From Pseudomonadales bacterium (lineage in GTDB: Bacteria; Pseudomonadota; Gammaproteobacteria; Pseudomonadales; Azotimanducaceae), in the NCBI GenBank assembly GCA_019090385.1, contig JAHRWB010000017.1, positions 1 to 64,000 on the forward strand: a stretch of DNA of 64,000 nucleotides. The letters run 5' to 3'. Shown one piece after another: positions 1 through 64,000 of the stretch. The first letter of the stretch is position 1, and the number at the start of each line of letters is the position of its first letter. The position numbers and the translations under genes were made by a program. The notes beneath the pieces were generated by a model. It made no database searches. It saw nothing but the letters and a program-made list of their open reading frames with translations, and was not told where the DNA came from.

Positions 1-21
1 AACACCAGCATGCCTGCCAAA

Positions 22-40
22 AGGGAAAATCCACTTCCCT
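22..40 (-). terminator. Short intrinsic terminator after the DUF2058 gene
   Basis: A 6-bp stem (AGGGAA/TTCCCT) with an 8-nt loop lies just past the stop codon at 42. Read on the minus strand it is followed by TTTT. It is a short but plausible Rho-independent terminator for the PPOX/DUF2058 pair. Confidence 0.5.
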
Positions 41-41
41 G

Positions 42-605
42 CTACCAATCCAGATCATCAGGTATAGGAAAATCTTTGTAAGGGTCGTCTTCCTCAACCA
101 GATCTTTGGATCTATCGTGCAGGTGTATCACAATTTCATTACTGCTCTCGGGTATGCGAGAAATGATTTTTTGAGCTATCTGCTCAGGCACCAGCTGATA
201 GCCTTGACCCAGTTTAACAATCGCCAAAAACCCTTTGCTAAGCTGATCCCTATTCTCACTGGAAACATGGATCTTCTTAATTTTTCTGCCCTCTACAAAA
301 TTGTAGGCCTGATCTCCATCCTGGCGCTGTCCATTCTGCTCTATCAGCTGCTTGATCTGCGATTTTAGCGCTTTACCCTGGGCTGCTTTATTTAATTGCC
401 TGTTCTGTTCACGGTCCTGAAGTTTCTTGCGAGCCAGCGCTTGCTCTGCAGAAAGCTTATGTTCATCCGCATCTACTCCTTGCTTCACACGCATTTCCTG
501 CCTGTGAATACCCTTCTGGGCTTTGCGTATTTGTTTGTTAGTGACAAGACCAGCAGCTTTGAGTTGATTTTGTAGCGAGCCCCCCAAGTTTTTTTTCTTT
601 GCCAC
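42..605 (-). CDS. DUF2058 family protein (YaiL-like)
   Basis: A 187-residue highly charged soluble protein. Its opening MAKKKNLGGSLQNQLKAAGL, Lys/Gln-rich middle and acidic end (DDPYKDFPIPDDLDW) match the DUF2058/YaiL family of gammaproteobacteria, whose function is unknown. The charged middle section probably forms a long helix or coiled coil. The start is GTG at 605; a GAGG motif 9 nt upstream lies inside the 3' end of the preceding PPOX gene, which stops only 4 bp before. The two genes are therefore probably cotranscribed. Family assignment is secure; the role is not known. Confidence 0.85.
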   Translation of the reverse strand: MAKKKNLGGSLQNQLKAAGLVTNKQIRKAQKGIHRQEMRVKQGVDADEHKLSAEQALARKKLQDREQNRQLNKAAQGKALKSQIKQLIEQNGQRQDGDQAYNFVEGRKIKKIHVSSENRDQLSKGFLAIVKLGQGYQLVPEQIAQKIISRIPESSNEIVIHLHDRSKDLVEEDDPYKDFPIPDDLDW

Positions 606-609
606 TCAA

Positions 610-1164
610 TTAGTCCTCATTATCCTCAAAAATACCTGTTTTTTTATTATCCATACTCAGCACATTCTCGTCCTGCCAATATTGCTCAACGCCTTCCCTT
701 CCGCGTTTATCCGCCCACTTGGTCAGTGTAGATCGCTCCCCTTTCATTTCATAATAGGGCACTGCATAACCACAGGAAGTTTGAACCTGGTCAACATCAA
801 GCTCAAAATACTGCCGTGCTCCCGTATATTGGGGAAATAAGGTCGAAAGTACAGACCATTGCTTATCCCGTGGATGTACCGCTTTTGCACTGCCATATAT
901 GCGAAGTATTAACGGCTGTTTATCGAAGGAACAAAACATTATTGTCATTCGAGTATTCTCCAACAAATGCGCAGCAGTTTCGTTCCCGCTACCGGTCAAA
1001 TTCAGCCAAACCACTTTGCTGGCATCAATAATACGCAAACTGTCCATACCCTTGGGAGAAACGTTAACACTGCCTTCGTTAGCCGCCGTCCCAACAAAAA
1101 ACAATTTTTGATTTTGAATAAATTGAATATGCTTTTCCGTAAGTGATGGAAAGTAGTCAGCCAC
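610..1164 (-). CDS. Pyridoxamine 5'-phosphate oxidase family protein
   Basis: A 184-residue split-barrel protein of the PPOX/FMN-binding superfamily. The segment LFFVGTAANEGSVNVSPKG followed by VVWLNLTGSGNETAAHL is typical of the short proteobacterial members, which bind a flavin or similar cofactor and whose substrates are mostly unknown. The frame is open up to a TTG at 1182, but a strong AAGGAGA motif sits 6 nt before a GTG at 1164, so I place the start there (protein begins MADYFPSLTEKH). It precedes the DUF2058 gene by 4 bp. Some members of this superfamily use F420, and this window carries F420 genes, but nothing in this sequence settles the cofactor. Confidence 0.8.
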   Translation of the reverse strand: MADYFPSLTEKHIQFIQNQKLFFVGTAANEGSVNVSPKGMDSLRIIDASKVVWLNLTGSGNETAAHLLENTRMTIMFCSFDKQPLILRIYGSAKAVHPRDKQWSVLSTLFPQYTGARQYFELDVDQVQTSCGYAVPYYEMKGERSTLTKWADKRGREGVEQYWQDENVLSMDNKKTGIFEDNED

Positions 1165-1241
1165 AATTAGTCTCCTTTTCAAGCAGTCTGATTCGATGCC
1201 AGGAAAGTCTGCATGGAAGCTACTTATATATAAACTACAAA

Positions 1242-4200
1242 TTAAAACAAGTCTGTTTCAACCATTGATTCAGCAGAGGATTCCGCAGGGGACTCTCCAG
1301 AGAACAATCGGCGAAGATCCTCCAGAACCAAATAGCCTGAAGGCACAACCAGCAAGGTCACCAAGGTCGCAAATAACACCCCAAAGGCCAGAGAGATTGC
1401 CATTGGCACCAAAAACTGCGCCTGCACACTACGATTAACCAAGAGTGGGGATAAGCCGACAAAGGTTGTCAGTGAGGTAAGTATGATAGGACGACATCTG
1501 GATACCACTGCCTCCAATACCGCGCCTTTTAGTGAATGCCCATCCTCTCGATTCGAGTTAATTCGATGAACAAGTACCAGACTGGAATTGACCACAACAC
1601 CCGATGCGGCAATAAATCCCATAACAGACATCATGGCCAGGCCACTTATCAGTCCAAAGCCCTTCATAATAGTATGCCCCCATATGGCACCCATAAAGGC
1701 AAAGGGGATAACACTCATGATTATCAGCGGCTGCAAGTACGACTTAAGTGGGATGGCGAGTAGCGCAAATATAATAAACATGGCAATTGCAAAGTTCGGC
1801 ACCATATCCTGAACATTTTCAGCCTGTTCTCTTTGCGCGCCCTCCAGACTGAATGAAACCCGCGGATAATCGCGGAGAACCTCCTGAATTCCACCATCAC
1901 GCAGATCTGCAATGACTTCGTTAGCTGTGATTTGTGTGAGATCCACATCTGCGATGACGTTAACCACTCTACGTCGGTCTGATCGTTTGATCGCTGAAAA
2001 CCCCCTACTCATTTCGGCCTCGGCCACTGTCGCGAATGGCACTTCCGAACCATCAAGAGTTCTAATCCGCATGCTCTCCAGCGTACCAAGCGTTTTACGC
2101 TCATTGTCGGTATAGCGCACCATAACCCGAACATCATCCCGACCACGTTGAATTCGTTGGGCCTCCTCACCATAAAAAGCCTGGCGCACCTGTTTTGCCA
2201 ATGATGCCAAAGATAAACCCAGTGATTCGCCGGATGGCAGCATATTTAACTTCATTTCTTGTTTACCCGAGCGAAAGGAATCTGTGATATCGATAACACC
2301 CGGATACTCTGCCAGCTTGGCACGCAACTTCGCAGCCACTTCTTTTAGATCATCAAAATTATCGCCTTCCAACTGAAGGTCAATAGCATTACCGACCGTG
2401 AACAATGAGGTTTGAAATTTAAGCTCGATAGCATCAGGAATACTGCCCGAGCGTTCCCGCCATAAATGTGCGATAGAGCGCGTATCCAACTCCCGGGCTT
2501 CACTGGGAGTAAGCTGTAGCGTCACTTCTCCCAAATGCCCTCCACTTGATGCCGCTTCACTCGATGGCGGGCCTCCACCAGACGAGCTACTGGGCTGATC
2601 ACCCACCGCAGCAAGAATATGTGTTACCGGTGGCGCTAAGGGATAAGCTTGAGACAGTTCAGCTTCAACTTGTCTGGCAGTTTTTTCCAAATGCAAAACT
2701 GCTTCGTTGGTTACACGTGCGGGCGTACCAAGCGGCATAGTCAGCTGTGCAATCACCTGATCTGATGCCAGCGGCGGGAAAAAAGAAAAAGGCAACCTGC
2801 CACTAATCAGTATGGCCACCGCCGAGAAAAATGCTGCCGCAGCAATCGCAATAGTAACATATCGGAATTTCATCGCCCGAACGGCAAGACGACGAAACTC
2901 ATTCTGTATAAGGTTATGCAATTTACTGGCAAATTTTTCCTGCAAGCCTATTAACCGCTTCGCAAACGGATCCGATATGCCTGATAAATGAGCCGCATAA
3001 AAAACCGATGCGGTGCCAATAGCCAGGGCAATATAACTACGTAAATCCCAGGCGAACTCCAGCAACACTACACCAACAATGGGTATCATGATCAGTCCAA
3101 TTTCACCAGAGGGGCTATCCACACTTTGGTGTCCAAGGTGAGAAGGCAATATCAGCTGAGACTCGATGAGTGAGAAAATAAGACAACACATCACCACAGC
3201 AGCAATCACCGCCTGCACCTGGCCCATCGTGCCCTCGCCCAACAAAAGCGGTAAAAATGCCGCAAATGTTGTCATAACACCAAAGATCACCGGCAGGGAA
3301 ACCTGCTGGGTCCCCTTAATCGCCCCATCTAGGAGTGTGCCGCCCTTCTGCTGCACAGAGTGCACATTCTCCCCTACCACTATGGCGTCATCCACCAAAA
3401 TCCCAAGCACCAGGATAAAGCCGAACAAGGAAATAGCATCAATAGACAGTCCTATGAGAGCAGCCAGATATAACGCCCCAAGAAAGGCAACCGGCACGCC
3501 CACACTTACCCAAAAAGCCAGGCGTGGACGCAAAAATAATGCAAGCAAAAACAGCACCATTAAAAAACCCTGCCGCGCACTGCTCAGCAAGGTATCAAGT
3601 CGGCCCCTCAGCATTTTGGAATTATCATTCCAAACCGTGAGTTTTATGCCTTCAGGCAAGCTGCTTCTGGATTTTTCAAGATAACCTTCAACCGCTTCTG
3701 TAATCTCCAAAATATCCTGATTGCCAACCCTTGAAACCCGAATAATTGCTGCAGGTTGCGCATCAAAGCGCAACAATTGATCGGTATCTTCAAAGCCATC
3801 TATTACCTCCGCAACATCACCCAAATACAAGCGTGTACCATCTGACCGAGTGACAACAACTAGCTTTTCAAATTCATTTCCCCAGTACGCCTGGCCTTTA
3901 ACCCGCAGCAGTATTTCTCCACCGCGTGTTTTGATTAAACCACCCGGAAGATCAAGAGAGCTCTTCCGTACAGCATCTGCAACTTGGCTAAAGCTGAGAC
4001 CGTTCCGACGCAGAGACGCTTCAGATACCTCTATGGATATTTCGTAGGGACGTGCATTGGAAAGGCTTACCTGGGTAACTTTGTCCAATGCCGCAATATC
4101 ATCACGCACCTGCTGACCAATAATCTTGAGCGTGCGCTCACTGTCAGATCCGGTGATTGCAATATCCATGACTGAGCGGCTTCTGGACATTAGCGTGACG

Positions 4201-4580
4201 ATAGGTTTTTCAGTCTCTTCCGGAAAAGTGTCGATGGAATCGATACGGTTTTTAACATCATCCAGTGCCAGTGAGGAGTCCGCTTCTTCAAACAACTCCA
4301 CTGTAACTCGGCAAGATCCCTCATTGGCAACTGAGCTAATTTTCTCGACACCCTCTACGCCATCCAGTTCTTCTTCGATGCGAATGCAAACACCCTGTTC
4401 TACTTCCTCAGGTGCAGCTCCCAGATAGCGGACACTGACGGTAATAATATTCACATCAACATCGGGAAAAGACTTCTGGGGCATTTTAACAACGGAGACC
4501 AAACCTGAGAGAACAATCAGACCCAACAATAAATTTGCAGCTATGTGATTATTTGCAAACCATGCGATGATCGATTTCAT
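1242..4580 (-). CDS. RND efflux permease (AcrB/HAE1 family)
   Basis: An 1112-residue inner-membrane proton/drug antiporter of the resistance-nodulation-division superfamily, the usual length for the family. A first membrane helix at about residues 13-33 is followed by a large periplasmic porter region, then helices from about 337 on. The helix-4 proton-relay pair is present as D397-D398 in ILVDDAIVVGENV. A Ser/Gly-rich insert (QPSSSSGGGPPSSEAASSGG) lies in the second periplasmic loop. The ATG overlaps the TGA of the membrane-fusion gene (ATGA), so the two are translationally coupled. No TolC-type outer-membrane gene is adjacent; a shared TolC encoded elsewhere is presumably used. The substrate cannot be read from the sequence. 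Confidence 0.93.
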   Translation of the reverse strand: MKSIIAWFANNHIAANLLLGLIVLSGLVSVVKMPQKSFPDVDVNIITVSVRYLGAAPEEVEQGVCIRIEEELDGVEGVEKISSVANEGSCRVTVELFEEADSSLALDDVKNRIDSIDTFPEETEKPIVTLMSRSRSVMDIAITGSDSERTLKIIGQQVRDDIAALDKVTQVSLSNARPYEISIEVSEASLRRNGLSFSQVADAVRKSSLDLPGGLIKTRGGEILLRVKGQAYWGNEFEKLVVVTRSDGTRLYLGDVAEVIDGFEDTDQLLRFDAQPAAIIRVSRVGNQDILEITEAVEGYLEKSRSSLPEGIKLTVWNDNSKMLRGRLDTLLSSARQGFLMVLFLLALFLRPRLAFWVSVGVPVAFLGALYLAALIGLSIDAISLFGFILVLGILVDDAIVVGENVHSVQQKGGTLLDGAIKGTQQVSLPVIFGVMTTFAAFLPLLLGEGTMGQVQAVIAAVVMCCLIFSLIESQLILPSHLGHQSVDSPSGEIGLIMIPIVGVVLLEFAWDLRSYIALAIGTASVFYAAHLSGISDPFAKRLIGLQEKFASKLHNLIQNEFRRLAVRAMKFRYVTIAIAAAAFFSAVAILISGRLPFSFFPPLASDQVIAQLTMPLGTPARVTNEAVLHLEKTARQVEAELSQAYPLAPPVTHILAAVGDQPSSSSGGGPPSSEAASSGGHLGEVTLQLTPSEARELDTRSIAHLWRERSGSIPDAIELKFQTSLFTVGNAIDLQLEGDNFDDLKEVAAKLRAKLAEYPGVIDITDSFRSGKQEMKLNMLPSGESLGLSLASLAKQVRQAFYGEEAQRIQRGRDDVRVMVRYTDNERKTLGTLESMRIRTLDGSEVPFATVAEAEMSRGFSAIKRSDRRRVVNVIADVDLTQITANEVIADLRDGGIQEVLRDYPRVSFSLEGAQREQAENVQDMVPNFAIAMFIIFALLAIPLKSYLQPLIIMSVIPFAFMGAIWGHTIMKGFGLISGLAMMSVMGFIAASGVVVNSSLVLVHRINSNREDGHSLKGAVLEAVVSRCRPIILTSLTTFVGLSPLLVNRSVQAQFLVPMAISLAFGVLFATLVTLLVVPSGYLVLEDLRRLFSGESPAESSAESMVETDLF

Positions 4581-5743
4581 ATGCCTTGCGCCACGCTGCT
4601 TGAAATCGGATTGCCTAATCTAACCTTCATACCATCGAACACATGATCAATACTCGAAATGCATACTCGTTCGCCGGAGTTCAATCCAGATTGAATAAAT
4701 ACTTGGTCATTAGCCACTCGAATCACCTCAACATCTCGCGCCCGAAGCTGATTGTTTGCATCTACCACAAATACCTCACCGTTGCTCCTCAAAGCCACTC
4801 GCGGAACACGCATAACGTTATCAATTTCTGGACCATAAAGGGTTGCTTCCACAAATAAGCCCACTGACAAAGGAGGACGCTGACCTGTCTGTGCATAAGG
4901 AGAAGGGACTCGCGCAATTACAACGATCATGCGCGTGCTGGGGTCCAGCTCTCCCTCAGTACGAACAATTGTACCCAGCCATTCATGCTGCCTGCCGGCA
5001 AACTGTGTCCGAAGTGTTACCTTCACCGGATTCTGCAAATCCTGCCCCCCAACTGACAAAGGTATATTCAGGTGAGCAAGCTCTTCATCATGTAGTGGCA
5101 AGCGCACCTCTGCAAAATCTGTGGCATACAGACGGGCAACGGCTCTACCCCGAGTAACAAACTGCCCAACATCAATGCTTTCAGATCTGACCCTCCCATC
5201 GTAGGGTGCAATTAAATTGGTGCGTTTTAAATCACGTTCTGAACGTGACAAAAGCGCTCGAGCCTCCTGCAATGTGGCTTTTGCAATACGAAACCTGTTT
5301 TGCGCATCATCACGTAAAGACTCACTGGTAGATTGCTTCTTTGCTAACTCCAGTTGTCGAGAAAGTGCATTTTTCGCATTGTGGAGATCACTCTCAGCAC
5401 GCACCAACCGAGCACGCGCTTGCTCCAATGCCACCTGGTAATCCAAAGGATCTATCCTAATGAGAATATCGCCCTTTGAGAAAAATCCGCCGGAAACCAT
5501 AGACGGTGACATCGTTACAATCCGCCCAGCCACTTCAGGCACCAAATCACTCTCGGTGCGCGGCGTAACCGCGCCAAAGGCTATGATATTCATAGCTACA
5601 GTTTCAGGTATCACCTCAATGGCATTTATTAGGGGTGGCACGGGCTGACGCTCTCGAGTTTCCAGGGTTGGGCCGGTAGCAATCAATATCGCTGCAATAC
5701 CCAAACCGACAACCAATATTATGAGGGGTAACAATCGCTTCAT
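4577..5743 (-). CDS. RND efflux periplasmic adaptor (membrane-fusion protein, HlyD/AcrA type)
   Basis: A 388-residue periplasmic adaptor. An N-terminal membrane anchor (about residues 4-25) precedes a barrel-sandwich (lipoyl-like) domain containing PEVAGRIVTMSPSMVSGG. A long alpha-hairpin/coiled coil rich in Ala, Arg and Glu spans about residues 105-190, then IAPYDGRVRSESIDVGQFV closes the lipoyl half, followed by beta-barrel and membrane-proximal domains. It links the downstream RND pump to an outer-membrane channel. It overlaps both neighbours by 4 bp (ATGA with the TetR gene upstream and with the pump downstream), so regulator, adaptor and pump form one coupled operon. Confidence 0.93.
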   Translation of the reverse strand: MKRLLPLIILVVGLGIAAILIATGPTLETRERQPVPPLINAIEVIPETVAMNIIAFGAVTPRTESDLVPEVAGRIVTMSPSMVSGGFFSKGDILIRIDPLDYQVALEQARARLVRAESDLHNAKNALSRQLELAKKQSTSESLRDDAQNRFRIAKATLQEARALLSRSERDLKRTNLIAPYDGRVRSESIDVGQFVTRGRAVARLYATDFAEVRLPLHDEELAHLNIPLSVGGQDLQNPVKVTLRTQFAGRQHEWLGTIVRTEGELDPSTRMIVVIARVPSPYAQTGQRPPLSVGLFVEATLYGPEIDNVMRVPRVALRSNGEVFVVDANNQLRARDVEVIRVANDQVFIQSGLNSGERVCISSIDHVFDGMKVRLGNPISSSVAQGI

Positions 5744-6405
5744 ACTTTCTTTTCTCTTGATAAATCCATTGATGCTGTGGGCGCTTTAAAGCCCGCTATA
5801 ACAAACAGTTTGAGTTTTTCAAGCCCCTCGGAAAACGTGCTTTCATCTGGCTCCACCTCCAGCGGGTTACCGCCATTCAATAATTGCATCATCGCACCAA
5901 TCATAAAGTGAAACCTCCACCGAAGCTCTCGCTCCCCAAGCGCCGGCAACGCTATGGCAAGATGCTTAAGAAACAGATTCATGACCTGGCCAAACTCCTC
6001 TTGCAAGAGGGGCCTGACCAATGCGGGCGGCTCACCGTGAACCCGCGCCATCAGTCTGGGCAGCGCTGTGGGTAATTCGCCAGAGAAAGGGGACAAAAAG
6101 GCAGTGATAATTTCATCAACACTCAGTACGTTCACACCCTGCGTGAGTGTTTCCAGTGCCTTCACACGTGAAGCATTCACGGGATGCACGCGACGATGGA
6201 TTACAGCAGCAAATAGACCTTCTTTTGATCCAAAATGGTAGTGGGTGGCAGACAGATTGACTTCAGCCAGAGAAGAAATTGCTCGCAGTGATGTCGCTGC
6301 AAAACCCTTTTCAACAAACAGATGCTCAGCGGCATTTAATATACGCTTTTTGGTGGAGAGCGCGGTGTCTTCCACTTTGGATTGAGCAGGGTTCATTGAT
6401 AGCAT
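5740..6405 (-). CDS. TetR/AcrR-family regulator, PsrA-like, of the RND operon
   Basis: A 221-residue one-component repressor. The helix-turn-helix lies at about residues 36-62 (TSLRAISSLAEVNLSATHYH then FGSKEGLF). The C-terminal ligand-binding half contains RWRFHFMIGAMMQLLNG, which resembles the equivalent stretch of the Pseudomonas fatty-acid-responsive regulator PsrA. Two in-frame ATGs (6405 and 6396) lie inside a large perfect inverted repeat and neither has a Shine-Dalgarno sequence, so translation may be leaderless or weak. The gene is the first of the operon with the adaptor and pump. Autorepression through the repeat is likely; a long-chain fatty acid or similar hydrophobic inducer is inference from the PsrA resemblance. 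Confidence 0.85.
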   Translation of the reverse strand: MLSMNPAQSKVEDTALSTKKRILNAAEHLFVEKGFAATSLRAISSLAEVNLSATHYHFGSKEGLFAAVIHRRVHPVNASRVKALETLTQGVNVLSVDEIITAFLSPFSGELPTALPRLMARVHGEPPALVRPLLQEEFGQVMNLFLKHLAIALPALGERELRWRFHFMIGAMMQLLNGGNPLEVEPDESTFSEGLEKLKLFVIAGFKAPTASMDLSREKKV

Positions 6406-6440
6406 TAATTCAAACGTTTGTTTGAATTAATGCTATCAAT
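6395..6440. promoter_or_regulatory. Perfect 21-bp inverted repeat, candidate TetR operator
   Basis: Two perfect 21-bp arms (6395-6415 and 6420-6440) are separated by GTTT. The centre reads CAAAC-GTTT-GTTTG, which fits the published PsrA-type box (G/C)AAAC-N2-4-GTTT(G/C). The element fills the gap between the ppsA stop codon (6441) and the regulator start and overlaps both possible ATGs, so bound repressor would block transcription. It could also form a hairpin in a ppsA read-through transcript, but lacks a GC-rich stem and a T tract. Confidence 0.7.
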
Positions 6441-8840
6441 TTATTTTCCTGCTGCCAAGCACTCAAATGCAGCGATGTTCTGGCTCACCGCTAACACAGA
6501 ATCCGGGTTGAGAGATATGGAGTCAATACCCGAGTCCACCAGAAATTCAGCAAACTCCGGATGGTCCGAAGGTGCCTGCCCACAAATACCTACTTTACAT
6601 CCATGCTGATGGGCAACCTGTATTACTTGCTTGATCATGGATTTAACTGCCTCATCTGTTGCATCAAACAGCGAGTGGAGTATTTCTGAATCCCGGTCAA
6701 CACCCAGAACCAACTGGGTAAGATCATTACTGCCAATGGAGAAACCATCGAATCGCTGACAAAATTGCGCAGCCAGAATTACATTTGATGGGATCTCACA
6801 CATCACATATACCTGCAATTCATTTACCCCTCGCTCAAGACCAGCAGCAGACATAGCAGCCAGCACCAAATCTGCCTCGGCTGGTGTTCTGCAAAACGGA
6901 ATCATCACGATAACGTTGGTAAACCCCATCACTTCCCTCACTCTTTTAATCGCGGCGCACTCCAGTTGAAAGGCTTCCGAGTAAAGAGGATTGTAGTAAC
7001 GTGAGGCACCGCGTAATCCCAGCATCGGATTCTCTTCATGAATCTCAAAATACTCCCCGCCAACAAGTCCTCGATACTCATTAGACTTGAAATCGGAAGT
7101 TCTTACTATGACCGGCTGTGGATAACGCGAAGCGGCAATAGTAGCAATACCCTGAGCCAGCCTATCTACAAAATACTCTGTCCTGGGCGAATATCCGCGA
7201 GCAAGTTCTTCCAGTTGGCTGCGCACAGCAGGATCGTTAACCCGCTCCATATGTAAAAGTGCCATCGGATGTGCTTTGATCTGGCTGCTGATAATAAACT
7301 CTATGCGAGTTAAACCGATCCCGGCCACCGGAAGTTGCCACCACCCCATTGCTGCTTCAGGCAAGGCCGCATTAATCATCAAATCAGTGTTTGTTTCCGG
7401 GAAATCAGAGACCTTAAAATGTTCCGTCGTATAAGGTAATAAACCTGCATACACCTTTCCAACCACACCTTCAGAACAACACAGCGTAATCTCCTGCCCG
7501 TTCTGTATTAATTGTGTGGCATTAACGCTACCGACAATGGCTGGGACTTTGAGCTCACGGCTAACTATGGCTGCATGGCTGGTGGGCCCCCCGGTATTGG
7601 TAATAATTCCCGCAGCAATGCGCATGACCGGTACCCAATCCGGGTCGGTACGCTCGGTAATCAATATGGCTCCCGCAGGAAACTCATGGTGTTTTGTCGG
7701 ATCCGACAGATAATAAGCCTGACCACTGCTTATTGCCCTACCCACACTGGCACCGGTTAATAACACCTCGGATTTTCTGGTCAATTTATAGTTTGTCAGA
7801 ATATCTTTGTTCTTTTGTGACTCAATGGTTTCAGGACGCGCCTGTACAATGAACAACTCCCCACTCTGCCCATCCTTTGCCCACTCAATATCCATCGGGC
7901 GCTTATATTGATCCTCGATAAGCATACCCCATCGCGCCAGTTGAAGAATTTCCTGATCGCTCAAAACTGGGCGCTGCTGCTCCTCCAAAGAGGTAGACAA
8001 AGTTATTGTAGCCTCCTGATTTCCATCTCCGCGACCATAAATCATCTTCTCCAGCTTACTGCCAAGGCGATTTTCTATAATGGGTCTCAGCGAGGGATTA
8101 GCGAGAAAGGGTTTATAAACAACAATTCGGTCCGGTATGACAGCACCTTTTACGACGGTTTCCCCAAGCCCCCAAGCTGCGCTGATCAAAATCGTATCGG
8201 GAAAGCCATTTTCCGTATCAATGGTGAACATGACTCCGGCCCCCGCTATATCAGCGCGCACCATTTGTTGTATACCTACTGAAATTGCAATATCCGTGTC
8301 TGCAAAGCCCTGTTCCATTCGGTACACTATGGCCCTATCAGTATAAAGAGACGCATAGCACTTTTTGAAAGCTTCCAACAATGATGCTATACCAGAAATA
8401 TTCAGGTAACTTTCCTGCTGACCAGCAAAACTGGCTTCAGGCAAATCCTCAGCCGTGGCCGAACTCCGCACAGCAACACCCAAATTCTGTAAACGGCATA
8501 GCTGGCCTAAATCCTGATAGGCGGCACTGAGCTCCTCAATAGCACTATCGCTAATTTTACCCGCCATTATTAAAGAGCGGATGGTATTCCCTGTATCAGC
8601 CAACGATTTATGTCCGTTCCTAAAATCCGACAGGACACTCTCTATCCGATCCACCAGACCATTGTCTAGCAAATAGTCCCTGAACATTTGTGCGCTGGTA
8701 GCAAACCCTGGAGGAATACGAATACCCGTATGCGCTAGTGTGTTGATTAATTCACCAAGACTGGCATTCTTACCACCCACGCGGCTGATATCTGCAAGTC
8801 CCAGTTCATTAAACCCGTATATGTTTTTACTATTTAGCAT
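6441..8840 (-). CDS. ppsA: Phosphoenolpyruvate synthase
   Basis: Catalyses ATP + pyruvate + water to PEP + AMP + phosphate, the entry to gluconeogenesis from pyruvate. The N-terminal ATP-binding domain starts with VGGKNASLGELI. The phosphohistidine swivel domain has TGGPTSHAAIVSREL with the catalytic His, and the C-terminal TIM barrel carries the PEP-binding motifs (GFSIGSNDLTQLVLGVDRD). I start at the ATG at 8840, preceded by GGTGGAA, rather than an upstream ATG at 8879. This gives 799 residues and puts the active His at 422, next to His421 of E. coli PpsA. The upstream UPF0182 gene ends 50 bp before this start. A regulatory kinase (PpsR) gene is not in view. Confidence 0.95.
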   Translation of the reverse strand: MLNSKNIYGFNELGLADISRVGGKNASLGELINTLAHTGIRIPPGFATSAQMFRDYLLDNGLVDRIESVLSDFRNGHKSLADTGNTIRSLIMAGKISDSAIEELSAAYQDLGQLCRLQNLGVAVRSSATAEDLPEASFAGQQESYLNISGIASLLEAFKKCYASLYTDRAIVYRMEQGFADTDIAISVGIQQMVRADIAGAGVMFTIDTENGFPDTILISAAWGLGETVVKGAVIPDRIVVYKPFLANPSLRPIIENRLGSKLEKMIYGRGDGNQEATITLSTSLEEQQRPVLSDQEILQLARWGMLIEDQYKRPMDIEWAKDGQSGELFIVQARPETIESQKNKDILTNYKLTRKSEVLLTGASVGRAISSGQAYYLSDPTKHHEFPAGAILITERTDPDWVPVMRIAAGIITNTGGPTSHAAIVSRELKVPAIVGSVNATQLIQNGQEITLCCSEGVVGKVYAGLLPYTTEHFKVSDFPETNTDLMINAALPEAAMGWWQLPVAGIGLTRIEFIISSQIKAHPMALLHMERVNDPAVRSQLEELARGYSPRTEYFVDRLAQGIATIAASRYPQPVIVRTSDFKSNEYRGLVGGEYFEIHEENPMLGLRGASRYYNPLYSEAFQLECAAIKRVREVMGFTNVIVMIPFCRTPAEADLVLAAMSAAGLERGVNELQVYVMCEIPSNVILAAQFCQRFDGFSIGSNDLTQLVLGVDRDSEILHSLFDATDEAVKSMIKQVIQVAHQHGCKVGICGQAPSDHPEFAEFLVDSGIDSISLNPDSVLAVSQNIAAFECLAAGK

Positions 8841-8890
8841 TTCCACCAGCCGAATAATTAGATAACACGGTGAGCACATAAAAACAAAAA

Positions 8891-11650
8891 TTACTCATTC
8901 AGCTTCTCAAGGGTTGCGCTTAAACTATCCAGGTGCAGCGCCGCTTCACTAAATTCATGCTCTCCCAAGGCTTTAAGATAAGCATCAAAAGCCAATTTAG
9001 CATCACGCACCAGCACCTCGGATGTTTTACTCGAAGTGCCCGATTCTGAATCCAACAACCCCAGTAATGCTTCATCGAAAGTTTCCGCGTAACTCAATCT
9101 ATCTCCATGCATCACAGCAACCAAACGAAGCTCCGGGTAGGCTGCTGTTTCTGCACGCAGGTAAATGGGCTCCACATACAACAGCGTGTCATCAATGGGT
9201 ATTGCCAGAACATTTCCACGAATAACTTCCGAACCCTGCTGGTTCCACAATGTCAACTGGCCAGAAAGAAATGCGTCCTGATCAATTTTTGTTTCAACCT
9301 GCTGCGGCCCGAGTACACGCCGCTCCTTGGGAAACTTGTAAGCGATAAATCGTCCGTAATTTTCACCATCAGACAGCGCTGCAATCCAGCCTATCAGTAA
9401 CTGACGATTCTTCGGTGTAAAAGGCAGAATAAGGACAAACTCCGCATGATCTGAACCCGGAAGTTCCCACATGACATAGTACGGCTCAACGGGTTTAATA
9501 TTTCCATAGTGCTTTTCAGTCGCTCGAACCCAGATATCTTCCTGATTGTAAAAAACTTCCGGGTCCGTCATATGATATTTTGCAAATATCAATCCCTGAG
9601 TGAGGAGAAAATCAACAGGATATCTCACATGTGCACGTAAATTTGCCGGCATCAGCTTTTTATCCTTGAACAAAACAGGAAATATTTTGCTCCACGCCTT
9701 TATTATCGGGTCTGCATCATCAAAAATATAAAAATCGACCGAACCATCATAGGCATCAATCACCGCTTTGACAGAATTTCTAATATAGTTTTTTCCATTA
9801 AGCTGGTGAACTGTTCGCTGACCGATACGATTAACACGACCATTCTGAAAGCCAATTTCCTCACCTGATTCAAAACGTTGGCTATATGGATAGTATTCAG
9901 AACTCGTGTAGCCATCGACAATCCAATGTAAGCGTCCATCCACGGCGGTTATATACGGATCCTCATCGAAAGTAAGAAAAGGGGCTAACCGCTCTATGCG
10001 CTCCCGAATACTACGATGAAACATTATTCTGCTTTCGGTAGTCGGATAACTCGAAAACAAAAATAATGAACCATCGAACTTCCACCCGAACAATAGCTTT
10101 CTCCAGAAACTGGAAAGTGCTACGCCGCCTGATCCCTGATAATTGACATAGACATTTGTTTCTCCCTGAGGATAGTCGAACTCAGCTTCACGGGAGTTTA
10201 CTACGGCGACATCACGCGTCAGTTCTCCGTAATATATTTCAGGCCGCTCCAGTGCAAGTTCCTGCGCATCAGTCTTTGGCGGGATATCACGCACTATCAG
10301 ATTAGGTAATCCAGTTGCTGTAAAATCGCTCACGGGGGCAAGCGTATAACCATAACCATGGGTATATTTGAAGCGTTGATTGATAAATGTCTTACTCTGT
10401 TCAGGGAGATTGGATTTAGACATTTCCCTCGCCGACACCATTACCTGGCGATAACGGTCACCGATAATGTATCTATCAATATCCACATCGTGAAACTCAT
10501 AGTAGAGACGAATTTCCTGGAACTGTTTATAGACCGCATCCAGCGCCTGCAAATCCCACAAACGGATCTCCGAAAGCAGTTGTTTGTTATCATTTATCAG
10601 GCTTTCCCCAAATTTATTACCGGGTGAAAACTGACGTTCCTCCAAATTTTCAAGATGAAAACCGCGGCGCGTAAACTCAATATTATGCGCGATATAGGGC
10701 TTTTCAAAGGTGATCTCATTGGGTTTCACAATTAACCATTGCACTAACGCCGGTATGACAAGAGCGGCCATTGTCCAGGCCAGGCCAATAGCGAGCCAAG
10801 CACTGATGGTCGCTACCAGATAAGGTGGTCCAATGGGTGCACGTTGTCGCATTAGCCGATTCATGAAACTGCGAAAACGATGAAAGGTAGGCAAAAGCCC
10901 CGCCATCAGGAAGATAAATCCCATAATAATCTTGGCGGGCAGCCCGATGTGAACATCGGTCCACCCAGGCCCATTGACCACTCCAAGATCAGAATAAAGT
11001 AAATGAAAGACTCCTAACAGTTCTCCATAAGCCAATGTCAACGCCAAAAATGCACTTGCTACAGGAATCGAGATCGGATTAACAGGTTCCTGGGAGTGGA
11101 CCTCAAGAAGAAAACCCGGGCGACCCGGAGTCTCACGAAAAAGTAGTACCACTGCTAGCACTATTACCGCAATGGCAATAGCCAGCCAATAAATATGATC
11201 CAGAAAAGGCAGCACAAAAAGATAAAATCCGGTATTCAACCCGAGCATTGGTTCAACAACAGCTGTCGATTCACCATTAATAAAGAGTAATAACTGCTCC
11301 CAGCTCGACAAACTCCATACAAGCCCAGCGAGCACGGCCAATTTGCATCCCAGACGCCTTAGCTGTTTACCAGCAGGGTAAAGTACGAAAAAAGCCAGCA
11401 TATAAGCAAGGAGCGCACCAACACCTGCAAGCAATACACGGGTGGTAATGATCTTTAAAAACCTGTCTTCAAAGCCCAGAGATTCATACCACAACAACTC
11501 TCCCCAGAAATCCATAAAAAGGAAGAAACTGCCTGTTAGTATCGCCAATCCAATGCCAAATTTGACTTTATGTGGACGATGAAAAGTTACGCCCTGACTA
11601 ACTATCCAGGCACTCAAAAGCAGCAAGGCAATTAAAGTCAATACATACAT
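8891..11650 (-). CDS. UPF0182 family large membrane protein
   Basis: A 919-residue protein of the UPF0182/COG1615 family, which has no established function. The first 330 or so residues contain seven or eight hydrophobic segments (for example the first 22 residues, LAGVGALLAYMLAFFVLYP, IIMGFIFLMAGLLPTF). The remaining 600 residues are hydrophilic with many Tyr/Trp and probably form a large extracytoplasmic domain; the C-terminal 70 residues are acidic and helical. The length is normal for the family, which is best known from actinobacteria and cyanobacteria and occurs sporadically in proteobacteria. The ATG at 11650 has a GAGAT motif upstream. The nearness to ppsA need not mean a shared function. 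Confidence 0.88.
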   Translation of the reverse strand: MYVLTLIALLLLSAWIVSQGVTFHRPHKVKFGIGLAILTGSFFLFMDFWGELLWYESLGFEDRFLKIITTRVLLAGVGALLAYMLAFFVLYPAGKQLRRLGCKLAVLAGLVWSLSSWEQLLLFINGESTAVVEPMLGLNTGFYLFVLPFLDHIYWLAIAIAVIVLAVVLLFRETPGRPGFLLEVHSQEPVNPISIPVASAFLALTLAYGELLGVFHLLYSDLGVVNGPGWTDVHIGLPAKIIMGFIFLMAGLLPTFHRFRSFMNRLMRQRAPIGPPYLVATISAWLAIGLAWTMAALVIPALVQWLIVKPNEITFEKPYIAHNIEFTRRGFHLENLEERQFSPGNKFGESLINDNKQLLSEIRLWDLQALDAVYKQFQEIRLYYEFHDVDIDRYIIGDRYRQVMVSAREMSKSNLPEQSKTFINQRFKYTHGYGYTLAPVSDFTATGLPNLIVRDIPPKTDAQELALERPEIYYGELTRDVAVVNSREAEFDYPQGETNVYVNYQGSGGVALSSFWRKLLFGWKFDGSLFLFSSYPTTESRIMFHRSIRERIERLAPFLTFDEDPYITAVDGRLHWIVDGYTSSEYYPYSQRFESGEEIGFQNGRVNRIGQRTVHQLNGKNYIRNSVKAVIDAYDGSVDFYIFDDADPIIKAWSKIFPVLFKDKKLMPANLRAHVRYPVDFLLTQGLIFAKYHMTDPEVFYNQEDIWVRATEKHYGNIKPVEPYYVMWELPGSDHAEFVLILPFTPKNRQLLIGWIAALSDGENYGRFIAYKFPKERRVLGPQQVETKIDQDAFLSGQLTLWNQQGSEVIRGNVLAIPIDDTLLYVEPIYLRAETAAYPELRLVAVMHGDRLSYAETFDEALLGLLDSESGTSSKTSEVLVRDAKLAFDAYLKALGEHEFSEAALHLDSLSATLEKLNE

Positions 11651-11777
11651 TTTATATCTCGTGTCTTCTTATAAGACCCGGAAAAGTAAGCTAGGCTGTT
11701 GACTAACAATCAAGCTTCGACAGGATGTATTTATGTTGGACAATTTCCCTAAAAGCTGAAATCCGTAGAAGTACCTA

Positions 11778-11807
11778 GGGCCTATCCAATTTCCACAGGA
11801 TAGGCCC
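11778..11807. terminator. Hairpin downstream of the TonB receptor gene
   Basis: A perfect 10-bp stem (GGGCCTATCC/GGATAGGCCC) with a 10-nt loop lies between the UPF0182 start and the TonB receptor stop. No T tract follows on either strand, so this is a stable 3'-end hairpin rather than a textbook Rho-independent terminator. Confidence 0.45.
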
Positions 11808-11849
11808 GGATAGCAAATTAAAGGCTAACGCCTCCGTAGAAGAAGTGCC

Positions 11850-14306
11850 TCACTTCCGCCAGCTAAATATTTCCGGCCGAAAGGTCAAGCGCAGCCAAAT
11901 TTGCTTTGGACGCGACACATATCCATTGAGGTCAGCCTGCCCACCCGCAATATTAGTCCCTGTTAAAGCAGAATTCCCCGTCAGAGGCGTTTGAAACGCG
12001 CTAACTGATGTCATCTTATTGGTTAAATTCCGTCCAATGAGTTCAAGTAACCATGCACCATCCGCTGCGCCGACGCTCACAGCTGCATCGAATCGCCACA
12101 CGCTATCACTTGTACCACCATCAGGAACTGCTTCCTGTAAAAGCACAAAGGAATCGAAGAAGGTGGATGAACCCGAAATACGTCCTACCAGGCGGTCAGA
12201 GATGGCTCGCTCGTACACCGCAGCAAAGGTGGCAGACAATTCTGGCGCCTTGGGCAAGCTAGAACCCGAGTGATCTTGCAAATCACCCGTTCCGTTTCCG
12301 GTCAGGTCAATGTTACAGCCCTGCGCCTGAGTTTGGCCGGTATAACATGCCCCAAAAAACTCGACATACTCATGTTCGACATAGGTAACCGCTGCATCCA
12401 ACCACAGACCAGGAACCGCCGCAGGTAGAAACTTCACGTCCAGTTCAAAGCCGGAGTTTTCTGACCCGGCCACATTATCAATGGAAGTCACCCGAGTAAC
12501 CGGATCAAAGTTCGACAGTTGCAGATCCTCGTACTCATAATAGAAGCCAGTCAAGCCTAGCTGCATCTGGCCATCAAGAAGCTCAGCTTTAATACCGCCC
12601 TCAAAACCTTCGACGGTTTCCTGGTCGTAATCCTGGTCAGTAGGGTTGGTTGGACTGGCGTTGAACAAACGCGTTCCGTTAAAATGGAAACCACCAGATT
12701 TAAACCCCTGCCTGTACGAGCCAAACAACATCCAGTTATCTGCAGGATGCCATGCCAGGGTAAACTCAGGCGACCAGTCGGTAAAGGTCAGTGAATTCTC
12801 TTCCAGGTTATCTGTTAGATCAACCGTCTCTCCCCAGCCAAGGCCATTGGGTAGCTCAAGGCTTGCTTCAGCCTTGCGCTTCTCATGCGAATATCTAATC
12901 CCGCCAGACAATTCCAATTCAGGCGTAATGTCCCAACGAAGTTCACCAAAGGCAGACCATGCCGTGGAATTGATGCGAAAGGGGTTGGAAGCCCTCTGCA
13001 AAAGAACGAAAGGGGCCAAATTGGCAATGGCACTCCGGCTGCGTTGCGTATGTTCATCATCTTGAAAAAAGACACCTAACATACCGTTTACCTGGGATTC
13101 AAAATCGGTGTTAATGCGAAATTCCTGGGAGAATGTTCTTTTGGTGATCAGCCCAGCTGAAACCAAATTAGAAATTGGTGCCGCACTGAACTGATCGACA
13201 TCATCTACGTCCACCTCGTAGTAACCTGTTGTGGAAGTAAGTGCCATACTGTCTGATAAGTCATACTCAACATCTGCACTTAAAAGCAGTTGTTCGACGT
13301 CTTTCGCGCCCTGACTCTCATCAAGTGACGGATGCAACGCCCGAATGGCCGGGTCTATCCCGCCCATTGCATACCGAGTACTGGCTTTGCAATCGTCCAC
13401 ACCAGGCACGGCTCCATTGGGGCCAGCGTCCCCATTAGGACAGTAAACACGCTGCCCCTGTCCTATAATAGCCGCCCTTCCATCCTCTTCCTGATACGCA
13501 GCTTTGAATCGCACCATCAAGTTATCGCTAGGCTCATACACCAGAGTTCCACGCAAGCCAAGAGCTTGTTCACCCGGTGCCCTGCTGTCCGGCGGCGGGG
13601 TCACCCGAGAATCCTGGGGTAACCCTTCACGTGGGACACTATTCTTAAACAAGCCCTTGGAGTCATCATAACGAATTGCTAAACGAGCACCCAGCGTATC
13701 GCTCACGGGCCCGGAAATTACGGCTTCTATGCCCACCTCATCACCCTCGAACTCATTGCTTACGCGAAATTTGGTTTCGAACTCCGATGTAGGATCTGCA
13801 GATTTCAATGCAATAACACCACCTGAAGCGTTCTTGCCGAAATACAATGCCTGAGGGCCCTTGAGTACATCCACCTGAGCCAGGTCAAACTGACCAAGCT
13901 TGACAATACCAGAATAACTGACAGGTATTCCGTCTACATTTATACTGACAGCCTGATCAATAAACGCGCTTGCGCTACCGCTGCTCACGCCCCTTAACTG
14001 AATACCACCAGAAAACCCGGCACCGTTAGTGTTTGCCGACAAACTTGGAACCAACCCCGCCATCGATAACAAACCCTCGACACCACGCTTGTCCAGCAAC
14101 TCGCCCGTAAACGATGATATGGCGATAGGCACATCAATTACACGCTCATCACGCCTGCGTGCCTGAACAATAACCTCCTCAATAATAGTGGCCTGCTTCT
14201 CTGCTGCCAGAGCGGGCGCAACTTCCACCACGCCCATCAAAAGCAAACCCACCTTCATAACTTTACCTAAACTACCTAAACTTATTTTACAGCCATCAAT
14301 CTCCAT
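11850..14306 (-). CDS. TonB-dependent outer-membrane receptor next to a Rieske oxygenase
   Basis: An 818-residue outer-membrane gated porin. A signal peptide (MKVGLLLMGVVEVAPALAA, from residue 17) is followed by a TonB-box-like IEEVIVQARRR. The plug domain has LRGVSSGSASAFIDQAVSIN and VDVLKGPQALYFGKNASGG, then the 22-strand barrel. The ATG at 14306 has a GGGGG motif 5-6 nt upstream; the ATG at 14258 would give a cleaner signal peptide, so the start is uncertain. It lies 184 bp downstream of the oxygenase beta subunit, on the same strand. The context suggests it imports the aromatic or hydrophobic substrate of the oxygenase, but that is inference; related receptors also carry siderophores. Confidence 0.92.
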   Translation of the reverse strand: MEIDGCKISLGSLGKVMKVGLLLMGVVEVAPALAAEKQATIIEEVIVQARRRDERVIDVPIAISSFTGELLDKRGVEGLLSMAGLVPSLSANTNGAGFSGGIQLRGVSSGSASAFIDQAVSINVDGIPVSYSGIVKLGQFDLAQVDVLKGPQALYFGKNASGGVIALKSADPTSEFETKFRVSNEFEGDEVGIEAVISGPVSDTLGARLAIRYDDSKGLFKNSVPREGLPQDSRVTPPPDSRAPGEQALGLRGTLVYEPSDNLMVRFKAAYQEEDGRAAIIGQGQRVYCPNGDAGPNGAVPGVDDCKASTRYAMGGIDPAIRALHPSLDESQGAKDVEQLLLSADVEYDLSDSMALTSTTGYYEVDVDDVDQFSAAPISNLVSAGLITKRTFSQEFRINTDFESQVNGMLGVFFQDDEHTQRSRSAIANLAPFVLLQRASNPFRINSTAWSAFGELRWDITPELELSGGIRYSHEKRKAEASLELPNGLGWGETVDLTDNLEENSLTFTDWSPEFTLAWHPADNWMLFGSYRQGFKSGGFHFNGTRLFNASPTNPTDQDYDQETVEGFEGGIKAELLDGQMQLGLTGFYYEYEDLQLSNFDPVTRVTSIDNVAGSENSGFELDVKFLPAAVPGLWLDAAVTYVEHEYVEFFGACYTGQTQAQGCNIDLTGNGTGDLQDHSGSSLPKAPELSATFAAVYERAISDRLVGRISGSSTFFDSFVLLQEAVPDGGTSDSVWRFDAAVSVGAADGAWLLELIGRNLTNKMTSVSAFQTPLTGNSALTGTNIAGGQADLNGYVSRPKQIWLRLTFRPEIFSWRK

Positions 14307-14490
14307 TCCAAGCCCCCTGAACTGATCTTATTGTTGGTTAATCTTAATACTGGTTCATCTAATTAATTATTGATTGATCTGGTTACTGATTGACAAGCCG
14401 CGTGTGCGCCCTCGTAAAACAGCTTCCGTAAATGTCTGCCGATGTCCTCTACCTACGTGAAATTTGACAGTAATCTCACAAAGCGATGAC

Positions 14491-15039
14491 TCACAAAATA
14501 AATGCTACACGTCCGTGGGGTCGCAACTCTTCCAAGTCGAGTACAGCCCTCTTCATTCGAATGTAAAATCCTTCTGGGCCACCTGTCTCAAGCAAATACT
14601 CAGCATGACCTGGAAATATATTCAAGCTCGCAGCCTGGCTACGATATACAACAAAATTAGCTTTGGCTTCTACCGCATTCTCTTTAACAACCTTAGCCTG
14701 GACATTGGTGATTGAGCGCCGAATTGTAGAGCGTGGATTCTCTGCCCAGTTGGTGCCGTTCACTATCGACCTGACTCTTTGATGCAGCAGAAAACGATCG
14801 TCCTGAATCATTAGTAAATCTTTCCTGGGATCACCATCTGGCTTGTCCGTCGATGGTACCAGATAGGATAACTCCTCCGTCCATAGCGCTAACCACTCTT
14901 CAACGCACCAGGTATCCAGTAATTCTGCTTCATGATAAAGAAAGTTCTCAACCGCTAAGCGTAGATTAATATCTGAACCGAGCGACTGTGGCAGCGCATT
15001 ATCAGCAAGCGGGCGTTTAGAGTTGCTAGCCTTATTCAT
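14491..15039 (-). CDS. Aromatic-ring-hydroxylating dioxygenase, beta subunit
   Basis: A 182-residue small subunit of a Rieske non-heme iron oxygenase, a structural cone-shaped NTF2-like fold. Recognisable features are VENFLYHEAELLDTWCVEEW and LWTEELSYLVPSTD near the N-terminus and the RSIVNGTNWAENPRSTIRR stretch mid-protein. The ATG overlaps the alpha-subunit TGA (ATGA), so the two subunits are translationally coupled. No ferredoxin or reductase gene is adjacent, so electrons must come from partners encoded elsewhere. Confidence 0.9.
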   Translation of the reverse strand: MNKASNSKRPLADNALPQSLGSDINLRLAVENFLYHEAELLDTWCVEEWLALWTEELSYLVPSTDKPDGDPRKDLLMIQDDRFLLHQRVRSIVNGTNWAENPRSTIRRSITNVQAKVVKENAVEAKANFVVYRSQAASLNIFPGHAEYLLETGGPEGFYIRMKRAVLDLEELRPHGRVAFIL

Positions 15040-16382
15040 GAGGCCTCCACTTCCGAGGCAAACATCTTGTAGGGGGCCGATTCTGGAATGGCTTTTTCGC
15101 CAGTCATTAATTCATTGTAATGGCGCCAGAACGTTCTCATCTGCAACTCATCGGTGCCCCCTGGAAACTCAGTTTCCATGCCGCGAGAAATATCGTTCCA
15201 CGGGTCAATCTGGTAAGAAGCAAAGCCTTGTTGACAGCGTGCAAGCGCCTCCACGTCATCAGGGGTTGCCAAACCTGCAGGCCCCCAAAAGGTAAGGAAA
15301 CCGGTTTTACGTGCCGGCAATAGCGCTTCTGAAATTTCTGGTGGACTGATCTCCCAACCGGTAATTTCAAGGTAATCAGGCTTGGCAGGATAAAATGTTC
15401 GAAGTGTGCAACCCATACCTACGCCATCAACGATTATGAAATTAGGAAAGATCAGAAGATTCCGCCCCCCGAGTATACGATCGGTCCATTTTTCACCGTG
15501 TTTTTTTATCAATTCCGACCGATACTTCGTGTATTCCTGGCGCTCGTTATCATTTTGAAAGTCTCGTGCGAGATTCCCTGGAATTTTACCGTGAGAGAGA
15601 TCCGGGCTACCAACTACCGCATGGCCATTCCCCAGGTCCATTCCTCCCCTACCCGGGGCTCCCGCTTGACCGGTAAGAGAACCCCCGCGCTTCTTGAAAT
15701 CTACACCACTGGCTGCAATCATCTGAACGTAGCGATTATGCGTCGTCAAGGCGTGGTAGCCGTCGATGCTATTTTCCACCAACAATTTCCAATTAGCTTC
15801 CATACTATAGTAGTGCGTACCGCTTGATACCTTCATCATTGAAGCCGACTGATCTGCAATAAGATCGAGATAATCCGACGCGCCGGCGAGATACTCCTTA
15901 AGGCTCTGCGACTGTTCCTTATCCCAACACAGAAACCAAAAACCACGATAACTATCAACATGTGGCGGCCGTGGAAGGCAGCGGTCCTGTCGCTTCCACC
16001 CTTTAGGATAACTTTCTTCTCCTGGCAAGGTAACAAGGTCACCCTCTGTATTGAAAGTCCATCCATGGTAGAAGCAACGCAATTTACGGGCATTGCCCTC
16101 TTTACGAGTCTCCAGAATCATGCCCCTATGTGTACAAACATTCACCAGGACATTGATATTGTTGACCGAATTACGCACGAAAACTACCGGCCGACCACCC
16201 ACTCGACGTGTACGAAAGTCATGAACATTTTCCAACTCTGATTCATGGCCTACATAAAGCCAACATTTATCAAATATTGACTTTCGCTCTGTCTCAAGAA
16301 TCTTTGGCTCAACCATTGTGGCCCGGTTAACCCAGAATTTTGGTGTTTCTCGGTCATCAATAATCAACGGTAATTCAGACAT
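15036..16382 (-). CDS. Aromatic-ring-hydroxylating dioxygenase, alpha subunit (Rieske)
   Basis: A 448-residue catalytic subunit, normal length for the family. The Rieske [2Fe-2S] ligands are C83-x-H85 and C103-x2-H106 (VCTHRG and CFYHGW). The mononuclear-iron motif is ENSIDGYHALTTH with H210 and H215, and D207 would be the conserved bridging Asp. The start ATG at 16382 has GGGAG 7 nt upstream. The enzyme adds O2 to an aromatic ring using electrons from a separate ferredoxin/reductase. The beta subunit and a TonB receptor follow on the same strand. The true substrate cannot be inferred. Confidence 0.95.
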   Translation of the reverse strand: MSELPLIIDDRETPKFWVNRATMVEPKILETERKSIFDKCWLYVGHESELENVHDFRTRRVGGRPVVFVRNSVNNINVLVNVCTHRGMILETRKEGNARKLRCFYHGWTFNTEGDLVTLPGEESYPKGWKRQDRCLPRPPHVDSYRGFWFLCWDKEQSQSLKEYLAGASDYLDLIADQSASMMKVSSGTHYYSMEANWKLLVENSIDGYHALTTHNRYVQMIAASGVDFKKRGGSLTGQAGAPGRGGMDLGNGHAVVGSPDLSHGKIPGNLARDFQNDNERQEYTKYRSELIKKHGEKWTDRILGGRNLLIFPNFIIVDGVGMGCTLRTFYPAKPDYLEITGWEISPPEISEALLPARKTGFLTFWGPAGLATPDDVEALARCQQGFASYQIDPWNDISRGMETEFPGGTDELQMRTFWRHYNELMTGEKAIPESAPYKMFASEVEAS

Positions 16383-16743
16383 TCTTATGCTCCCAACGCA
16401 CCATTAAACCAACAAAACTTGCGTTTCTGTCGTATAACCATACAAAGCAACGCCCCACAAAGTAAAGCTGCATACTGACGAAAGCTGTAAAACTAACCAA
16501 CATGCCACATTGGGATATGCCCGATTTTGAAACTAACGCTACACAAATGGCGCACCCCAAACCCCGCGATAGACCGGGGCTGGACTACTTATATCTATAG
16601 TCATAGCGCTATACACCAGTATGGCAGAATAAGTACAGTGAACTTGCAACAATTGGTGTAGCATTTATTCAGGATGCAAATTAAAATGAATACCAATTAC
16701 TGGCGACAGTAGATAGTTTCCCACCCAATCCAGGAAGTCAAAA
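16383..16743. other. Divergent intergenic region, Rieske operon / nitrobindin-like gene
   Basis: 361 bp between two divergently transcribed genes. It must hold both promoters. I see the 8-bp palindrome TAGCGCTA near 16604 and AT-rich stretches, but no regulator site or RNA element I can name. A 61-codon frame on the minus strand here overlaps the oxygenase start and is not credible. Confidence 0.6.
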
Positions 16744-17307
16744 ATGACGGATAACACTATAGATTATGGCCCATTAACACAGTTAATCGGTGTGTGGAAG
16801 GGAAGCAAAGGTATGGATGTCGCGCCGGAGCCCGATGGCACAGAAAATACCCCATACCATGAAACCATAACCTTCACCGCCAAAGGTGACGTCACCAATG
16901 CTGATTCTCAGGTTCTCTGCGTTCTTCACTATCATCAAATCGTTCAACGTAAGTCAGATGATGCCGTATTCCACGACGAAACCGGCTATTGGATGTGGGA
17001 TGCCAATGCGGGCGTGGTCATGCACTCTCTACTTATTCCTCGCGCAGTAGGGGTACTTGCGGGTGGGCAACATAATGGAAAAAAAGACGCAGATAATAAT
17101 ATCACGCTGGAAGTTTCAGCAAGCGTTGACAGCCCGGACTGGCAAATTATTCAGTCCCCCTTCATGCAAAAGAAAGCCCGGACAACTGAATTTCGACACA
17201 AGATAATTGTTGGTAACGGTAAACTTAATTATTCTGAAACAACCATGTTGGATATTTATGGCAAGGTCTTTGAGCATACAGATCAAAATGAACTACTGCG
17301 TGAATAA
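16744..17307 (+). CDS. Nitrobindin-like heme-binding beta-barrel protein (DUF1794/FABP-like)
   Basis: A 187-residue protein of the DUF1794/THAP4-type beta-barrel family. The signature GVWKGSKGMDVAPEPDGTE near residue 16 matches the opening GxWxGxG motif of these lipocalin-like folds. Later strands carry RTTEFRHKIIVGNGKLNYSE. Well-studied members bind heme and react with nitric oxide or peroxynitrite; whether this one does is inference. AGGAAG lies 7 nt before the ATG. It is convergent with the M16 protease gene, with only 32 bp between the two stops. Confidence 0.85.
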   Translation: MTDNTIDYGPLTQLIGVWKGSKGMDVAPEPDGTENTPYHETITFTAKGDVTNADSQVLCVLHYHQIVQRKSDDAVFHDETGYWMWDANAGVVMHSLLIPRAVGVLAGGQHNGKKDADNNITLEVSASVDSPDWQIIQSPFMQKKARTTEFRHKIIVGNGKLNYSETTMLDIYGKVFEHTDQNELLRE

Positions 17308-17339
17308 CCCAACACAATAAAACGTATACCAAATACCGC

Positions 17340-20246
17340 TTACAAAGCGACCCCATCTGCATCCAAGAGCACGATTTTATAACCGAGGTCTTTAAGTTCA
17401 GGCAAGATGGACTGCTTATCGCCTACTACCAAAATAATCATGTCATCTGCACTCAGGTGTTTGATCGCCAGATTCTTCAGTTGCTGCGTGGTCGTGCTAG
17501 CCAGAATGGTATTCTGTTGACTCACAAATTCATCATCCAGACTATATTTTTGAATTTTTGATAAAAATGTCAGTTTCTGATGCGGCGTTTCAAATCGCAG
17601 GGCATCACGCTGACCAAATGCTTTTTGCGTAAATTCCAGCTCAGAACTGGTCGGCCCTTTCTTGGAGAAAACGCGAATTTCGCGAATGAACTCAACTATT
17701 GAGGCAGCAGTCGCATCGCTGCGAACGCTTGCTGATGCAATGAAGCTCCCATATTGCTTCGCCCCCCTGAAGCCAGTGCGAGCACCATAAGTATAACCTT
17801 TTTCTTCACGCAGATTAAGGTTGATTCGGCTATTGAATGCACCACCCAATGGGAAATTCATTAACTCAAGCAAATAATATTCACCCGTTGCATCAAAGCT
17901 AATCGAGCGCTTGCCAATCCGTATTTCTGACTGAGGTGCACTGGGTTTATCCACCAGATATAAAGTTAGCCCATCCAGGGGAGGAAATTGCTTAAGGTGA
18001 TTTTTACTTACCGCCAGGCCCTGCCAAGGCCCGAACACTCTTAATTTTTCTAGCAGTGCATTCTTTTCCAGGTCACTGACAGCCACGATACCTGCAATTC
18101 TAGGGGAGTAGTACTCTTCATAGAATGCCTTAACGTCCTGCACAGTCAAAGCCTGAATGCTCTCAGCTGTACCAAGGATATTATGCGCAAAGGCATTATT
18201 CTGGCCATACAGCAGCCCCTGAAACACATCATTGGCAGTTACGCTTGCACGCTTTTTTCTTTGCTCGATGGCCTGCAACATTTGCATCTGAACGCGTTCA
18301 AAATCTAGCAGACCAAATTTTGGTGAGAGCAATTTCTCGGCTGCTATAGCCAGCGTTGCTTCCAGGTTTTCTGTCAAACTGCGGATGGAAAGCGTGGTAG
18401 CATCATTGTCTGCACTGAAAGTTATATGCGAGCCCAGTTTCTGCAAACGATTACTCAATTGTTCATTGCCAGACAGGTTCGTAGCTTCATTCATCAGTGT
18501 AGCGGTAAGGTGGGCCAAGCCCAGTTTATCCAGACTCTCCTCACGCTGCCCCGCAAAAATACGCAGATTTATGGTAGTGGTTGGTACCTCTGTATTTATC
18601 GCAGCAAGCACCGGCACAGCATTCGCCAAATTGCCGCGCCATAATTCAGGCATGGACAGACCTGGATTTGCGCCACTTTTTGGCGTACGACTACGGTCAA
18701 AATCATCCTGAATTTGCGATATGTTGAAGTTGGCCGTGTCCGGCTGCAACATTTTCGGTTTAAAACGCTCGTCACGGCTCCAACTGTCAGCTCTAGCCAC
18801 AAGCTCAGGCTGACCCGATGGAAATACACTCATGATAACTGCAGCTTTATCCTTAATATATTGCTTGTATACTCGTATAACATCAGCTTTGCTGACACGC
18901 TCATAGCGAGCAATATCCTCTGCTATTCTATTTGGGTTACCAGTGTACGTTTCATTTTCAGCCAGCTGAGACACTTTTCCTCTAACACTCTCTAAACCAT
19001 AAACCATGCCTGACACGATATTCATTTTCACACGAAGCAAATCGTCGTCAGTCACGCCACGCTTTTCGACCTCATCAACTGTTTTGTGAATAATTGCTTC
19101 GAGGTCCGTGAGAGTCTTGCCCGATTGGGGGTTCTGAAATGCGTAAAAAGTAAAACTACAGGATAATTCCAGACATGGATGCCCGGCACTAGCCTGAACC
19201 GCGTCCCCTTCCTTAACCAGGTTCTTATATAATAAGGAAGTTTTACCCTGTCCTAAAATAGACATCAATACGTCAAGCGCGGCTTCATCCGCATGACGGA
19301 GATAAACGGTTGGATACGCCATGTAAAGCAGGGGCACAGCAACGTTGTCTTCATATGATATATAACGATTGGCAACCAGCGTAACCGGAGACTTTTCCGG
19401 CATCGCCACCTCAGGACCACGCAAAATAGGGCCAAAATACTTCTTCACCCATACCAGTGCCTGGTCACGATCAAAATCTCCACCAATGGTAAGCGTTGCA
19501 TTATTGGGCCCGTACCAACGAAGAAAAAAGCGCTTTAAATCGTTTACATCAACACGATCCAGGTCCTGTATATAGCCAATTACCGGCCAGGAATAAGGGT
19601 GCCCTTCTGGATATAGCGCTTCATTTACGCGCTCATTCAAACGGCCATAGGGCCTATTATCTACATTCTGGCCACGCTCATTTTTTACTGTCTCACGCTG
19701 TACCTCAAACTTCTCCTGGGTAACCGTATCTAGTAAGAACCCCATGCGATCTGCTTCCAGCCAAAGAAGTTTTTCTAACTGGTTAGCCGGCGCAGTTTCG
19801 AAATAATTGGTACGATCCATATTTGTCGTGCCGTTTAATATTCCCCCTGCTTCTGTAATGATTTTGAAATGCGCTTCGTCCGCTACATTTTCTGAGCCCT
19901 GAAACATCATATGCTCGAAAAAATGAGCAAACCCTGACTTGCCCCGTTCCTCTCTGCCAGAGCCAACATGGTAAGTAACATCAACGTGTACCAGCGGATC
20001 AGAACGATCTTCGTGTAGTATCAAAACCAGCCCATTCGCTAGTTGGTACTTGCGGTAGGGGATGACAATATCACGACCGTCAGCAGGCATGGGATCCACA
20101 GTCTCCAGCAAGGTAATGCCTTCTACAGTGCTTGGTATGGCACGAGCATTGTCATTCGCGCTTTCTGTTTGACACCCGGACACGATAAAAATAAATGCAG
20201 TGACAAACACTTTCATGGCAACCACTGTAAATGAAGACAATTTCAT
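17340..20246 (-). CDS. M16 (pitrilysin/insulinase) family zinc protease lipoprotein
   Basis: A 968-residue protein made of two M16 halves. The signal sequence ends in a lipobox, IVSGC, with acylated C25, so it is probably tethered to a periplasmic membrane face. The N-terminal half has the inverted zinc motif HFFEH at 108-112, with the third ligand expected in ETVKNE about 77 residues on, so it is the catalytic half. The second half (from about 540) lacks HxxEH and should be the inactive partner domain. AAGGAG precedes the ATG by 5 nt. Such proteins degrade short peptides; the exact target is unknown. Confidence 0.93.
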   Translation of the reverse strand: MKLSSFTVVAMKVFVTAFIFIVSGCQTESANDNARAIPSTVEGITLLETVDPMPADGRDIVIPYRKYQLANGLVLILHEDRSDPLVHVDVTYHVGSGREERGKSGFAHFFEHMMFQGSENVADEAHFKIITEAGGILNGTTNMDRTNYFETAPANQLEKLLWLEADRMGFLLDTVTQEKFEVQRETVKNERGQNVDNRPYGRLNERVNEALYPEGHPYSWPVIGYIQDLDRVDVNDLKRFFLRWYGPNNATLTIGGDFDRDQALVWVKKYFGPILRGPEVAMPEKSPVTLVANRYISYEDNVAVPLLYMAYPTVYLRHADEAALDVLMSILGQGKTSLLYKNLVKEGDAVQASAGHPCLELSCSFTFYAFQNPQSGKTLTDLEAIIHKTVDEVEKRGVTDDDLLRVKMNIVSGMVYGLESVRGKVSQLAENETYTGNPNRIAEDIARYERVSKADVIRVYKQYIKDKAAVIMSVFPSGQPELVARADSWSRDERFKPKMLQPDTANFNISQIQDDFDRSRTPKSGANPGLSMPELWRGNLANAVPVLAAINTEVPTTTINLRIFAGQREESLDKLGLAHLTATLMNEATNLSGNEQLSNRLQKLGSHITFSADNDATTLSIRSLTENLEATLAIAAEKLLSPKFGLLDFERVQMQMLQAIEQRKKRASVTANDVFQGLLYGQNNAFAHNILGTAESIQALTVQDVKAFYEEYYSPRIAGIVAVSDLEKNALLEKLRVFGPWQGLAVSKNHLKQFPPLDGLTLYLVDKPSAPQSEIRIGKRSISFDATGEYYLLELMNFPLGGAFNSRINLNLREEKGYTYGARTGFRGAKQYGSFIASASVRSDATAASIVEFIREIRVFSKKGPTSSELEFTQKAFGQRDALRFETPHQKLTFLSKIQKYSLDDEFVSQQNTILASTTTQQLKNLAIKHLSADDMIILVVGDKQSILPELKDLGYKIVLLDADGVAL

Positions 20247-20462
20247 GCTTACTCCTTTGGGTAACGATAGCTATATTTCCCAGTTCAGCATTGACCAGTT
20301 CAGTACTAAAACGATCCACCAATTTAACTCTGGAACGGAAGAGTATATGATATTGACAAGCAATCCTAACACGCTGGTTGGCACCCCTTAAAGCCTTGCA
20401 GCTACCACTTCGAACTTTGCTTTAACCACTTAAATTTAAGTTTAACATTTACGAAGAGCCGT

Positions 20463-20948
20463 ATGATGAGCATCGAAATACTAGAGGCCGACTACGCAAA
20501 TGAAGTTCATGCTCGCGATATCATTTTGCTTATGAATGAATACGCACTTGATCCAATGGGTGGAGGTAAAGCCCTTTCAAACTACGTGAAGAATAACCTC
20601 GTTACTGAACTACAAAAACAGCCCAATGCATGGAGCCTTATTTGCTATGTCGACACCAAGGCTGCCGGTTTAATCAATTGCTTTGATGGTTTCTCAACTT
20701 TTAAGTGTAGCCCACTGGTTAATATACATGACTTAACCGTACACAGCGATTTCCGAGGTATAAAACTCAGTCAACGCATGCTGGTGGCAGTGGAAGAAAT
20801 TGCCAAAGCCAGAGGCAGTTGCAAATTGACGCTTGAGGTACTCGAGGGAAACACCATTGCAAAAAATGCCTACTTAAAATACGGGTTTTCACCTTATCAA
20901 CTCAACCCTGAATATGGGCATGCAGTATTTTGGGAAAAATCACTTTAG
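20463..20948 (+). CDS. GNAT-family N-acetyltransferase
   Basis: A 161-residue acetyl-CoA-dependent acetyltransferase. The typical GNAT core is visible: NIHDLTVHSDFRGIKLSQRM (beta-4 and the pyrophosphate-binding loop, here with RGIKLS in place of RGxGxG/A) followed by LEVLEGNTIAKNAYLKYGF, the beta-5/helix-4 signature. Two adjacent ATGs (20463, 20466) follow GAAGAG; either may be used. It is divergent from the M16 gene. The acceptor is unknown. Confidence 0.85.
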   Translation: MMSIEILEADYANEVHARDIILLMNEYALDPMGGGKALSNYVKNNLVTELQKQPNAWSLICYVDTKAAGLINCFDGFSTFKCSPLVNIHDLTVHSDFRGIKLSQRMLVAVEEIAKARGSCKLTLEVLEGNTIAKNAYLKYGFSPYQLNPEYGHAVFWEKSL

Positions 20949-21037
20949 CATTGAGTAAAGTACAAGGAAAAATGACTGTTACCAAAATATTCGATGTTTT
21001 TGCGTAAGGTAGCAATAGCCTCCATCTATATAAAACC

Positions 21038-21451
21038 ATGTTAATCATTACCCAAACAGCCTCCATACCACTCAACGAAATCGAGCTTACCGCAATACGG
21101 GCCCAGGGAGCGGGTGGACAAAACGTTAACAAAGTCTCCTCAGCAATTCACCTTCGCTTTGATATACATGCCTCTTCACTGACCTACGCTCAAAAACAAA
21201 GATTATTAAAATTGAACGACAAACGGATTACCAAGGAAGGTATTATTGTCATCAAAGCACAACAATATAGAACCCAGGATAAAAATCGTCAGGATGCACT
21301 CTTCCGTTTAAAGGCATTGCTGAAAGGCATCACGACTGCAGTTAAAGTCAGACGACCTACCAAACCCAGCAAAGCGGCGAAAAACCGACGTATGGATAAA
21401 AAAACCAAACGAGGCCAAACAAAAGCACTGCGCAGCAAGACACACCTATGA
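21038..21451 (+). CDS. arfB: Alternative ribosome-rescue factor ArfB (peptidyl-tRNA hydrolase)
   Basis: A 137-residue protein close to the 140 of E. coli ArfB (YaeJ). The catalytic GGQ motif is at residues 26-28 in AQGAGGQNVNKVSSAIHLRF. The C-terminal 40 residues are a Lys/Arg-rich tail (KAAKNRRMDKKTKRGQTKA) that in the family enters the empty mRNA channel of stalled ribosomes. It hydrolyses peptidyl-tRNA on non-stop complexes. No good Shine-Dalgarno sequence precedes the ATG. Confidence 0.93.
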   Translation: MLIITQTASIPLNEIELTAIRAQGAGGQNVNKVSSAIHLRFDIHASSLTYAQKQRLLKLNDKRITKEGIIVIKAQQYRTQDKNRQDALFRLKALLKGITTAVKVRRPTKPSKAAKNRRMDKKTKRGQTKALRSKTHL

Positions 21452-21540
21452 CAAATAAATTGATATCCCCGGGTTAGCCTTTGAAGCTGATAAATCCAAG
21501 CATCAATCTACCCTCCGAGTCCTCAAATACAGGAGCCTGC

Positions 21541-22338
21541 ATGTCCGATAGCAAAATAGCGACACGTAATCTACTTGATCTTACCGGAAAAACGGCCATC
21601 GTTACTGGCGCCTCCCAGGGCATTGGTGCGGCCATCGCCTTGCGCCTGGGCGAGGCCGGCGCGAATATCGTAATACATTATAAAAGCAATAAGGCTGATG
21701 CAGAAACCATTTGCTCGGACATAACTAAGGGCGGCAGCAAGGCCATTGTTTACTCCGCTGAGCTGAGTAATCAATCGGGTGTCCAAGGCCTGGTTGACGC
21801 GGCATATTCTCATTTTGGACAATTGGATATCCTAATTAACAACGCCGGTATATTTCCTGTCAAAGCGCTCCTGGAAATTTCCCACGAGGAGTGGAAAGCT
21901 ATGTACGCTGCCAACACAGAATCCACATTTCTATGTACCAAACTGGCTGCTACACGCATGCAACAGAATGCCAAACCCAGTGAGTGTGTTATTATCAACA
22001 TTGCCTCTACTTCTGCGACCAGCCCTGCAGAGGCACATAGCCACTATAATAGCAGCAAATCCGCTGTACTTATGTTTACGCGTTCCGCGGCAAAGGAGTT
22101 GGGTTCTTTCGGGATTCGCGTCAATGCAGTTTCACCTGGCTTAACCAACAGAGATGGATTAGAAGAATCCTGGCCCGAGGGTGTACGCAGCTGGACCCAA
22201 CAAGCGCCCCTTGGAAAGCTTGTTGAGCCAAGTGACATAGCCGATGCTTGTTTATTTCTTGCTTCGCCAAGCGCTCGCTCCATTACCGGGCACAATCTGA
22301 TTGTCGATGGTGGAATGATGTCTGCGAACTTATACTGA
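21541..22338 (+). CDS. Short-chain dehydrogenase/reductase (classical SDR)
   Basis: A 265-residue NAD(P)-dependent oxidoreductase. The nucleotide-binding TGASQGIG is at 22-29, NNAG is present as LINNAGIF, and the catalytic Tyr/Lys are in HYNSSKSA with an upstream Ser in NIASTSATS; the C-terminal GHNLIVDGGMM is typical. The frame opens at a TTG at 21481, but AGGAG stands 5 nt before the ATG at 21541, which I take as the start. It lies ahead of the F420 block on the same strand; a functional link is possible but not shown. Confidence 0.9.
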   Translation: MSDSKIATRNLLDLTGKTAIVTGASQGIGAAIALRLGEAGANIVIHYKSNKADAETICSDITKGGSKAIVYSAELSNQSGVQGLVDAAYSHFGQLDILINNAGIFPVKALLEISHEEWKAMYAANTESTFLCTKLAATRMQQNAKPSECVIINIASTSATSPAEAHSHYNSSKSAVLMFTRSAAKELGSFGIRVNAVSPGLTNRDGLEESWPEGVRSWTQQAPLGKLVEPSDIADACLFLASPSARSITGHNLIVDGGMMSANLY

Positions 22339-22420
22339 TAGCCACCACATTGATTGAGGACCCGGTTTAATTGCTATGTATAATTTTAGAAATTCGATAC
22401 CCGATCTAGGAATTAAGTAG

Positions 22421-22906
22421 ATGATATCCATTCTGTTGGTCAATGGCCTATTAATAACACTGGTTATTATCATTCACGACGAATTTCTTTTCCGGCTAAC
22501 CCGCCTAATGCCATATCTTAATATTCGCAGAAGGTCACGGTTGATGCTGGGTGTTTTTGGCGGTCTCACCGCACATGCCGTCGAGGTTTGGGTATTTGCA
22601 TTTGCCTATTACATTATGCACGCAGAAAAAAACTGGGGGCACCTGGAAGGCAACTACGATGGCACTTTGCTCGGCAGTTTTTACTATTCATTAACTACAT
22701 TCACTACACTGGGCTTTGGCGACATCGTGCCACATGGCGACATGCGTTATACAACGGGTATGGAGTCATTGACCGGCCTGGTTTTGATTACCTGGACCGC
22801 CTCCTTTTTATTCATCGAAATGCAAAAATACTGGGCCATTGATGAAGTAAATCGAGATGAAGTAAAACAAATAGACGCAAAAAATTCGGATAGTGAAAAA
22901 GACTAG
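22421..22906 (+). CDS. Small potassium-channel family protein (ion_trans_2)
   Basis: A 161-residue inner-membrane protein with three hydrophobic segments (about 1-20, 43-66 and 117-137). A pore loop carries the selectivity-filter-like TTLGFGD at 95-101, preceded by FYYSLTTF as pore helix. That is a 2-TM-type channel plus one extra N-terminal helix; no RCK/TrkA-N domain is attached. AGGA precedes the ATG. K+ selectivity is inferred from the filter only. Confidence 0.85.
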   Translation: MISILLVNGLLITLVIIIHDEFLFRLTRLMPYLNIRRRSRLMLGVFGGLTAHAVEVWVFAFAYYIMHAEKNWGHLEGNYDGTLLGSFYYSLTTFTTLGFGDIVPHGDMRYTTGMESLTGLVLITWTASFLFIEMQKYWAIDEVNRDEVKQIDAKNSDSEKD

Positions 22907-22944
22907 CACAATAAGTGTTCCCGGCAGTTTCACTTTGCTCCGAT

Positions 22945-23250
22945 TTATTCTTGTTTCTTTGCGGTTTCTATTCTGTCCTGCCATCTGCGGGTTTCACCAG
23001 CCATTTGAGCGCGACAGCGATTCCCAGCAGTATAAGAAAAATAGGTCCCCGCCAAACAGGCCAAAAACAATAAAACTACTTGCAAGCCAGCCCCAGACAC
23101 GCTTTCGCGAAACAATAAATCATTCCCGAGTTTAAACAACACACCAAGCGAGCAAATACTCAGTATCGCTGCAACCACAAAATAGCGGTCTCGGGAAACT
23201 CGCAACCGGGATTGAATTCTTAGCATTCTGGAAATACTGGAATTATGCAT
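22945..23250 (-). CDS. Hypothetical small membrane protein
   Basis: A 101-residue frame with two clear hydrophobic segments (about 24-46, FVVAAILSICSLGVLFKLG, and 56-76, LQVVLLFLACLAGTYFSY) and positively charged ends. I do not recognise a family. It is on the opposite strand to its neighbours, has a weak TTGGA motif before the ATG, and fills a 470-bp gap that otherwise has no gene. The hydrophobic pattern suggests a real gene. Confidence 0.5.
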   Translation of the reverse strand: MHNSSISRMLRIQSRLRVSRDRYFVVAAILSICSLGVLFKLGNDLLFRESVSGAGLQVVLLFLACLAGTYFSYTAGNRCRAQMAGETRRWQDRIETAKKQE

Positions 23251-23376
23251 ACATTTCCAAGCCTTGTTTGATTTCCGATACGGTAAACCGATAAGCTAGC
23301 GAATCGCAATACTTTTTCACTGGCCAGTCCATATACACATCGCAACCTGAACTGGTCCCCAGGAGTTATTTTTAAT

Positions 23377-24045
23377 ATGTCAGATAATCAAGAAACCATT
23401 GCCATTTTGGGTGGCACAGGCGACCTCGGCACTGGCCTGGCCATTCGCTGGGCAAAAGCCGGTCATAAGATTGTAATAGGATCGCGCACGCTGGACAAAG
23501 CCCAGAACGCTGTTACCGAACTACAAAAAATCAGCCCTGACACCCAGGCACAAGCTATGATCAACCAGGATGCGGCGCACGCAGGCAATATCGTAGTGCT
23601 TACTGTCCCGTTTGCGCATCAACTCAGTACCCTGGAAAGCGTAAAAACCGCACTTAATGGAAAAATCCTGATTGATGTTACCGTACCGCTTGTACCACCA
23701 GCCGTTGGCAAAGTTCAGCTGCCGGAAGGTGGTAGCGCAGGTAAACGGGCCCAGGACTTGCTGGGAGAAGAGGTAATGGTCGTTACAGCTTTCCAAAATA
23801 TTGCTGCTCACTTACTTCAGCAAGATGTAAAAATTGAGTGTGATGTACTGGTTGCAGGCAATAAAAAAATTGCCCGGGATAAAGTGATAGAGCTCGCCGG
23901 ACAAGCCGGCATGGCTGGGTGGCACGCAGGCCCCATCGAAAACTCTGCTGCTGCAGAAGCACTCACTTCCATATTGATCCAGATAAATCGACGTCATAAC
24001 ATCTCGCATTCAGGCATAAAAATCATAGGTCAGTCCGATGACTGA
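23377..24045 (+). CDS. npdG: F420-dependent NADP reductase (NPD family)
   Basis: A 222-residue Rossmann enzyme that transfers hydride between NADP(H) and coenzyme F420. The dinucleotide motif GGTGDLGTGLA is at 12-22, with IGSR for NADP phosphate recognition shortly after. AFQNIAAHLL and CDVLVAGNKKIARDKVIELA match the family, whose length is typically 210-230. It has AGGAG 11 nt before the ATG and starts the run npdG-cofE-cofD-cofC-fbiC. It would keep the F420 pool reduced for F420-dependent enzymes. Confidence 0.9.
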   Translation: MSDNQETIAILGGTGDLGTGLAIRWAKAGHKIVIGSRTLDKAQNAVTELQKISPDTQAQAMINQDAAHAGNIVVLTVPFAHQLSTLESVKTALNGKILIDVTVPLVPPAVGKVQLPEGGSAGKRAQDLLGEEVMVVTAFQNIAAHLLQQDVKIECDVLVAGNKKIARDKVIELAGQAGMAGWHAGPIENSAAAEALTSILIQINRRHNISHSGIKIIGQSDD

Positions 24046-24134
24046 ACAGCTCAACATCTGCCCAAGACCCAGCCCCCGCGGGCGAATAAGCGCCTGCGAA
24101 CAAGCCATCTCTAATACCAGCTTAGGCACGTAAT

Positions 24135-24914
24135 ATGACCCAGCCGACTCTTACAATAATGCCGGTTCCCAATCTGCCCATGGTTTCTGAAGGGGATGAT
24201 CTGGCGGCACTGTTTATCCAGGCCCTGGAACAGGCTCATATAGAATTACAAGCTGGAGATATTCTGGTTGTCGCCCAAAAAATTGTCTCCAAAAGTGAAG
24301 GTCGCTGCGTCGATCTTGCAGAGGTAAGTGCTTCGCCAAAAGCCATTGAGCTGGCCAAAGAAGTAGAGAAAGACCCAAGAATTGTCGAACTCATACTCTC
24401 GGAATCTGAAGTCCTTATGCGCAAAAAACCCGGGATTTTGATTATGCGTCATAAACTGGGTCTGGTCGGTGCCCACGCCGGTATAGATCAATCCAATATC
24501 GATCATGGCCAGGGAGAATGCGCTCTATTACTACCACTAGACCCTGATAAATCAGCACAAAACCTGAAAGATACATTGGAAACCCTCACTGGTCTAAACT
24601 CGTCATCGGGCCTTGGCGTTATTATTTCCGACAGCATGAATCGCCCGTGGCGCCTGGGCACCGTGGGCTGCGCCATTGGCAGTGCAGGCGTTAGCGTATT
24701 GGACGACCAGCGTGGCGGCAAAGATATTTACCAGCGTGAACTCATTGTTACACTTATCAATCGTGCCGATGCCATCGCCACTGCTGCAACGCTGATAATG
24801 GGAGAAACAACAGAAAAAGTGCCTCTTGTTATAATTCGTGGCTTTGAGCTTGAGCAGAGTACAAGCACTGCACAAGACATAATAAGACCGTTAGAAGAGG
24901 ACTTGTTTTTGTAG
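24135..24914 (+). CDS. cofE: Coenzyme F420-0:L-glutamate ligase
   Basis: A 259-residue GTP-dependent ligase that adds the glutamate tail to F420-0. Family features seen are GDILVVAQKIVSKSEGR near the N-terminus, ILIMRHKLGLVGAHAGIDQSN mid-protein and DSMNRPWRLGTVGCAIGSAG. The protein ends with the ligase domain; there is no C-terminal nitroreductase-like domain as in mycobacterial FbiB, which reduces dehydro-F420. It follows npdG by 89 bp and precedes cofD by 30 bp. Confidence 0.95.
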   Translation: MTQPTLTIMPVPNLPMVSEGDDLAALFIQALEQAHIELQAGDILVVAQKIVSKSEGRCVDLAEVSASPKAIELAKEVEKDPRIVELILSESEVLMRKKPGILIMRHKLGLVGAHAGIDQSNIDHGQGECALLLPLDPDKSAQNLKDTLETLTGLNSSSGLGVIISDSMNRPWRLGTVGCAIGSAGVSVLDDQRGGKDIYQRELIVTLINRADAIATAATLIMGETTEKVPLVIIRGFELEQSTSTAQDIIRPLEEDLFL

Positions 24915-24944
24915 CCAATACACCTGGCTGCTCAATAGACAAAT

Positions 24945-25898
24945 ATGACTAAAAAGTATCTTGCTATCACTGGAGGTGTCGGGGGAGCCAAACTTGCATT
25001 GGGCTTGAGCAAACTTCTCACTCCTCAACAACTGGATTTTGCGGTTAATACCGCAGACGATTTTGTACACCTTGGCATGAATATCAGCCCTGATATTGAT
25101 ACTTTGATGTACACACTTTCAGGTGAAAGCAATGCCGAGCAAGGCTGGGGACGCAGAAATGAAACCTGGCAATTTATGGATGCGCTCAAACAACTTGGAG
25201 AAGATAGCTGGTTTAATCTGGGTGACAAAGACCTATCCATTCATATCACTCGCACACAAAAACTTAAAGCAGGGCAAAACCTCACAGATATCACGCAAAA
25301 CCTGTACCGTCAGTTTGCGGTTAATTTTCCTGTATGGCCCATGACTAACGATTCAGTCAGTACATTTGTAGAAACCGAAAATGGTGACCTTCCCTTTCAA
25401 GACTATTTCGTAAAACAACAATGTGCACCCAGAGTGAGCGGTTTTAAATTTAAAGGCATAAAATCGGCTAAGCTAAATCCAGGTATCCGCAAACTGCTAC
25501 TAGACCCGGATCTGACGGGTGTGGTGCTGTGTCCGTCAAATCCTTATGTCAGTGTAGACCCCATGCTGGCCTTGCCCGAGATGCGGACTCTACTAAAAAC
25601 TTGCGCCGCCCCGGTAGTCGCTATAACGCCAATCATTTCGGGTCAGGCTATAAAAGGCCCTACCGCAAAAATGATGCAAGAATTAGCCATGCCCAGCACC
25701 GCACACACCGTGGCTCGGCATTATTCAGATTTTCTGGATGGCTTTGTACTCGATTCCGGGGATATCAAGCTGTCCAGTACCATTGAGGAACTCAATATCA
25801 GTACTGTTACCGCTCAAACACTCATGGTAACGTTACAAGATCGCATTCAGCTGGCAAAAGCCACCTTGGATTTCATTCATAAACTACGTCGCTCCTAG
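24945..25898 (+). CDS. cofD: 2-phospho-L-lactate (or related) transferase CofD
   Basis: A 317-residue enzyme that joins the GDP-activated phosphoacid made with CofC to the deazaflavin Fo, giving F420-0 or an analogue. The opening ITGGVGGAKLALGLSKLL (from residue 9) and NTADDFVHLGMNISPDIDT are the family's nucleotide- and Fo-binding motifs, and NPYVSVDPMLALPEMR is conserved near residue 200. Length is typical. Part of the cof run; 78 bp separate it from cofC. Confidence 0.95.
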   Translation: MTKKYLAITGGVGGAKLALGLSKLLTPQQLDFAVNTADDFVHLGMNISPDIDTLMYTLSGESNAEQGWGRRNETWQFMDALKQLGEDSWFNLGDKDLSIHITRTQKLKAGQNLTDITQNLYRQFAVNFPVWPMTNDSVSTFVETENGDLPFQDYFVKQQCAPRVSGFKFKGIKSAKLNPGIRKLLLDPDLTGVVLCPSNPYVSVDPMLALPEMRTLLKTCAAPVVAITPIISGQAIKGPTAKMMQELAMPSTAHTVARHYSDFLDGFVLDSGDIKLSSTIEELNISTVTAQTLMVTLQDRIQLAKATLDFIHKLRRS

Positions 25899-25976
25899 TA
25901 TGTAAGGATCATTATGTACGGACTGCGTGGGACTTTACGCTTTTAGCGTGATGATAACCCTTAGGGGGATATAACT

Positions 25977-26648
25977 GTGTGGGCGCTGGTACCATTAAAA
26001 ATTCTGGATCAGGTTAAAAGCAGGCTCGCACCGGTTCTCACAGCTGAAGAGAGACGTGGCCTGGTCTTGGCTATGCTAAAAGATGTTCTTCAGGTCCTTT
26101 GCCAATCCCAAGAGCTCAGCGGCGTATTACTCGTATCCCGTGAGCCCCACATTAAATCCCTGCTACCCGACCATGCCACACTCAACTTTTGGCAAGAACC
26201 CGTTGGTTGCGATTTATCACAAACTATAACCGCCGCCTCGAACTACCTCGCTACTACCTTTCAGGCGACGGGTGTCATGATTGTTCCTGCGGACGTACCC
26301 TTAATCAGCCGAGCCGATATCCAGCAACTATTAAGGCGACATAACAAAGTTTCCCTGGTAGCGGATCATCAATCTCGGGGTACAAACTGTCTGATATGCA
26401 GCCCACCCAATAATATGCCAGTCCTTTATGATGGGCAAAGCTTTAAACCCCACCTGAAAACGGCCCGAAACCTGGGCCTGCATCCGCTGATTGCAAAAGC
26501 CGACTCTCTTAGCCTGGACATAGATACACCCGAGGACCTCGTACATCTTATTTATCGTGTTGATAAATCTCATACACGCCAATTTATAAACAATGCAGGC
26601 ATCGCATCTCGCGTGTTGGCCCATCAAAATAAAACTCTGACAGGATAA
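25977..26648 (+). CDS. cofC: Phospholactate/phosphoglycerate/PEP guanylyltransferase CofC
   Basis: A 223-residue nucleotidyltransferase that activates a three-carbon phosphoacid with GTP for CofD. ALVPLKILDQVKSRLAPVL at the N-terminus matches the family's nucleotide-binding start, and VMIVPADVPLISRADIQ the metal-binding DxP region. The start is GTG at 25977 with a strong GGGGGAT 6 nt upstream. Homologues use 2-phospholactate, PEP or 3-phosphoglycerate; the substrate cannot be assigned by eye. fbiC follows after 13 bp. Confidence 0.92.
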   Translation: MWALVPLKILDQVKSRLAPVLTAEERRGLVLAMLKDVLQVLCQSQELSGVLLVSREPHIKSLLPDHATLNFWQEPVGCDLSQTITAASNYLATTFQATGVMIVPADVPLISRADIQQLLRRHNKVSLVADHQSRGTNCLICSPPNNMPVLYDGQSFKPHLKTARNLGLHPLIAKADSLSLDIDTPEDLVHLIYRVDKSHTRQFINNAGIASRVLAHQNKTLTG

Positions 26649-26661
26649 TCCAACAGTAATT

Positions 26662-29151
26662 ATGTTGACACAGACACTTTCATTAGACCGATACCTGGCC
26701 GGTTCACTGCCCACTGAAGCAGAAGCACTCGCGCTGGCAAATAATCACGATACCGCTGCACTCACCGAAATTGCAGCCCGGTTACGAGATAATGGACATC
26801 ACAATGTCATCACCTATTCAAAGAAGGTGTTTATCCCTCTCACTTATTTATGCCGGGATGTTTGCCACTACTGTACTTTTGCTCAAACACCCAAGCACAT
26901 CGAATCGCCATTTATGCCCCCGGAACAGGTGCTCGCATCAGCCCGTGAAGCTGCTACGCTGGGTTGCAAAGAAGCACTTTTCACACTGGGTGAAAAACCT
27001 GAACTACGTTACAAAGCCGCGCGCCAGGCCCTGGCTGAAATGGGCTATTCCAGCACACTGGAATATCTGTTCGATATTGCCGGACAAGTGTTCAGGGAAA
27101 CCGGCCTGTTACCCCATTTAAACCCGGGTAATATGGACCAAGCCGAAATTACGCAGTTAAAAAAGGTTTCCCCCTCGATGGGTATCATGCTGGAATCTGC
27201 AGCAACCCGACTCACCGAAAAAGGCATGCCGCATTATGGCTCTCCCGACAAAGTTCCTGCCACACGCCTGGAGACAATTGCATTGGCAGGCAAAAATCAG
27301 GTGCCGTTTACGACCGGCATTCTCATTGGCATAGGTGAAACCCGGCGCGAACGTATTGAGTCACTTCTGGCTCTGCGCAAGCTGCATACGGAATATGGCC
27401 ACATTCAGGAAATTATCGTGCAGAATTTTCGTGCCAAACCGGGTACCAAAATGTCACAGGCACCTGAACCAGATTTGGATGAACTGCTATGGAGCATAGC
27501 TGTTGCTCGCATTATTTTTGGTGCCAACATGAGCATTCAGGCACCGCCAAACCTCAGCCCAGGCGTATTGCCCCAACTTATTCAAGCCGGCATTAACGAC
27601 TGGGGCGGGGTATCACCGGTAACGCCTGATTTTGTTAACCCAGAAGCACCCTGGCCTCACCTGGATGAACTGGCGAGGGAGACCTCTGCTTCAGGAAAAC
27701 TATTGCAAGAACGGCTCACTATTTATCCCGACTATATAAAAACAGAAGGCTGGCTCGACAAAGACTTGCAGACCCAGGTAATGCACCTCAGTGACGCTTC
27801 CGGGTATCCGCGAATCGACAACTGGTCTCCTGGAGAAGACGATTCTCTACCTCGGCGAGAACTAGACCTGATTCAAAAGAAACCCGCGCATATATCCGTG
27901 GATATAGCACAAATTCTATCGCGCGTAACAGACCACAATATGCTGCTCAATGAACAGGAAATAGTACGCTTGTTTAACGCACGGGGAGATGACTTCAGCG
28001 CAGTGACACAAGCCGCCAACGAGATTAGAAAGTCGGTAAACGGCGATACTGTTACCTTTGTGGTCAATCGGAATATTAACTATACCAATGTCTGTTACTT
28101 CAAATGTCAATTTTGCGCTTTCTCCAAAGGCAAACTATCGGAAAACCTGCGCGGCCGTCCTTACGATCTAAGCGCGGATGAAATTGCCCGACGAGTAAAA
28201 GAAGCCTGGGCACGTGGCGGCACTGAAGTTTGTATGCAAGGTGGTATTCATCCTGAGTACACCGGTTCGACCTACCTTGACATACTAAAAACGGTGAAAC
28301 AGGCAGAACCTGAAATGCACGTTCATGCATTCTCGCCCTTGGAAGTATGGCAAGGCGCAGCTACATCCAATATGTCATTGGAAAGGTATCTTAGCGAACT
28401 AAAAAGTGCCGGCCTGAATACCCTTCCCGGCACCGCCGCCGAGATTCTGGACGATGAGATTCGAGACATCATCTGTCCAGATAAAATCAATACAGAGCAG
28501 TGGCTAGAGGTGATGGAAACAGCCCACAAAGTAGGCTTTAAAACCACCGCCACTATTATGTATGGCCATGTTGAATCACCCCAAAACTGGGCCAGACACC
28601 TGATACAAATCCGCGACCTGCAAATAAAAACCGGCGGTTTTACCGAATTTGTACCGCTGCCCTTTGTACATATGGAAGCACCCATGTATCTGAGAGGCAA
28701 AGCACGCAAAGGACCGACCTTTAGAGAGTCAATACTGATGCATTCTGTTGCACGCCTGGTTCTCCATCCCCACATCTCAAACATCCAGGCTTCCTGGGTA
28801 AAACTTGGCTACGAAGGGGTTATCGCCTGCCTCAGTGCAGGATGCAATGATCTGGGTGGCACTCTCATGAACGAAAGTATCACCCGAGCAGCCGGGGCTG
28901 AACACGGGCAAGAAACCTCTCCCCAGGCAATGATCCAATTGATTGAATCAGCGAACCGAATTGCCAGGCAACGCAGCACTGATTATGGTGAAGTAAGCCA
29001 GCCAATGAAAGAAGTTGCGCTTGCCGCCGGCGCATTAAGTGAAGCAATAAATACGCCTACAAAAAAATATGAGCGAAAGCGCAAAGGACCCTTGCTGCGT
29101 AACGCACCCCAGAATTTAATTCCTGTCAAATACGACAACCGCGGTTCATAA
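26662..29151 (+). CDS. fbiC: Fused Fo synthase (CofG-CofH), radical SAM
   Basis: An 829-residue two-module radical SAM enzyme that makes the deazaflavin Fo from tyrosine and 5-amino-6-ribitylaminouracil. The N-terminal CofG module has the 4Fe-4S motif C64-x3-C68-x2-C71 (TYLCRDVCHYCTF); the C-terminal CofH module has C478-x3-C482-x2-C485 (VCYFKCQFCAF). Both Cys triads are intact and the order CofG-CofH is that of FbiC in actinobacteria; archaea and cyanobacteria usually keep two genes. It ends the F420 run, 16 bp from the convergent MFS gene. Confidence 0.95.
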   Translation: MLTQTLSLDRYLAGSLPTEAEALALANNHDTAALTEIAARLRDNGHHNVITYSKKVFIPLTYLCRDVCHYCTFAQTPKHIESPFMPPEQVLASAREAATLGCKEALFTLGEKPELRYKAARQALAEMGYSSTLEYLFDIAGQVFRETGLLPHLNPGNMDQAEITQLKKVSPSMGIMLESAATRLTEKGMPHYGSPDKVPATRLETIALAGKNQVPFTTGILIGIGETRRERIESLLALRKLHTEYGHIQEIIVQNFRAKPGTKMSQAPEPDLDELLWSIAVARIIFGANMSIQAPPNLSPGVLPQLIQAGINDWGGVSPVTPDFVNPEAPWPHLDELARETSASGKLLQERLTIYPDYIKTEGWLDKDLQTQVMHLSDASGYPRIDNWSPGEDDSLPRRELDLIQKKPAHISVDIAQILSRVTDHNMLLNEQEIVRLFNARGDDFSAVTQAANEIRKSVNGDTVTFVVNRNINYTNVCYFKCQFCAFSKGKLSENLRGRPYDLSADEIARRVKEAWARGGTEVCMQGGIHPEYTGSTYLDILKTVKQAEPEMHVHAFSPLEVWQGAATSNMSLERYLSELKSAGLNTLPGTAAEILDDEIRDIICPDKINTEQWLEVMETAHKVGFKTTATIMYGHVESPQNWARHLIQIRDLQIKTGGFTEFVPLPFVHMEAPMYLRGKARKGPTFRESILMHSVARLVLHPHISNIQASWVKLGYEGVIACLSAGCNDLGGTLMNESITRAAGAEHGQETSPQAMIQLIESANRIARQRSTDYGEVSQPMKEVALAAGALSEAINTPTKKYERKRKGPLLRNAPQNLIPVKYDNRGS

Positions 29152-29167
29152 ACACAGTCAGCAGTAC

Positions 29168-30418
29168 TTATTCCCCTGCCACGACCAAGGTTTCGTTACC
29201 AACTTCAGGGAGCTTTTTCACTGAGAGTATCAAAGGCAGGATCAGCACCGCAAAAATCAGCAAACTGCCAAAGGCAAGCATCCACAAGGTACTTTGCAAC
29301 CCCCATGCATCCATTGAATAACCTACAATTGGACCGGTGATTACAAAACTGCCCCGAAAGCCAAAACTTGCCAACGAATTTGCGGTAGCTCGATACTTAC
29401 TTTCAACTCTTCGATTAAGCGCCTCACGCAATACAACCAAACCAAAACCACGACTGACAAAAAACAGGATAGCTGCAACAAATCCACCTAAAACAGAAAA
29501 TCCAGCCAGGCCAATATACCCCAACACCGGTAATACACCGATCAGTACCAATAGCGCTTCAGCACCCAAGCGATCTTCAACCGCATGAGCGTAGCGCCCG
29601 GCAATAGCAGCAATCAACATCAGAAGCCCCCACAGATAACCAAAATTCTGTACCGGCACGCCCTGATCCAGCCACAGTCGCTGCAGTATCCACACCGCAT
29701 AAAAAGTGGTTAAACTCCATATACACAAAGACAAAAATACCTGCCTCAGTAAGGCATCACCCAATAACAAACGCCTCAGGATAACGCCGAAATTTTGAAC
29801 ATGTCCCGACGCAACCAGCCTTTCAACCGGAGGCTCTACCAATGTGAGTGAGATCAGAAAGGGCATCCAACCCACAGTAACCTGTACATATATTGCTGCA
29901 TCAAAAGACCAGAATAACAATATTATGCTGCACACGATTGAAGCCACAGCTTCCGATGCGGTATGCACAGTATAGAGTCTGCCCACAACTTTTCTTTGTC
30001 TGCGAGCACTTCTCCCCAGAGCAATTTCGCTATCATACAACAAGGCCAAATCAGAACCTGAAACGAGGCTAACGCCAATACCAAGCCCAATCTCGAATAG
30101 CATCAGGGAAGTAAAAGAATCGGCAACCAGCAACAGGCTATGCCCCACTCCCAAAAACAATGCCCCAACAACCAGAGTCCGTTTTCGCCCCAGCACGTCC
30201 GCCAAGTACCCGGAGGGGATTTCCATTACCAGAATCACCGCAGCAAAAACAGCCTGAAGTAGAAACACGTCCTGGATATCTAATCCACGAGTCTCAAAGA
30301 AAGGCACAAGAATAGGCATAATAACGAGAAATACACCACAGAAACCCAACAATAGTGTCTTACTCACGTTACCCTTCAGGCGGGTCCGCTCTGCCTCAGA
30401 GATTATTCTTGTTTGCAT
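29168..30418 (-). CDS. MFS transporter
   Basis: A 416-residue integral membrane protein with about 12 hydrophobic segments. The segment GYLADVLGRKRTLVVGALFLG is the conserved loop-2/3 signature of the major facilitator superfamily. The frame opens at a TTG at 30430, but GGTGGAT stands 5 nt before the ATG at 30418, which I take as the start. The substrate is unknown. It is convergent with fbiC, 16 bp apart, so not part of that operon. Confidence 0.88.
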   Translation of the reverse strand: MQTRIISEAERTRLKGNVSKTLLLGFCGVFLVIMPILVPFFETRGLDIQDVFLLQAVFAAVILVMEIPSGYLADVLGRKRTLVVGALFLGVGHSLLLVADSFTSLMLFEIGLGIGVSLVSGSDLALLYDSEIALGRSARRQRKVVGRLYTVHTASEAVASIVCSIILLFWSFDAAIYVQVTVGWMPFLISLTLVEPPVERLVASGHVQNFGVILRRLLLGDALLRQVFLSLCIWSLTTFYAVWILQRLWLDQGVPVQNFGYLWGLLMLIAAIAGRYAHAVEDRLGAEALLVLIGVLPVLGYIGLAGFSVLGGFVAAILFFVSRGFGLVVLREALNRRVESKYRATANSLASFGFRGSFVITGPIVGYSMDAWGLQSTLWMLAFGSLLIFAVLILPLILSVKKLPEVGNETLVVAGE

Positions 30419-30430
30419 TTTATCCACCAA

Positions 30431-30811
30431 TAACTATCACCCGACATCCAGTCAGGATTATTTAAAACCATTCCCCTAAAACGAAAAAACCCCGAAGGTA
30501 AATGACACTTCAGGGTTTTTGGAAACTTAGATTTAGATCCTTTTTTAACCGCTGAAGTCAATCTCCTTTGAACCCGATACAAAAATAAAATGACACATTT
30601 TCCATAGCCAATGCGCGCATTGCTGCGTATCCAGAACTTTGAGTATAGTAGAAATATGAAAAATCATGATTCTTGCGGCGTCTAAATTTTGAGCGGCATA
30701 ATATACTTGATAATAAGCGTTGGCGTCAAGTATATGATTGAAAATAAAAGGAATTAAAGGTGATCTAAATGCCAATTAGATAGGCCAAAATTAATTGGCC
30801 ATTGCTGCATC
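30431..30811. other. Gene-free interval with three inverted repeats
   Basis: About 380 bp without a credible gene; a 76-codon minus-strand frame (30545-30775) has only a TTG start and no homology I recognise. It contains a terminator (30485-30520), a 10-bp perfect inverted repeat ATATACTTGA/TCAAGTATAT (30701-30710 and 30726-30735) and a small hairpin GGCCAA/TTGGCC (30783-30800). It is the 3' region of the zinc-ribbon gene and the promoter region of the MFS gene. Confidence 0.6.
30485..30520 (-). terminator. Intrinsic terminator (bidirectional-looking)
   Basis: A 13-position stem with one C-A mismatch, AAAAACCCCGAAG paired with CTTCAGGGTTTTT, and a 10-nt loop. Both strands end in a T tract. 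On the minus strand the stem is followed by TCGTTTT. It most likely ends the zinc-ribbon transcript before the MFS gene. Confidence 0.7.
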
Positions 30812-31189
30812 CTACTTGCGCCGCCCCTTAATAAGGTCACGTAGTCGATCCAAAAGTGTGTCATATTTCAAATCACTGAATTCACCGGCATCGAAAAACA
30901 TACCTTCACAATTCGGGCAGGATTCATACCAGATGTGCGTCTGTTTTTTATCTGCAACCTTATCCATGGTAATGTGACATTCAGGGCATTGAACATCCTC
31001 GACTTTATCGTACTTTTTACCGACACTGGGGTCGCCTCTGTCCAATGCTTCCGACATCCATTCTTTCTTCATCTCGAGCAAAACATCAGGCTTGCACCAC
31101 AATCCAAAACAATTGGTACAGCGTTGAATTGAAATTTTGCGTCCGTAGTTCCTAGTCTCCATCGCAGAACTACACTTAGGACACTCCAT
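30812..31189 (-). CDS. TFIIB-type zinc-ribbon protein (zf-TFIIB, two ribbons)
   Basis: A 125-residue protein with two treble-type ribbons. The first has MECPKCSSAM and CTNCFGLWC (Cys at 3, 6, 23, 26), the second VQCPECHITM and CPNCEGMFFDAGE. This doubled zf-TFIIB arrangement is common in bacteria; members bind zinc but have no settled function. GGGGAA precedes the ATG. It ends in a basic tail, RLRDLIKGRRK. Confidence 0.85.
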   Translation of the reverse strand: MECPKCSSAMETRNYGRKISIQRCTNCFGLWCKPDVLLEMKKEWMSEALDRGDPSVGKKYDKVEDVQCPECHITMDKVADKKQTHIWYESCPNCEGMFFDAGEFSDLKYDTLLDRLRDLIKGRRK

Positions 31190-31279
31190 ATTATTCCCCT
31201 TAAATCAGCCTTATGGCAAATCTGTCTTATGAAGCTCCAGTTTCGCTAAACGACACAAAATGTCAATCTTCAGCAACGA

Positions 31280-32227
31280 CTAAACTGCAGTCGCATGTTT
31301 AAGCACTGCCAAATATCCTTGTTTCAGCTCCATTTCAGCTCCAAGGCCCTTTCCAACCAGCTTCTCGTGCATTCGCTTAAGCGAATAGCAGGGACAGGAT
31401 ACCTGCAAATGATGCTCCAGATGATAATTGACAAAATACGGTGCCAAAAACACACGCTCAAGCCAGTTTACAGACGTTGTACGGGTATTTCGCAAGCGAT
31501 CTGCATTGTCCGGAACGGCGCCATGCTCGCCAATGTTACGTACTCTGGTTATCAATTGGTACCAGGTCAAGACCGGCAGGACCCAAAGCACAAAATACAG
31601 ATACCAATGACCAGTGAGCGCAAAACCTGTAAAAAAGACCAGATTAATGACCAGGTTCGGCCCAAAACGATTCCATAGCCGAAGCAAGAGAACAAGCCTG
31701 GATTCTGGACCCTTTGCTGAATCCGGTAGACGCCCAGCCACCCTTAAAAACAATTCCTTGCGCTGCTTGTAACCCGTTTGCCCGGACAAATCGCGCCATA
31801 GCTTTCGACGCAGACTGGATTTGCTGATAGGAAAAGGTGCAGACAAATGAAGATCTGGATCTTTTTCCTGCTGAGTAAAACGATGATGCTCTAAGTGGTA
31901 TTTTCTATAAGGCACGACTGATGCCCCAAATGTGGGTCTGTTGAGTAGCCATTCACAGACCCAATCGTTCACTTTTTTGTTTTTATACAGCAGAAAATGC
32001 GCGCCATCATGATTCAAAATATCCAGACCGAGCTGACGCGTGCCTATCAGCAAAATGCCCAACCCTACGGTGATGGGATTGGTCCACACGCTGCATATTA
32101 CCCAAACGGTAAAAATACTTGCCCAGCAATGCAATATCATCAAGCTGGAACGCCATTCAGACAATACCCGGAAATGTAAAATTTCCTCGCGCGTCAAGTA
32201 ATCAGTCGGCCGTCTTCTTTGCTCCAT
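31280..32227 (-). CDS. Fatty-acid desaturase family membrane protein
   Basis: A 315-residue membrane di-iron enzyme. Its three histidine boxes are H73-DGA-H77, H111-LE-H114-H115 (HLEHHRFTQ) and H269-LE-H272-H273 (HLEHHLQV). Hydrophobic pairs at about 30-65 and 190-222 flank them. It would insert a double bond or hydroxylate a lipid, carotenoid or sterol-type substrate; the substrate is not evident. It is divergent from the MBL hydrolase gene. Confidence 0.9.
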   Translation of the reverse strand: MEQRRRPTDYLTREEILHFRVLSEWRSSLMILHCWASIFTVWVICSVWTNPITVGLGILLIGTRQLGLDILNHDGAHFLLYKNKKVNDWVCEWLLNRPTFGASVVPYRKYHLEHHRFTQQEKDPDLHLSAPFPISKSSLRRKLWRDLSGQTGYKQRKELFLRVAGRLPDSAKGPESRLVLLLRLWNRFGPNLVINLVFFTGFALTGHWYLYFVLWVLPVLTWYQLITRVRNIGEHGAVPDNADRLRNTRTTSVNWLERVFLAPYFVNYHLEHHLQVSCPCYSLKRMHEKLVGKGLGAEMELKQGYLAVLKHATAV

Positions 32228-32268
32228 TCCGCCATATTCTACGCAATCTATTTATAACGCAAGCCAAT

Positions 32269-32292
32269 AAACTACGCACCAAACTACGCACC
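32269..32292. repeat. 12-bp tandem duplication
   Basis: AAACTACGCACC occurs twice head to tail in the intergenic region between the desaturase and the MBL hydrolase. It may be a recent replication-slippage duplication, or two copies of a protein-binding site. Confidence 0.7.
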
Positions 32293-32438
32293 AGCAAGCC
32301 GGATCACACGCTGCTAACCTGGGGGATTAATCATGCGTCCAACACGACAAAAGCACTCTGAAAAATGAATAATTCCCTTATTTAAAGGCCAAATCCGCTA
32401 TACTCTTCTTCCCGCCCTGAATGAAAAGCAGTTAATAC

Positions 32439-33557
32439 ATGAGCAATGAGACCTCAAAGCTAGTCTATCCTTACCAAGAACATCCCCCTCAAGGCAAAAC
32501 TACAGAAATCGAAGATGGTGTTTTGTGGCTTACGATGCCCATGGAAGGCTCGCTGAGCCATATCAATCTCTATCTGCTTAAAGATCTTGATGGTGGTTGG
32601 TATGTCATTGACACAGGCTGGAATGACGAAATAACCATGGACCTGTGGAACCAGATTTTTGATAATACTATGGGTGGTAAACCTGTAAAAGGCGTAATCT
32701 GCACGCATATGCATCCTGACCACACCGGTAGCGCACTGGCAATTACCAATAAATTTCGCTGCCCCTTATACATGACCCAAGCCGAATATTACCAGGCCCG
32801 AGGTTTTTCCGGACCCAGTATGGATGTTGGCGACAATTGGCGATTTCACGAATTTTACTATCGCGCCGGCATGTCTGAGGACGCCTTGGATCAAATGCAA
32901 AAAATGTGGGCTGCTCAGCGCAAAGCCGGATTTAGCATGCCTGAAATGCCACCCGGTTATATGCGCCTGCGGGACGGTGACACTTTACGGATTGGTAAAT
33001 CTGCCTGGCAGGTTATTACCGGATCCGGCCATTCTCCAGAACATGCATGCTTATATAACCCGACGCTGGGCATCATGATTTCCGGAGACCAGATTCTGCC
33101 TATCATAACCTCAAATGTCAGTATTCATCCCAGTGAGCCTGAGGCTAATCCCATGCACAATTGGATGTTGTCCCACGATAAGTTTATGATTACACCAGCT
33201 GATACCTTAATTTTACCCGCCCACAATCTACCTTTTTACGGTGTGCGAGATCGTTTGCGTGATCTGGTTAACCATCATGAAGACCGAATGTTAGCCATAG
33301 AGGAACATTGTGTGGATCCTTGCGTATCTACGGATTTGTTACCCGTCCTATTTCAGCGTGAACTTGATTCAAGACAGACAATGATGGCCTTGGGTGAAGC
33401 CATTGCACACGTACACTTGCTAATGGCCCGCAACAGAATTCGACGCGATCTTAAACAGGATGGCCGGTATTACTACAGCTCTATTGATCCAGATCTTCAG
33501 CGGCGCTCACATGCCGATAATCATGATGCTCCGGACGACAAACCCCTGATGGTTTGA
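32439..33557 (+). CDS. MBL-fold metallo-hydrolase
   Basis: A 372-residue metallo-beta-lactamase-fold protein. The metal motif is TH90-M-H92-PD94-H95 (CTHMHPDHTG), the later His in GSGHSPEHACLY, and the Asp in ISGDQILP. The C-terminal 120 residues (from about 255) include RLRDLVNHHEDRM, a helical extension shared with a larger sub-family of putative hydrolases. It probably binds two Zn or Fe; the substrate, perhaps a thioester or hydroxyacyl compound, is not known. No strong Shine-Dalgarno sequence precedes the ATG. Confidence 0.9.
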   Translation: MSNETSKLVYPYQEHPPQGKTTEIEDGVLWLTMPMEGSLSHINLYLLKDLDGGWYVIDTGWNDEITMDLWNQIFDNTMGGKPVKGVICTHMHPDHTGSALAITNKFRCPLYMTQAEYYQARGFSGPSMDVGDNWRFHEFYYRAGMSEDALDQMQKMWAAQRKAGFSMPEMPPGYMRLRDGDTLRIGKSAWQVITGSGHSPEHACLYNPTLGIMISGDQILPIITSNVSIHPSEPEANPMHNWMLSHDKFMITPADTLILPAHNLPFYGVRDRLRDLVNHHEDRMLAIEEHCVDPCVSTDLLPVLFQRELDSRQTMMALGEAIAHVHLLMARNRIRRDLKQDGRYYYSSIDPDLQRRSHADNHDAPDDKPLMV

Positions 33558-33604
33558 TCTCTTGTTAACCTGCTAACCAAAGTATTAGAGGATGGTTATT
33601 TAAT

Positions 33605-33898
33605 TTGGGACAGAAAACCCGGCATTGGAAACATAATGCATCCATCAGCATGTACCGATCTATGCGCTGGGCGCAAAGACACATACCACCCGGCATCCGC
33701 ACGATTTTAGGCGTACTCCTAATGATCGGAGGTTTGCTTGGTTTTTTACCCATACTCGGCTTCTGGATGATTCCTCTGGGCGTAGCAATTTTGTCCCTGG
33801 ATTACCCACCATTGAAAAACCGCATAGAAAGAAAGCTCAAGGCTGTAGCACGCATTCACCGTGCCAAACGAAACAAACCCAAATCAGATAGAATTTAA
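33605..33898 (+). CDS. Small membrane protein, PGPGW-like
   Basis: A 97-residue protein with one or two hydrophobic segments (about 29-58: GIRTILGVLLMIGGLLGFLP then GFWMIPLGVAILSLD) and a basic C-terminus. It resembles the small PGPGW-type membrane proteins, although the exact PGPGW motif is absent. The start is uncertain: TTG at 33605 (GAGG 11-12 nt upstream) or ATG at 33650. It follows the MBL gene by 47 bp on the same strand. Confidence 0.6.
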   Translation: MGQKTRHWKHNASISMYRSMRWAQRHIPPGIRTILGVLLMIGGLLGFLPILGFWMIPLGVAILSLDYPPLKNRIERKLKAVARIHRAKRNKPKSDRI

Positions 33899-33916
33899 CA
33901 AAGGGTACAGCAAAAG

Positions 33917-34588
33917 CTAAAGGGCTATACTCAAAAAACGGGCACGATGCCCCGTTACTATGTTGACATAACGCTGGCCAGCGGCCACATAATAGCGGGT
34001 ATATGGGCCAACATTGTATGCTTGGAGTGCACACTGATCATCCCCGCACCTGTCACGATAATAGGACAGAATTTGCGCGCCGCAATAAATATTCTCCGCG
34101 GGATCAGTAAGATCAGATGTACCGCAAAACCCACCCCAATAGTCTGGTCGAACCTGTGCAGGCCCTATTGCACCAACACCAGATATCGCATACTTTCGAA
34201 AAGAACTTTCAGTAAATACCAGACTGGCAATTAGATCAGTAGGCAATTTATGACGCACTGAAGCCTCGAGAATCCAGTCAGAAAACTCTATAGAGACCTT
34301 ACTGGCCACACCAAAAGCTTCGCTCACACGATCTGCCAGTGCAACCACTTCAGATTCGCGTACATGCAGGGCAGTATTGTTTGCCGGTATAGCAAATGCA
34401 ACGCGCACAATACCGCCATCACCGGACAGAGTGCCTACGGTAATCGCCGCAATAATAGATACACAAAGGGCTACACCCAGCACAATTGCCTGCACTCTCA
34501 CGATAAATGGCGTTTTAGACAACACGATGCCCCATGCGGTGGCAAACACCCCACTATGAGTAGCATCACATTGCAAATTTCTATCCAC
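33917..34588 (-). CDS. Lytic transglycosylase (SLT domain) protein
   Basis: A 223-residue peptidoglycan lyase with one membrane anchor at about 28-53 and an SLT domain from about 105. The catalytic Glu is E127 in LVFTESSFRKYAISG, followed by GVGAIGPAQVRPDYW and LQAYNVGP, the family motifs. The start is GTG at 34588 with GAGGG 6 nt upstream. It is probably anchored to the inner membrane with the domain in the periplasm. It ends in a terminator-like hairpin that overlaps the last codons. Confidence 0.9.
   Translation of the reverse strand: MDRNLQCDATHSGVFATAWGIVLSKTPFIVRVQAIVLGVALCVSIIAAITVGTLSGDGGIVRVAFAIPANNTALHVRESEVVALADRVSEAFGVASKVSIEFSDWILEASVRHKLPTDLIASLVFTESSFRKYAISGVGAIGPAQVRPDYWGGFCGTSDLTDPAENIYCGAQILSYYRDRCGDDQCALQAYNVGPYTRYYVAAGQRYVNIVTGHRARFLSIAL
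33937..33956 (-). terminator. Intrinsic terminator overlapping the end of the SLT gene
   Basis: On the minus strand an AACGGG(G)CA / TGCCCGTT stem with one bulged G and a 3-nt loop is followed directly by TTTTGA; with the stem's last two Ts this makes a run of six T. The structure lies inside the last 13 codons of the lytic transglycosylase gene. Confidence 0.6.
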
Positions 34589-34980
34589 ACCAATCCCTCA
34601 CACAAGCCAGAGAGCGCATCGACAAACTTCAGTGCACTATATTCCAGGCAATTTTTTATTTTATATGCGCCCGGTCTTACCTTCCTGCACTTATCTTATA
34701 TGCGCTACGCCACATATTGCACCTAATACTAATCGCATTTTCACATTTAGCTGTAGGTGGATTGTATGCAAAGGGGTTAGGTTAGTGACCACTCACAATC
34801 TACACCCCGACTCTCTGCCCATATGAAAATTACAATTACTTTACAAATTATATTAAATTTGTTTTAAGTCCATAATCTTCTAAGAAGGAGCCCAGGCAAT
34901 GAGCAACCAGTCGTAATCTACACCCGGATTCCGCTACAATTTGCGCTTTCGCAGTTTCCACACAACATTGAGATAAATTC
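34589..34980. other. Intergenic region upstream of malic enzyme
   Basis: 392 bp between divergent genes. It contains the shared 20-bp motif (34778-34797) and a perfect AAGGAG followed at 34899 by a 5-codon frame (ATG AGC AAC CAG TCG TAA). The remainder is AT-rich with no gene visible. Confidence 0.6.
34778..34797. promoter_or_regulatory. Candidate operator, copy 1 (GTGA-N4-TCAC)
   Basis: TAGGTTAGTGACCACTCACA, with the imperfect dyad GTGA-CCAC-TCAC at its core, is 19/20 identical to an intergenic copy at 61516-61535. The spacing is shorter than a standard CRP site. It lies 184 bp before the malic enzyme gene. Confidence 0.4.
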
Positions 34981-36717
34981 ATGCCTCCAAAAAAAAACGC
35001 TGTGGCACCCAACAAAACCGCTGTGGCACCAAATAAAACCGCTGTGGCACCAAATAAAACCGCTGTGGCGCCCGGCACGGGCACTGCGCTGCTGCAAAAC
35101 CCGTTGACGAACAAAGGCACGGCCTTTACTAGCGAGGAGCGGCGCAAGCTGGGTATACAGGGCCTGTTACCAGCAGCATTCAACACTATTCAACAACAAG
35201 CGACGCGATTTTATTCGCAACTGTCCAGGCTAAATGATCCCTTTTCCGTTTACGTAGAACTCGCCACACTGCAAGATCGAAACGAATATCTTTATTACTA
35301 TTTGCTTGGCCAGCATCTCGAAGAGTTTATGCCCATTGTCTACACTCCGACTGTGGGCACCGCTACACAAAACTTCAGCTCCATTTTTAGACATGGGCGT
35401 GGCATTTGGATCACCCCTGAACATAAAGGTCAGATTCAATCAGTAATTGAAAGCGCCACTATCGGGAAAAATATTAAACTGCTGGTCGTCACTGATAACG
35501 AATCTATACTGGGGATAGGTGACCAGGGTGCTGGCGGGATGGCCATTTCCATTGGCAAATTGTCATTGTATACCACTGCCGCTGGGATCGATCCGGCTAC
35601 GACCCTTCCAGTCAGTCTAGATGTAGGCACCAACAATCAGTCACTTCTTGATGACCCCAACTATTTAGGCTGGCCCCATAAGCGTATAAGGGGCGAAGAG
35701 TACGACACACTGATTGATGAATTTGTGGATGCAGTAAAATCACTTTTTCCTGAAGCTTTAATACAATGGGAAGACTTTAGAAAAGACAATGCACTCAATA
35801 TACTTGCAAGACACAAAGAACGAGTTTTGTCTTTTAATGATGATATGCAAGGGACTGGTGCAATAACTCTGGCAGGCCTGCTCAGCGCTTTGAGAGTACT
35901 TAAATCTGACCTGAGTGAACAACGTATTGTTGTTTACGGGGCGGGGGCCGCCGGCTTTGGTATTGCCAGCCAGATCAAAATTGCCCTGGATCTTAAAAAT
36001 GTCCCCAAAGAAGCAATCCAGGACCGCCTAGCGGTACTCGATTCCGGGGGCCTACTGGTTGACGATAGAGAATATCGGGACGCATATAAACAGGATTTGC
36101 AATGGACTAGAGATTGCGCCGCAAAGTATGGCTTGGCCGACCCACAGAAACGTGGCCTGGCCGATGTAGTGAAACATTACAAACCGACTATTTTAATTGG
36201 CACTTCTGGTGACACAAGCGCTTTCTCGGAAGACATTGTTCGCTCAATGCATGCCAATGTTAAGCGTCCTATTATCATGCCGCTATCAAACCCAACGCGA
36301 AATGCTGAAGCAGTGCCTTCAGACTTGTTGAACTGGACAGATGGTCAAGCGCTGATAGCTACGGGCAGCCCATTCCCAAATGTCAGTTATGAGGACAAGG
36401 AAATCGAAATTGGCCAGGGAAATAATGTTTTTGTCTTTCCAGCATTGGGGTTGGCATCACTGGTTGTCAGAGCCAGTAAGGTAACTGATGCCATGATCAC
36501 GGAAGCCGCCCAGGCATTGGCAGATACGGTTTCAGACGACGAACTTGAACGCGGCTTATTGTACCCCTCGGTACAGCGCCTTAGCGAAGTCACCCAAATC
36601 GTCGCTGCACGTATTGCTGCATGCGCCCTCAAAGAAGGCGTTAGCCTTCAGCCCCCCAACGATATTAAACAGGCTATCGAGCAATTTATTTGGAAGCCTG
36701 AATATCCAACATATTAA
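34981..36717 (+). CDS. maeA: NAD-dependent malic enzyme
   Basis: A 578-residue enzyme for oxidative decarboxylation of malate to pyruvate. The normal domain begins at LQNPLTNKGTAFTSEER (about residue 38). The malic motif is PIVYTPTVG, metal-binding residues are in VLSFNDDMQGTGAITLAG, and the NAD-binding fold has VVYGAGAAGFGIA. The N-terminal extension is the repeat NKTAVAP (residues about 6-31), encoded by a DNA minisatellite. GAGA precedes the ATG by 8 nt. A hairpin follows the stop. Confidence 0.93.
   Translation: MPPKKNAVAPNKTAVAPNKTAVAPNKTAVAPGTGTALLQNPLTNKGTAFTSEERRKLGIQGLLPAAFNTIQQQATRFYSQLSRLNDPFSVYVELATLQDRNEYLYYYLLGQHLEEFMPIVYTPTVGTATQNFSSIFRHGRGIWITPEHKGQIQSVIESATIGKNIKLLVVTDNESILGIGDQGAGGMAISIGKLSLYTTAAGIDPATTLPVSLDVGTNNQSLLDDPNYLGWPHKRIRGEEYDTLIDEFVDAVKSLFPEALIQWEDFRKDNALNILARHKERVLSFNDDMQGTGAITLAGLLSALRVLKSDLSEQRIVVYGAGAAGFGIASQIKIALDLKNVPKEAIQDRLAVLDSGGLLVDDREYRDAYKQDLQWTRDCAAKYGLADPQKRGLADVVKHYKPTILIGTSGDTSAFSEDIVRSMHANVKRPIIMPLSNPTRNAEAVPSDLLNWTDGQALIATGSPFPNVSYEDKEIEIGQGNNVFVFPALGLASLVVRASKVTDAMITEAAQALADTVSDDELERGLLYPSVQRLSEVTQIVAARIAACALKEGVSLQPPNDIKQAIEQFIWKPEYPTY
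34996..35073 (+). repeat. 21-bp coding minisatellite in maeA
   Basis: Three and a half copies of a 21-bp unit (AAAACCGCTGTGGCACCAAA plus T). The first and last copies have single substitutions. Each copy encodes seven residues, so copy-number change keeps the frame. Confidence 0.9.
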
Positions 36718-36738
36718 AACGTGACGCGATACTTCAGT

Positions 36739-36768
36739 GAGTACTTGCTGTATAAGTAGCAAGTACTC
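36739..36768. terminator. Hairpin between maeA and an LLM gene
   Basis: A perfect 11-bp stem, GAGTACTTGCT/AGCAAGTACTC, with an 8-nt loop, lies between convergent genes. No immediate T tract on either strand; a TTTTTACTTT run comes about 20 nt later on the plus strand. Confidence 0.5.
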
Positions 36769-36839
36769 GCATTGCTTGCTCTCAGTTTTTACTTTAATAG
36801 TTGCTTTGATAGTTACCTAGTTACTTGGTTTAAGACCTG

Positions 36840-37850
36840 CTACCGCAAAGAAAAATTCTGTGCTGAAAACGCCTCAAACGTGCGCTGCATACCTGATGAT
36901 CCCGGATCACCAAGGGGCGCAATAATATGCGTATGTATGCCCATTTGAGCGTGTGCCAGAATGCGTTGCTGGCACTCATCCGCAGTGCCTATTATCGCTA
37001 TTTCATCCACCAGCTCATCACTTAACGCGGCGGAAGTTTTAGTGCGGTCTTTGGCGGCCCAACCTTCAGTGATGGTATCGGCTGCATCCTCATACCCTGC
37101 CCAGGCCAAAAATTTGTTATATACCGGGTTGGCATAATACGGAGCAAAAGCCGCCCGAAATAAACGCCTCCCTTCCGCTTTATCATTGGTAACCAATACC
37201 ATTGCCCGGTTAACAACTTCTACTTCTTTCCAATCCTTACCCGCCCGCTCAGCTCCAATGCGTACATGTTCCATCATTTTCGGCAAGGCACGTTTTGGCC
37301 ACAAGTTGAAAATTACGCCATCGCCGATTTCCGCGGCCATTTCGATCATTTTTGGGCGCAGTGCAGCAAGATACAGCGGGGGCACTGACACTTCAGGCAG
37401 GGGAAATTGCCGATAGCCATGACTGCTTAAACCGGCCAAATCGAAATCCGACTTTTCTCCTTTAAGCATGGATCTCACCATTATTGCGGTATTCTTTACC
37501 CGCGAAAGCGGTTTATCCATAGACAAACCATGCCAGCCGGTCATCATCGTCTGGCTCGAAGAGCCCAGACCCATGACAAACCCCCCTTGAAGAATCTGCC
37601 CTAAGCTATATGCCGTAGCGGCCAGTACTGCCGGAGTACGAGTGAAGACAGGTGTAACAGCGACGCCAATCCGGATATGATCTGAAACAGAACCCAGCGC
37701 CGCGGCAGTCGTTAATGCATCCGGAGCCCCCCCATCACTAAACCAGGCATCCTGATATCCATTGTCTACCGCCCAGGAAACTCTGGCTACTGAATCAGCA
37801 ATAGCGGGCCCAGCGGGCAAGGTAACGGCCATTCGTTTAATAAGGGACAT
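36840..37850 (-). CDS. LLM-class (luciferase-like) oxidoreductase, probably F420-dependent
   Basis: A 336-residue TIM-barrel protein of the luciferase-like monooxygenase superfamily. DAWFSDGG, the active-site region GGFVMGLGSSSQTMMTGWHGL and PPLYLAALRPKMIEMAAEIGDGV are typical of the F420-using branch. AAGGAG precedes the ATG at 37850. It probably oxidises or reduces an organic substrate with F420 as hydride carrier; the substrate is unknown. F420 use is supported by biosynthesis genes in the same window but not proven. It is divergent from a kinase-like gene. Confidence 0.82.
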   Translation of the reverse strand: MSLIKRMAVTLPAGPAIADSVARVSWAVDNGYQDAWFSDGGAPDALTTAAALGSVSDHIRIGVAVTPVFTRTPAVLAATAYSLGQILQGGFVMGLGSSSQTMMTGWHGLSMDKPLSRVKNTAIMVRSMLKGEKSDFDLAGLSSHGYRQFPLPEVSVPPLYLAALRPKMIEMAAEIGDGVIFNLWPKRALPKMMEHVRIGAERAGKDWKEVEVVNRAMVLVTNDKAEGRRLFRAAFAPYYANPVYNKFLAWAGYEDAADTITEGWAAKDRTKTSAALSDELVDEIAIIGTADECQQRILAHAQMGIHTHIIAPLGDPGSSGMQRTFEAFSAQNFSLR

Positions 37851-37950
37851 TTCACTCCTTCAAGGACTAATCCGTAAAGTAGCTAGCCTCGCACTTTGTA
37901 CTGCTGAAGATCAAGCCGTATGCTTAAACAAACCAGACATGAGAACCAAT

Positions 37951-39000
37951 ATGAGCGACCTACCAGAAATTACCGCTGTACGAGAAGCCCACAAAATTGA
38001 CGAGTCTGCATTGGCCACCTACATGCAAAACAATGTGGACGGGTTCCGGGGTGAGATTGAAGTTCGACAGTTTGAGGGCGGACAGAGTAACCCAACCTAC
38101 ATACTTACCACATCGGATAAAAAATATGTGCTCAGAAAACAACCGCCAGGCGAACTCCTGCCTTCTGCACATCAAGTGAATAGAGAGTTTACAGTGATGA
38201 AAGCACTGGCAAACACAAAGGTTCCCGTTCCACGCATGTATGCTCTGTGTGAGGATACCCAAATACTGGGTACCAAATTCTACATAATGGAAATGGTTGA
38301 GGGGCGGGTATTCACCGAAGCCCTGCTGCCAAGTCTGCAAAAAAGTGAGCGTCGTGCGATATACCTGGATCTGGCCAGGGTACTAGCAGCTCTGCATAAC
38401 GTTAACCCTGACAATGCAGGGTTGGGAACCTTTGGCAGACCCGGCAACTACTTCGAGCGCCAGATTTCTAGGTGGTCAAAGCAATACAGGGCGTCCAAAA
38501 CCGAAGACATTGGCGAAATGGACAAACTTATGGACTGGTTACCGAAGCATTGCCCCCAATCAGATGAGGTACATGTTGTCCATGGCGACTACCGCCTGGG
38601 GAATGTTCTCGTGCACCCTACAGAACCGCAGATAGTCGCTGTACTGGACTGGGAACTTTCCACTCTGGGGCATCCTCTGGCTGATCTCGGTTACATATGC
38701 ATGGATTATCACACCGACCCCTATGATGGCGAAGGGCTGGATCAGCCTAACCTGAATGAACTGGGCATACCCACTGAAGCCGAATTTATCAACGCCTATT
38801 GTGAAGCATCAAACCGCCCGCCAATAGACAACTGGAAATTCTATTTAATTTATAACCTGTTTAGATCCGCAGGTATTATTCAGGGCGTTTACAAACGCGG
38901 CCTGGATGGCAATGCCAGTTCCGACAGCGCACTGGAATATAAAGACACCTGTGCCATTCGCGCGAAAAAAGCCTGGGAGCTGGTGGAAAGCCTTGACTAA
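37951..39000 (+). CDS. Phosphotransferase family protein (ACAD10/LvaA-like kinase)
   Basis: A 349-residue APH-fold kinase. The nucleotide-binding end has FEGGQSNPTYILTT and YVLRKQPPGELLPSAHQVNR. The catalytic loop is H211-GD213-YRLGN and the metal motif D233-WE in DWELSTLGHPLADLGYI. These match the kinase domain related to ACAD10/11 and LvaA, which phosphorylates 4-hydroxyacyl-CoAs. The frame extends back to 37762 across the divergent LLM start; I place the start at the ATG at 37951 because family proteins begin near here. The Shine-Dalgarno sequence is weak. Confidence 0.87.
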   Translation: MSDLPEITAVREAHKIDESALATYMQNNVDGFRGEIEVRQFEGGQSNPTYILTTSDKKYVLRKQPPGELLPSAHQVNREFTVMKALANTKVPVPRMYALCEDTQILGTKFYIMEMVEGRVFTEALLPSLQKSERRAIYLDLARVLAALHNVNPDNAGLGTFGRPGNYFERQISRWSKQYRASKTEDIGEMDKLMDWLPKHCPQSDEVHVVHGDYRLGNVLVHPTEPQIVAVLDWELSTLGHPLADLGYICMDYHTDPYDGEGLDQPNLNELGIPTEAEFINAYCEASNRPPIDNWKFYLIYNLFRSAGIIQGVYKRGLDGNASSDSALEYKDTCAIRAKKAWELVESLD

Positions 39001-39027
39001 TAGAACACATGATAGCGTAATAGTCCT

Positions 39028-39480
39028 GTGCTAAAACCAGTTACATTTCGCCCAATCTCGGCTTATCGTTGGCCACTTCCTGTTTTGCTTGCAGCCTTTA
39101 TGCTGCAAATCCTGGTTCCCACTGGCTACATGCCAGCCCCACTATCATCTGGGTCTATAATACAATTATGCCCCGGCAGTTTGCCTGCTGGTGTACGACT
39201 TTCTGGCACCTATTCCACTGAGCAAAATATTGCCCTGGGTAGCGCTCACCATGAACACCACCATGACGACACAGAAAATCCCGAACATAACAATACTCCA
39301 AGCCTGTGTACTTTTGCTGCATTTGCTACTAATGACGGCCTACAACAAAATACCAACGATTCGACAATTGCTGCGACTTCGATCCCACTAATCTTCTTTG
39401 ACCACAGCACCCCTCATATACTCACCCGCACAACTCACAATTACAGAACCCGCGCCCCTCCCAAAAAAATGCATGGCTAA
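39028..39480 (+). CDS. DUF2946-like membrane-associated protein with a His cluster
   Basis: A 150-residue protein with one hydrophobic N-terminal segment (about 16-34, PLPVLLAAFMLQILVPTGYM), a conserved IQLCPG, and a metal-suited HHEHHHDD at 74-81. The terminal RAPPKK resembles the DUF2946 family, often found beside copper or other metal genes. The start is uncertain: the apparent GTG at 39028 has no strong Shine-Dalgarno sequence. It precedes the outer-membrane-type protein by 34 bp. Confidence 0.65.
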   Translation: MLKPVTFRPISAYRWPLPVLLAAFMLQILVPTGYMPAPLSSGSIIQLCPGSLPAGVRLSGTYSTEQNIALGSAHHEHHHDDTENPEHNNTPSLCTFAAFATNDGLQQNTNDSTIAATSIPLIFFDHSTPHILTRTTHNYRTRAPPKKMHG

Positions 39481-39514
39481 CAAGCATATTCATTTTTTTC
39501 ACTGGGAGACCAAC

Positions 39515-40570
39515 ATGAGAACTTCATCTATCGCCATTAACCTGGCGCTGATGCTTTACTGTGTACCCGCTTTACCGGACACACGGCCTGATTCACACGC
39601 ACCCATCAGTATCATGGGCGATCATTTACACCAGAAGGGCGAGCTTATGCTCTCCTATCGTTTTATGCATATGGACATGCAGGGAAACCGCACTGGAACA
39701 TCACACATCTCACCTGAGCATATCGCTACTTCGACCACCAACCCCTTCGCCAACCTGCCTATGCAACCACAAACACTGCGAGTGGTTCCAACAAAAATGA
39801 CCATGGACATGCATATGTTCGGTTTGATGTATGCTCCGAGTGACCGGCTCACCGTAATGGCTATGCTCAACTATCTTGAAAAAGAAATGCAGCACCTGAC
39901 CTTTATGGGTAGCTCCGGTAGCACAAGCCTTGGCACCTTTACCACAAAGACCAGCGGTCTCGGAGACAGCAGTTTATCTGCGCTTATAAAACTGAACAAA
40001 AGTGAGCATACGCAATCTCACATCACCGTCGGCATTTCGCTGCCCACGGGTGAAATTAAAGAGACCGATAATATTCTTACCCCAATGAATACTCGGCCCT
40101 CACCGCGCCTGCCCTATCCCATGCAATTAGGTTCAGGAAGTTTTGGCGCGATAGTAGGCACCACTTACTCCGGGAATATCAACCGTTGGGGCTGGGGGGG
40201 ACAGTGGCGCAGCGTCTTTCGCCTGAACAAAAATGACGAAGACTACCGCCTGGGAAACGAGCACAGATTAAGTGGCTGGGGTAGCTATCTGATGAACCCC
40301 CACATCAACCTATCAGGTCGCCTCAGCTATTATAGGCGCGACAATATCCATGGTATTGATAGCCAGATAAGGGCGCCGGTCCAAACGGCTGACCCTGACC
40401 GCCAGGCAAAAAAAGTATTGGAGCTTGGGCTTGGCATGAATTTTCTACTGCCCGGCAATCGCAACCGCCTGGCAGTGGAACTTGGCATACCGCTGTATCG
40501 AGATCTCGATGGACCACAGCTTGAAACAGATTGGACATTGACTCTGGGATGGCAGTTTACACCGGGATAG
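39515..40570 (+). CDS. Outer-membrane beta-barrel protein (transporter-like), Met/His-rich
   Basis: A 351-residue protein with a signal peptide (MRTSSIAINLALMLYCVPAL) and repeating amphipathic strands ending in WTLTLGWQFTPG, like the alpha-superfamily of MetA-pathway and copper-associated barrels. The mature N-terminus is Met/His-rich (FMHMDMQGN, KMTMDMHMFGLMY). The frame begins earlier, but GGGAG 6 nt before the ATG at 39515 fixes the start. With DUF2946 upstream it probably takes part in metal (copper?) handling; that is inference. Confidence 0.75.
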   Translation: MRTSSIAINLALMLYCVPALPDTRPDSHAPISIMGDHLHQKGELMLSYRFMHMDMQGNRTGTSHISPEHIATSTTNPFANLPMQPQTLRVVPTKMTMDMHMFGLMYAPSDRLTVMAMLNYLEKEMQHLTFMGSSGSTSLGTFTTKTSGLGDSSLSALIKLNKSEHTQSHITVGISLPTGEIKETDNILTPMNTRPSPRLPYPMQLGSGSFGAIVGTTYSGNINRWGWGGQWRSVFRLNKNDEDYRLGNEHRLSGWGSYLMNPHINLSGRLSYYRRDNIHGIDSQIRAPVQTADPDRQAKKVLELGLGMNFLLPGNRNRLAVELGIPLYRDLDGPQLETDWTLTLGWQFTPG

Positions 40571-40636
40571 TGCGAGGCAGACCAGATCCTGCCATTTAGT
40601 AAACTATGAGGATGCTGGTCACTTTAGACTGATGGA

Positions 40637-40678
40637 TCTTTTCTGCCTTTTGCATCAAGAAAATTAAGGCAGAAAAGA
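40637..40678. terminator. Hairpin between the barrel protein and an LLM gene
   Basis: A perfect 13-bp stem, TCTTTTCTGCCTT/AAGGCAGAAAAGA, with a 16-nt loop, lies between convergent genes. No T tract follows either side, so it is a strong 3' hairpin shared by both transcripts. Confidence 0.55.
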
Positions 40679-40742
40679 CCACTAATTTCCAAATCTTCGG
40701 CTTATGTGATCATATAAAAATGACCAATTAGCTAAAATCAAT

Positions 40743-41780
40743 TTACAGTATTTCCTCAGCTAACAGATCCAGCACTTCTTTATTACCACCAGCCACCAAC
40801 ATTGCCGATACGTGACCTTGGCTTCCCGCCTGTTTCCAGCGTTGGAGGCGCTCACGAATTCGCCCTGCCGGGCCGACCAAATGACATGCATCGATAAGCT
40901 CGTCGGGAACCGCCGCCATAGCCTGGTCTTTTTTCCCAGCCAGATACAAATCCTGAATTTTCACAGCTGCATCGCCAAATCCAAGCCGTGTGGCGTAATC
41001 CGTATAGAAATTTTTACCTCGCGCACCCATACCACCAATGTACAGTGCCATGTTGCCTCGAATGGGCTTCATACACTCCTGCACATTGTCACCCATTACC
41101 ACGGTTACGAAAGGGGTAATCTGAAAATTCATTAATGATTTATCACCCACAGCGGCAAAACCCTTTTCTATGGGTTCTTGAAACACAGAATACTGCTCAG
41201 GATCCATCCATACCGGAAAAAAACCATCTGCCACTTCTGCTGCAGCCTGCACACCCCTCGGTGTAATCGTTGCAGCATAGACAGGAATAGGTGTATCACA
41301 GTGCAAAATGCTCTTTAGCGGTTTTCCCAAACCCGTCGAACCCGGGCCCATATATGGCAGCTGATACTGATCACCATCAAAGGTGGTTGGCGCTTCCCTC
41401 GCGAAAATCTGCTTCATAATTGCAATATACTCACGCAGACGAGTCACTGGCTTGCCATATGGAACCCCATGCCAGCCTTCAACTACCTGGGGTCCTGATG
41501 CGCCTAAACCGGCAATAAAGCGATTGCCTGATAAATGTGCCAGACTCATTGAAGTCATTGCAGCCATAGCCGGGCTTCGAGCAGGCATCTGCATAATTGC
41601 CGTGCCTACTTTTATCTTACTGGTATTGGCAAGAATCCATGTTGCCGGTGTAATGGCATCAGAACCGTAGGCTTCTGCAGTCCATACAGAGTCATATCCC
41701 AGCTTTTCTGCATAGAGTATTTGATCCATTGGCAATACCAGTTTGGAACCTGAATAACCCGCAACAATACCTAATTTCAT
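40743..41780 (-). CDS. LLM-class F420-dependent oxidoreductase (Rv3520c-like)
   Basis: A 345-residue TIM barrel. MKLGIVAGYSG at the start, GLGASGPQVVEGWHGVPYG near residue 92 and PVYAATITPRGVQAAAEVADG match the actinobacterial-type F420 LLM family (TIGR03559, Rv3520c-like, as I recall it). GGAGA stands 6 nt before the ATG. The substrate is unknown. This is the second such enzyme in the window besides 36840-37850, and their sequences are distinct. Confidence 0.87.
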   Translation of the reverse strand: MKLGIVAGYSGSKLVLPMDQILYAEKLGYDSVWTAEAYGSDAITPATWILANTSKIKVGTAIMQMPARSPAMAAMTSMSLAHLSGNRFIAGLGASGPQVVEGWHGVPYGKPVTRLREYIAIMKQIFAREAPTTFDGDQYQLPYMGPGSTGLGKPLKSILHCDTPIPVYAATITPRGVQAAAEVADGFFPVWMDPEQYSVFQEPIEKGFAAVGDKSLMNFQITPFVTVVMGDNVQECMKPIRGNMALYIGGMGARGKNFYTDYATRLGFGDAAVKIQDLYLAGKKDQAMAAVPDELIDACHLVGPAGRIRERLQRWKQAGSQGHVSAMLVAGGNKEVLDLLAEEIL

Positions 41781-41825
41781 CTATTTCTCCGCATTATGAA
41801 CCACGCTAGTTTTCACAAACCTTAT

Positions 41826-41911
41826 CAAGGCTGTCCATAAGCAGCTCAGGGCTGTGTCTACAAAAGCAGCTCAAGGCTGTCTACAAAAGCAGCTCAAGGC
41901 TGTCTAATCAA
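41826..41911. repeat. Imperfect tandem repeat at the 3' end of the glutaredoxin-like gene
   Basis: About three and a half copies of a 21-25 bp unit, CAAGGCTGTCTACAAAAGCA plus GCT. The last, truncated copy carries the stop codon and last codons of the gene; the other copies lie just downstream. The pattern suggests local duplication of the gene end. Confidence 0.8.
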
Positions 41912-42175
41912 TTGTTTAAGATATTCGAGGATGTCCAGAGATTCATATAACCACTCAAATGAGCCATCGCTCTGTTCAATACGTAAACAGGGAACCATCG
42001 CCTTGCCACCGCCAGAGAGCAATTCACTTCGGGCATCTGCTTCTAACATGGTGTCCCGCTCCGGCAGCTGAATACCGTGTTTTTTAAGAAAACTCGTCAC
42101 TCGAGCGCAATACCCGCAAATCGGACTTTTGTACAGTACTAAAGAGTTAACTTCAGATTGATTGTTTTGATTCAT
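41894..42175 (-). CDS. Glutaredoxin/GST N-terminal-like protein
   Basis: A 93-residue thioredoxin-fold protein with CxxC at C20-GY-C23 (YKSPICGYCARV), followed by a fold ending LYESLDILEYLKQLIRQP, as in glutaredoxins and glutathione-S-transferase N-terminal domains. The cis-Pro region is MVPCLRIE. It probably reduces or glutathionylates small substrates. It is divergent from the DsbA-like gene. The gene ends inside a repeated DNA segment. Confidence 0.82.
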   Translation of the reverse strand: MNQNNQSEVNSLVLYKSPICGYCARVTSFLKKHGIQLPERDTMLEADARSELLSGGGKAMVPCLRIEQSDGSFEWLYESLDILEYLKQLIRQP

Positions 42176-42245
42176 AAGTGCCTGGCGATTTTTAATATAA
42201 ACTTGGTTAACCTTAGCCCACAGTGTAATGCAGAGAGCCTCTTAA

Positions 42246-43007
42246 GTGACAAATAAATACTCGAAAGCGAACAAAAACAGCAAAAAAATGCAGCACATAC
42301 GCTACTTTACCATAGGATGTATTGGCCTGCTCCTGCTGGCCGTCATTGCTTTTGGATTACTCTATTCAGATTCAACAAGTACTGAAGGCTGGGTGGAAGG
42401 AGTAGACTACAGCGTCGTTGAACCGGCAACGCGCTACAGATCCGGTAGCCCAATCCAGGTTACTGAATATTTTTCCTATGCCTGCGTCCACTGCAGTAAT
42501 TTTGACCCGAATATTGAAATCTGGAGTGACAAACTCCCCACCGACGTCGAATTTACCCGTTCTCCGGTAGTTTTCTCGCCTGCATGGGCACTACTCAGCC
42601 GTACGTACCTGACTCTAGAACACCTGGATATTCTTGAAAAAAATCATTCCAGAATATTTGCTGCTATCCACGATCAGGGGCAACAATTTTTATCCATAGA
42701 AATGCTTGCCGACTTCGTAGATGGACATGGGGCAAGTAAAATTGAGTTTCTCGCCGCTTCTAATTCACCAGCGGTACAGCGCCGCTTTGAAAAAACCCGT
42801 AAACGTGCACGAGACATAAAAATCACTGGCGTACCTACACTGGTTGTTGCTGACAAATATATTATTCCCAGCTCTCTGGATCGAAAAGGAATGCTGGAGG
42901 CAGCAGATTATCTGCTGGACAAAGAGCGTACCGCTCGCATGGAGAAACAAAATAACGCTGGGCTGAACCAAAAAGCCCTACCAGGCGCCAATGACAAAGC
43001 GGAATAA
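42246..43007 (+). CDS. DsbA-family thiol:disulfide protein, membrane-anchored
   Basis: A 253-residue protein with one membrane segment (about 21-40), periplasmic-facing. The active site is C80-VH-C83 (SYACVHCSNFDP) and the cis-Pro is in TGVPTLVV. Fold length and motifs match the DsbA family. The start is GTG at 42246 (AGAGAG 8 nt upstream). It overlaps the start of mrcB by 17 bp, so the two are coupled. Confidence 0.87.
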   Translation: MTNKYSKANKNSKKMQHIRYFTIGCIGLLLLAVIAFGLLYSDSTSTEGWVEGVDYSVVEPATRYRSGSPIQVTEYFSYACVHCSNFDPNIEIWSDKLPTDVEFTRSPVVFSPAWALLSRTYLTLEHLDILEKNHSRIFAAIHDQGQQFLSIEMLADFVDGHGASKIEFLAASNSPAVQRRFEKTRKRARDIKITGVPTLVVADKYIIPSSLDRKGMLEAADYLLDKERTARMEKQNNAGLNQKALPGANDKAE

Positions 43008-45372
43008 AGCTGGGGCCACAAACACAAAGGCAGGAGTCAAAAAAAGGACTAAACCCAAGCAAAAAACCCAAGCAACAAAGACGCAGAGAGGCACGTTCTC
43101 AAAGTTCATTTTTAGATTTACAGTGTTGTGTTTCGCCTTTATTTTTGCCATTTTTTCTGGCTACCTGATTTACCTGGACGATCAGATTACGGGAACGTTT
43201 AAGGGCCGACTCTGGTCCATACCTGCCCGAGTCTATGCCCAGCCATTGGAACTGTATGCTGGTGCTCAAATACAGGCAGATGAACTGGCCCTGGAGCTGG
43301 GCAGATTGGGTTACCTGCGAGGCGTACCCACACACCCGGGCTCATACTCCAGGGCATTTACGGCAGAAGGTCAAAAATTTGATATCCATTTGCGGGCCTT
43401 TCAATTTGCAGACGGCTATAGAGAGGCTATCAATATATCCCTCTTGATAAGCAGTGCGCAGATCAAGTCATTGCATGCTGCTGCTAATAATACTAATACT
43501 GCACTGATTCGACTCGAGGCGCCCGTCATAGGCAGTATTTTTCCTTCCCATGGGGAAGATCGAATTATCCTTGCTCCAGCAGACGTACCGGAATTATTGA
43601 CGCAAAGCTTAATCGCCGTGGAAGATCATAATTTTTTAACCCATAAGGGATTTGACCCTGTGGGTATTCTACGCGCAGCCTGGGTTAACTTGCGTGCCGG
43701 AGAAATAAAACAAGGCGGCAGCACGCTTACACAACAACTGGTTAAAAGCTATTTTTTGAACAACCAGCGTACATTAAGCAGAAAACTGAAAGAACTTCTG
43801 ATGGCCATCATACTGGACGCCCGATTTACTAAAGAAGCATTGCTGAATGCCTATATAAATGAAATTTATATAGGCCAGGATGGATCCAGAGCAGTGCATG
43901 GTTTCGGGCTGGGTGCACAGTACTACTTCAACAAACCCGTTAGTGAACTTGCAGCCCATGAGGTTGCACTGCTTATCACAATTATCAGAGGCCCCTCATA
44001 CTATAATCCCCGTCGCAATCCTTCACGCGCTCTGGAACGTAGAAACCGGGTCCTGGGGCAAATGCTTGAAGCAGGCATAATCGCTCCAGCCGTTCACAAT
44101 CAGAGCGTGAGAAAAGCACTTAACAAAACCTCAATTGCAAGAAAAGGCGGCGGATATTATCCAGCATTCATGGACTTGGTTCGGCAGAAGCTCTCATTGG
44201 AATACGACCTGAAAACATTGAGTTCCCACGGCTACAAAATTTTTACAACGCTTGATCCCCGTGTTCAAGAAGCCGCCCAGCAAGCAGTTGAAAAAACCCT
44301 GTCTGCTCTGGAGCAACGACGTCAGCTACCACCCGGCGAGCTACAAGCAGCGCTTGTTGTGAGCAATACCCAGACCGGTGAGTTACAGGCCGTAGTAGGC
44401 GGACGTGAAGCAGGCTTTCAAGGTTTCAATCGCGCAATAAATGCAAGCCGACCTATTGGCTCCCTAATCAAACCTGTGGTCTACCTCACTGCCCTCGAAA
44501 CACAGAATTTCAATTTACTAAGCCCCCTGAACGATGCTCCTTTGCCAAAATTACCAGACCAGGCAAAACACTGGTCTCCACAAAACTTCGATGGCCGGGT
44601 GAATGGACAGGTACCGCTGGTTCGGGCAATGGCTGATTCACTCAACCTGGCTACAGCCCATCTGGGGCTAAAATTGGGAGTGCAAGAGGTCGGCAGCAGA
44701 TTTGCACAACTGACACAACAAAAAACAAAAAAACGCTATCCCTCTTTTATGCTGGGTGCTGTAGAAATGTCACCTATGCAGGTAAGTGAGTTATACAGTG
44801 TCTTTGCTTCGGGCGGCTTCCATTCTCCTCTCAGGACTGTTACGGAAGTAATTGATGAGACAGGCAAGCCCCTCAAACGTTATGCGCTAAAGATCCAGCA
44901 ATTAGTGGCAGCGGACAATATAATTCAATTGAATACTCTGTTAAAAATAGTAATGACCCATGGAACCGGTAAATCTTCAAAGTTTCGAAATGCCGGGATC
45001 GCGGGAAAAACCGGTACTTCCGATCAGAGCAGAGATAGTTGGTTTGTTAGCTTTGATGACAAACGCCTGAGTACGGTATGGATAGGCTATGATGACAACC
45101 GCGCATCAAAACTCACCGGCTCCAGCGGAGCCTTAAAGGTGTGGGATGCCTTTGCTACAAAGGTAAAAGTTTCATCTCTCGGTATACCTGCCTCTTTTTC
45201 TTTAGAGACAGTCACCGTAGACTACCAATCTGGCTTACGGGCAGAACAGAGCTGCTCCGACCAAATTATTATTGTTCCGGTACCAAAAGGTACCTATATT
45301 TATCCACATCCAGGCTGTACAAAAACACTGCAGGACCTGAGCAATAGAGTAAAACAGTGGTTTCAAAAATAG
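42991..45372 (+). CDS. mrcB: Penicillin-binding protein 1B
   Basis: A 793-residue bifunctional peptidoglycan polymerase/crosslinker. After one membrane helix (about 33-58) comes a UB2H-like region, then the GT51 domain with E211-DHNFLTHKG and QGGSTLTQQLVKSYFL. The transpeptidase has S491-LI-K (PIGSLIKPVVYL), SLN (MADSLNLATA) and K673-TG-T. All catalytic residues are present. It overlaps dsbA and the TPR gene at its ends, a coupled trio. In the family it works with LpoB-type activators; the adjacent lipoprotein is a candidate, without proof. Confidence 0.95.
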   Translation: MTKRNKAGATNTKAGVKKRTKPKQKTQATKTQRGTFSKFIFRFTVLCFAFIFAIFSGYLIYLDDQITGTFKGRLWSIPARVYAQPLELYAGAQIQADELALELGRLGYLRGVPTHPGSYSRAFTAEGQKFDIHLRAFQFADGYREAINISLLISSAQIKSLHAAANNTNTALIRLEAPVIGSIFPSHGEDRIILAPADVPELLTQSLIAVEDHNFLTHKGFDPVGILRAAWVNLRAGEIKQGGSTLTQQLVKSYFLNNQRTLSRKLKELLMAIILDARFTKEALLNAYINEIYIGQDGSRAVHGFGLGAQYYFNKPVSELAAHEVALLITIIRGPSYYNPRRNPSRALERRNRVLGQMLEAGIIAPAVHNQSVRKALNKTSIARKGGGYYPAFMDLVRQKLSLEYDLKTLSSHGYKIFTTLDPRVQEAAQQAVEKTLSALEQRRQLPPGELQAALVVSNTQTGELQAVVGGREAGFQGFNRAINASRPIGSLIKPVVYLTALETQNFNLLSPLNDAPLPKLPDQAKHWSPQNFDGRVNGQVPLVRAMADSLNLATAHLGLKLGVQEVGSRFAQLTQQKTKKRYPSFMLGAVEMSPMQVSELYSVFASGGFHSPLRTVTEVIDETGKPLKRYALKIQQLVAADNIIQLNTLLKIVMTHGTGKSSKFRNAGIAGKTGTSDQSRDSWFVSFDDKRLSTVWIGYDDNRASKLTGSSGALKVWDAFATKVKVSSLGIPASFSLETVTVDYQSGLRAEQSCSDQIIIVPVPKGTYIYPHPGCTKTLQDLSNRVKQWFQK

Positions 45373-45899
45373 TATCAACTAGCATAAATACAACGGGCAC
45401 ACTGGCTCGTGGTTCCGTCCAGTCCCTAATACTTATTATAGTGCTCGGTGGCTGCACATCCTCGATGCTACGCGAGCAAGCACCTGTCTCTTCCCTACCA
45501 ACACCTACAATATCTACAATGCCCGTACCAGAACAGCCGGGGCAAGCAACCCAGAAAAGTGAAACCACCAACCCTGCGGTACTGTCATTGCAAAATGCCA
45601 GTGCCAGCGCTCGAGCATCTGACAATCTACCCCAGGCCATTGCTTATATTGAACGCGCCTTGAGAATCGATGCACAACGTATGGGTTTATGGTTGGAACT
45701 GGCCCAGTTACATTTGGAATCCCTGAATTTTAGCAATGCAGAACAGGTTGCTAGAAAGGCACTGACCTTCAAACAGGAAAGCTCGGAACAGATAAGTATT
45801 GCCTGGCTGATCATTGCCACTTGCCTTGAGGCTTCCGGCGACTCAGCACAAGCACAAGATATCCGCGACTACGTTGTTACACTTTCAGCAGGTGTGTAA
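45357..45899 (+). CDS. TPR-domain lipoprotein after mrcB
   Basis: A 180-residue protein with a lipobox LGGC (C33) and a C-terminal TPR-like repeat pair (QAIAYIERALRIDAQRMGLW then AEQVARKALTFKQE). The start is GTG at 45357, inside the last codons of mrcB (16-bp overlap). Membrane-tethered and coupled to PBP1B, it may assist it, but no known activator family is recognised. Confidence 0.8.
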   Translation: MVSKIVSTSINTTGTLARGSVQSLILIIVLGGCTSSMLREQAPVSSLPTPTISTMPVPEQPGQATQKSETTNPAVLSLQNASASARASDNLPQAIAYIERALRIDAQRMGLWLELAQLHLESLNFSNAEQVARKALTFKQESSEQISIAWLIIATCLEASGDSAQAQDIRDYVVTLSAGV

Positions 45900-45913
45900 T
45901 TCTCGAAAAACTA

Positions 45914-46519
45914 TCATGCTGGGATAAATATGGGTTCCAGTTCCTGAAGCGATATCATGGCGTACAGACGTGTATCTCGCATAGCTTCGCCACTGGCATC
46001 CAGTGAATCCTGGCGTAACAAGGCTTCCAGTTTATATCCCAATTTTTCGGGAACCCGGGAACTACGCTCATTGCGACTATCTACCCTTATTTCTATTCGA
46101 TTTGCAGCGGCGGACTCAAAGGCAAAACGCGTAATACGCCCTACGGCTTCAGTGATAAAACCCGTACCAGCAAGTGAACTTCGACACCAATAACCAATTT
46201 CCATCCTTCGCACATTCCAATCAATACGCGTTAAACCACTGGCACCAACGAAATAACCATCTTTTTTTCGAAATATCAACAAGGGTAAATCCGCTCTACT
46301 CTGGTAGTTAATACAGGCTTCTTTAGTAAAGCTGTCTGATTCAGTCAAACTGGGAATACTTTGACACCAAGGCATCCAGGGTTTCAGTTCCTTATATGAT
46401 TCGACTATTGCGGTGTTAATAGCCGATGCATCGCCAGGCTTTGGCGCACGAATTATCAGGCGCTCACTCTCAAACTGATCAGGCAGTCTCTGCAGCAATT
46501 CTTGTAGCACATCGTCCAT
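45914..46519 (-). CDS. GNAT N-acetyltransferase (RimJ/RimL type)
   Basis: A 201-residue acetyltransferase from the ATG at 46519; the frame opens at a TTG (46549). The family signature is present: SERLIIRAPKPGDASAIN, IGYWCRSSLAGTGFITEAVG and IRVDSRNERSSRVPEKLGY. The GGAG motif before the ATG is very close, so the start is uncertain. Such enzymes acetylate protein N-termini or small molecules. Convergent with the TPR gene, 14 bp apart. Confidence 0.87.
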   Translation of the reverse strand: MDDVLQELLQRLPDQFESERLIIRAPKPGDASAINTAIVESYKELKPWMPWCQSIPSLTESDSFTKEACINYQSRADLPLLIFRKKDGYFVGASGLTRIDWNVRRMEIGYWCRSSLAGTGFITEAVGRITRFAFESAAANRIEIRVDSRNERSSRVPEKLGYKLEALLRQDSLDASGEAMRDTRLYAMISLQELEPIFIPA

Positions 46520-46611
46520 ACTCCACAGTTTATCAAATATTCCCCGCAATTATGACCGACAATGCAAGCCAGATCCGTTAATACTCTTGTTCTATTTACT
46601 AAAAGCCCGCC

Positions 46612-46639
46612 TTGCAATACACAGCAGTTGCCGTAATAT
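46612..46639 (+). promoter_or_regulatory. Sigma-70 promoter for the riboswitch transcript
   Basis: A -35 TTGCAA (46612-46617) and a -10 TAATAT (46634-46639) are separated by 16 bp. The inferred transcript would start near 46646, about 12 nt before the riboswitch. Confidence 0.6.
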
Positions 46640-46657
46640 TTCGTTCTGCACATTTTA

Positions 46658-46748
46658 TTTCCTGAGGGGCGGTCCCTTGGCTTATGCCATCGACCTGAGA
46701 AGCACCCTTTGAACCTGATCCGGATAGTACCGGCGGAGGGATAGGATT
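46658..46748 (+). promoter_or_regulatory. TPP riboswitch (THI element)
   Basis: The conserved cores are unmistakable: GAGGGGCGG at the 5' side, CTGAGAAGCACCC, then CCTTTGAACCTGATCCGGAT followed by AGTACCGGCGGAGGGATAGGA. TCCT (46660-46663) can pair with AGGA (46743-46746) to close P1. GGATAGGA near 46739 can alternatively pair with TCCTTATCC at 46768-46776, a possible expression switch. It sits directly upstream of the TonB receptor, which would be repressed when thiamine pyrophosphate is plentiful. Confidence 0.95.
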
Positions 46749-46816
46749 CAGTTTCTAGCTACCCCACTCCTTATCCGGGTCTCTTTAACCAGATGTATGT
46801 TAATGAGGCTCATAAC

Positions 46817-48976
46817 ATGAAGAATTTAATCCCCAGCTCCAGCTGGCTGGCCTACACCTTGGTAATGACCCTGCAAGCAACAGAAACCACCAGCTATGCG
46901 CAGGACCTAAGGCAAGATAACCCTGATCCAATAGAAGAGATTCTAGTAACAGCGGAATTCCGAGAACGTTCGCTATTAAAAACAGCCAATAGCACCAGCA
47001 TTCTCAGCGCTGATACCATAGCGCGCACCCGCGCCAGCCACCTGTCACAGCTGTTAAACCAGGCCCCAAACGTCAACTATGCCAGTGGAGCATCTCGTGG
47101 CCGTTTCATACAAATACGAGGCGTTGGTGAGCGTAGCCAATTCATCGAGCCACTTAATCCATCTGTTGGAATCCTTGTAGATGGCATGGACTTAAGTGGC
47201 TTAGGTGGTGCAGCAACTACGCTGGACCTGGCACAAGTGGAGATATTGAGAGGCCCACAAGGCACACTATTTGGTGCCAATGCATTGGCCGGCCTCATTC
47301 AAATGAAATCCAATGAACCAACATCAACGCTAACAGGAAATGTAGAAGCCAGTGTTGGCGATGATCAACTTCAGTCTATTGCCGGCGTTATAAGCGGTCC
47401 GCTTTCAGAATCGGCAGGGTATCGCCTGGCTATCCTAAACCACCGCTCTGATGGGCATATACGCAATACCTTCCTCAATCGAGACGATAGTAATAATTTG
47501 GATGAGCTCAGTGCCCGAGGCAAACTAAACTGGCAGGCAAATGAAGGCCTTTCCTTCAGCGCGACCGGATATGTCATCGACATAGACAACGGTTATGACG
47601 CATTTTCATTGGACAACACCCGCTCTACTTTGTCAGACCAACCTGGCTATGATCGCCAAAAAAGCTGGGCTCTGTCATTGAACAGCCATTGGAGTGCAAA
47701 CCCAAACTTTGATGTTGTCGGCCAATTCAGCATTGTAGAAAGTGATTTGGCCTACGCTTTTGACGAAGATTGGAGTTTCAGTGATATATGTGCTGGCACA
47801 CTTTGTGATGGCTGGGCCTATTCATCTTTTGACAGTTATGAACGCGATCACTCAAACACCAGTATTGATATCCGCATGATCTCCAACCAGGACCTTAACC
47901 TGTTTAGCTATTCAACTGCCTGGGTAGTGGGTGCCTATGCACGCAACGAAAATGTGGATCTGACCCGAGAATACACTTTCGCCAGCCAGGATTTTCTGAG
48001 CGACTATGATACACATAACCAGGCTATCTACACCCAGCTCGATGCCCAACTCTCCGATACTTTCAACCTGTCCGGTGGGTTACGATTAGAGCGGCGCAGT
48101 GCCAAATACGATGATAACAATACCGTCTCCCATGAAAATACAGACTATTTCTGGGGTGCACATTTGACACTTGAATACCATACTGACGACAATAAATTGT
48201 TATACGGTAAGGTCTCCCGAGGTTATAAAGCGGGCGGCGTAAACAGTAACCCCGACCTGAGCACATCATTCAGAAAATTTGAAGAAGAGCGAATGTGGAA
48301 TCTTGAAGCAGGATTGAAGGGCGAGTACTTTGATGACAAGCTACAAACTCAAATCTCCATTTTTTACCAGTTTCGCAGAGATATGCAGGTTAAACAGTCT
48401 TTGCTCGAACCCATCTCCGGGGATAGCTGTCCCTGCAGTTTTGAAGATTTCCTAAGCAATGCTGCAAAAGCTTCAAACTACGGAATGGAGCTGGAGGTGA
48501 ATTGGTCAGCAAACGAAATTTTGCATCTGTATGGTAGCCTGGGCTTGCTCGAAGCCGAGTTTAATCGATTCGAAAGTTTCTCCCATGTTGATGCCAATCC
48601 CATAACCGGCCAGCCCGTCAACCTCGATGGCCGCAAACAGGCCCATGCACCCAGGTACCAGTTTGCCTTTGGCAGCGAATTGCGCGTACGTGAAAACCTG
48701 GCTCTGTTCGTAGAGCTGGAAGGTAAAGATAAATTCAAGCTTTCTACCCGTCATGAGGAGCAGAGCCGTTCATATACTTTGCTAAATGCCAGCATAACTT
48801 ACTACCCGGAACATTGGGAAATATCTTTGTGGGGACGAAACCTAGGCAACAAAAAGGTAATCGAACGCGGATTTGGCAGTTTTGGAAACGACCCACGCAA
48901 GTTCTATACAACCGAACCCTATTACCAGTACGGGGCACCACGTGTGCTTGGCGTATCCGCCAAATACACCTTCTAA
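46817..48976 (+). CDS. TonB-dependent outer-membrane receptor, probable thiamine transporter
   Basis: A 719-residue gated porin. The ATG at 46817 has TGAGG 8 nt upstream and gives a signal peptide (MKNLIPSSSWLAYTLVMTLQ); an upstream ATG at 46793 is less likely. A TonB-box-like IEEILVTAEFRER precedes the plug (IRGVGERSQFIEPLNPSVGI, EILRGPQGTLFGANALAG), then a barrel ending in the terminal Phe of LGVSAKYTF. The TPP riboswitch upstream implies that the ligand is thiamine or a precursor; TonB receptors under THI elements have been proposed before as thiamine transporters. No other thiamine gene is nearby. Confidence 0.93.
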   Translation: MKNLIPSSSWLAYTLVMTLQATETTSYAQDLRQDNPDPIEEILVTAEFRERSLLKTANSTSILSADTIARTRASHLSQLLNQAPNVNYASGASRGRFIQIRGVGERSQFIEPLNPSVGILVDGMDLSGLGGAATTLDLAQVEILRGPQGTLFGANALAGLIQMKSNEPTSTLTGNVEASVGDDQLQSIAGVISGPLSESAGYRLAILNHRSDGHIRNTFLNRDDSNNLDELSARGKLNWQANEGLSFSATGYVIDIDNGYDAFSLDNTRSTLSDQPGYDRQKSWALSLNSHWSANPNFDVVGQFSIVESDLAYAFDEDWSFSDICAGTLCDGWAYSSFDSYERDHSNTSIDIRMISNQDLNLFSYSTAWVVGAYARNENVDLTREYTFASQDFLSDYDTHNQAIYTQLDAQLSDTFNLSGGLRLERRSAKYDDNNTVSHENTDYFWGAHLTLEYHTDDNKLLYGKVSRGYKAGGVNSNPDLSTSFRKFEEERMWNLEAGLKGEYFDDKLQTQISIFYQFRRDMQVKQSLLEPISGDSCPCSFEDFLSNAAKASNYGMELEVNWSANEILHLYGSLGLLEAEFNRFESFSHVDANPITGQPVNLDGRKQAHAPRYQFAFGSELRVRENLALFVELEGKDKFKLSTRHEEQSRSYTLLNASITYYPEHWEISLWGRNLGNKKVIERGFGSFGNDPRKFYTTEPYYQYGAPRVLGVSAKYTF

Positions 48977-49002
48977 TTCCCTATCACCAAAAATGGGTCG
49001 CA

Positions 49003-50349
49003 CTAATCAACCATTTTTGCAGGGGCTAACAATTCAATCCAGTGTTTCACCGGCACCCGGGTGCCGGACTGGATATGTGACTGACATCCAATGTTTCCAG
49101 TTACTATAAAATCAGGGTCATGCTCTGACAAGGCAGCCAATTTATTGTCTCTAAGCTTAAAGCTCAGTTCCGGCTCGAGAATGGAGTAAGTCCCGGCTGA
49201 ACCACAACATAAATGACTATCTCTACAGCTGAGCAATTCATACCCAGCCCTTTCCAGCAATTGCTCCACAGTCGAAGTTATTTTTTGACCATGTTGTAAT
49301 GTACAAGGCGACTGCCACGCGATTCGCCGGGTTCCAAATCTGGCAGTAAAATCTATATCCAGCGAGCTAAGGTATTCAGATACATCTAGCACCTTGCTCG
49401 AAAGGTAGGTAGCCAGACCTGCGTGATGAGAGCTATCTTTAAGCAGCCTGTCAAAATCTTTCACGGTAACCCCACAACCACTTGCAGTGGAAATAATGGC
49501 ATCGACTTTGGCGAATTTATAGGCTGCAAATTTATCCCCCGCATTGTTTGTATTCGAGCCAGACATAGCGAAAATAGTCTCTCCAGAACGAGTTTCCGCA
49601 GCATAGGAAGATTCTGGTAAAGCATCCAGAACCTGAGTGAGAGAATCAACCAGCGTCGACATAGTCTGGGTAGCCTGCTGCATTTCACCCAAGTGAAGTG
49701 CTAGCGAACCACAGCAACCACCAACCGCAATAGCCTCTATGCCAACGCTGCCGAGCAACTCCGTCAACCAATAATTTACCTGAGGTGTAACCACACTCTG
49801 CACACAACCGGTAAGCAAAATAACCTTTTTCCCATGTCCATTCGCTGACAGGTCGACAATATGTTTTTTTTCAATACGCTTTTTACCAACACGCGGTAAC
49901 GCCCCTCGTAGCTTGCTCGGCAACAACCATCGCACAGTACCAGCCAGACGTAACAATACGCGCATCCGTTTTGCATGAGGCACAACATGTAACAACCAGG
50001 TTCTGATAAAGCGATTTTTAAAACTTCTTTTTGTTTTTGGCTGAATTATTTCTCGGCCAATTTCCAATAATTCGCCGTATGCAACACCCGAAGGGCAGGT
50101 TGTCTCGCAAGCGCGACAAGTCAAACATCGGTCAAGGTGTTTTCCAATAACATCGCCCACCACGTTATCTTCCAATACCTGCTTAATGAGGTAAATCCTG
50201 CCTCTCGGACCATCCAGCTCATTACCTAACAGTTGATAAGTGGGGCAAGTTGCATTACAGAACCCACAATGCACACATGAGCGCAAAATTTCTTCCGCCC
50301 GCGTTCCATTCTTCGTATTGGAAAATTCGGATGCTATATGTGTTTCCAC
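49003..50349 (-). CDS. glcF: Glycolate oxidase iron-sulfur subunit
   Basis: A 448-residue protein with two 4Fe-4S motifs, CVHCGFCNATCP and CLTCRACETTCP, and two Cys-rich CCG domains (VGGCCGSLAL and HLCCGSAGTYS). With GlcD and GlcE it oxidises glycolate to glyoxylate, feeding electrons to quinone. It shares one nucleotide with glcE, so the set is translationally coupled. It is somewhat longer than the E. coli protein (407). Confidence 0.95.
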   Translation of the reverse strand: METHIASEFSNTKNGTRAEEILRSCVHCGFCNATCPTYQLLGNELDGPRGRIYLIKQVLEDNVVGDVIGKHLDRCLTCRACETTCPSGVAYGELLEIGREIIQPKTKRSFKNRFIRTWLLHVVPHAKRMRVLLRLAGTVRWLLPSKLRGALPRVGKKRIEKKHIVDLSANGHGKKVILLTGCVQSVVTPQVNYWLTELLGSVGIEAIAVGGCCGSLALHLGEMQQATQTMSTLVDSLTQVLDALPESSYAAETRSGETIFAMSGSNTNNAGDKFAAYKFAKVDAIISTASGCGVTVKDFDRLLKDSSHHAGLATYLSSKVLDVSEYLSSLDIDFTARFGTRRIAWQSPCTLQHGQKITSTVEQLLERAGYELLSCRDSHLCCGSAGTYSILEPELSFKLRDNKLAALSEHDPDFIVTGNIGCQSHIQSGTRVPVKHWIELLAPAKMVD

Positions 50350-51449
50350 TAAAACTCCCGATACATAATATTTGTGTTTAGTATGCCAGCAGGATCAAAG
50401 GCCTTTTTTATTCGCATATGGTATTTCATAATTTCCGGGCTAAGTTTGGATATATACAACTGCTCAGCGCTTTGGGCAGCATAAGCATCGTCAGAATATG
50501 TTGGATAACAACGGACACTGCCACCTGACTCATTGGCACTTAATAATATGCGCTGTATTTGAATTTTATTTTTTACCTCTGTTTTCAACCATCTCAGTGA
50601 GCCGGCCCATTCGGTCATCCACTCACCCGGTAGGTCAGGATATTTTGCTGCGGCAGGAACACTGAAACGCCATACGGTGTTTCCTGTAAAAAATTTGTGC
50701 TTGTGGTCCCTGATACCCGTCCAAAAACTGGCACCATTTTCAATTTTATGACCACCAATTTTTTTGATAGCACGCAACAAACCTGCTTCACTGCCAGATA
50801 AACGAATATAAAGTCCATTCTCATAATGACTGGTGGCCGTCACCGGATTCGCAGAGCGCATTAACTGCAACACATAGTCCAGTGCCGCATCCCGGTCGAG
50901 TTCAAGTCTGATCGTTTCAGTATGAACCGGACTCGGTAAAAGTCGCACGCTGGCACTCAATATCAGCCCTAAAGTCCCAAAGGAACCGGTCATGAGACGA
51001 GTCACATCGTAACCAGCAACATTTTTTAATACCTTGCCGCCAAATTTTAGTCGTTGACCCATACCATTTATGATTTCCATACCCAGAGCAGCATCTCTTG
51101 CTGAACCCAACCAAGCCCTGCCAGGTCCAGAAAGCCCACTGGCCAGTGCCCCGCCCAATGTACCCAAACCATTATATTGTGGAGGATCAAAGGGCAAAAA
51201 CTGGTTATGGCTGGCTAATGCGCTACTCAATTCATCCAGACGAGTTCCCGCCCGCGCGGTTATCACCAGTTCCTCCGGCCTATAATCCAGTATGCCCCGG
51301 TGTTCCACTACCGATAGAATATCGCCCTTTACCTCCTTTCCCAGAAATTTTTTGCTGCCTGTCCCACACAGACAAAGCGCGCATTTCTTTTCGTACGCCT
51401 CAACTAGCGCACCGACCAGCCGTGCAGAATCGTCATATTCCTGCATCAA
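50349..51449 (-). CDS. glcE: Glycolate oxidase FAD-binding subunit GlcE
   Basis: A 366-residue FAD_binding_4-type subunit. PPQYNGLGTLGGALASGLSG and GRAWLGSARDAALGMEIING are its flavin-binding motifs. It lacks the larger catalytic C-terminus of GlcD, as usual for GlcE. The ATG overlaps the glcD TGA (ATGA) and its stop overlaps glcF. Confidence 0.95.
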   Translation of the reverse strand: MMQEYDDSARLVGALVEAYEKKCALCLCGTGSKKFLGKEVKGDILSVVEHRGILDYRPEELVITARAGTRLDELSSALASHNQFLPFDPPQYNGLGTLGGALASGLSGPGRAWLGSARDAALGMEIINGMGQRLKFGGKVLKNVAGYDVTRLMTGSFGTLGLILSASVRLLPSPVHTETIRLELDRDAALDYVLQLMRSANPVTATSHYENGLYIRLSGSEAGLLRAIKKIGGHKIENGASFWTGIRDHKHKFFTGNTVWRFSVPAAAKYPDLPGEWMTEWAGSLRWLKTEVKNKIQIQRILLSANESGGSVRCYPTYSDDAYAAQSAEQLYISKLSPEIMKYHMRIKKAFDPAGILNTNIMYREF

Positions 51450-52900
51450 AATCTTTCCAGTTCAGGAAAAGGTAATACACCGCCGTGCACGTGCATGCCA
51501 CCCAGCTCAGAGCAGCGGCTTAGAGTTGGAATAGCTTTACCAGGATTTAACAGACTTTTTTCATCAAATGCTGCTTTGATGCGATGAAACTGTTCAATTT
51601 CCAGCGGGGAAAACTGCACACACATCTGATCCAGTTTTTCTATACCCACACCATGCTCACCTGTAATCGTGCCCCCTACAGCAACGCAGTACTCCAATAT
51701 TTTGCCCCCCATTTCCTCCGTTTGTTTCAACTGCCCCTCTATATTTGCATCATATAAAATAAGTGGATGCAAATTCCCATCGCCGGCATGAAACACGTTA
51801 GCCACCGCTAGATCGTATTTTTTAGACAGCGCAGCAATTTCACCTAATACCCGGCCCAGTGCGCTACGTGGAATCGTCCCATCCATGCAATAGTAATCCG
51901 GTTGAATTCGACCCACAGCAGGAAAAGCGGATTTACGCCCTTTCCACATCAACTCCCGTTCTTCGTTGTCCTTGGACTCCAACACCTGATAAGCACCATG
52001 GCGCAGCATCACCTCTCGCGCCAACTTACTGTCTACGTCTACATCTTCGGCATTCCCATCCAGCTCACAAAGCAAAATCGCTTGCGCGTCCACTGGATAC
52101 CCTGCATGCACAAATTGCTCTGCCGCTTCAATGGCCAATTTGTCCATCATTTCCATTCCCGCAGGAATAATGCCCTCGGCAATAACCCGGCTAACAGCAT
52201 TACCCGCCTGTTCCACGCTGTTAAATGCCCCGAGTAAAAGTTGTTTCACTGGCGGTATTGGCAACAAACGGACAATTACCTCGGTAACCACGCCCAACAT
52301 ACCTTCCGAACCTATCATCAATGCCAGTAAATCATAGCCCGGACTATCCAGCACCATACCACCTAACTTGAGTTCTTCACCTTCAATGGTGAGCACCGTC
52401 AGGCCGATGACATTGTGCACTGTCAAGCCATACTTAAGACAATGTACCCCGCCAGCATTTTCAGCCACATTGCCGCCAATGCTGCAGGCAATCTGGGAAG
52501 AAGGATCCGGGGCATAGTACAATCCATACCCGGCTGCCATTTCACTAATAGCTAAATTCCGCACACCCGGCTCAACACGCGCAATGCAATTATCAACGTC
52601 AATCTCAATGATGCGATCAAACCGGGACATCACCAGTAGAACGCCATCTTCCAATGGCCGTGCACCGCCGGATAAACCTGTCCCGGCTCCCCGTAATACA
52701 ATAGGCGTTTCGGTTGCTCGACAAGCGCTGAGTATACTCAAAAGCTGTTTACGACTGGTCGGTAACAAAACCAGTCCAGGCACTTGTTTAATCGCGGTAA
52801 GCCCATCGCTTTCGAAGGGCTTCCTGGCTTCTTCTCGTGTCAAAATTGCATCAGCAGGCAACACGGATTTTAAAATCGGTAGCAACTCAGTAGAAATCAT
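51446..52900 (-). CDS. glcD: Glycolate oxidase catalytic subunit GlcD
   Basis: A 484-residue FAD-linked oxidase, close to the 499 of E. coli. The flavin motif is VLRGAGTGLSGGARPLEDGV, followed by GGNVAENAGGVHCLKYGLTV; the C-terminal substrate domain contains NVFHAGDGNLHPLI and ITGEHGVGIEKLDQM. It is the first gene of glcD-glcE-glcF. No GlcC-type regulator is visible nearby. Confidence 0.96.
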   Translation of the reverse strand: MISTELLPILKSVLPADAILTREEARKPFESDGLTAIKQVPGLVLLPTSRKQLLSILSACRATETPIVLRGAGTGLSGGARPLEDGVLLVMSRFDRIIEIDVDNCIARVEPGVRNLAISEMAAGYGLYYAPDPSSQIACSIGGNVAENAGGVHCLKYGLTVHNVIGLTVLTIEGEELKLGGMVLDSPGYDLLALMIGSEGMLGVVTEVIVRLLPIPPVKQLLLGAFNSVEQAGNAVSRVIAEGIIPAGMEMMDKLAIEAAEQFVHAGYPVDAQAILLCELDGNAEDVDVDSKLAREVMLRHGAYQVLESKDNEERELMWKGRKSAFPAVGRIQPDYYCMDGTIPRSALGRVLGEIAALSKKYDLAVANVFHAGDGNLHPLILYDANIEGQLKQTEEMGGKILEYCVAVGGTITGEHGVGIEKLDQMCVQFSPLEIEQFHRIKAAFDEKSLLNPGKAIPTLSRCSELGGMHVHGGVLPFPELERF

Positions 52901-53044
52901 ATTCTCGGGACATTAGCTAGTTCGTATACTTTACCGGCAGAGTTATAACATATTGATATAGAATATGACTGTGCCGGAGATAAAAATACCCGTCAGATTA
53001 GCTTCAGCACGACCACCCAACGCATGCTATCAGGAGTAGTACAC

Positions 53045-53959
53045 TTGGAAATTTGGATGGCCTACACGCTTTTTGCAGCTTTTTTCCAAAACCTTCGATC
53101 CGCTCTGCAAAAAAATTTATCCAATGACTTTGGCGCCACGGCCTCGGCCTACACGCGCTTTTTATATGCACTTCCTTTCGCAATCATATACACGTTGACA
53201 CTTTTCACCTTAGACGCCACACAAACTCCCGCTCTCAGCATCCAATTTACAAGTTATATCCTCATTGGAGGAACCGCGCAGATACTGGGAACCACTTTTT
53301 TGATCAAATCATTCGAAAATAAACAATTTGCCCAGGGTACTGCATTTTCAAAAACAGAAGTTCTGCAAACTGCGCTTATCGGGCTCGTTCTGCTAGGCGA
53401 ATCTATCACGCTGATTCTCATTACCGGCATTTTAATCAGTCTCGCAGGCGTATTTGGCTTAATCGGATACAAAAATATTTTCGCAGCATTCAAGTTTAAA
53501 GCAGACAGTGCTCACCCTAGACGTACAGCTTTGTACGGTATCGTATCAGGAACGGGATTCGCACTTTCTGCCGTGGCTTATCGGGCAGCATCTCTTGGAT
53601 TGGAAGGAGAGCTCTCTTCCATTAAGCGTGCCGCCATCACTCTGATATGTGTCCTTGGTTTTCAAACAATATCGATGGGGCTGTATTTAGTATGGAAAGA
53701 GCCCGGCAAACTGCTAGCGGTGCTCAAAGAGTGGCGGGCAGGCATGTGGGTTGGATTAGCCGGCATGTTGGGTTCAACCGGCTGGTTCATCGCCCTGGCA
53801 ATGCAACAGGCAGCCCACGTGCGTGCTCTGGGGCAATTAGAACTGGTATTTGCTATGTTGACCTCGGTGCTGGTTTTTAAAGAGCAATTAAAACCATCGG
53901 AATACACCAGTATTTTTGTGTTGATCATGGGAATTCTGATGATTGTGCTCGGAGGCTGA
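53045..53959 (+). CDS. DMT-superfamily (EamA) transporter
   Basis: A roughly 304-residue protein with about 10 hydrophobic helices in the two-repeat EamA layout (for example TALIGLVLLGESITLILITG and IFVLIMGILMIVLGG at the end). The frame opens at an ATG (53024), but AGGAG is 8 nt before a TTG at 53045, which I take as the start (MEIWMAYTLFAAFF); an ATG at 53057 is a further option. The substrate is unknown. Confidence 0.85.
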   Translation: MEIWMAYTLFAAFFQNLRSALQKNLSNDFGATASAYTRFLYALPFAIIYTLTLFTLDATQTPALSIQFTSYILIGGTAQILGTTFLIKSFENKQFAQGTAFSKTEVLQTALIGLVLLGESITLILITGILISLAGVFGLIGYKNIFAAFKFKADSAHPRRTALYGIVSGTGFALSAVAYRAASLGLEGELSSIKRAAITLICVLGFQTISMGLYLVWKEPGKLLAVLKEWRAGMWVGLAGMLGSTGWFIALAMQQAAHVRALGQLELVFAMLTSVLVFKEQLKPSEYTSIFVLIMGILMIVLGG

Positions 53960-53984
53960 GTAGATTTAATGCTATTCTGGGCAT

Positions 53985-55325
53985 ATGGATAGCATATATT
54001 TATACAACGCCACCCTCATCAACGAAGGACAAAGCAAAGAAACCAATTTGCTTATCCAGTCTGGCCGTATAGCGGCTATCGGCTCGTCCATCAGCCTTCC
54101 TCCGGGCACAAAAGAAGTAGATTTGGCTGGTACTGTTCTTTTACCGGGCATGATTGACGACCAGGTACATTTCCGGGAACCCGGTATGGAGCATAAAGGC
54201 AGCATAGCCACAGAGTCCCGGGCCGCTGTTGCCGGTGGTATTACCAGCTATATGGAAATGCCCAATTGCAATCCGCTCACAATTAATGCCGAAACGCTGG
54301 CAAATAAGCACCAACGAGCAGCCCAAAGCTCAATGGCAAATTACGCTTTTTATCTCGGTGCAACAAATAACAACCTGGAGGATATCAAGCGTATAGATCC
54401 CGCAATGACTTGTGGCATAAAGGTTTTTATGGGTGCCTCTACGGGAGATATGTTGGTAGACAATAGAGATACCCTTGAAGCCATATTTTCCTCGACCCCT
54501 TTACTGGTGGCAACACACTGCGAAGATACACCAACAATTCTTAACAACGAGCGACTTTTTATCCAACGATTTGGAGAACAGATTCCCTTTCGCGAACATC
54601 CTAATATTCGATCTGAAGAGGCCTGTTACCTGTCTTCTTCTCTGGCTGTAGAATTAGCAAAAAAACACGCTACAAGGCTACACGTTTTACATTTAACCAC
54701 AGCAAAAGAACTGGCACTGTTCTCGTCCGGGGATACAAATAAAAAGCGCATAACGGCTGAAGCCTGTGTCCATCACCTGTTTTTTAATGACTCAGACTAC
54801 GAGGCAAAGGGCGCCTTGATAAAGTGTAATCCAGCGATAAAAAAACGCACGGATCAAATCGCACTTCAAGAAGCTATCACTACAGACATCATTGATGTTA
54901 TCGCGACCGACCACGCACCACACACCTGGGAAGAAAAAACCCGAAAATATACCCAAGCGCCGTCGGGATTGCCCCTGGTGCAACATGCATTACTCATGCT
55001 ATTGGAACTTGTTGACAATGGAACTTTTTCGCTCGAAAAAATAGTCGAAAAAATCGCACATACACCTGCTACGCTGTTTAATGTTAAAGCGCGCGGATTT
55101 ATCAGAGAAGGTTATTGGGCAGATCTGGTGGTCATCGCCAGAAATAGGAAAACCATTGTCGATCAATCCGAAATCTACTCAAAATGTGGATGGTCTCCCT
55201 TTAGCGGACATACTTTTTCGTCTCGCATAGAACAAACCTATGTAAACGGCAAACTAAAATACGACCGGGGGGCGTTTCCAGATACCTCCCCAGGCATTGC
55301 ACTGGAATTCAGCGAGCGCGACTAA
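53985..55325 (+). CDS. pyrC: Dihydroorotase (DHOase)
   Basis: A 446-residue amidohydrolase closing carbamoyl-aspartate to dihydroorotate in pyrimidine synthesis. The first metal site reads DDQVH62-FREPG, so the first His of the usual H-x-H is Gln; I recall the same DDQVHFREPG in the Bacteroidetes-type branch. K146 in CGIKVFMGAS is the possible metal-bridging Lys, followed by LVATHCED and ATDHAPH. CTGGG lies 5-6 nt before the ATG. A related hydantoinase cannot be fully excluded. Confidence 0.87.
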   Translation: MDSIYLYNATLINEGQSKETNLLIQSGRIAAIGSSISLPPGTKEVDLAGTVLLPGMIDDQVHFREPGMEHKGSIATESRAAVAGGITSYMEMPNCNPLTINAETLANKHQRAAQSSMANYAFYLGATNNNLEDIKRIDPAMTCGIKVFMGASTGDMLVDNRDTLEAIFSSTPLLVATHCEDTPTILNNERLFIQRFGEQIPFREHPNIRSEEACYLSSSLAVELAKKHATRLHVLHLTTAKELALFSSGDTNKKRITAEACVHHLFFNDSDYEAKGALIKCNPAIKKRTDQIALQEAITTDIIDVIATDHAPHTWEEKTRKYTQAPSGLPLVQHALLMLLELVDNGTFSLEKIVEKIAHTPATLFNVKARGFIREGYWADLVVIARNRKTIVDQSEIYSKCGWSPFSGHTFSSRIEQTYVNGKLKYDRGAFPDTSPGIALEFSERD

Positions 55326-55356
55326 GCGCTCACCGCTTTTGGCACAAGTGCTATAT

Positions 55357-56997
55357 TCATCGCAAGTCCGGCAGAACGTAACCCTGTTCATCCAGATTAG
55401 CGCGCACCTGTTTCTTGTTCATTTTTCCGGTTGCAGTCATCGGTATTTCATCAACACAAAGCACATCTGCAGGCAATTGCCATTTCGCAAACTTGGACGA
55501 ACAGTGCTCAATTACATCTTCCATTGAAACATCAGCACCCGCCCTCAAAACCATCAAAACCAAAGGGCGCTCATCCCAACGAGGATGTGGCTGAGCAACA
55601 ACACAAGCCATTTCTACCCCATCTATGCCAACAATATGATTTTCCAAATCAACAGACGAAATCCACTCACCGCCACTTTTCACGAGATCTTTCGAACGGT
55701 CACTGATGATCAGATATTCTTCCGCATCAATTTTTCCCACATCACCCGTTAACAACCAACCATCATGAAATTTATCTGGCTGTGGATCATGATAGTACTC
55801 TGAACATATCCAGGGGCCCCGTATTAATATTTCCCCTACACTTTCTCCATCGTGCGGTAAAGGGTTAAACTCTTCATCGAAGATTTCAAGCTCGATACCT
55901 GGCATTAATTGCCCCGCTTTAGCGACGTTTGCAAATTGCTCATCCAGCGACAAATTAATTTGACTTCGTTTAGCAATACGCCGGGAAATGGTTGCCAATG
56001 GACTGGTTTCCGTCATTCCCCATCCCTGTATCATTTCCACATCCAGCTCATCATAAAACCAACGAATTAAAGAAGGCGGGGGAGCCGACCCACCACAGGT
56101 CAATCGGGACAATGCAGAAAAGTCAAAATTACCGGGGGCTGCCTCAACAACCGACTTAACCCCTTGCCAAATTGTTGGAACTCCGGACGCCATGGTAACG
56201 GCTTCAGCACTCATTATTTCACAAAACCGTACCGGGTCCATAAACCTGTGCGGAAATACCTGTTTCGCCCCCAACATGGTCCCAGCCCAGGGCATTCCCC
56301 ACCCCATGGCATGAAACATGGGCACGATACCAAAAATGCAATCGGTAGCAGACAAACTCAGCGAATCAGTCATACACTGGGTAATTGTATGAAGATACTG
56401 GGAGCGATGCTCATACTCTACGCCCTTGGGCTTGCCCGTCGTACCACTTGTGTAACATAAGCCCAAAGGACTGTTTTCATCTATCATGGGCCAGTCATAT
56501 TGCGTGGGTTTACCTTCAATAAACTCTTCATAGTCTATGGCATTCGGTAGCGTAGTCTGCCACCCCTCAAAGCCCTCTTCCGTGGCAACTATCACACGCT
56601 CAACGCTAGGCATTCTGCCCTGAAGCTTTTCCAAAGCAGGAAGCTGCTCCACGTCTACAATTATTACTTTGTCCTGAGCATGTCCAATTATATATTCAAG
56701 ATCGGTATCGGAAAGCCTGAAATTAAGCGTGTGTAAAACAGCACCCATACCCGCAGTTGCATGATAGGCCTCCAAATGACGGGTATTGTTCCACATAAAC
56801 GTTGCCACCCTTTCACCAATTTTTACGCCCGCCCCAGACAGCGCGTGGGCTAGTTGATGAGCTCGGTCCCTTACCTCTTTATAAGTCTGGCGACGAACAC
56901 CGGTCTCGGTTACTGTAATCAGTTCTTCCTCCGGTGCCACTCGAGCACCCCGGTCCATCAATGTAGACATCAATAGTGGTGTATGTTGCATTGCCAT
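55357..56997 (-). CDS. Acyl-CoA synthetase (fatty-acid-CoA ligase)
   Basis: A 546-residue AMP-forming ligase. The AMP-binding motif is CYTSGTTGKPKGVEYEH; the later motifs QGWGMTETSPLA, LLTGDVGKIDAEEYLIISDR and the C-terminal catalytic Lys in MTATGKMNKKQV are all present. It resembles medium/long-chain fatty-acid CoA ligases of marine gammaproteobacteria; the exact acid is uncertain. A GGAGAGG motif stands 9 nt before the ATG. Confidence 0.92.
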   Translation of the reverse strand: MAMQHTPLLMSTLMDRGARVAPEEELITVTETGVRRQTYKEVRDRAHQLAHALSGAGVKIGERVATFMWNNTRHLEAYHATAGMGAVLHTLNFRLSDTDLEYIIGHAQDKVIIVDVEQLPALEKLQGRMPSVERVIVATEEGFEGWQTTLPNAIDYEEFIEGKPTQYDWPMIDENSPLGLCYTSGTTGKPKGVEYEHRSQYLHTITQCMTDSLSLSATDCIFGIVPMFHAMGWGMPWAGTMLGAKQVFPHRFMDPVRFCEIMSAEAVTMASGVPTIWQGVKSVVEAAPGNFDFSALSRLTCGGSAPPPSLIRWFYDELDVEMIQGWGMTETSPLATISRRIAKRSQINLSLDEQFANVAKAGQLMPGIELEIFDEEFNPLPHDGESVGEILIRGPWICSEYYHDPQPDKFHDGWLLTGDVGKIDAEEYLIISDRSKDLVKSGGEWISSVDLENHIVGIDGVEMACVVAQPHPRWDERPLVLMVLRAGADVSMEDVIEHCSSKFAKWQLPADVLCVDEIPMTATGKMNKKQVRANLDEQGYVLPDLR

Positions 56998-57061
56998 TTG
57001 GTATTCATCCTCTCCAAAATAATAATTCCATAAAACGCATAGTTACTAGTGTTGATACTAT

Positions 57062-58666
57062 TTACTCGCTCATAAAACGTCTCTCGTCTGCCATTTGTTT
57101 TCGTACAGCAACTAACTCTTGGCACCTTTCTGCATCCGACCACCCGAGGTACCTACTCATCAACAGCGCGATAGGCTCCAATACCAGATCAAGCTCTTGC
57201 GGTTCATACCAGACTATTCGCAATCTTCTATATACCACGTCCTCAAGTGTCAATGCACTTTCTCGGGTTATCGCCCAATCTATTTCACCAACAAATATAC
57301 AGGATGATTCTGCAACCGGCTGGCGGCCCAAAACAATAACCTGGGATGCTTCACCCCCATATAATCTAACCATACGCAAGGCATTTTTGTCTGTTAGGCC
57401 ATAGATGCTTTTCAGCTTTGCAACTTCCTGATCAACACTCTCTATATCCCCACCCGGCAAAAGAGACAATGGATCCTTGCAAGCCAGGTCATAGCCCAGC
57501 GATTTCCCAACCACAACCAGGGCTTCCTCTGCCATTTTACGAAAACCTGTCAGCTTGCCTCCCGCCATGCTGATTAGACCCGTCGTATCACTCACCCATA
57601 TTTCGTCTTTGCGGGACAATTCTCTAGAAGATTTACCCGGTTGGTGAACCAGTGGCCGTAAGCCTGCCCAAGCCGCAACAATATGCCGTTTCTGTATCTT
57701 AGCCTTTGGAAAAAAATCTGGCAGCACATCCAGTAAGTAGTCGACATCCTCTGCCAATACCCGGGGCCATAAAGTTGGTGGCCCATCATATGAAGTATCA
57801 GTAGTACCAATGTAGGTTATATCCCCCCGTGGAATAGCGAATATCGAGCGACCATCGTGGGTATCCATTACCAGTATGCTGCTAAGCGGTAAACATTCAT
57901 GTGGCACAGCAATGTGTACCCCTTTTGAGAGGTGCAGTTTTACCTTTGCCGGATAGTTTTCCCAATTTTTAATGGATTTCTCTACCCAGGGGCCAGTGGC
58001 ATTGACAACAACTTTGGATTTTATTCTCAAGTCTCTGCCGCTTATCTTACATCGTACACGTAGACCCCCGATTTGCTGGTCTTGCAAATCCAGCCCGGTA
58101 ACCTCTGCATAATTGAGAGTCATCGCACCATCAGACTGCGCAGCTCTGAGCACAGCCAATACCAGACGCGCATCATCTGTGACATATTCGCGATACGCAC
58201 AACCCAGGGCAAATGTGTCACTATCAAGACAAGGTTCAAACTCAACCAGTTCACGTCTACTAAAGTTTTTATGCCTGTCCTTTGCACGCACAGCACCCAA
58301 ACGCTCATAGATGCCTATGCCCACACGAAACTTAAGCAGAGACAGCTGAGATTTAAGCGGAAATAACATCCACGCTGGTTCTGCCAGGTGGGGGGCCATC
58401 TGATGAACTTTTTTGCGCTCCAGGGCGGTTTCCCGAACTAAACCAATATCACCCATGGCCAAATACCGCAAACCGCCATGAATAAGCTTGGAGGATTTAC
58501 TCGAGGTACCCGAAGCAAAGTCATTGGCCTCAAGCAAAGCCACCTTCAACCCACATTTTGCAGCGTGGCGCGCAATACCCGCGCCGGTAATGCCTCCGCC
58601 GACAATGGCAAGGTCGAATTCTATGGATTCAAATGCCGCAATATTTCGCGAGTGAGAAACGTTCAA
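57062..58666 (-). CDS. glpD: Glycerol-3-phosphate dehydrogenase, aerobic (GlpD)
   Basis: A 534-residue flavoenzyme oxidising glycerol 3-phosphate to dihydroxyacetone phosphate, feeding quinone. The FAD motif is VGGGITGAGIARHAAKCGL near the N-terminus, then NDFASGTSSKSSKLIHGGLR, the family signature, and a C-terminal helical domain. The start is a TTG at 58666 with no clear Shine-Dalgarno sequence and no other start codon in the short stretch before the flavin motif, so initiation is weakly supported. Length is normal. Confidence 0.93.
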   Translation of the reverse strand: MNVSHSRNIAAFESIEFDLAIVGGGITGAGIARHAAKCGLKVALLEANDFASGTSSKSSKLIHGGLRYLAMGDIGLVRETALERKKVHQMAPHLAEPAWMLFPLKSQLSLLKFRVGIGIYERLGAVRAKDRHKNFSRRELVEFEPCLDSDTFALGCAYREYVTDDARLVLAVLRAAQSDGAMTLNYAEVTGLDLQDQQIGGLRVRCKISGRDLRIKSKVVVNATGPWVEKSIKNWENYPAKVKLHLSKGVHIAVPHECLPLSSILVMDTHDGRSIFAIPRGDITYIGTTDTSYDGPPTLWPRVLAEDVDYLLDVLPDFFPKAKIQKRHIVAAWAGLRPLVHQPGKSSRELSRKDEIWVSDTTGLISMAGGKLTGFRKMAEEALVVVGKSLGYDLACKDPLSLLPGGDIESVDQEVAKLKSIYGLTDKNALRMVRLYGGEASQVIVLGRQPVAESSCIFVGEIDWAITRESALTLEDVVYRRLRIVWYEPQELDLVLEPIALLMSRYLGWSDAERCQELVAVRKQMADERRFMSE

Positions 58667-58819
58667 AACGAGGATTCACTGGTCCGATACCCCATTCTAA
58701 CAGACATCAGCCCCCAGCAGGCAAATAGCACTGGAATTCACAAGCATTCCGAGGCAAGCAATAGCAATCTCTACCGATGCTTCTTACCTATACACAGGTA
58801 GGGGCCTGGCTTACCAAAT

Positions 58820-59977
58820 TTAGGATTCAGATAGTTCTGATTCGAGCGACACCTTGTTTCGCCCATTACTTTTAGCATGATAAAGTGCCGCGTCTGCGCG
58901 ATTAATGAAATCGCTGGTGCTTTCCTCAAGTATATATTCTGAGACACCCAGAGAAATGGTTACTTTCTCAACTGGAATATCACCTTCTCCCTGAATAGTT
59001 TGCGCTTCCACTATTGCGCGGATACTCTCAGCAAGCATTGATGCCCCCATCAAGCCCGTGGAGGGTAGAAGTAATGCAAATTCTTCGCCACCGTATCGCG
59101 CGATAAAATCTCGCCCCTTAACACACTGTTTCATTTCCTGTGCAACATAACGGATAACAGCATCACCAAATAAATGCCCATGCGTATCGTTAAACCGTTT
59201 GAAATGGTCGATATCAATAATAACCAAACTAAGTGGTTCATCCTTTTCTTCACTGTCAGCCGTCATTTTTTCAATGACCTCGTTAAACGACCGCCGGTTA
59301 GAAATACCCGTGAGCGCATCCGTTCGCGAATCACGATCCAGCTGACTCACCTGAGCACGTAACTCACCAAGCTCGTCAGACATACTGCTCAAGGTCAAGT
59401 TCACTTTCTGAGATGCAATTTTAGACTGGCTGGTTTCAGTAACAAGTACAGATATCAACTCTCTTAGTAACTCTGGCGATGGATTGTCTTTGAGTTTTTT
59501 ACCGCAACTCTCCAATACTTCGGTATAATCATCCATACCATTCTGGAGATCATCCAGATGACCAAGGACGCACTCCACGGCGTCCGTCATTGAGCCCCGC
59601 AATACGTTAACTTCTGAGCGTAAACTCTCCAGGAAAAAGCGTTCATAAAAATCACGACAAACAGCCGGAGTGAATTCCATTCCACTGAGCACATATGCAT
59701 CTATCTGAGTGCATAGTTCTGGATTATTCTGGGTGATATAGTCAAACCATACAGCATAATTTTGCGGTATGGCCGGCACTCTGCGATCACTCATCACCGG
59801 CAACACCTGCTTAAGGAGCACCACCGATTCTTCCAATGTCAGATCAAACGCTGTGTCCAAAAAAAATTCTCCCGGAGAAAAAAGCGACTCCGCAACATTA
59901 AATTTAGACCAAACTACGCAAGATACAATTTTTTTGAATGGATATTTGTTGAAATCAGGACATGTCGCAGTTGTCAT
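58820..59977 (-). CDS. Diguanylate cyclase (GGDEF domain)
   Basis: A 385-residue protein with about 200 N-terminal residues, helical and unclassified by me, and a C-terminal GGDEF domain whose active site is GGEEF at 296-300 (ARYGGEEFALL). The five residues before the motif follow KGRD, so the RxxD inhibitory site is KxxD and likely lost. It should make c-di-GMP. No membrane segment is visible; the signal sensed is unknown. Confidence 0.9.
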   Translation of the reverse strand: MTTATCPDFNKYPFKKIVSCVVWSKFNVAESLFSPGEFFLDTAFDLTLEESVVLLKQVLPVMSDRRVPAIPQNYAVWFDYITQNNPELCTQIDAYVLSGMEFTPAVCRDFYERFFLESLRSEVNVLRGSMTDAVECVLGHLDDLQNGMDDYTEVLESCGKKLKDNPSPELLRELISVLVTETSQSKIASQKVNLTLSSMSDELGELRAQVSQLDRDSRTDALTGISNRRSFNEVIEKMTADSEEKDEPLSLVIIDIDHFKRFNDTHGHLFGDAVIRYVAQEMKQCVKGRDFIARYGGEEFALLLPSTGLMGASMLAESIRAIVEAQTIQGEGDIPVEKVTISLGVSEYILEESTSDFINRADAALYHAKSNGRNKVSLESELSES

Positions 59978-60181
59978 GAAACCTGGATGCCAATTCCTGA
60001 CAAAGCAAATGCGTCAAAAACACCAACTCCTGGCCTTTCTGGCCAAGTATTCTGCACACCAAATTTTTTATTATTAATATTCAATGGCTTATAAATTTGC
60101 AAAAGTTGGCACAAGAAATGAATGTAGTGAATGTAGATATCTGGACAATTAAACAGTGATCAAAAATAGTTGAGATCAAAA

Positions 60182-60400
60182 ATGAATAATCACAATCACT
60201 TGAATAGAATCATCCACCCTAGAGCTAACTTGAAAGCAGTTTTATTGTTGATTGTAGTATTTGGGCTATTCGGCCTATGGGCCGATGCTCAAATTGCCAA
60301 TGACTCCAGTCTAATGAATTGGCACGAGAATTTTAAAAAAATCGAGAATGGAGAGATATGTTTAGATTTCTCAAGCTATTTAAACATCTGCCGATTATAA
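60182..60400 (+). CDS. Small single-pass membrane protein upstream of the PspC-like gene
   Basis: A 72-residue protein with one hydrophobic segment (about 18-35, AVLLLIVVFGLFGLW). The frame opens at a TTG (60170) but I prefer the ATG at 60182, with GAGAT upstream. I recognise no family. It ends 10 bp before the next gene, whose AAGGAG lies in the gap, so both are probably one transcript. Confidence 0.6.
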   Translation: MNNHNHLNRIIHPRANLKAVLLLIVVFGLFGLWADAQIANDSSLMNWHENFKKIENGEICLDFSSYLNICRL

Positions 60401-60410
60401 GGAGCAGCAA

Positions 60411-60611
60411 ATGGCAATGCCAGGGTTCGTCCACAAGCTAGGTCTGGATAAGCAAAATGCATGGATTTCAGGTGTATGCGCAGGCTTTGCGCGACTAATA
60501 AACATAGACTTGAAACTTTGCCGTTTGTGTACATTCATCGCGGCACTTTTTTTTACCAAATGGATTATCGCCGCTTATGTAGTTGCATGGTTCGCCCTTG
60601 ACGAGCGCTAA
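60411..60611 (+). CDS. PspC-domain protein
   Basis: A 66-residue protein with the PspC core: WISGVCAGFARLINIDLKLCR, then a hydrophobic helix (CTFIAALFFTKWIIAAYVVAW). Such proteins sense or report membrane stress in the phage-shock-type response. AAGGAG is 7 nt before the ATG. The other Psp genes are not in view. Confidence 0.85.
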   Translation: MAMPGFVHKLGLDKQNAWISGVCAGFARLINIDLKLCRLCTFIAALFFTKWIIAAYVVAWFALDER

Positions 60612-60702
60612 GCGAGGGTCTCGTCTAGTCTGAATAAGTCAGGGGCTTAGACAAAGGTCGCATTTACCATGAAATACCGCTGACTTAAACGGGTGAGAAT
60701 CA

Positions 60703-61149
60703 TTGAACAGTCAAAATAATAAATCCCTTTCCCAAAAGCTTACCCAATGGTGTAGAACTTATGTCGCCATCGCCACCCTCAGTTTAATCTCAGGCTGCGC
60801 GTCCTACCATTCGGCCAATACCTTGATTCGTACGCAAAATCCCGAAGGGGCTGATCTACTGCAGCAAATCCACCCTGGCAACACACACGCAGGCTGGCTA
60901 CGTGCCAAAATCGGACAGCCAAGCAGTATCACCCACAATGAGGCGGGCAGCGAATTGTGGCGCTACGACAATATCCAATCCCGGACAAAACACTTTAAGC
61001 TTATACCACTACTTAAGGTTACCTTAAAAAGTGAACAAGCTATCCAATATTGGTTCGAGATTGCAAATGATAGAGTCATTGGATACTGGACACATATTGC
61101 AGATGGCAGCACTCCAGCTATTGCTTCAGTAATAGACACACCCGACTAA
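60703..61149 (+). CDS. Lipoprotein with BamE-like domain
   Basis: A 148-residue protein with a signal sequence ending in the lipobox LISGC (C32). The segment LRAKIGQPSSITHNEAGSEL followed by WRYDN looks like the BamE/SmpA-type fold. The start is TTG at 60703 with GGTGAG 5 nt upstream. It probably sits in a periplasmic leaflet; its partner is unknown. Confidence 0.7.
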   Translation: MNSQNNKSLSQKLTQWCRTYVAIATLSLISGCASYHSANTLIRTQNPEGADLLQQIHPGNTHAGWLRAKIGQPSSITHNEAGSELWRYDNIQSRTKHFKLIPLLKVTLKSEQAIQYWFEIANDRVIGYWTHIADGSTPAIASVIDTPD

Positions 61150-61666
61150 CCCTGCTTAAGCGCACGATGCATCTGATACCAGTAATTCACCGAGACCTTG
61201 GTTACGAAAAATTTCCAGAAACACACATCTTTGTCACGCGCTATGCTGCGTGTGTCCGCGCACATTTTACCCTGTCAGATTTACCCACATATTTTGTTAC
61301 TGCCTGTGGATAAGTCTGAGGATAAGTTAATTGCAAGTTTTTCTCGATTTCTCGTTCTTAACGATTTCCAGAAAGTAAAATCTTGATAAATTCCATTATA
61401 ACTTATATATTTCAATAGCATACAGGATATATGTAATCCTATAGATTAACGATATCGGGCATCTACCTATCCTGCCTAGGCTAAAATCCCTTCTGTGAAT
61501 AACCTGCCTACACTATAGGTCAGTGACCACTCACATTGCGCGCCAATGTTTCCAATACAATTACGCCGATAGCAAGAATTTCTCTGCCGTTAGGCTACAA
61601 CAATCAAACATAGTTGCGAAAGGCGACTTTAGTTAAGTCAACAAGGAATTTAGATAAAAACCCCTG
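61150..61666. other. Long non-coding interval with DnaA-box-like sites
   Basis: 517 bp with no credible gene. It holds the candidate operator copy at 61516-61535 and a cluster of TTATNCACA-like sites at 61281-61502, followed or interrupted by an AT-rich run at about 61376-61450. No recognised RNA fold. Confidence 0.5.
61516..61535. promoter_or_regulatory. Candidate operator, copy 2 (GTGA-N4-TCAC)
   Basis: TAGGTCAGTGACCACTCACA differs at one position from the copy at 34778-34797. Both are intergenic. Here it is 132 bp past the stop codon of the small secreted-protein gene (61667, minus strand) and 367 bp after the BamE-like gene. Confidence 0.4.
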
Positions 61667-62014
61667 TTATTTTAGAACCTGATCCTCGGGAAGTTTTACA
61701 GGTTGGCGATCTAAAGTGAACGGCCGAATCAGGGTAAATATAGCGGGATCCAGCACCCTGGTTTGTGTCATGTCTGCACGATGGGCAAAACCCGCCTTAC
61801 TGGCCCTGGCTTCAGAATCCTGATGCTGTCCTGAGGAGGGCATTGCCGATGCTACAACACCAGTTTGGGTGAAGTTTTCCACCTGCCTGGCCATGCCAGA
61901 GACCATCTTGCCGCCCTGCGTGCCTTCACTGCCCGCAGTAATAGCCGGAACAGCTAATATACAAAGTACCAGCATACTTACACCGCGCTTCATTCCGTAC
62001 ATCCAGTTTCTCAT
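61667..62014 (-). CDS. Small secreted hypothetical protein, partner of the TpsB-like gene
   Basis: A 115-residue protein with a signal peptide (about the first 27 residues, SMLVLCILAVPAITAGSEG) and a low-complexity mature part (QVENFTQTGVVASAMPSSGQ). The ATG overlaps the TGA of the barrel gene upstream (ATGA), so it is coupled to it. I recognise no family; it is too short to be a filamentous TpsA exoprotein. Confidence 0.65.
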   Translation of the reverse strand: MRNWMYGMKRGVSMLVLCILAVPAITAGSEGTQGGKMVSGMARQVENFTQTGVVASAMPSSGQHQDSEARASKAGFAHRADMTQTRVLDPAIFTLIRPFTLDRQPVKLPEDQVLK

Positions 62015-63996
62015 TTTATCTGATACTCCATCATCCAGATTATTCGATGTCCGTCATTTTGAATAGAATCACTGGAAGCAAGGGGAACCGACCAGCGTAA
62101 CTTTCCATGTAAGAGCCCATTGAGTAGTGTTACGTCCCACCCCATTCCGACACTCGCCATCCCCCCGTTAATGCCGGGGTACTCTCCGACAAATTTTTGT
62201 TTTCCGAGCGCAAAATCAGCCAGTAATAAAAATGCGCCATATTGTGGCTGTTGTGGAAATATCCGCAGCTCACTGCCGAGAAAAATCCCACTTTCAGCAG
62301 AAAAATCAGAACGATCAAATCCCCGCACCCGATTAGCCCCACCAAGTCCCATTTCCAGAGATGCAGGCAAAGGCCGTTGGCTATATTGGGCTACCAGAGA
62401 AATATTTAACTCCTGTTCGCTGGCCAAGCCCGGCAGAACAACCAGCTTTTGAAAAGTGCTATCCAATCTTGCTCGCCAGAAAAAGTGCTTCTGATCCGGG
62501 AAGGTGCTATCGCTGATATCCCCTCCATTCAATTCAAATCTGATATCAGAGCGTGTTTTATAAACATCACTAGTCAATTCATTTTCCACCGCTGCAAGCA
62601 AATACCAGAACTTCTGATTTTCTAATTCCATACCATTGTCAGCTACTGATTTCAGCTTCAATGACTGCCATGAGTTGCCCAATTGCCAGTTCCAGGAGTG
62701 TCTGCGAGAACGCCGCATAACGCGCTTTATGGTAACTTGTGCCGCGCGTGTATCACCATCCAGCTGTTCACTCAAATCATCAAAATCAAAATTCGAATTT
62801 GAAATTCCGACATTCAGCGTAGTGGCTAAATCAAACACCGGAAATTGATAATCAATATAGCCATAACTGCTATTGTTCGGATTCCATGATTGCAAAACTG
62901 ATGCTTCCAGACTGTCACCAATTCCAAAGGGACCGTGCCAATTAACCCTTGCAATACTTCGTTGTCGCCCGGTATATTTATCTCCATCATTGTCCACCCG
63001 AATTATGGCTGAAAATGGCTGGGCAACATTCAAGGTGAGTGCAAGCTGTGTATCCCCCACATTTTCCCCGGCATTAAAATTTGCCTGTACATCAACACCT
63101 GCCAAATCGTTAACTAAATACAATGCAGATTCCACCTCAGTTTCGGTTACGAATTTACCCACTAAGTCACTAAACTGCTTGTCTATCAATACACCCGGGC
63201 GATGTGCAGCACCCTCAATGTCTACTTTCGCCAGCTGCCCGGGCAGCACGCTAAACGCTACCTTTCGTTCCACTGTTTGCGCCGGTATATAAGCAACTGC
63301 CAATGGTATGCCGTGTGAACGATAAAATTGAGCAAGGTTCTCCGCCACTTGCTCCAGCTGTACAAGAGAAGGTCCGCGTCTAGCTTGTTGGCCATGAATC
63401 AATGTCATTAAAGCCCTGCTTTCCGTTTCACTTAAACTAGAGGCTCGGCTGTGAACAGACATTGACTGAAGTAATTTACCAATTTCTGTCATTTCCCTTT
63501 GAGTAAAACCATGGGACCCCGGTTGAATCTGCTGCTCAATACCTGACAACTCATCTGCCAGAAATTTATCAACCGCATCAACCGTCAAATCCGCATTTGC
63601 AATCACCTCAAAGTTAGAAATGTAAAGCGCATCGATATCCAGGCGCATACTTGTGGCGGGGTTAGGGTCTCTTGCGTCAACCCCAGGAATAAGCTGAACA
63701 GCATGGGAGCTCTGACTAATCACCCCACAGAAAAAAAGCAATAAAATTCCAACGGCCCACAGTAAGTAACGGTGACGCCGTGTGCCTCTTGGATTGATTT
63801 GTAATGGTTGTATGTGCGAGTTGTTTACTTTACGGCGTTGCTCAGTAGCGTCTTCAAGCGCATCACCACTACCCGCTGTGGCAAATTGATCGACCACATC
63901 AGCTCTGATATCGCGATAGGCTTCCAGAGACATTTCGCCCGCGGCATAAGCTTTAACCACCTGCCGTAAACGACCACTTTCGGGGCTTAATTTCAT
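62011..63996 (-). CDS. TpsB-type (ShlB/FhaC/HecB) outer-membrane transporter
   Basis: A 661-residue Omp85-type protein. A POTRA domain is visible (about 195-265; VQLEQVAENLAQFYRSHGIP), then a barrel with the late motif LGGANRVRGFDRSDF (about 565-580) and a final strand IIWMMEYQIK. The N-terminal 75 residues are a hydrophilic segment (RLRQVVKAYAAGEMSLEAYR) before a membrane helix at 77-94. That is longer than a normal signal sequence. The ATG is 4 nt inside the window edge, so an earlier start cannot be ruled out. Confidence 0.87.
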   Translation of the reverse strand: MKLSPESGRLRQVVKAYAAGEMSLEAYRDIRADVVDQFATAGSGDALEDATEQRRKVNNSHIQPLQINPRGTRRHRYLLWAVGILLLFFCGVISQSSHAVQLIPGVDARDPNPATSMRLDIDALYISNFEVIANADLTVDAVDKFLADELSGIEQQIQPGSHGFTQREMTEIGKLLQSMSVHSRASSLSETESRALMTLIHGQQARRGPSLVQLEQVAENLAQFYRSHGIPLAVAYIPAQTVERKVAFSVLPGQLAKVDIEGAAHRPGVLIDKQFSDLVGKFVTETEVESALYLVNDLAGVDVQANFNAGENVGDTQLALTLNVAQPFSAIIRVDNDGDKYTGRQRSIARVNWHGPFGIGDSLEASVLQSWNPNNSSYGYIDYQFPVFDLATTLNVGISNSNFDFDDLSEQLDGDTRAAQVTIKRVMRRSRRHSWNWQLGNSWQSLKLKSVADNGMELENQKFWYLLAAVENELTSDVYKTRSDIRFELNGGDISDSTFPDQKHFFWRARLDSTFQKLVVLPGLASEQELNISLVAQYSQRPLPASLEMGLGGANRVRGFDRSDFSAESGIFLGSELRIFPQQPQYGAFLLLADFALGKQKFVGEYPGINGGMASVGMGWDVTLLNGLLHGKLRWSVPLASSDSIQNDGHRIIWMMEYQIK

Positions 63997-64000
63997 TAAA

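Follow-up and report, generated by a model that had tools for sequence, protein, structure and literature searches.

A conserved coenzyme F420 biosynthesis operon in a family of marine Pseudomonadales

Coenzyme F420 is an unusual redox cofactor that is best known from methane-making archaea and from the tuberculosis bacterium. The mycobacterial FbiA/FbiB/FbiC/FbiD system comprises a fused FbiC, counterparts of CofD and CofC, and an FbiB with a C-terminal dehydro-F420 reductase. Described Gram-negative producers include Oligotropha carboxidovorans, Paracoccus denitrificans and Mycetohabitans rhizoxinica, with stand-alone CofE, CofC and CofD, and in betaproteobacterial producers Fno is the known F420-reducing enzyme reported (PMC8498797, PMC8764529). 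The locus described here, from a Pseudomonadales bacterium of the family Azotimanducaceae (GenBank assembly GCA_019090385.1), shares the fused FbiC and homologous CofD and CofC with mycobacteria, and the stand-alone CofE, CofC and CofD with the Gram-negative producers; it likewise has Fno. We regard the pathway as standard F420 biosynthesis for the most part, found in a lineage that has received little description, and consider it very probable that the operon is functional and long resident there.

The F420 operon and its predicted products

The window, a stretch of 64,000 nucleotides, opens a contig of 85,804 bp (85.8 kb) in a draft genome that is 99.35% complete and 0.4% contaminated. Five intact ORFs in the order npdG-cofE-cofD-cofC-fbiC occupy positions 23377-29151 of its forward strand, with gaps in gene order of 89, 30, 78 and 13 nt. 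The identity of the five proteins was assessed by comparing NCBIfam equivalog scores with the respective cut-offs, which all five exceeded. The original prediction that these genes lie together with their key motifs intact was borne out by the coordinates, by the equivalog scores and by both Cys triads of FbiC.

The first gene, npdG/fno (23377..24045, +; 222 aa), encodes a predicted NADPH-dependent F420 reductase (TIGR01915, 191.9 bits against a cut-off of 149.8). The closest solved structures, 5n2i and 1jax, are both F420:NADP oxidoreductases (Fno), and alignment to 5n2i revealed the nucleotide-binding GGTGDLG motif. It is followed by cofE (24135..24914, +; 259 aa; TIGR01916, 248.4 against 180.65), a putative F420-0:L-glutamate ligase that matches Archaeoglobus CofE (2phn) over its full length and is devoid of the C-terminal reductase domain of FbiB. 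The product of cofD (24945..25898, +; 317 aa; TIGR01819, 269.6 against 257.45), a predicted FO phospholactyl/PEP transferase, is homologous to 3c3d and 6uvx and conserves the FbiA D45/D57 metal ligands. The cofC gene (25977..26648, +; 223 aa, GTG start; TIGR03552, 145.9 against 105) should encode a C3-acid guanylyltransferase whose best PDB match is 7p97 and in which K14, D106, D181 and D183 are conserved. Finally, fbiC (26662..29151, +; 829 aa) encodes a fused CofG-CofH FO synthase (NF006687, bifunctional CofGH, 1154.9 against 1018; TIGR03550 and TIGR03551 each above cut-off) with intact radical SAM triads in both halves: C64-x3-C68-x2-C71 in CofG (26851..26874, +) and C478-x3-C482-x2-C485 in CofH (28093..28116, +).

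Catalysis and F420 production in the cells are predicted from membership in these protein families. FbiC (CofG+CofH) would convert tyrosine and 5-amino-6-ribitylaminouracil to FO, while CofC would use GTP to activate a phosphorylated C3 acid and pass it to CofD, which would join it to FO. CofE would then add gamma-linked glutamates and NpdG reduce the cofactor with NADPH. The resulting F420H2 could serve a large set of F420-dependent luciferase-like (LLM) oxidoreductases and Ddn-like (PF04075) reductases.

The original prediction of a full pathway holds for the CofC/D/E/G/H set together with Fno. To call it complete is too strong, since we found no FbiB-type reductase and a 2-phospho-L-lactate-forming enzyme (CofB) has been identified in no organism (PMC8498797). 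The FbiB-type dehydro-F420 reductase (TIGR03553) reached its cut-off in 0/51 genomes, the best match in the genome studied here scoring 40.4 against 249.55 bits, a search that a diverged nitroreductase could escape. It is to be noted that this reductase marks the PEP route of the mycobacterial type, not the F420 pathway as a whole.

Distribution and inheritance

Few Pseudomonadota carry F420 genes, in agreement with the original prediction: CofG was detected in only 4 of 399 sampled genomes. The window's family departs from this picture, with CofD or CofG in 69 of 72 sampled genomes, and the five genes keep the same arrangement across this family and in roughly a dozen further ones of the order. 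Two of the markers required care. At E≤0.001, TIGR03552 over-calls (305/369 Gammaproteobacteria), so that only the 15/369 genomes above its cut-off were used. Counts of PF01933 (CofD) cannot be taken at face value, because a second group of matches scores higher (266.7, 261.8 and 228.1 bits) and because control genomes, E. coli among them, also give hits; these matches look like YvcK/YbhK relatives. Three genomes (G068, G079 and G098) were left out of the F420-positive set, because the loci around their PF01933 matches held none of the five operon genes (0/5). F420-negative genomes were rechecked with CofG.

In the FbiC tree, the sequences of the order form one clade (SH-aLRT 99) that does not group with actinobacteria. 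Such a nested gammaproteobacterial clade had been proposed as a sign of long-term residence. The same clade also holds a copy from a Paraburkholderia plasmid, which suggests export of the cassette from the Pseudomonadales clade rather than recent import. We conclude that the F420 operon is an old, core and mostly vertically inherited trait of nearly the whole family. The original prediction had also favoured transfer as the source of proteobacterial F420 genes. This view fits alpha- and betaproteobacterial cassettes, which move on conjugative and mobilizable plasmids, but not the window's own lineage, given the family-wide presence and the order-level FbiC clade; it is plausible that the ancestor of the order, or that of Pseudomonadota, received the genes by an ancient transfer.

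The mobility of such cassettes, and the view that some Gram-negative F420 cases are actinobacterial in origin (PMC8764529), could favour a recent acquisition from actinobacteria or archaea; contamination of the assembly is a further alternative. We consider both explanations very improbable. Recent transfer from actinobacteria is ruled out by the FbiC tree and by the presence of the operon, in conserved order, throughout the family. As for contamination, the contig continues for tens of kb beyond the operon, whose genes have the GC content of the window (0.46-0.50), with a flat composition. Furthermore, a sister genome of the same genus (G001) carries this operon too, followed by the same MFS transporter gene (29168..30430, -; PF07690), convergent with fbiC. 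Together with the 0.4% contamination of the assembly, these observations exclude for practical purposes the contaminant that the original prediction had named as a possible refutation. The MFS neighbour is retained in 14 loci, of which 12 belong to the CofC subclade described below.

CofC and the choice of linker

In the Mycetohabitans CofC, the choice of linker is governed by S162 (PMC8764529). At this position, equivalent to G163 of Mtb FbiD, the window's CofC carries an Asp (D152-G153, 26430..26435, +) and the sister genome an Asn; the Ser/Thr that marks the Mycetohabitans-type 3PG-F420 is absent from both. Asp or Asn occupies the site in 36 loci of one subclade, and Gly in 58 other loci. 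Roughly half of the family, among them the window, has the D/N-type, while other sampled bacteria have Gly. In the CofC tree the D/N-type sequences group together as a single clade (SH-aLRT 99), and the D/N-G pair is conserved in 35/36 and 36/36 sequences, despite a mean protein identity of 47%. In CofE, the segment N169-R170-P171 (24639..24647, +) is equivalent to G153-C155 of Af-CofE, which lies on the front face of the deazaflavin (PMC10861534). Within this deazaflavin-binding segment, N169 and P171 are characteristic of the subclade to which the window belongs.

This conserved replacement, the subclade-specific residues of CofE, and the failure to find an FbiB-type reductase, the background in which 3PG-F420 is supposed to have arisen (PMC8764529), could indicate that the product of the operon is an F420 variant with a non-lactate linker (3-phosphoglycerate or another C3 phospho-acid) by virtue of the Asp/Asn in CofC. 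We consider this unlikely. The Mycetohabitans mutants S162E, S162Y, S162G and S162A each favour 2-PL/PEP, and M91L and C95L lower the use of 3-PG (PMC8764529); the window's CofC has Leu and Ile at these two positions instead of the Mycetohabitans-type Met and small residue (Cys/Ala). M. mazei CofC has a Tyr at the specificity site and prefers 2-PL. Moreover, CofD filters the intermediate, yet clade-specific columns make up only 0.6% of CofD in the D/N subclade, that is, almost none. The 3PG-F420 producer was accordingly dropped as leading reading, the diagnostic S/T being absent and M91L/C95L-like residues being present. A broader version, in which roughly half of the family, the window among them, would use a C3 phospho-acid other than 2-phospholactate/PEP, selected by the Asp/Asn CofC and accepted by a co-diverged CofE, is equally unlikely. 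Strict CofC-CofE coupling is weakened because N169 also occurs in loci with a G-type CofC.

The published mutants suggest that the linker of the D/N-type CofC is still 2-phospholactate/PEP. For the window, 2-phospholactate or PEP is the most likely acid because of the Leu/Ile at the M91/C95 positions and of a D152-G153-x-S-F loop shaped like the Y-G-x-S-F loop of M. mazei. The family nevertheless offers a natural contrast of Asp/Asn versus Gly at the linker-choice residue, in genomes where no dehydro-F420 reductase is recognisable, which bears on the source of the lactyl linker in bacteria.

Predicted F420 users and comparison with described systems

Two LLM genes lie downstream of the operon. 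The first (36840..37850, -; PF00296) probably encodes an F420 user, although its TIGR03841 score of 200.5 bits falls just below the cut-off of 213.65; in 57 related loci, homologues of this gene lie beside the F420 operon. The second (40743..41780, -) belongs to the Rv3520c type of predicted F420-dependent LLM oxidoreductases (TIGR03559, 367.2 bits against 335). For both, the best solved relatives are F420-dependent Mer. In the whole genome, about 31 matches to PF00296 were counted, many of which fall into F420 subfamilies and at least 7 of which exceed F420-specific cut-offs; the genome also encodes three PF04075 (Ddn-like) proteins. The number of true F420 users is uncertain, because some NCBIfam F420-LLM families such as TIGR03619 are broad and were in part defined through co-occurrence with F420 genes. 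Across the order sample, TIGR03559/PF04075 enzymes occurred only alongside F420 biosynthesis: outside the family, TIGR03559 was above cut-off in 11/15 F420-positive versus 0/30 F420-negative genomes (p=1.3e-7), and PF04075 was found in 10/15 versus 0/30 (p=9e-7), kinship inflating the significance of both.

Active F420 use in this lineage, suggested in the original prediction by the pathway and its reductase, is likely in view of the CofC/D/E/G/H set, the F420:NADP reductase and the many predicted F420-dependent enzymes. Alphaproteobacterial producers such as Oligotropha and Paracoccus make only trace F420 (PMC8498797), and genes might likewise persist here with FO or trace F420 used only marginally. 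This is quite unlikely for an operon conserved at full length, in view of the many predicted F420 enzymes, which strictly co-occur with the biosynthesis genes. Searchable literature yielded no report of F420 measured in any family member; since the family includes single-contig genomes, probably of cultured strains, its production and use are directly testable. With this distribution, gammaproteobacterial F420 is no longer a scattered curiosity but a near-universal trait of one family, and the conserved LLM linkage points to dozens of candidate F420-dependent enzymes, useful for biocatalysis.

Compared with the archaeal CofC/CofD/CofE of M. mazei and A. fulgidus, the window shares a stand-alone CofE and differs by its fused CofG and CofH; its CofC resembles that of M. 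mazei in the x-G-x-S-F loop and in D-L at the guanine loop, with low overall similarity. Plasmid PPGU19_p3 of Paraburkholderia sp. PGU19 (NZ_AP023183.1) carries the same order npdG-cofE-cofD-cofC-fbiC, with an FbiC nested in the Pseudomonadales clade, but its cassette lies on a mobilizable plasmid and its CofC has Gly at the specificity site. Mycetohabitans has Ser at that site and is without known F420-dependent enzymes, whereas the window has Asp and genes for predicted F420 users. In contrast to the described Gram-negative producers, F420 biosynthesis here characterises the family as a whole and is linked to many LLM genes.

Organization of the F420 operon and its surroundings

The original prediction of five adjacent and intact F420 genes was borne out: npdG (23377-24045), cofE (24135-24914), cofD (24945-25898), cofC (25977-26648, GTG start) and fbiC (26662-29151), all on the plus strand and separated by 89, 30, 78 and 13 nt, each score over their NCBIfam equivalog cut-offs, and both CxxxCxxC triads are present in FbiC. 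Metal ligands and substrate residues of 6uvx, 3c3d, 6bwg and 7p97 are retained in CofD/CofC, and CofE consists of the ligase alone, lacking the C-terminal domain of FbiB. Base composition is flat over the operon, which lies on an 85.8 kb contig of a 3.57 Mb draft genome (229 contigs, 99.35% complete, 0.4% contaminated).

Further downstream, a full-length TPP riboswitch (46655-46758, plus strand, 69 bits) precedes by 34 nt a TonB-dependent receptor gene (46793-48976, plus strand), a proximity which suggests a thiamine-regulated outer-membrane uptake receptor. At 49003-52900 (minus strand), three adjacent genes resemble a glycolate oxidase GlcDEF set: two encode FAD-binding oxidase subunits and the third an Fe-S CCG protein.

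Distribution and descent

We detected operon-type CofD in 68 of the 72 sampled genomes of the family and recovered one more (G057) via CofG; neither marker was found in the remaining three, G043 (57% complete), G068 (77%) and G069 (97%, fragmented). Outside the family, F420 biosynthesis occurs in 15 of the 45 sampled families of the order. CofC was over cut-off in 15 of 369 genomes of the class and CofG in 4 of 399 Pseudomonadota genomes, in agreement with the expected sparsity of F420 among proteobacteria. The nearest named contigs are Cellvibrionales MAGs, and the npdG-cofE-cofD-cofC-fbiC arrangement is retained in nearly all family loci and in about a dozen other families. In quick trees (LG+G4, SH-aLRT only), which bear little on the deepest origin because of several long branches among the references, the order's FbiC sequences form the anticipated nested gammaproteobacterial clade (83 rows, SH-aLRT 99), separate from actinobacterial and Thermomicrobium sequences. 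Also inside this clade are three loci from another gammaproteobacterial family and the FbiC of a Paraburkholderia sp. PGU19 plasmid (NZ_AP023183.1), whose cassette has a five-gene order identical to that of the window operon.

Family prevalence, conserved gene order, the FbiC clade and the nested plasmid cassette all point to an F420 trait that is old and resident in this lineage, with some export. Since the PGU19 FbiC sits within the Pseudomonadales clade, this lineage or a close relative may have been the source of F420 cassettes carried on plasmids of betaproteobacteria. A recent origin by transfer, the source first suggested for proteobacterial cases in general, is not what we find for the window lineage: the trait is resident in 69 of 72 family genomes and the plasmid copy nests within the order's clade.

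G069 carries an F420-type luciferase-like oxidoreductase (LLM; 1.5e-141) and Ddn-like PF04075 proteins, yet lacks both CofD and CofG; the assembly, in 220 contigs, may have a gap at the operon, or else biosynthesis was lost and the cofactor is taken up.

CofC specificity residue and the linker acid

The window CofC carries Asp152, followed by Gly, at the site occupied by S162 in Mycetohabitans and by G163 in M. tuberculosis FbiD. Among 94 loci this residue is Asp in 35, Asn in 1 and Gly in 58, and Gly also occurs in the plasmid-borne proteobacterial and actinobacterial references with a readable site. All 36 Asp/Asn loci belong to one subclade of the family and form a single clade in the CofC (SH-aLRT 99) and CofE (92) trees; their distribution on the FbiC tree needs three changes. 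D152 and G153 are among the 31 of 223 CofC positions conserved in at least 35 of the 36 Asp/Asn members, alongside active-site residues. The share of clade-specific columns is highest in CofE (6.3%) and lowest in CofD (0.6%), and two such CofE columns, N169 and P171, fall in the stretch equivalent to G153-C155 of Af-CofE, which lies over the deazaflavin ring (PMC10861534).

That the Asp/Asn subclade uses an unusual, new linker is nevertheless improbable: Mycetohabitans CofC mutants S162E, Y, G and A use 2-phospholactate (2-PL)/PEP, and M. mazei CofC, with Tyr-Gly at the site, prefers 2-PL (both PMC8764529). Moreover, M91 and C95 are replaced by Leu and Ile in the window CofC, and CofE N169 is also found with Gly-type CofC. 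The linker acid is therefore most likely 2-PL or PEP. The source of 2-PL is not known for any organism (PMC8498797), and PEP as the C3 acid would require reduction of the dehydro-F420 intermediate. The pathway had been called complete, which stands for FO synthesis, the CofC and CofD steps and glutamylation, but not for a known dehydro-F420 reductase domain, TIGR03553 being over cut-off in 0 of 51 genomes.

Two neighbours of the operon were also recorded. An MFS transporter gene convergent with fbiC (29168-30430, minus strand) is retained beside the operon in 14 loci; the Asp/Asn subclade accounts for 12. A PF04013 protein, a putative SAM-dependent RNA methyltransferase from a family best known for the archaeal tRNA methyltransferase TrmY, is encoded upstream of npdG in 20 loci (e.g. 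L150:6038-6664), all Gly-type and none Asp-type.

Predicted F420-using enzymes and relation to known systems

The genome contains 31 LLM (PF00296) matches. When ten of its proteins were scanned singly, seven LLMs, including that at 40743-41780 in the window, exceeded an F420 subfamily cut-off and two PF04075 proteins exceeded that of TIGR00026, the deazaflavin-dependent oxidoreductase model. An E-value scan of 30 of its proteins added members of TIGR03617, TIGR03842, TIGR03564 and TIGR03560 and returned no G6PDH-type model at E 1e-45; the LLM at 36840-37850 reached only 57 bits against the F420-dependent G6PDH model (cut-off 420). In 57 related loci the operon has LLM genes at its flanks; a same-genus genome has one immediately upstream of npdG, and the nearest in the window is 7.7 kb downstream of the operon. 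With one genome sampled per family of the order outside this family, TIGR03559 (the Rv3520c-type F420 LLM subfamily) was over cut-off in 11 of 15 F420-positive versus 0 of 30 F420-negative genomes (p=1.3e-7) and PF04075 was present in 10 of 15 versus 0 of 30 (p=9e-7), without exception among the negatives, these p-values being optimistic because related genomes are not independent. Reduction of F420 is evidently via NpdG. The predicted active use of the cofactor is likely, judging from the LLM and PF04075 sets, the linkage of LLM genes to the operon and a co-occurrence confined to F420-positive genomes.

Gammaproteobacteria are absent from the text of a 2021 F420 review, and among the searchable papers none links F420 to Halieaceae and nothing relevant came up for other Cellvibrionales names; a 2017 F420-gene survey lay outside this scope and we make no claim of a first report. 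The F420 pathway itself is of a known kind; what looks under-described is its near-universality in the family, the Asp/Asn CofC subclade and the way F420-dependent LLM genes are linked to the operon.

Follow-up and report, generated by a model that had tools for sequence, protein, structure and literature searches.

A TPP riboswitch upstream of a TonB-dependent receptor in a predicted vitamin B1 auxotroph

A TonB-dependent receptor gene located just behind a TPP riboswitch raises two questions: what does the receptor import, and how would the riboswitch control its synthesis? We analysed such a locus in a 64-kb stretch of DNA (hereafter the window), searched the genome to which it belongs (3.57 Mb in 229 contigs, 99.35% complete) and compared 151 genomes of the same family. 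The reading that we favour, with a probability of about 0.85, is that the riboswitch controls translation of a receptor importing intact B1, as thiamine or thiamine phosphate, in a predicted B1 auxotroph.

The riboswitch and the receptor gene

The original prediction had recognized the conserved cores of a TPP riboswitch and proposed a covariance search with the Rfam TPP model. This search (cmscan) gave a full-length match to RF00059 at 46655-46758 on the plus strand, covering model positions 1-105 with a score of 69.2 bits (E 1.6e-11) against a gathering score of 54.3 bits, which confirms that the riboswitch is real. The element is the sole Rfam match in the window and the single TPP match in the whole genome. 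Judged by its sequence, it would respond to TPP. A point against our reading is that, for the TPP-linked OMthi and pnuT of B. thetaiotaomicron, expression was reported to be barely altered by thiamine (PMC5613172).

The downstream open reading frame, called mechanically at 46793-48976 on the plus strand (727 aa), carries a TonB plug domain (PF07715, E 1.2e-16) and a TonB-dependent beta-barrel domain (PF00593, E 4e-33). The ATG at 46817 is likely a better start than 46793, since it is preceded by GAGG at 46805-46808 and opens a signal-peptide-like N-terminus starting MKNLIPSSSW. By eye, the N-terminus shows a MKNLIPSSSWLAYTLVMTLQA start and an IEEILVTAE motif, candidates for a signal peptide and a TonB-box-like segment; for the motif, the receptor alignment gives the consensus IEEIVVTA. 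Transport through the receptor is presumed to be TonB-dependent. A structural model built from 28 homologues is a beta-barrel with a mean pLDDT of 79 and a pTM of 0.83. Its closest PDB fold is FyuA (4epa; TM-score 0.74/0.83, 20% identity), with further matches to other siderophore receptors and PqqU, and the nearest solved relatives by sequence are likewise siderophore receptors, FyuA foremost. The fold match shows what type of transporter this is and says nothing on its ligand. Collectively, the plug and barrel domains, the beta-barrel model and the orthologues found behind TPP riboswitches identify the gene at 46817-48976 (plus strand) as a TonB-dependent outer-membrane receptor, Omr1/OMthi-like by context.

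The neighbours of the riboswitch-receptor unit, a GNAT acetyltransferase and glcFED (49003-52900, minus strand), lie on the opposite strand; on the plus strand, the first gene of any size beyond the receptor begins at 53024. From this arrangement of its flanks, the receptor gene is apparently transcribed as a unit of its own, and for that unit the earlier claim that it is the only downstream gene on its strand holds. The adjoining glcF, glcE and glcD are consecutive and encode glycolate oxidase subunits; the same glc neighbours are retained in the congener OFTM202 (L002).

The "good sigma-70 promoter" that had been proposed just upstream fared less well. The best upstream sites, including TTGCAA-16-TAATAT from 46612, score 8/12, below the scanner threshold of 9/12, and 224 of 580 stretches of 50 bp within the window (39%) contain an equal or better site. 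The site at 46612 was rejected as no better than the window background; a promoter near this position may exist, though the sequence gives no demonstration of it.

A predicted translational switch in the leader

No intrinsic terminator was detected on the plus strand between the aptamer and the start codon, and translational control is therefore the preferred mode. To this effect, ViennaRNA predicts two alternative arrangements of the leader. When the aptamer is enforced, GGGUCUC at 46777-46783 pairs with GAGGCUC at 46805-46811, a segment that contains the Shine-Dalgarno GAGG (46805-46808) and forms the second arm of the predicted sequestering hairpin; the tested Shine-Dalgarno bases are then at most 3% unpaired. 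When the aptamer is not enforced, the anti-Shine-Dalgarno segment is captured in an 11-bp helix between 46771-46781 and its predicted partner within the aptamer, GATCCGGATAG at 46717-46727. The Shine-Dalgarno sequence is still partly inside a small hairpin in this free-state fold.

The anti-Shine-Dalgarno arm lies within the CCGGGUCUC element (46775-46783), which also takes part in the alternative helix and recurs in related leaders. An element of the CCGGGUCUY type is present in 27 of the 52 leaders examined, and in 19 of these 27 it pairs 7/7 with the Shine-Dalgarno region. The pairing-preserving variation in this helix is one-sided (U-A/U-G, G-U/G-C and C-G/U-G), and no compensatory double change was seen in the helix core among the leaders compared. 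In a shuffle test of broader scope, a helix pairing with the Shine-Dalgarno sequence reached p < 0.05 in 16 of 43 leaders, the window's own leader giving p 0.097. Covariation of the alternative helix is weak: in 17 of 27 leaders the base beside CCGG is paired, and for further bases this is less often so.

The folding model thus predicts that the conserved CCGGGUCUC element pairs with the Shine-Dalgarno sequence and that TPP represses translation, as in E. coli thiC, by a switch that would operate between the two leader folds. At high cytoplasmic TPP, the ligand would stabilize the aptamer, GGGUCUC (46777-46783) would fold onto GAGGCUC (46805-46811), hiding the ribosome-binding site, and the receptor would be off. 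At low TPP, the UUAUCCGGGUC segment (46771-46781) would pair with the aptamer arm (46717-46727) and free the ribosome-binding site. The E. coli thiC riboswitch similarly hides the ribosome-binding site in its TPP-bound fold, and an alternative pairing in the free state prevents this sequestration (PMC5234074). It differs in that the window element controls a transporter and that the alternative helix of the latter, a predicted fold only, uses the GAUCCGGAUAG arm.

Import versus synthesis of B1 in the genome and its family

Four biosynthetic enzymes are apparently absent from the genome. Neither ThiC nor ThiE (TMP synthase) was detected, although, among 14 control genomes, the ThiC search was positive in 13 and the ThiE search in 11. 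Searches for ThiG and ThiD gave only weak matches, which were rejected as other enzymes, namely a nitronate monooxygenase/FabK-like protein, an FMN-dependent dehydrogenase, HldE and an NAD(P)H-hydrate dehydratase. On the other hand, ThiL (TMP kinase) is present, with 278 bits. In a draft genome any single gene could be on a missing contig, but it is unlikely that all four were lost that way. Since ThiL is kept while ThiC, ThiE, ThiG and ThiD are not found, the organism is predicted from its gene content to be a B1 auxotroph needing intact thiamine or thiamine phosphate, and not the pyrimidine or thiazole precursors.

The same locus was then placed in its family context. Among the 151 genomes, 129 have a TPP match, 115 a strong receptor homologue and 22 thiC. 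The TPP element lies directly upstream of the receptor in 106 genomes, a median of 118 nt before the point where the match begins, and upstream of thiC in 17, both arrangements occurring together in one genome only, G150. The TPP-receptor thus replaces TPP-thiC across the family, and the two are nearly mutually exclusive (Fisher p 2.6e-12, for genomes that are partly non-independent phylogenetically). Because the genomes are related, states were also shuffled within genera, using all genomes of the four genera that hold both states, and an overlap this low arose in 25 of 200,000 shuffles. The conserved placement behind a TPP riboswitch that marks OMthi/Omr1-type receptors extends outside the family to Idiomarina, where receptor homologues 37-39% identical likewise carry the element; a laboratory strain of this genus has the gene order TPP-receptor-PnuT-kinase.

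The single genome holding both arrangements, G150 (C77, L087, and C84, L123), could represent an intermediate between the two strategies. A further 13 TPP elements were classed as "other": several are at contig ends, and the rest include those of genus g35 and of G004. In g35 (L097, L098, L099, L102, L104), a second, weaker element of 49-53 bits precedes a cluster of the thiD-thiO-thiS-thiG-thiE-tenA type, its genes being named by eye from translations; a g35 genome, which is without thiC, is a predicted HMP auxotroph within the same family. In G004 (L101:977-2194), a second element lies ahead of the gene for a ThiB-like binding protein. The contig, of 3.3 kb, may be foreign, since this genome is listed at 6% contamination.

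Genes adjoining the receptor in relatives provide a useful pointer to its substrate, since a PnuT and ThiK-like kinase operon is conserved there. A PF04973 transporter follows the receptor on its 3' side in 37 genomes, and the receptor-linked PF04973 proteins examined form a clade apart from PnuC-like proteins (support 100/100), as expected if they are PnuT. Behind several of these genes comes one for an APH-family kinase, whose match to the thiamine kinase model is well under the curated cut-off of that model. This pair is seen beside the receptor in some relatives and neither member was found in the window's genome. In the same count, 75 of 112 receptor genomes have no adjacent PnuT, so a solitary receptor is common.

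The genome of the window does encode a single PF04973 protein (G000:C22, L113:7128-8344). This gene was rejected as PnuT: the protein is PnuC-like, groups with PnuC-like proteins of genomes that have thiC and is encoded directly before a NadR-like kinase. The two genes are likely a pair for nicotinamide riboside uptake and phosphorylation.

The probable substrate and known systems

The original prediction had left the choice between thiamine and a precursor. Its first half is sustained by the TPP-linked receptor in 106 of 151 genomes, the missing biosynthesis genes and the PnuT and ThiK-like neighbours, and we infer that the substrate of the receptor is intact B1; its second half is unlikely, given the lack of a detectable ThiE. 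Against import of intact B1 stands the fact that the searches run in this genome located neither an inner-membrane carrier nor a thiamine kinase: no ThiK-like kinase was found at E 1e-10, and a chimeric ThiB+ThiK+TenA query, used without a positive control, had no match.

These gaps bear on the form in which B1 would enter. The ligand could be a thiamine phosphate (TMP or TPP), with TPP synthesis entered at ThiL and no thiamine kinase, which would suit a genome that has ThiL and in which neither ThiE nor a ThiK-like kinase was found. We consider this version possible but rather unlikely, as the kinase searches left out thiamine pyrophosphokinase, the chimeric query had no positive control, and the ThiK-like kinase adjoining the receptor in relatives implies free thiamine there. 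A more specific scheme, in which thiamine phosphates taken in by the receptor cross the inner membrane through a carrier outside the PnuT and ThiBPQ types and enter at ThiL without a dedicated thiamine kinase, is somewhat less likely again.

It is improbable that the receptor takes in a precursor or breakdown product such as HMP or thiazole alcohol. Genus g35 would fit such a role, since it combines the TPP-linked thi cluster with a TPP-receptor, lacks thiC and needs a source of HMP. In the window's genome, though, no ThiE, ThiD or ThiG was detected and precursors could not be assembled; in particular, without a TMP synthase the cell could not couple HMP or thiazole brought in from outside. 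The ThiK-like kinases adjoining the receptor in several relatives also argue against it. Finally, import of iron siderophores or another ligand beside a coincidental riboswitch is very improbable: siderophore receptors, with FyuA first, come nearest among solved structures in both sequence and fold, but this fold match is generic, at 20% identity, whereas the TPP-receptor linkage recurs in 106 family genomes and Idiomarina and is complementary to thiC.

Uptake of intact B1 thus remains the preferred reading, and the arrangement behind it is already known from TPP-regulated OMthi/Omr1 receptors, of which this locus is a well-supported further example. TPP-linked receptors have been described before: omr from metagenomes of ocean and soil (PMC2211319), omr1 of SAR86 and Flavobacteriales, where a riboswitch lies close by (PMC10881298), and omr1 expressed by Cellvibrionales, which are reported to be B1 auxotrophs without thiE (PMC12442306); the specificity of the omr1 receptor was regarded as unclear in the latter work. 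By gene context, the window's receptor resembles these omr/Omr1 receptors of marine bacterioplankton, whose genes neighbour a TPP (THI) element in gammaproteobacteria and Bacteroidetes that are auxotrophic for B1, and differs from them in belonging, as far as can be told, to another gammaproteobacterial lineage. A similar likeness by context links it to OMthi (BT2390) with pnuT-tnr3 of B. thetaiotaomicron, a TPP-riboswitch-linked TonB-dependent thiamine receptor; OMthi with PnuT is described as TPP-linked in Bacteroides, PnuT being the inner-membrane partner in many genomes (PMC5613172). B. thetaiotaomicron, however, also makes thiamine, whereas the window organism has apparently lost biosynthesis and has the receptor alone, without PnuT. 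FyuA, the ferric-yersiniabactin receptor, is the nearest solved fold but has a siderophore ligand. To these known systems, our analysis adds the near-exclusive distribution relative to thiC, the shared element predicted to sequester the Shine-Dalgarno sequence and the operon evidence on the substrate. What makes the locus a clean case is that a single riboswitch constitutes the entire TPP regulon detected in a predicted B1 auxotroph, within a family in which synthesis of B1 (TPP-thiC) and its import (TPP-receptor) nearly exclude each other.
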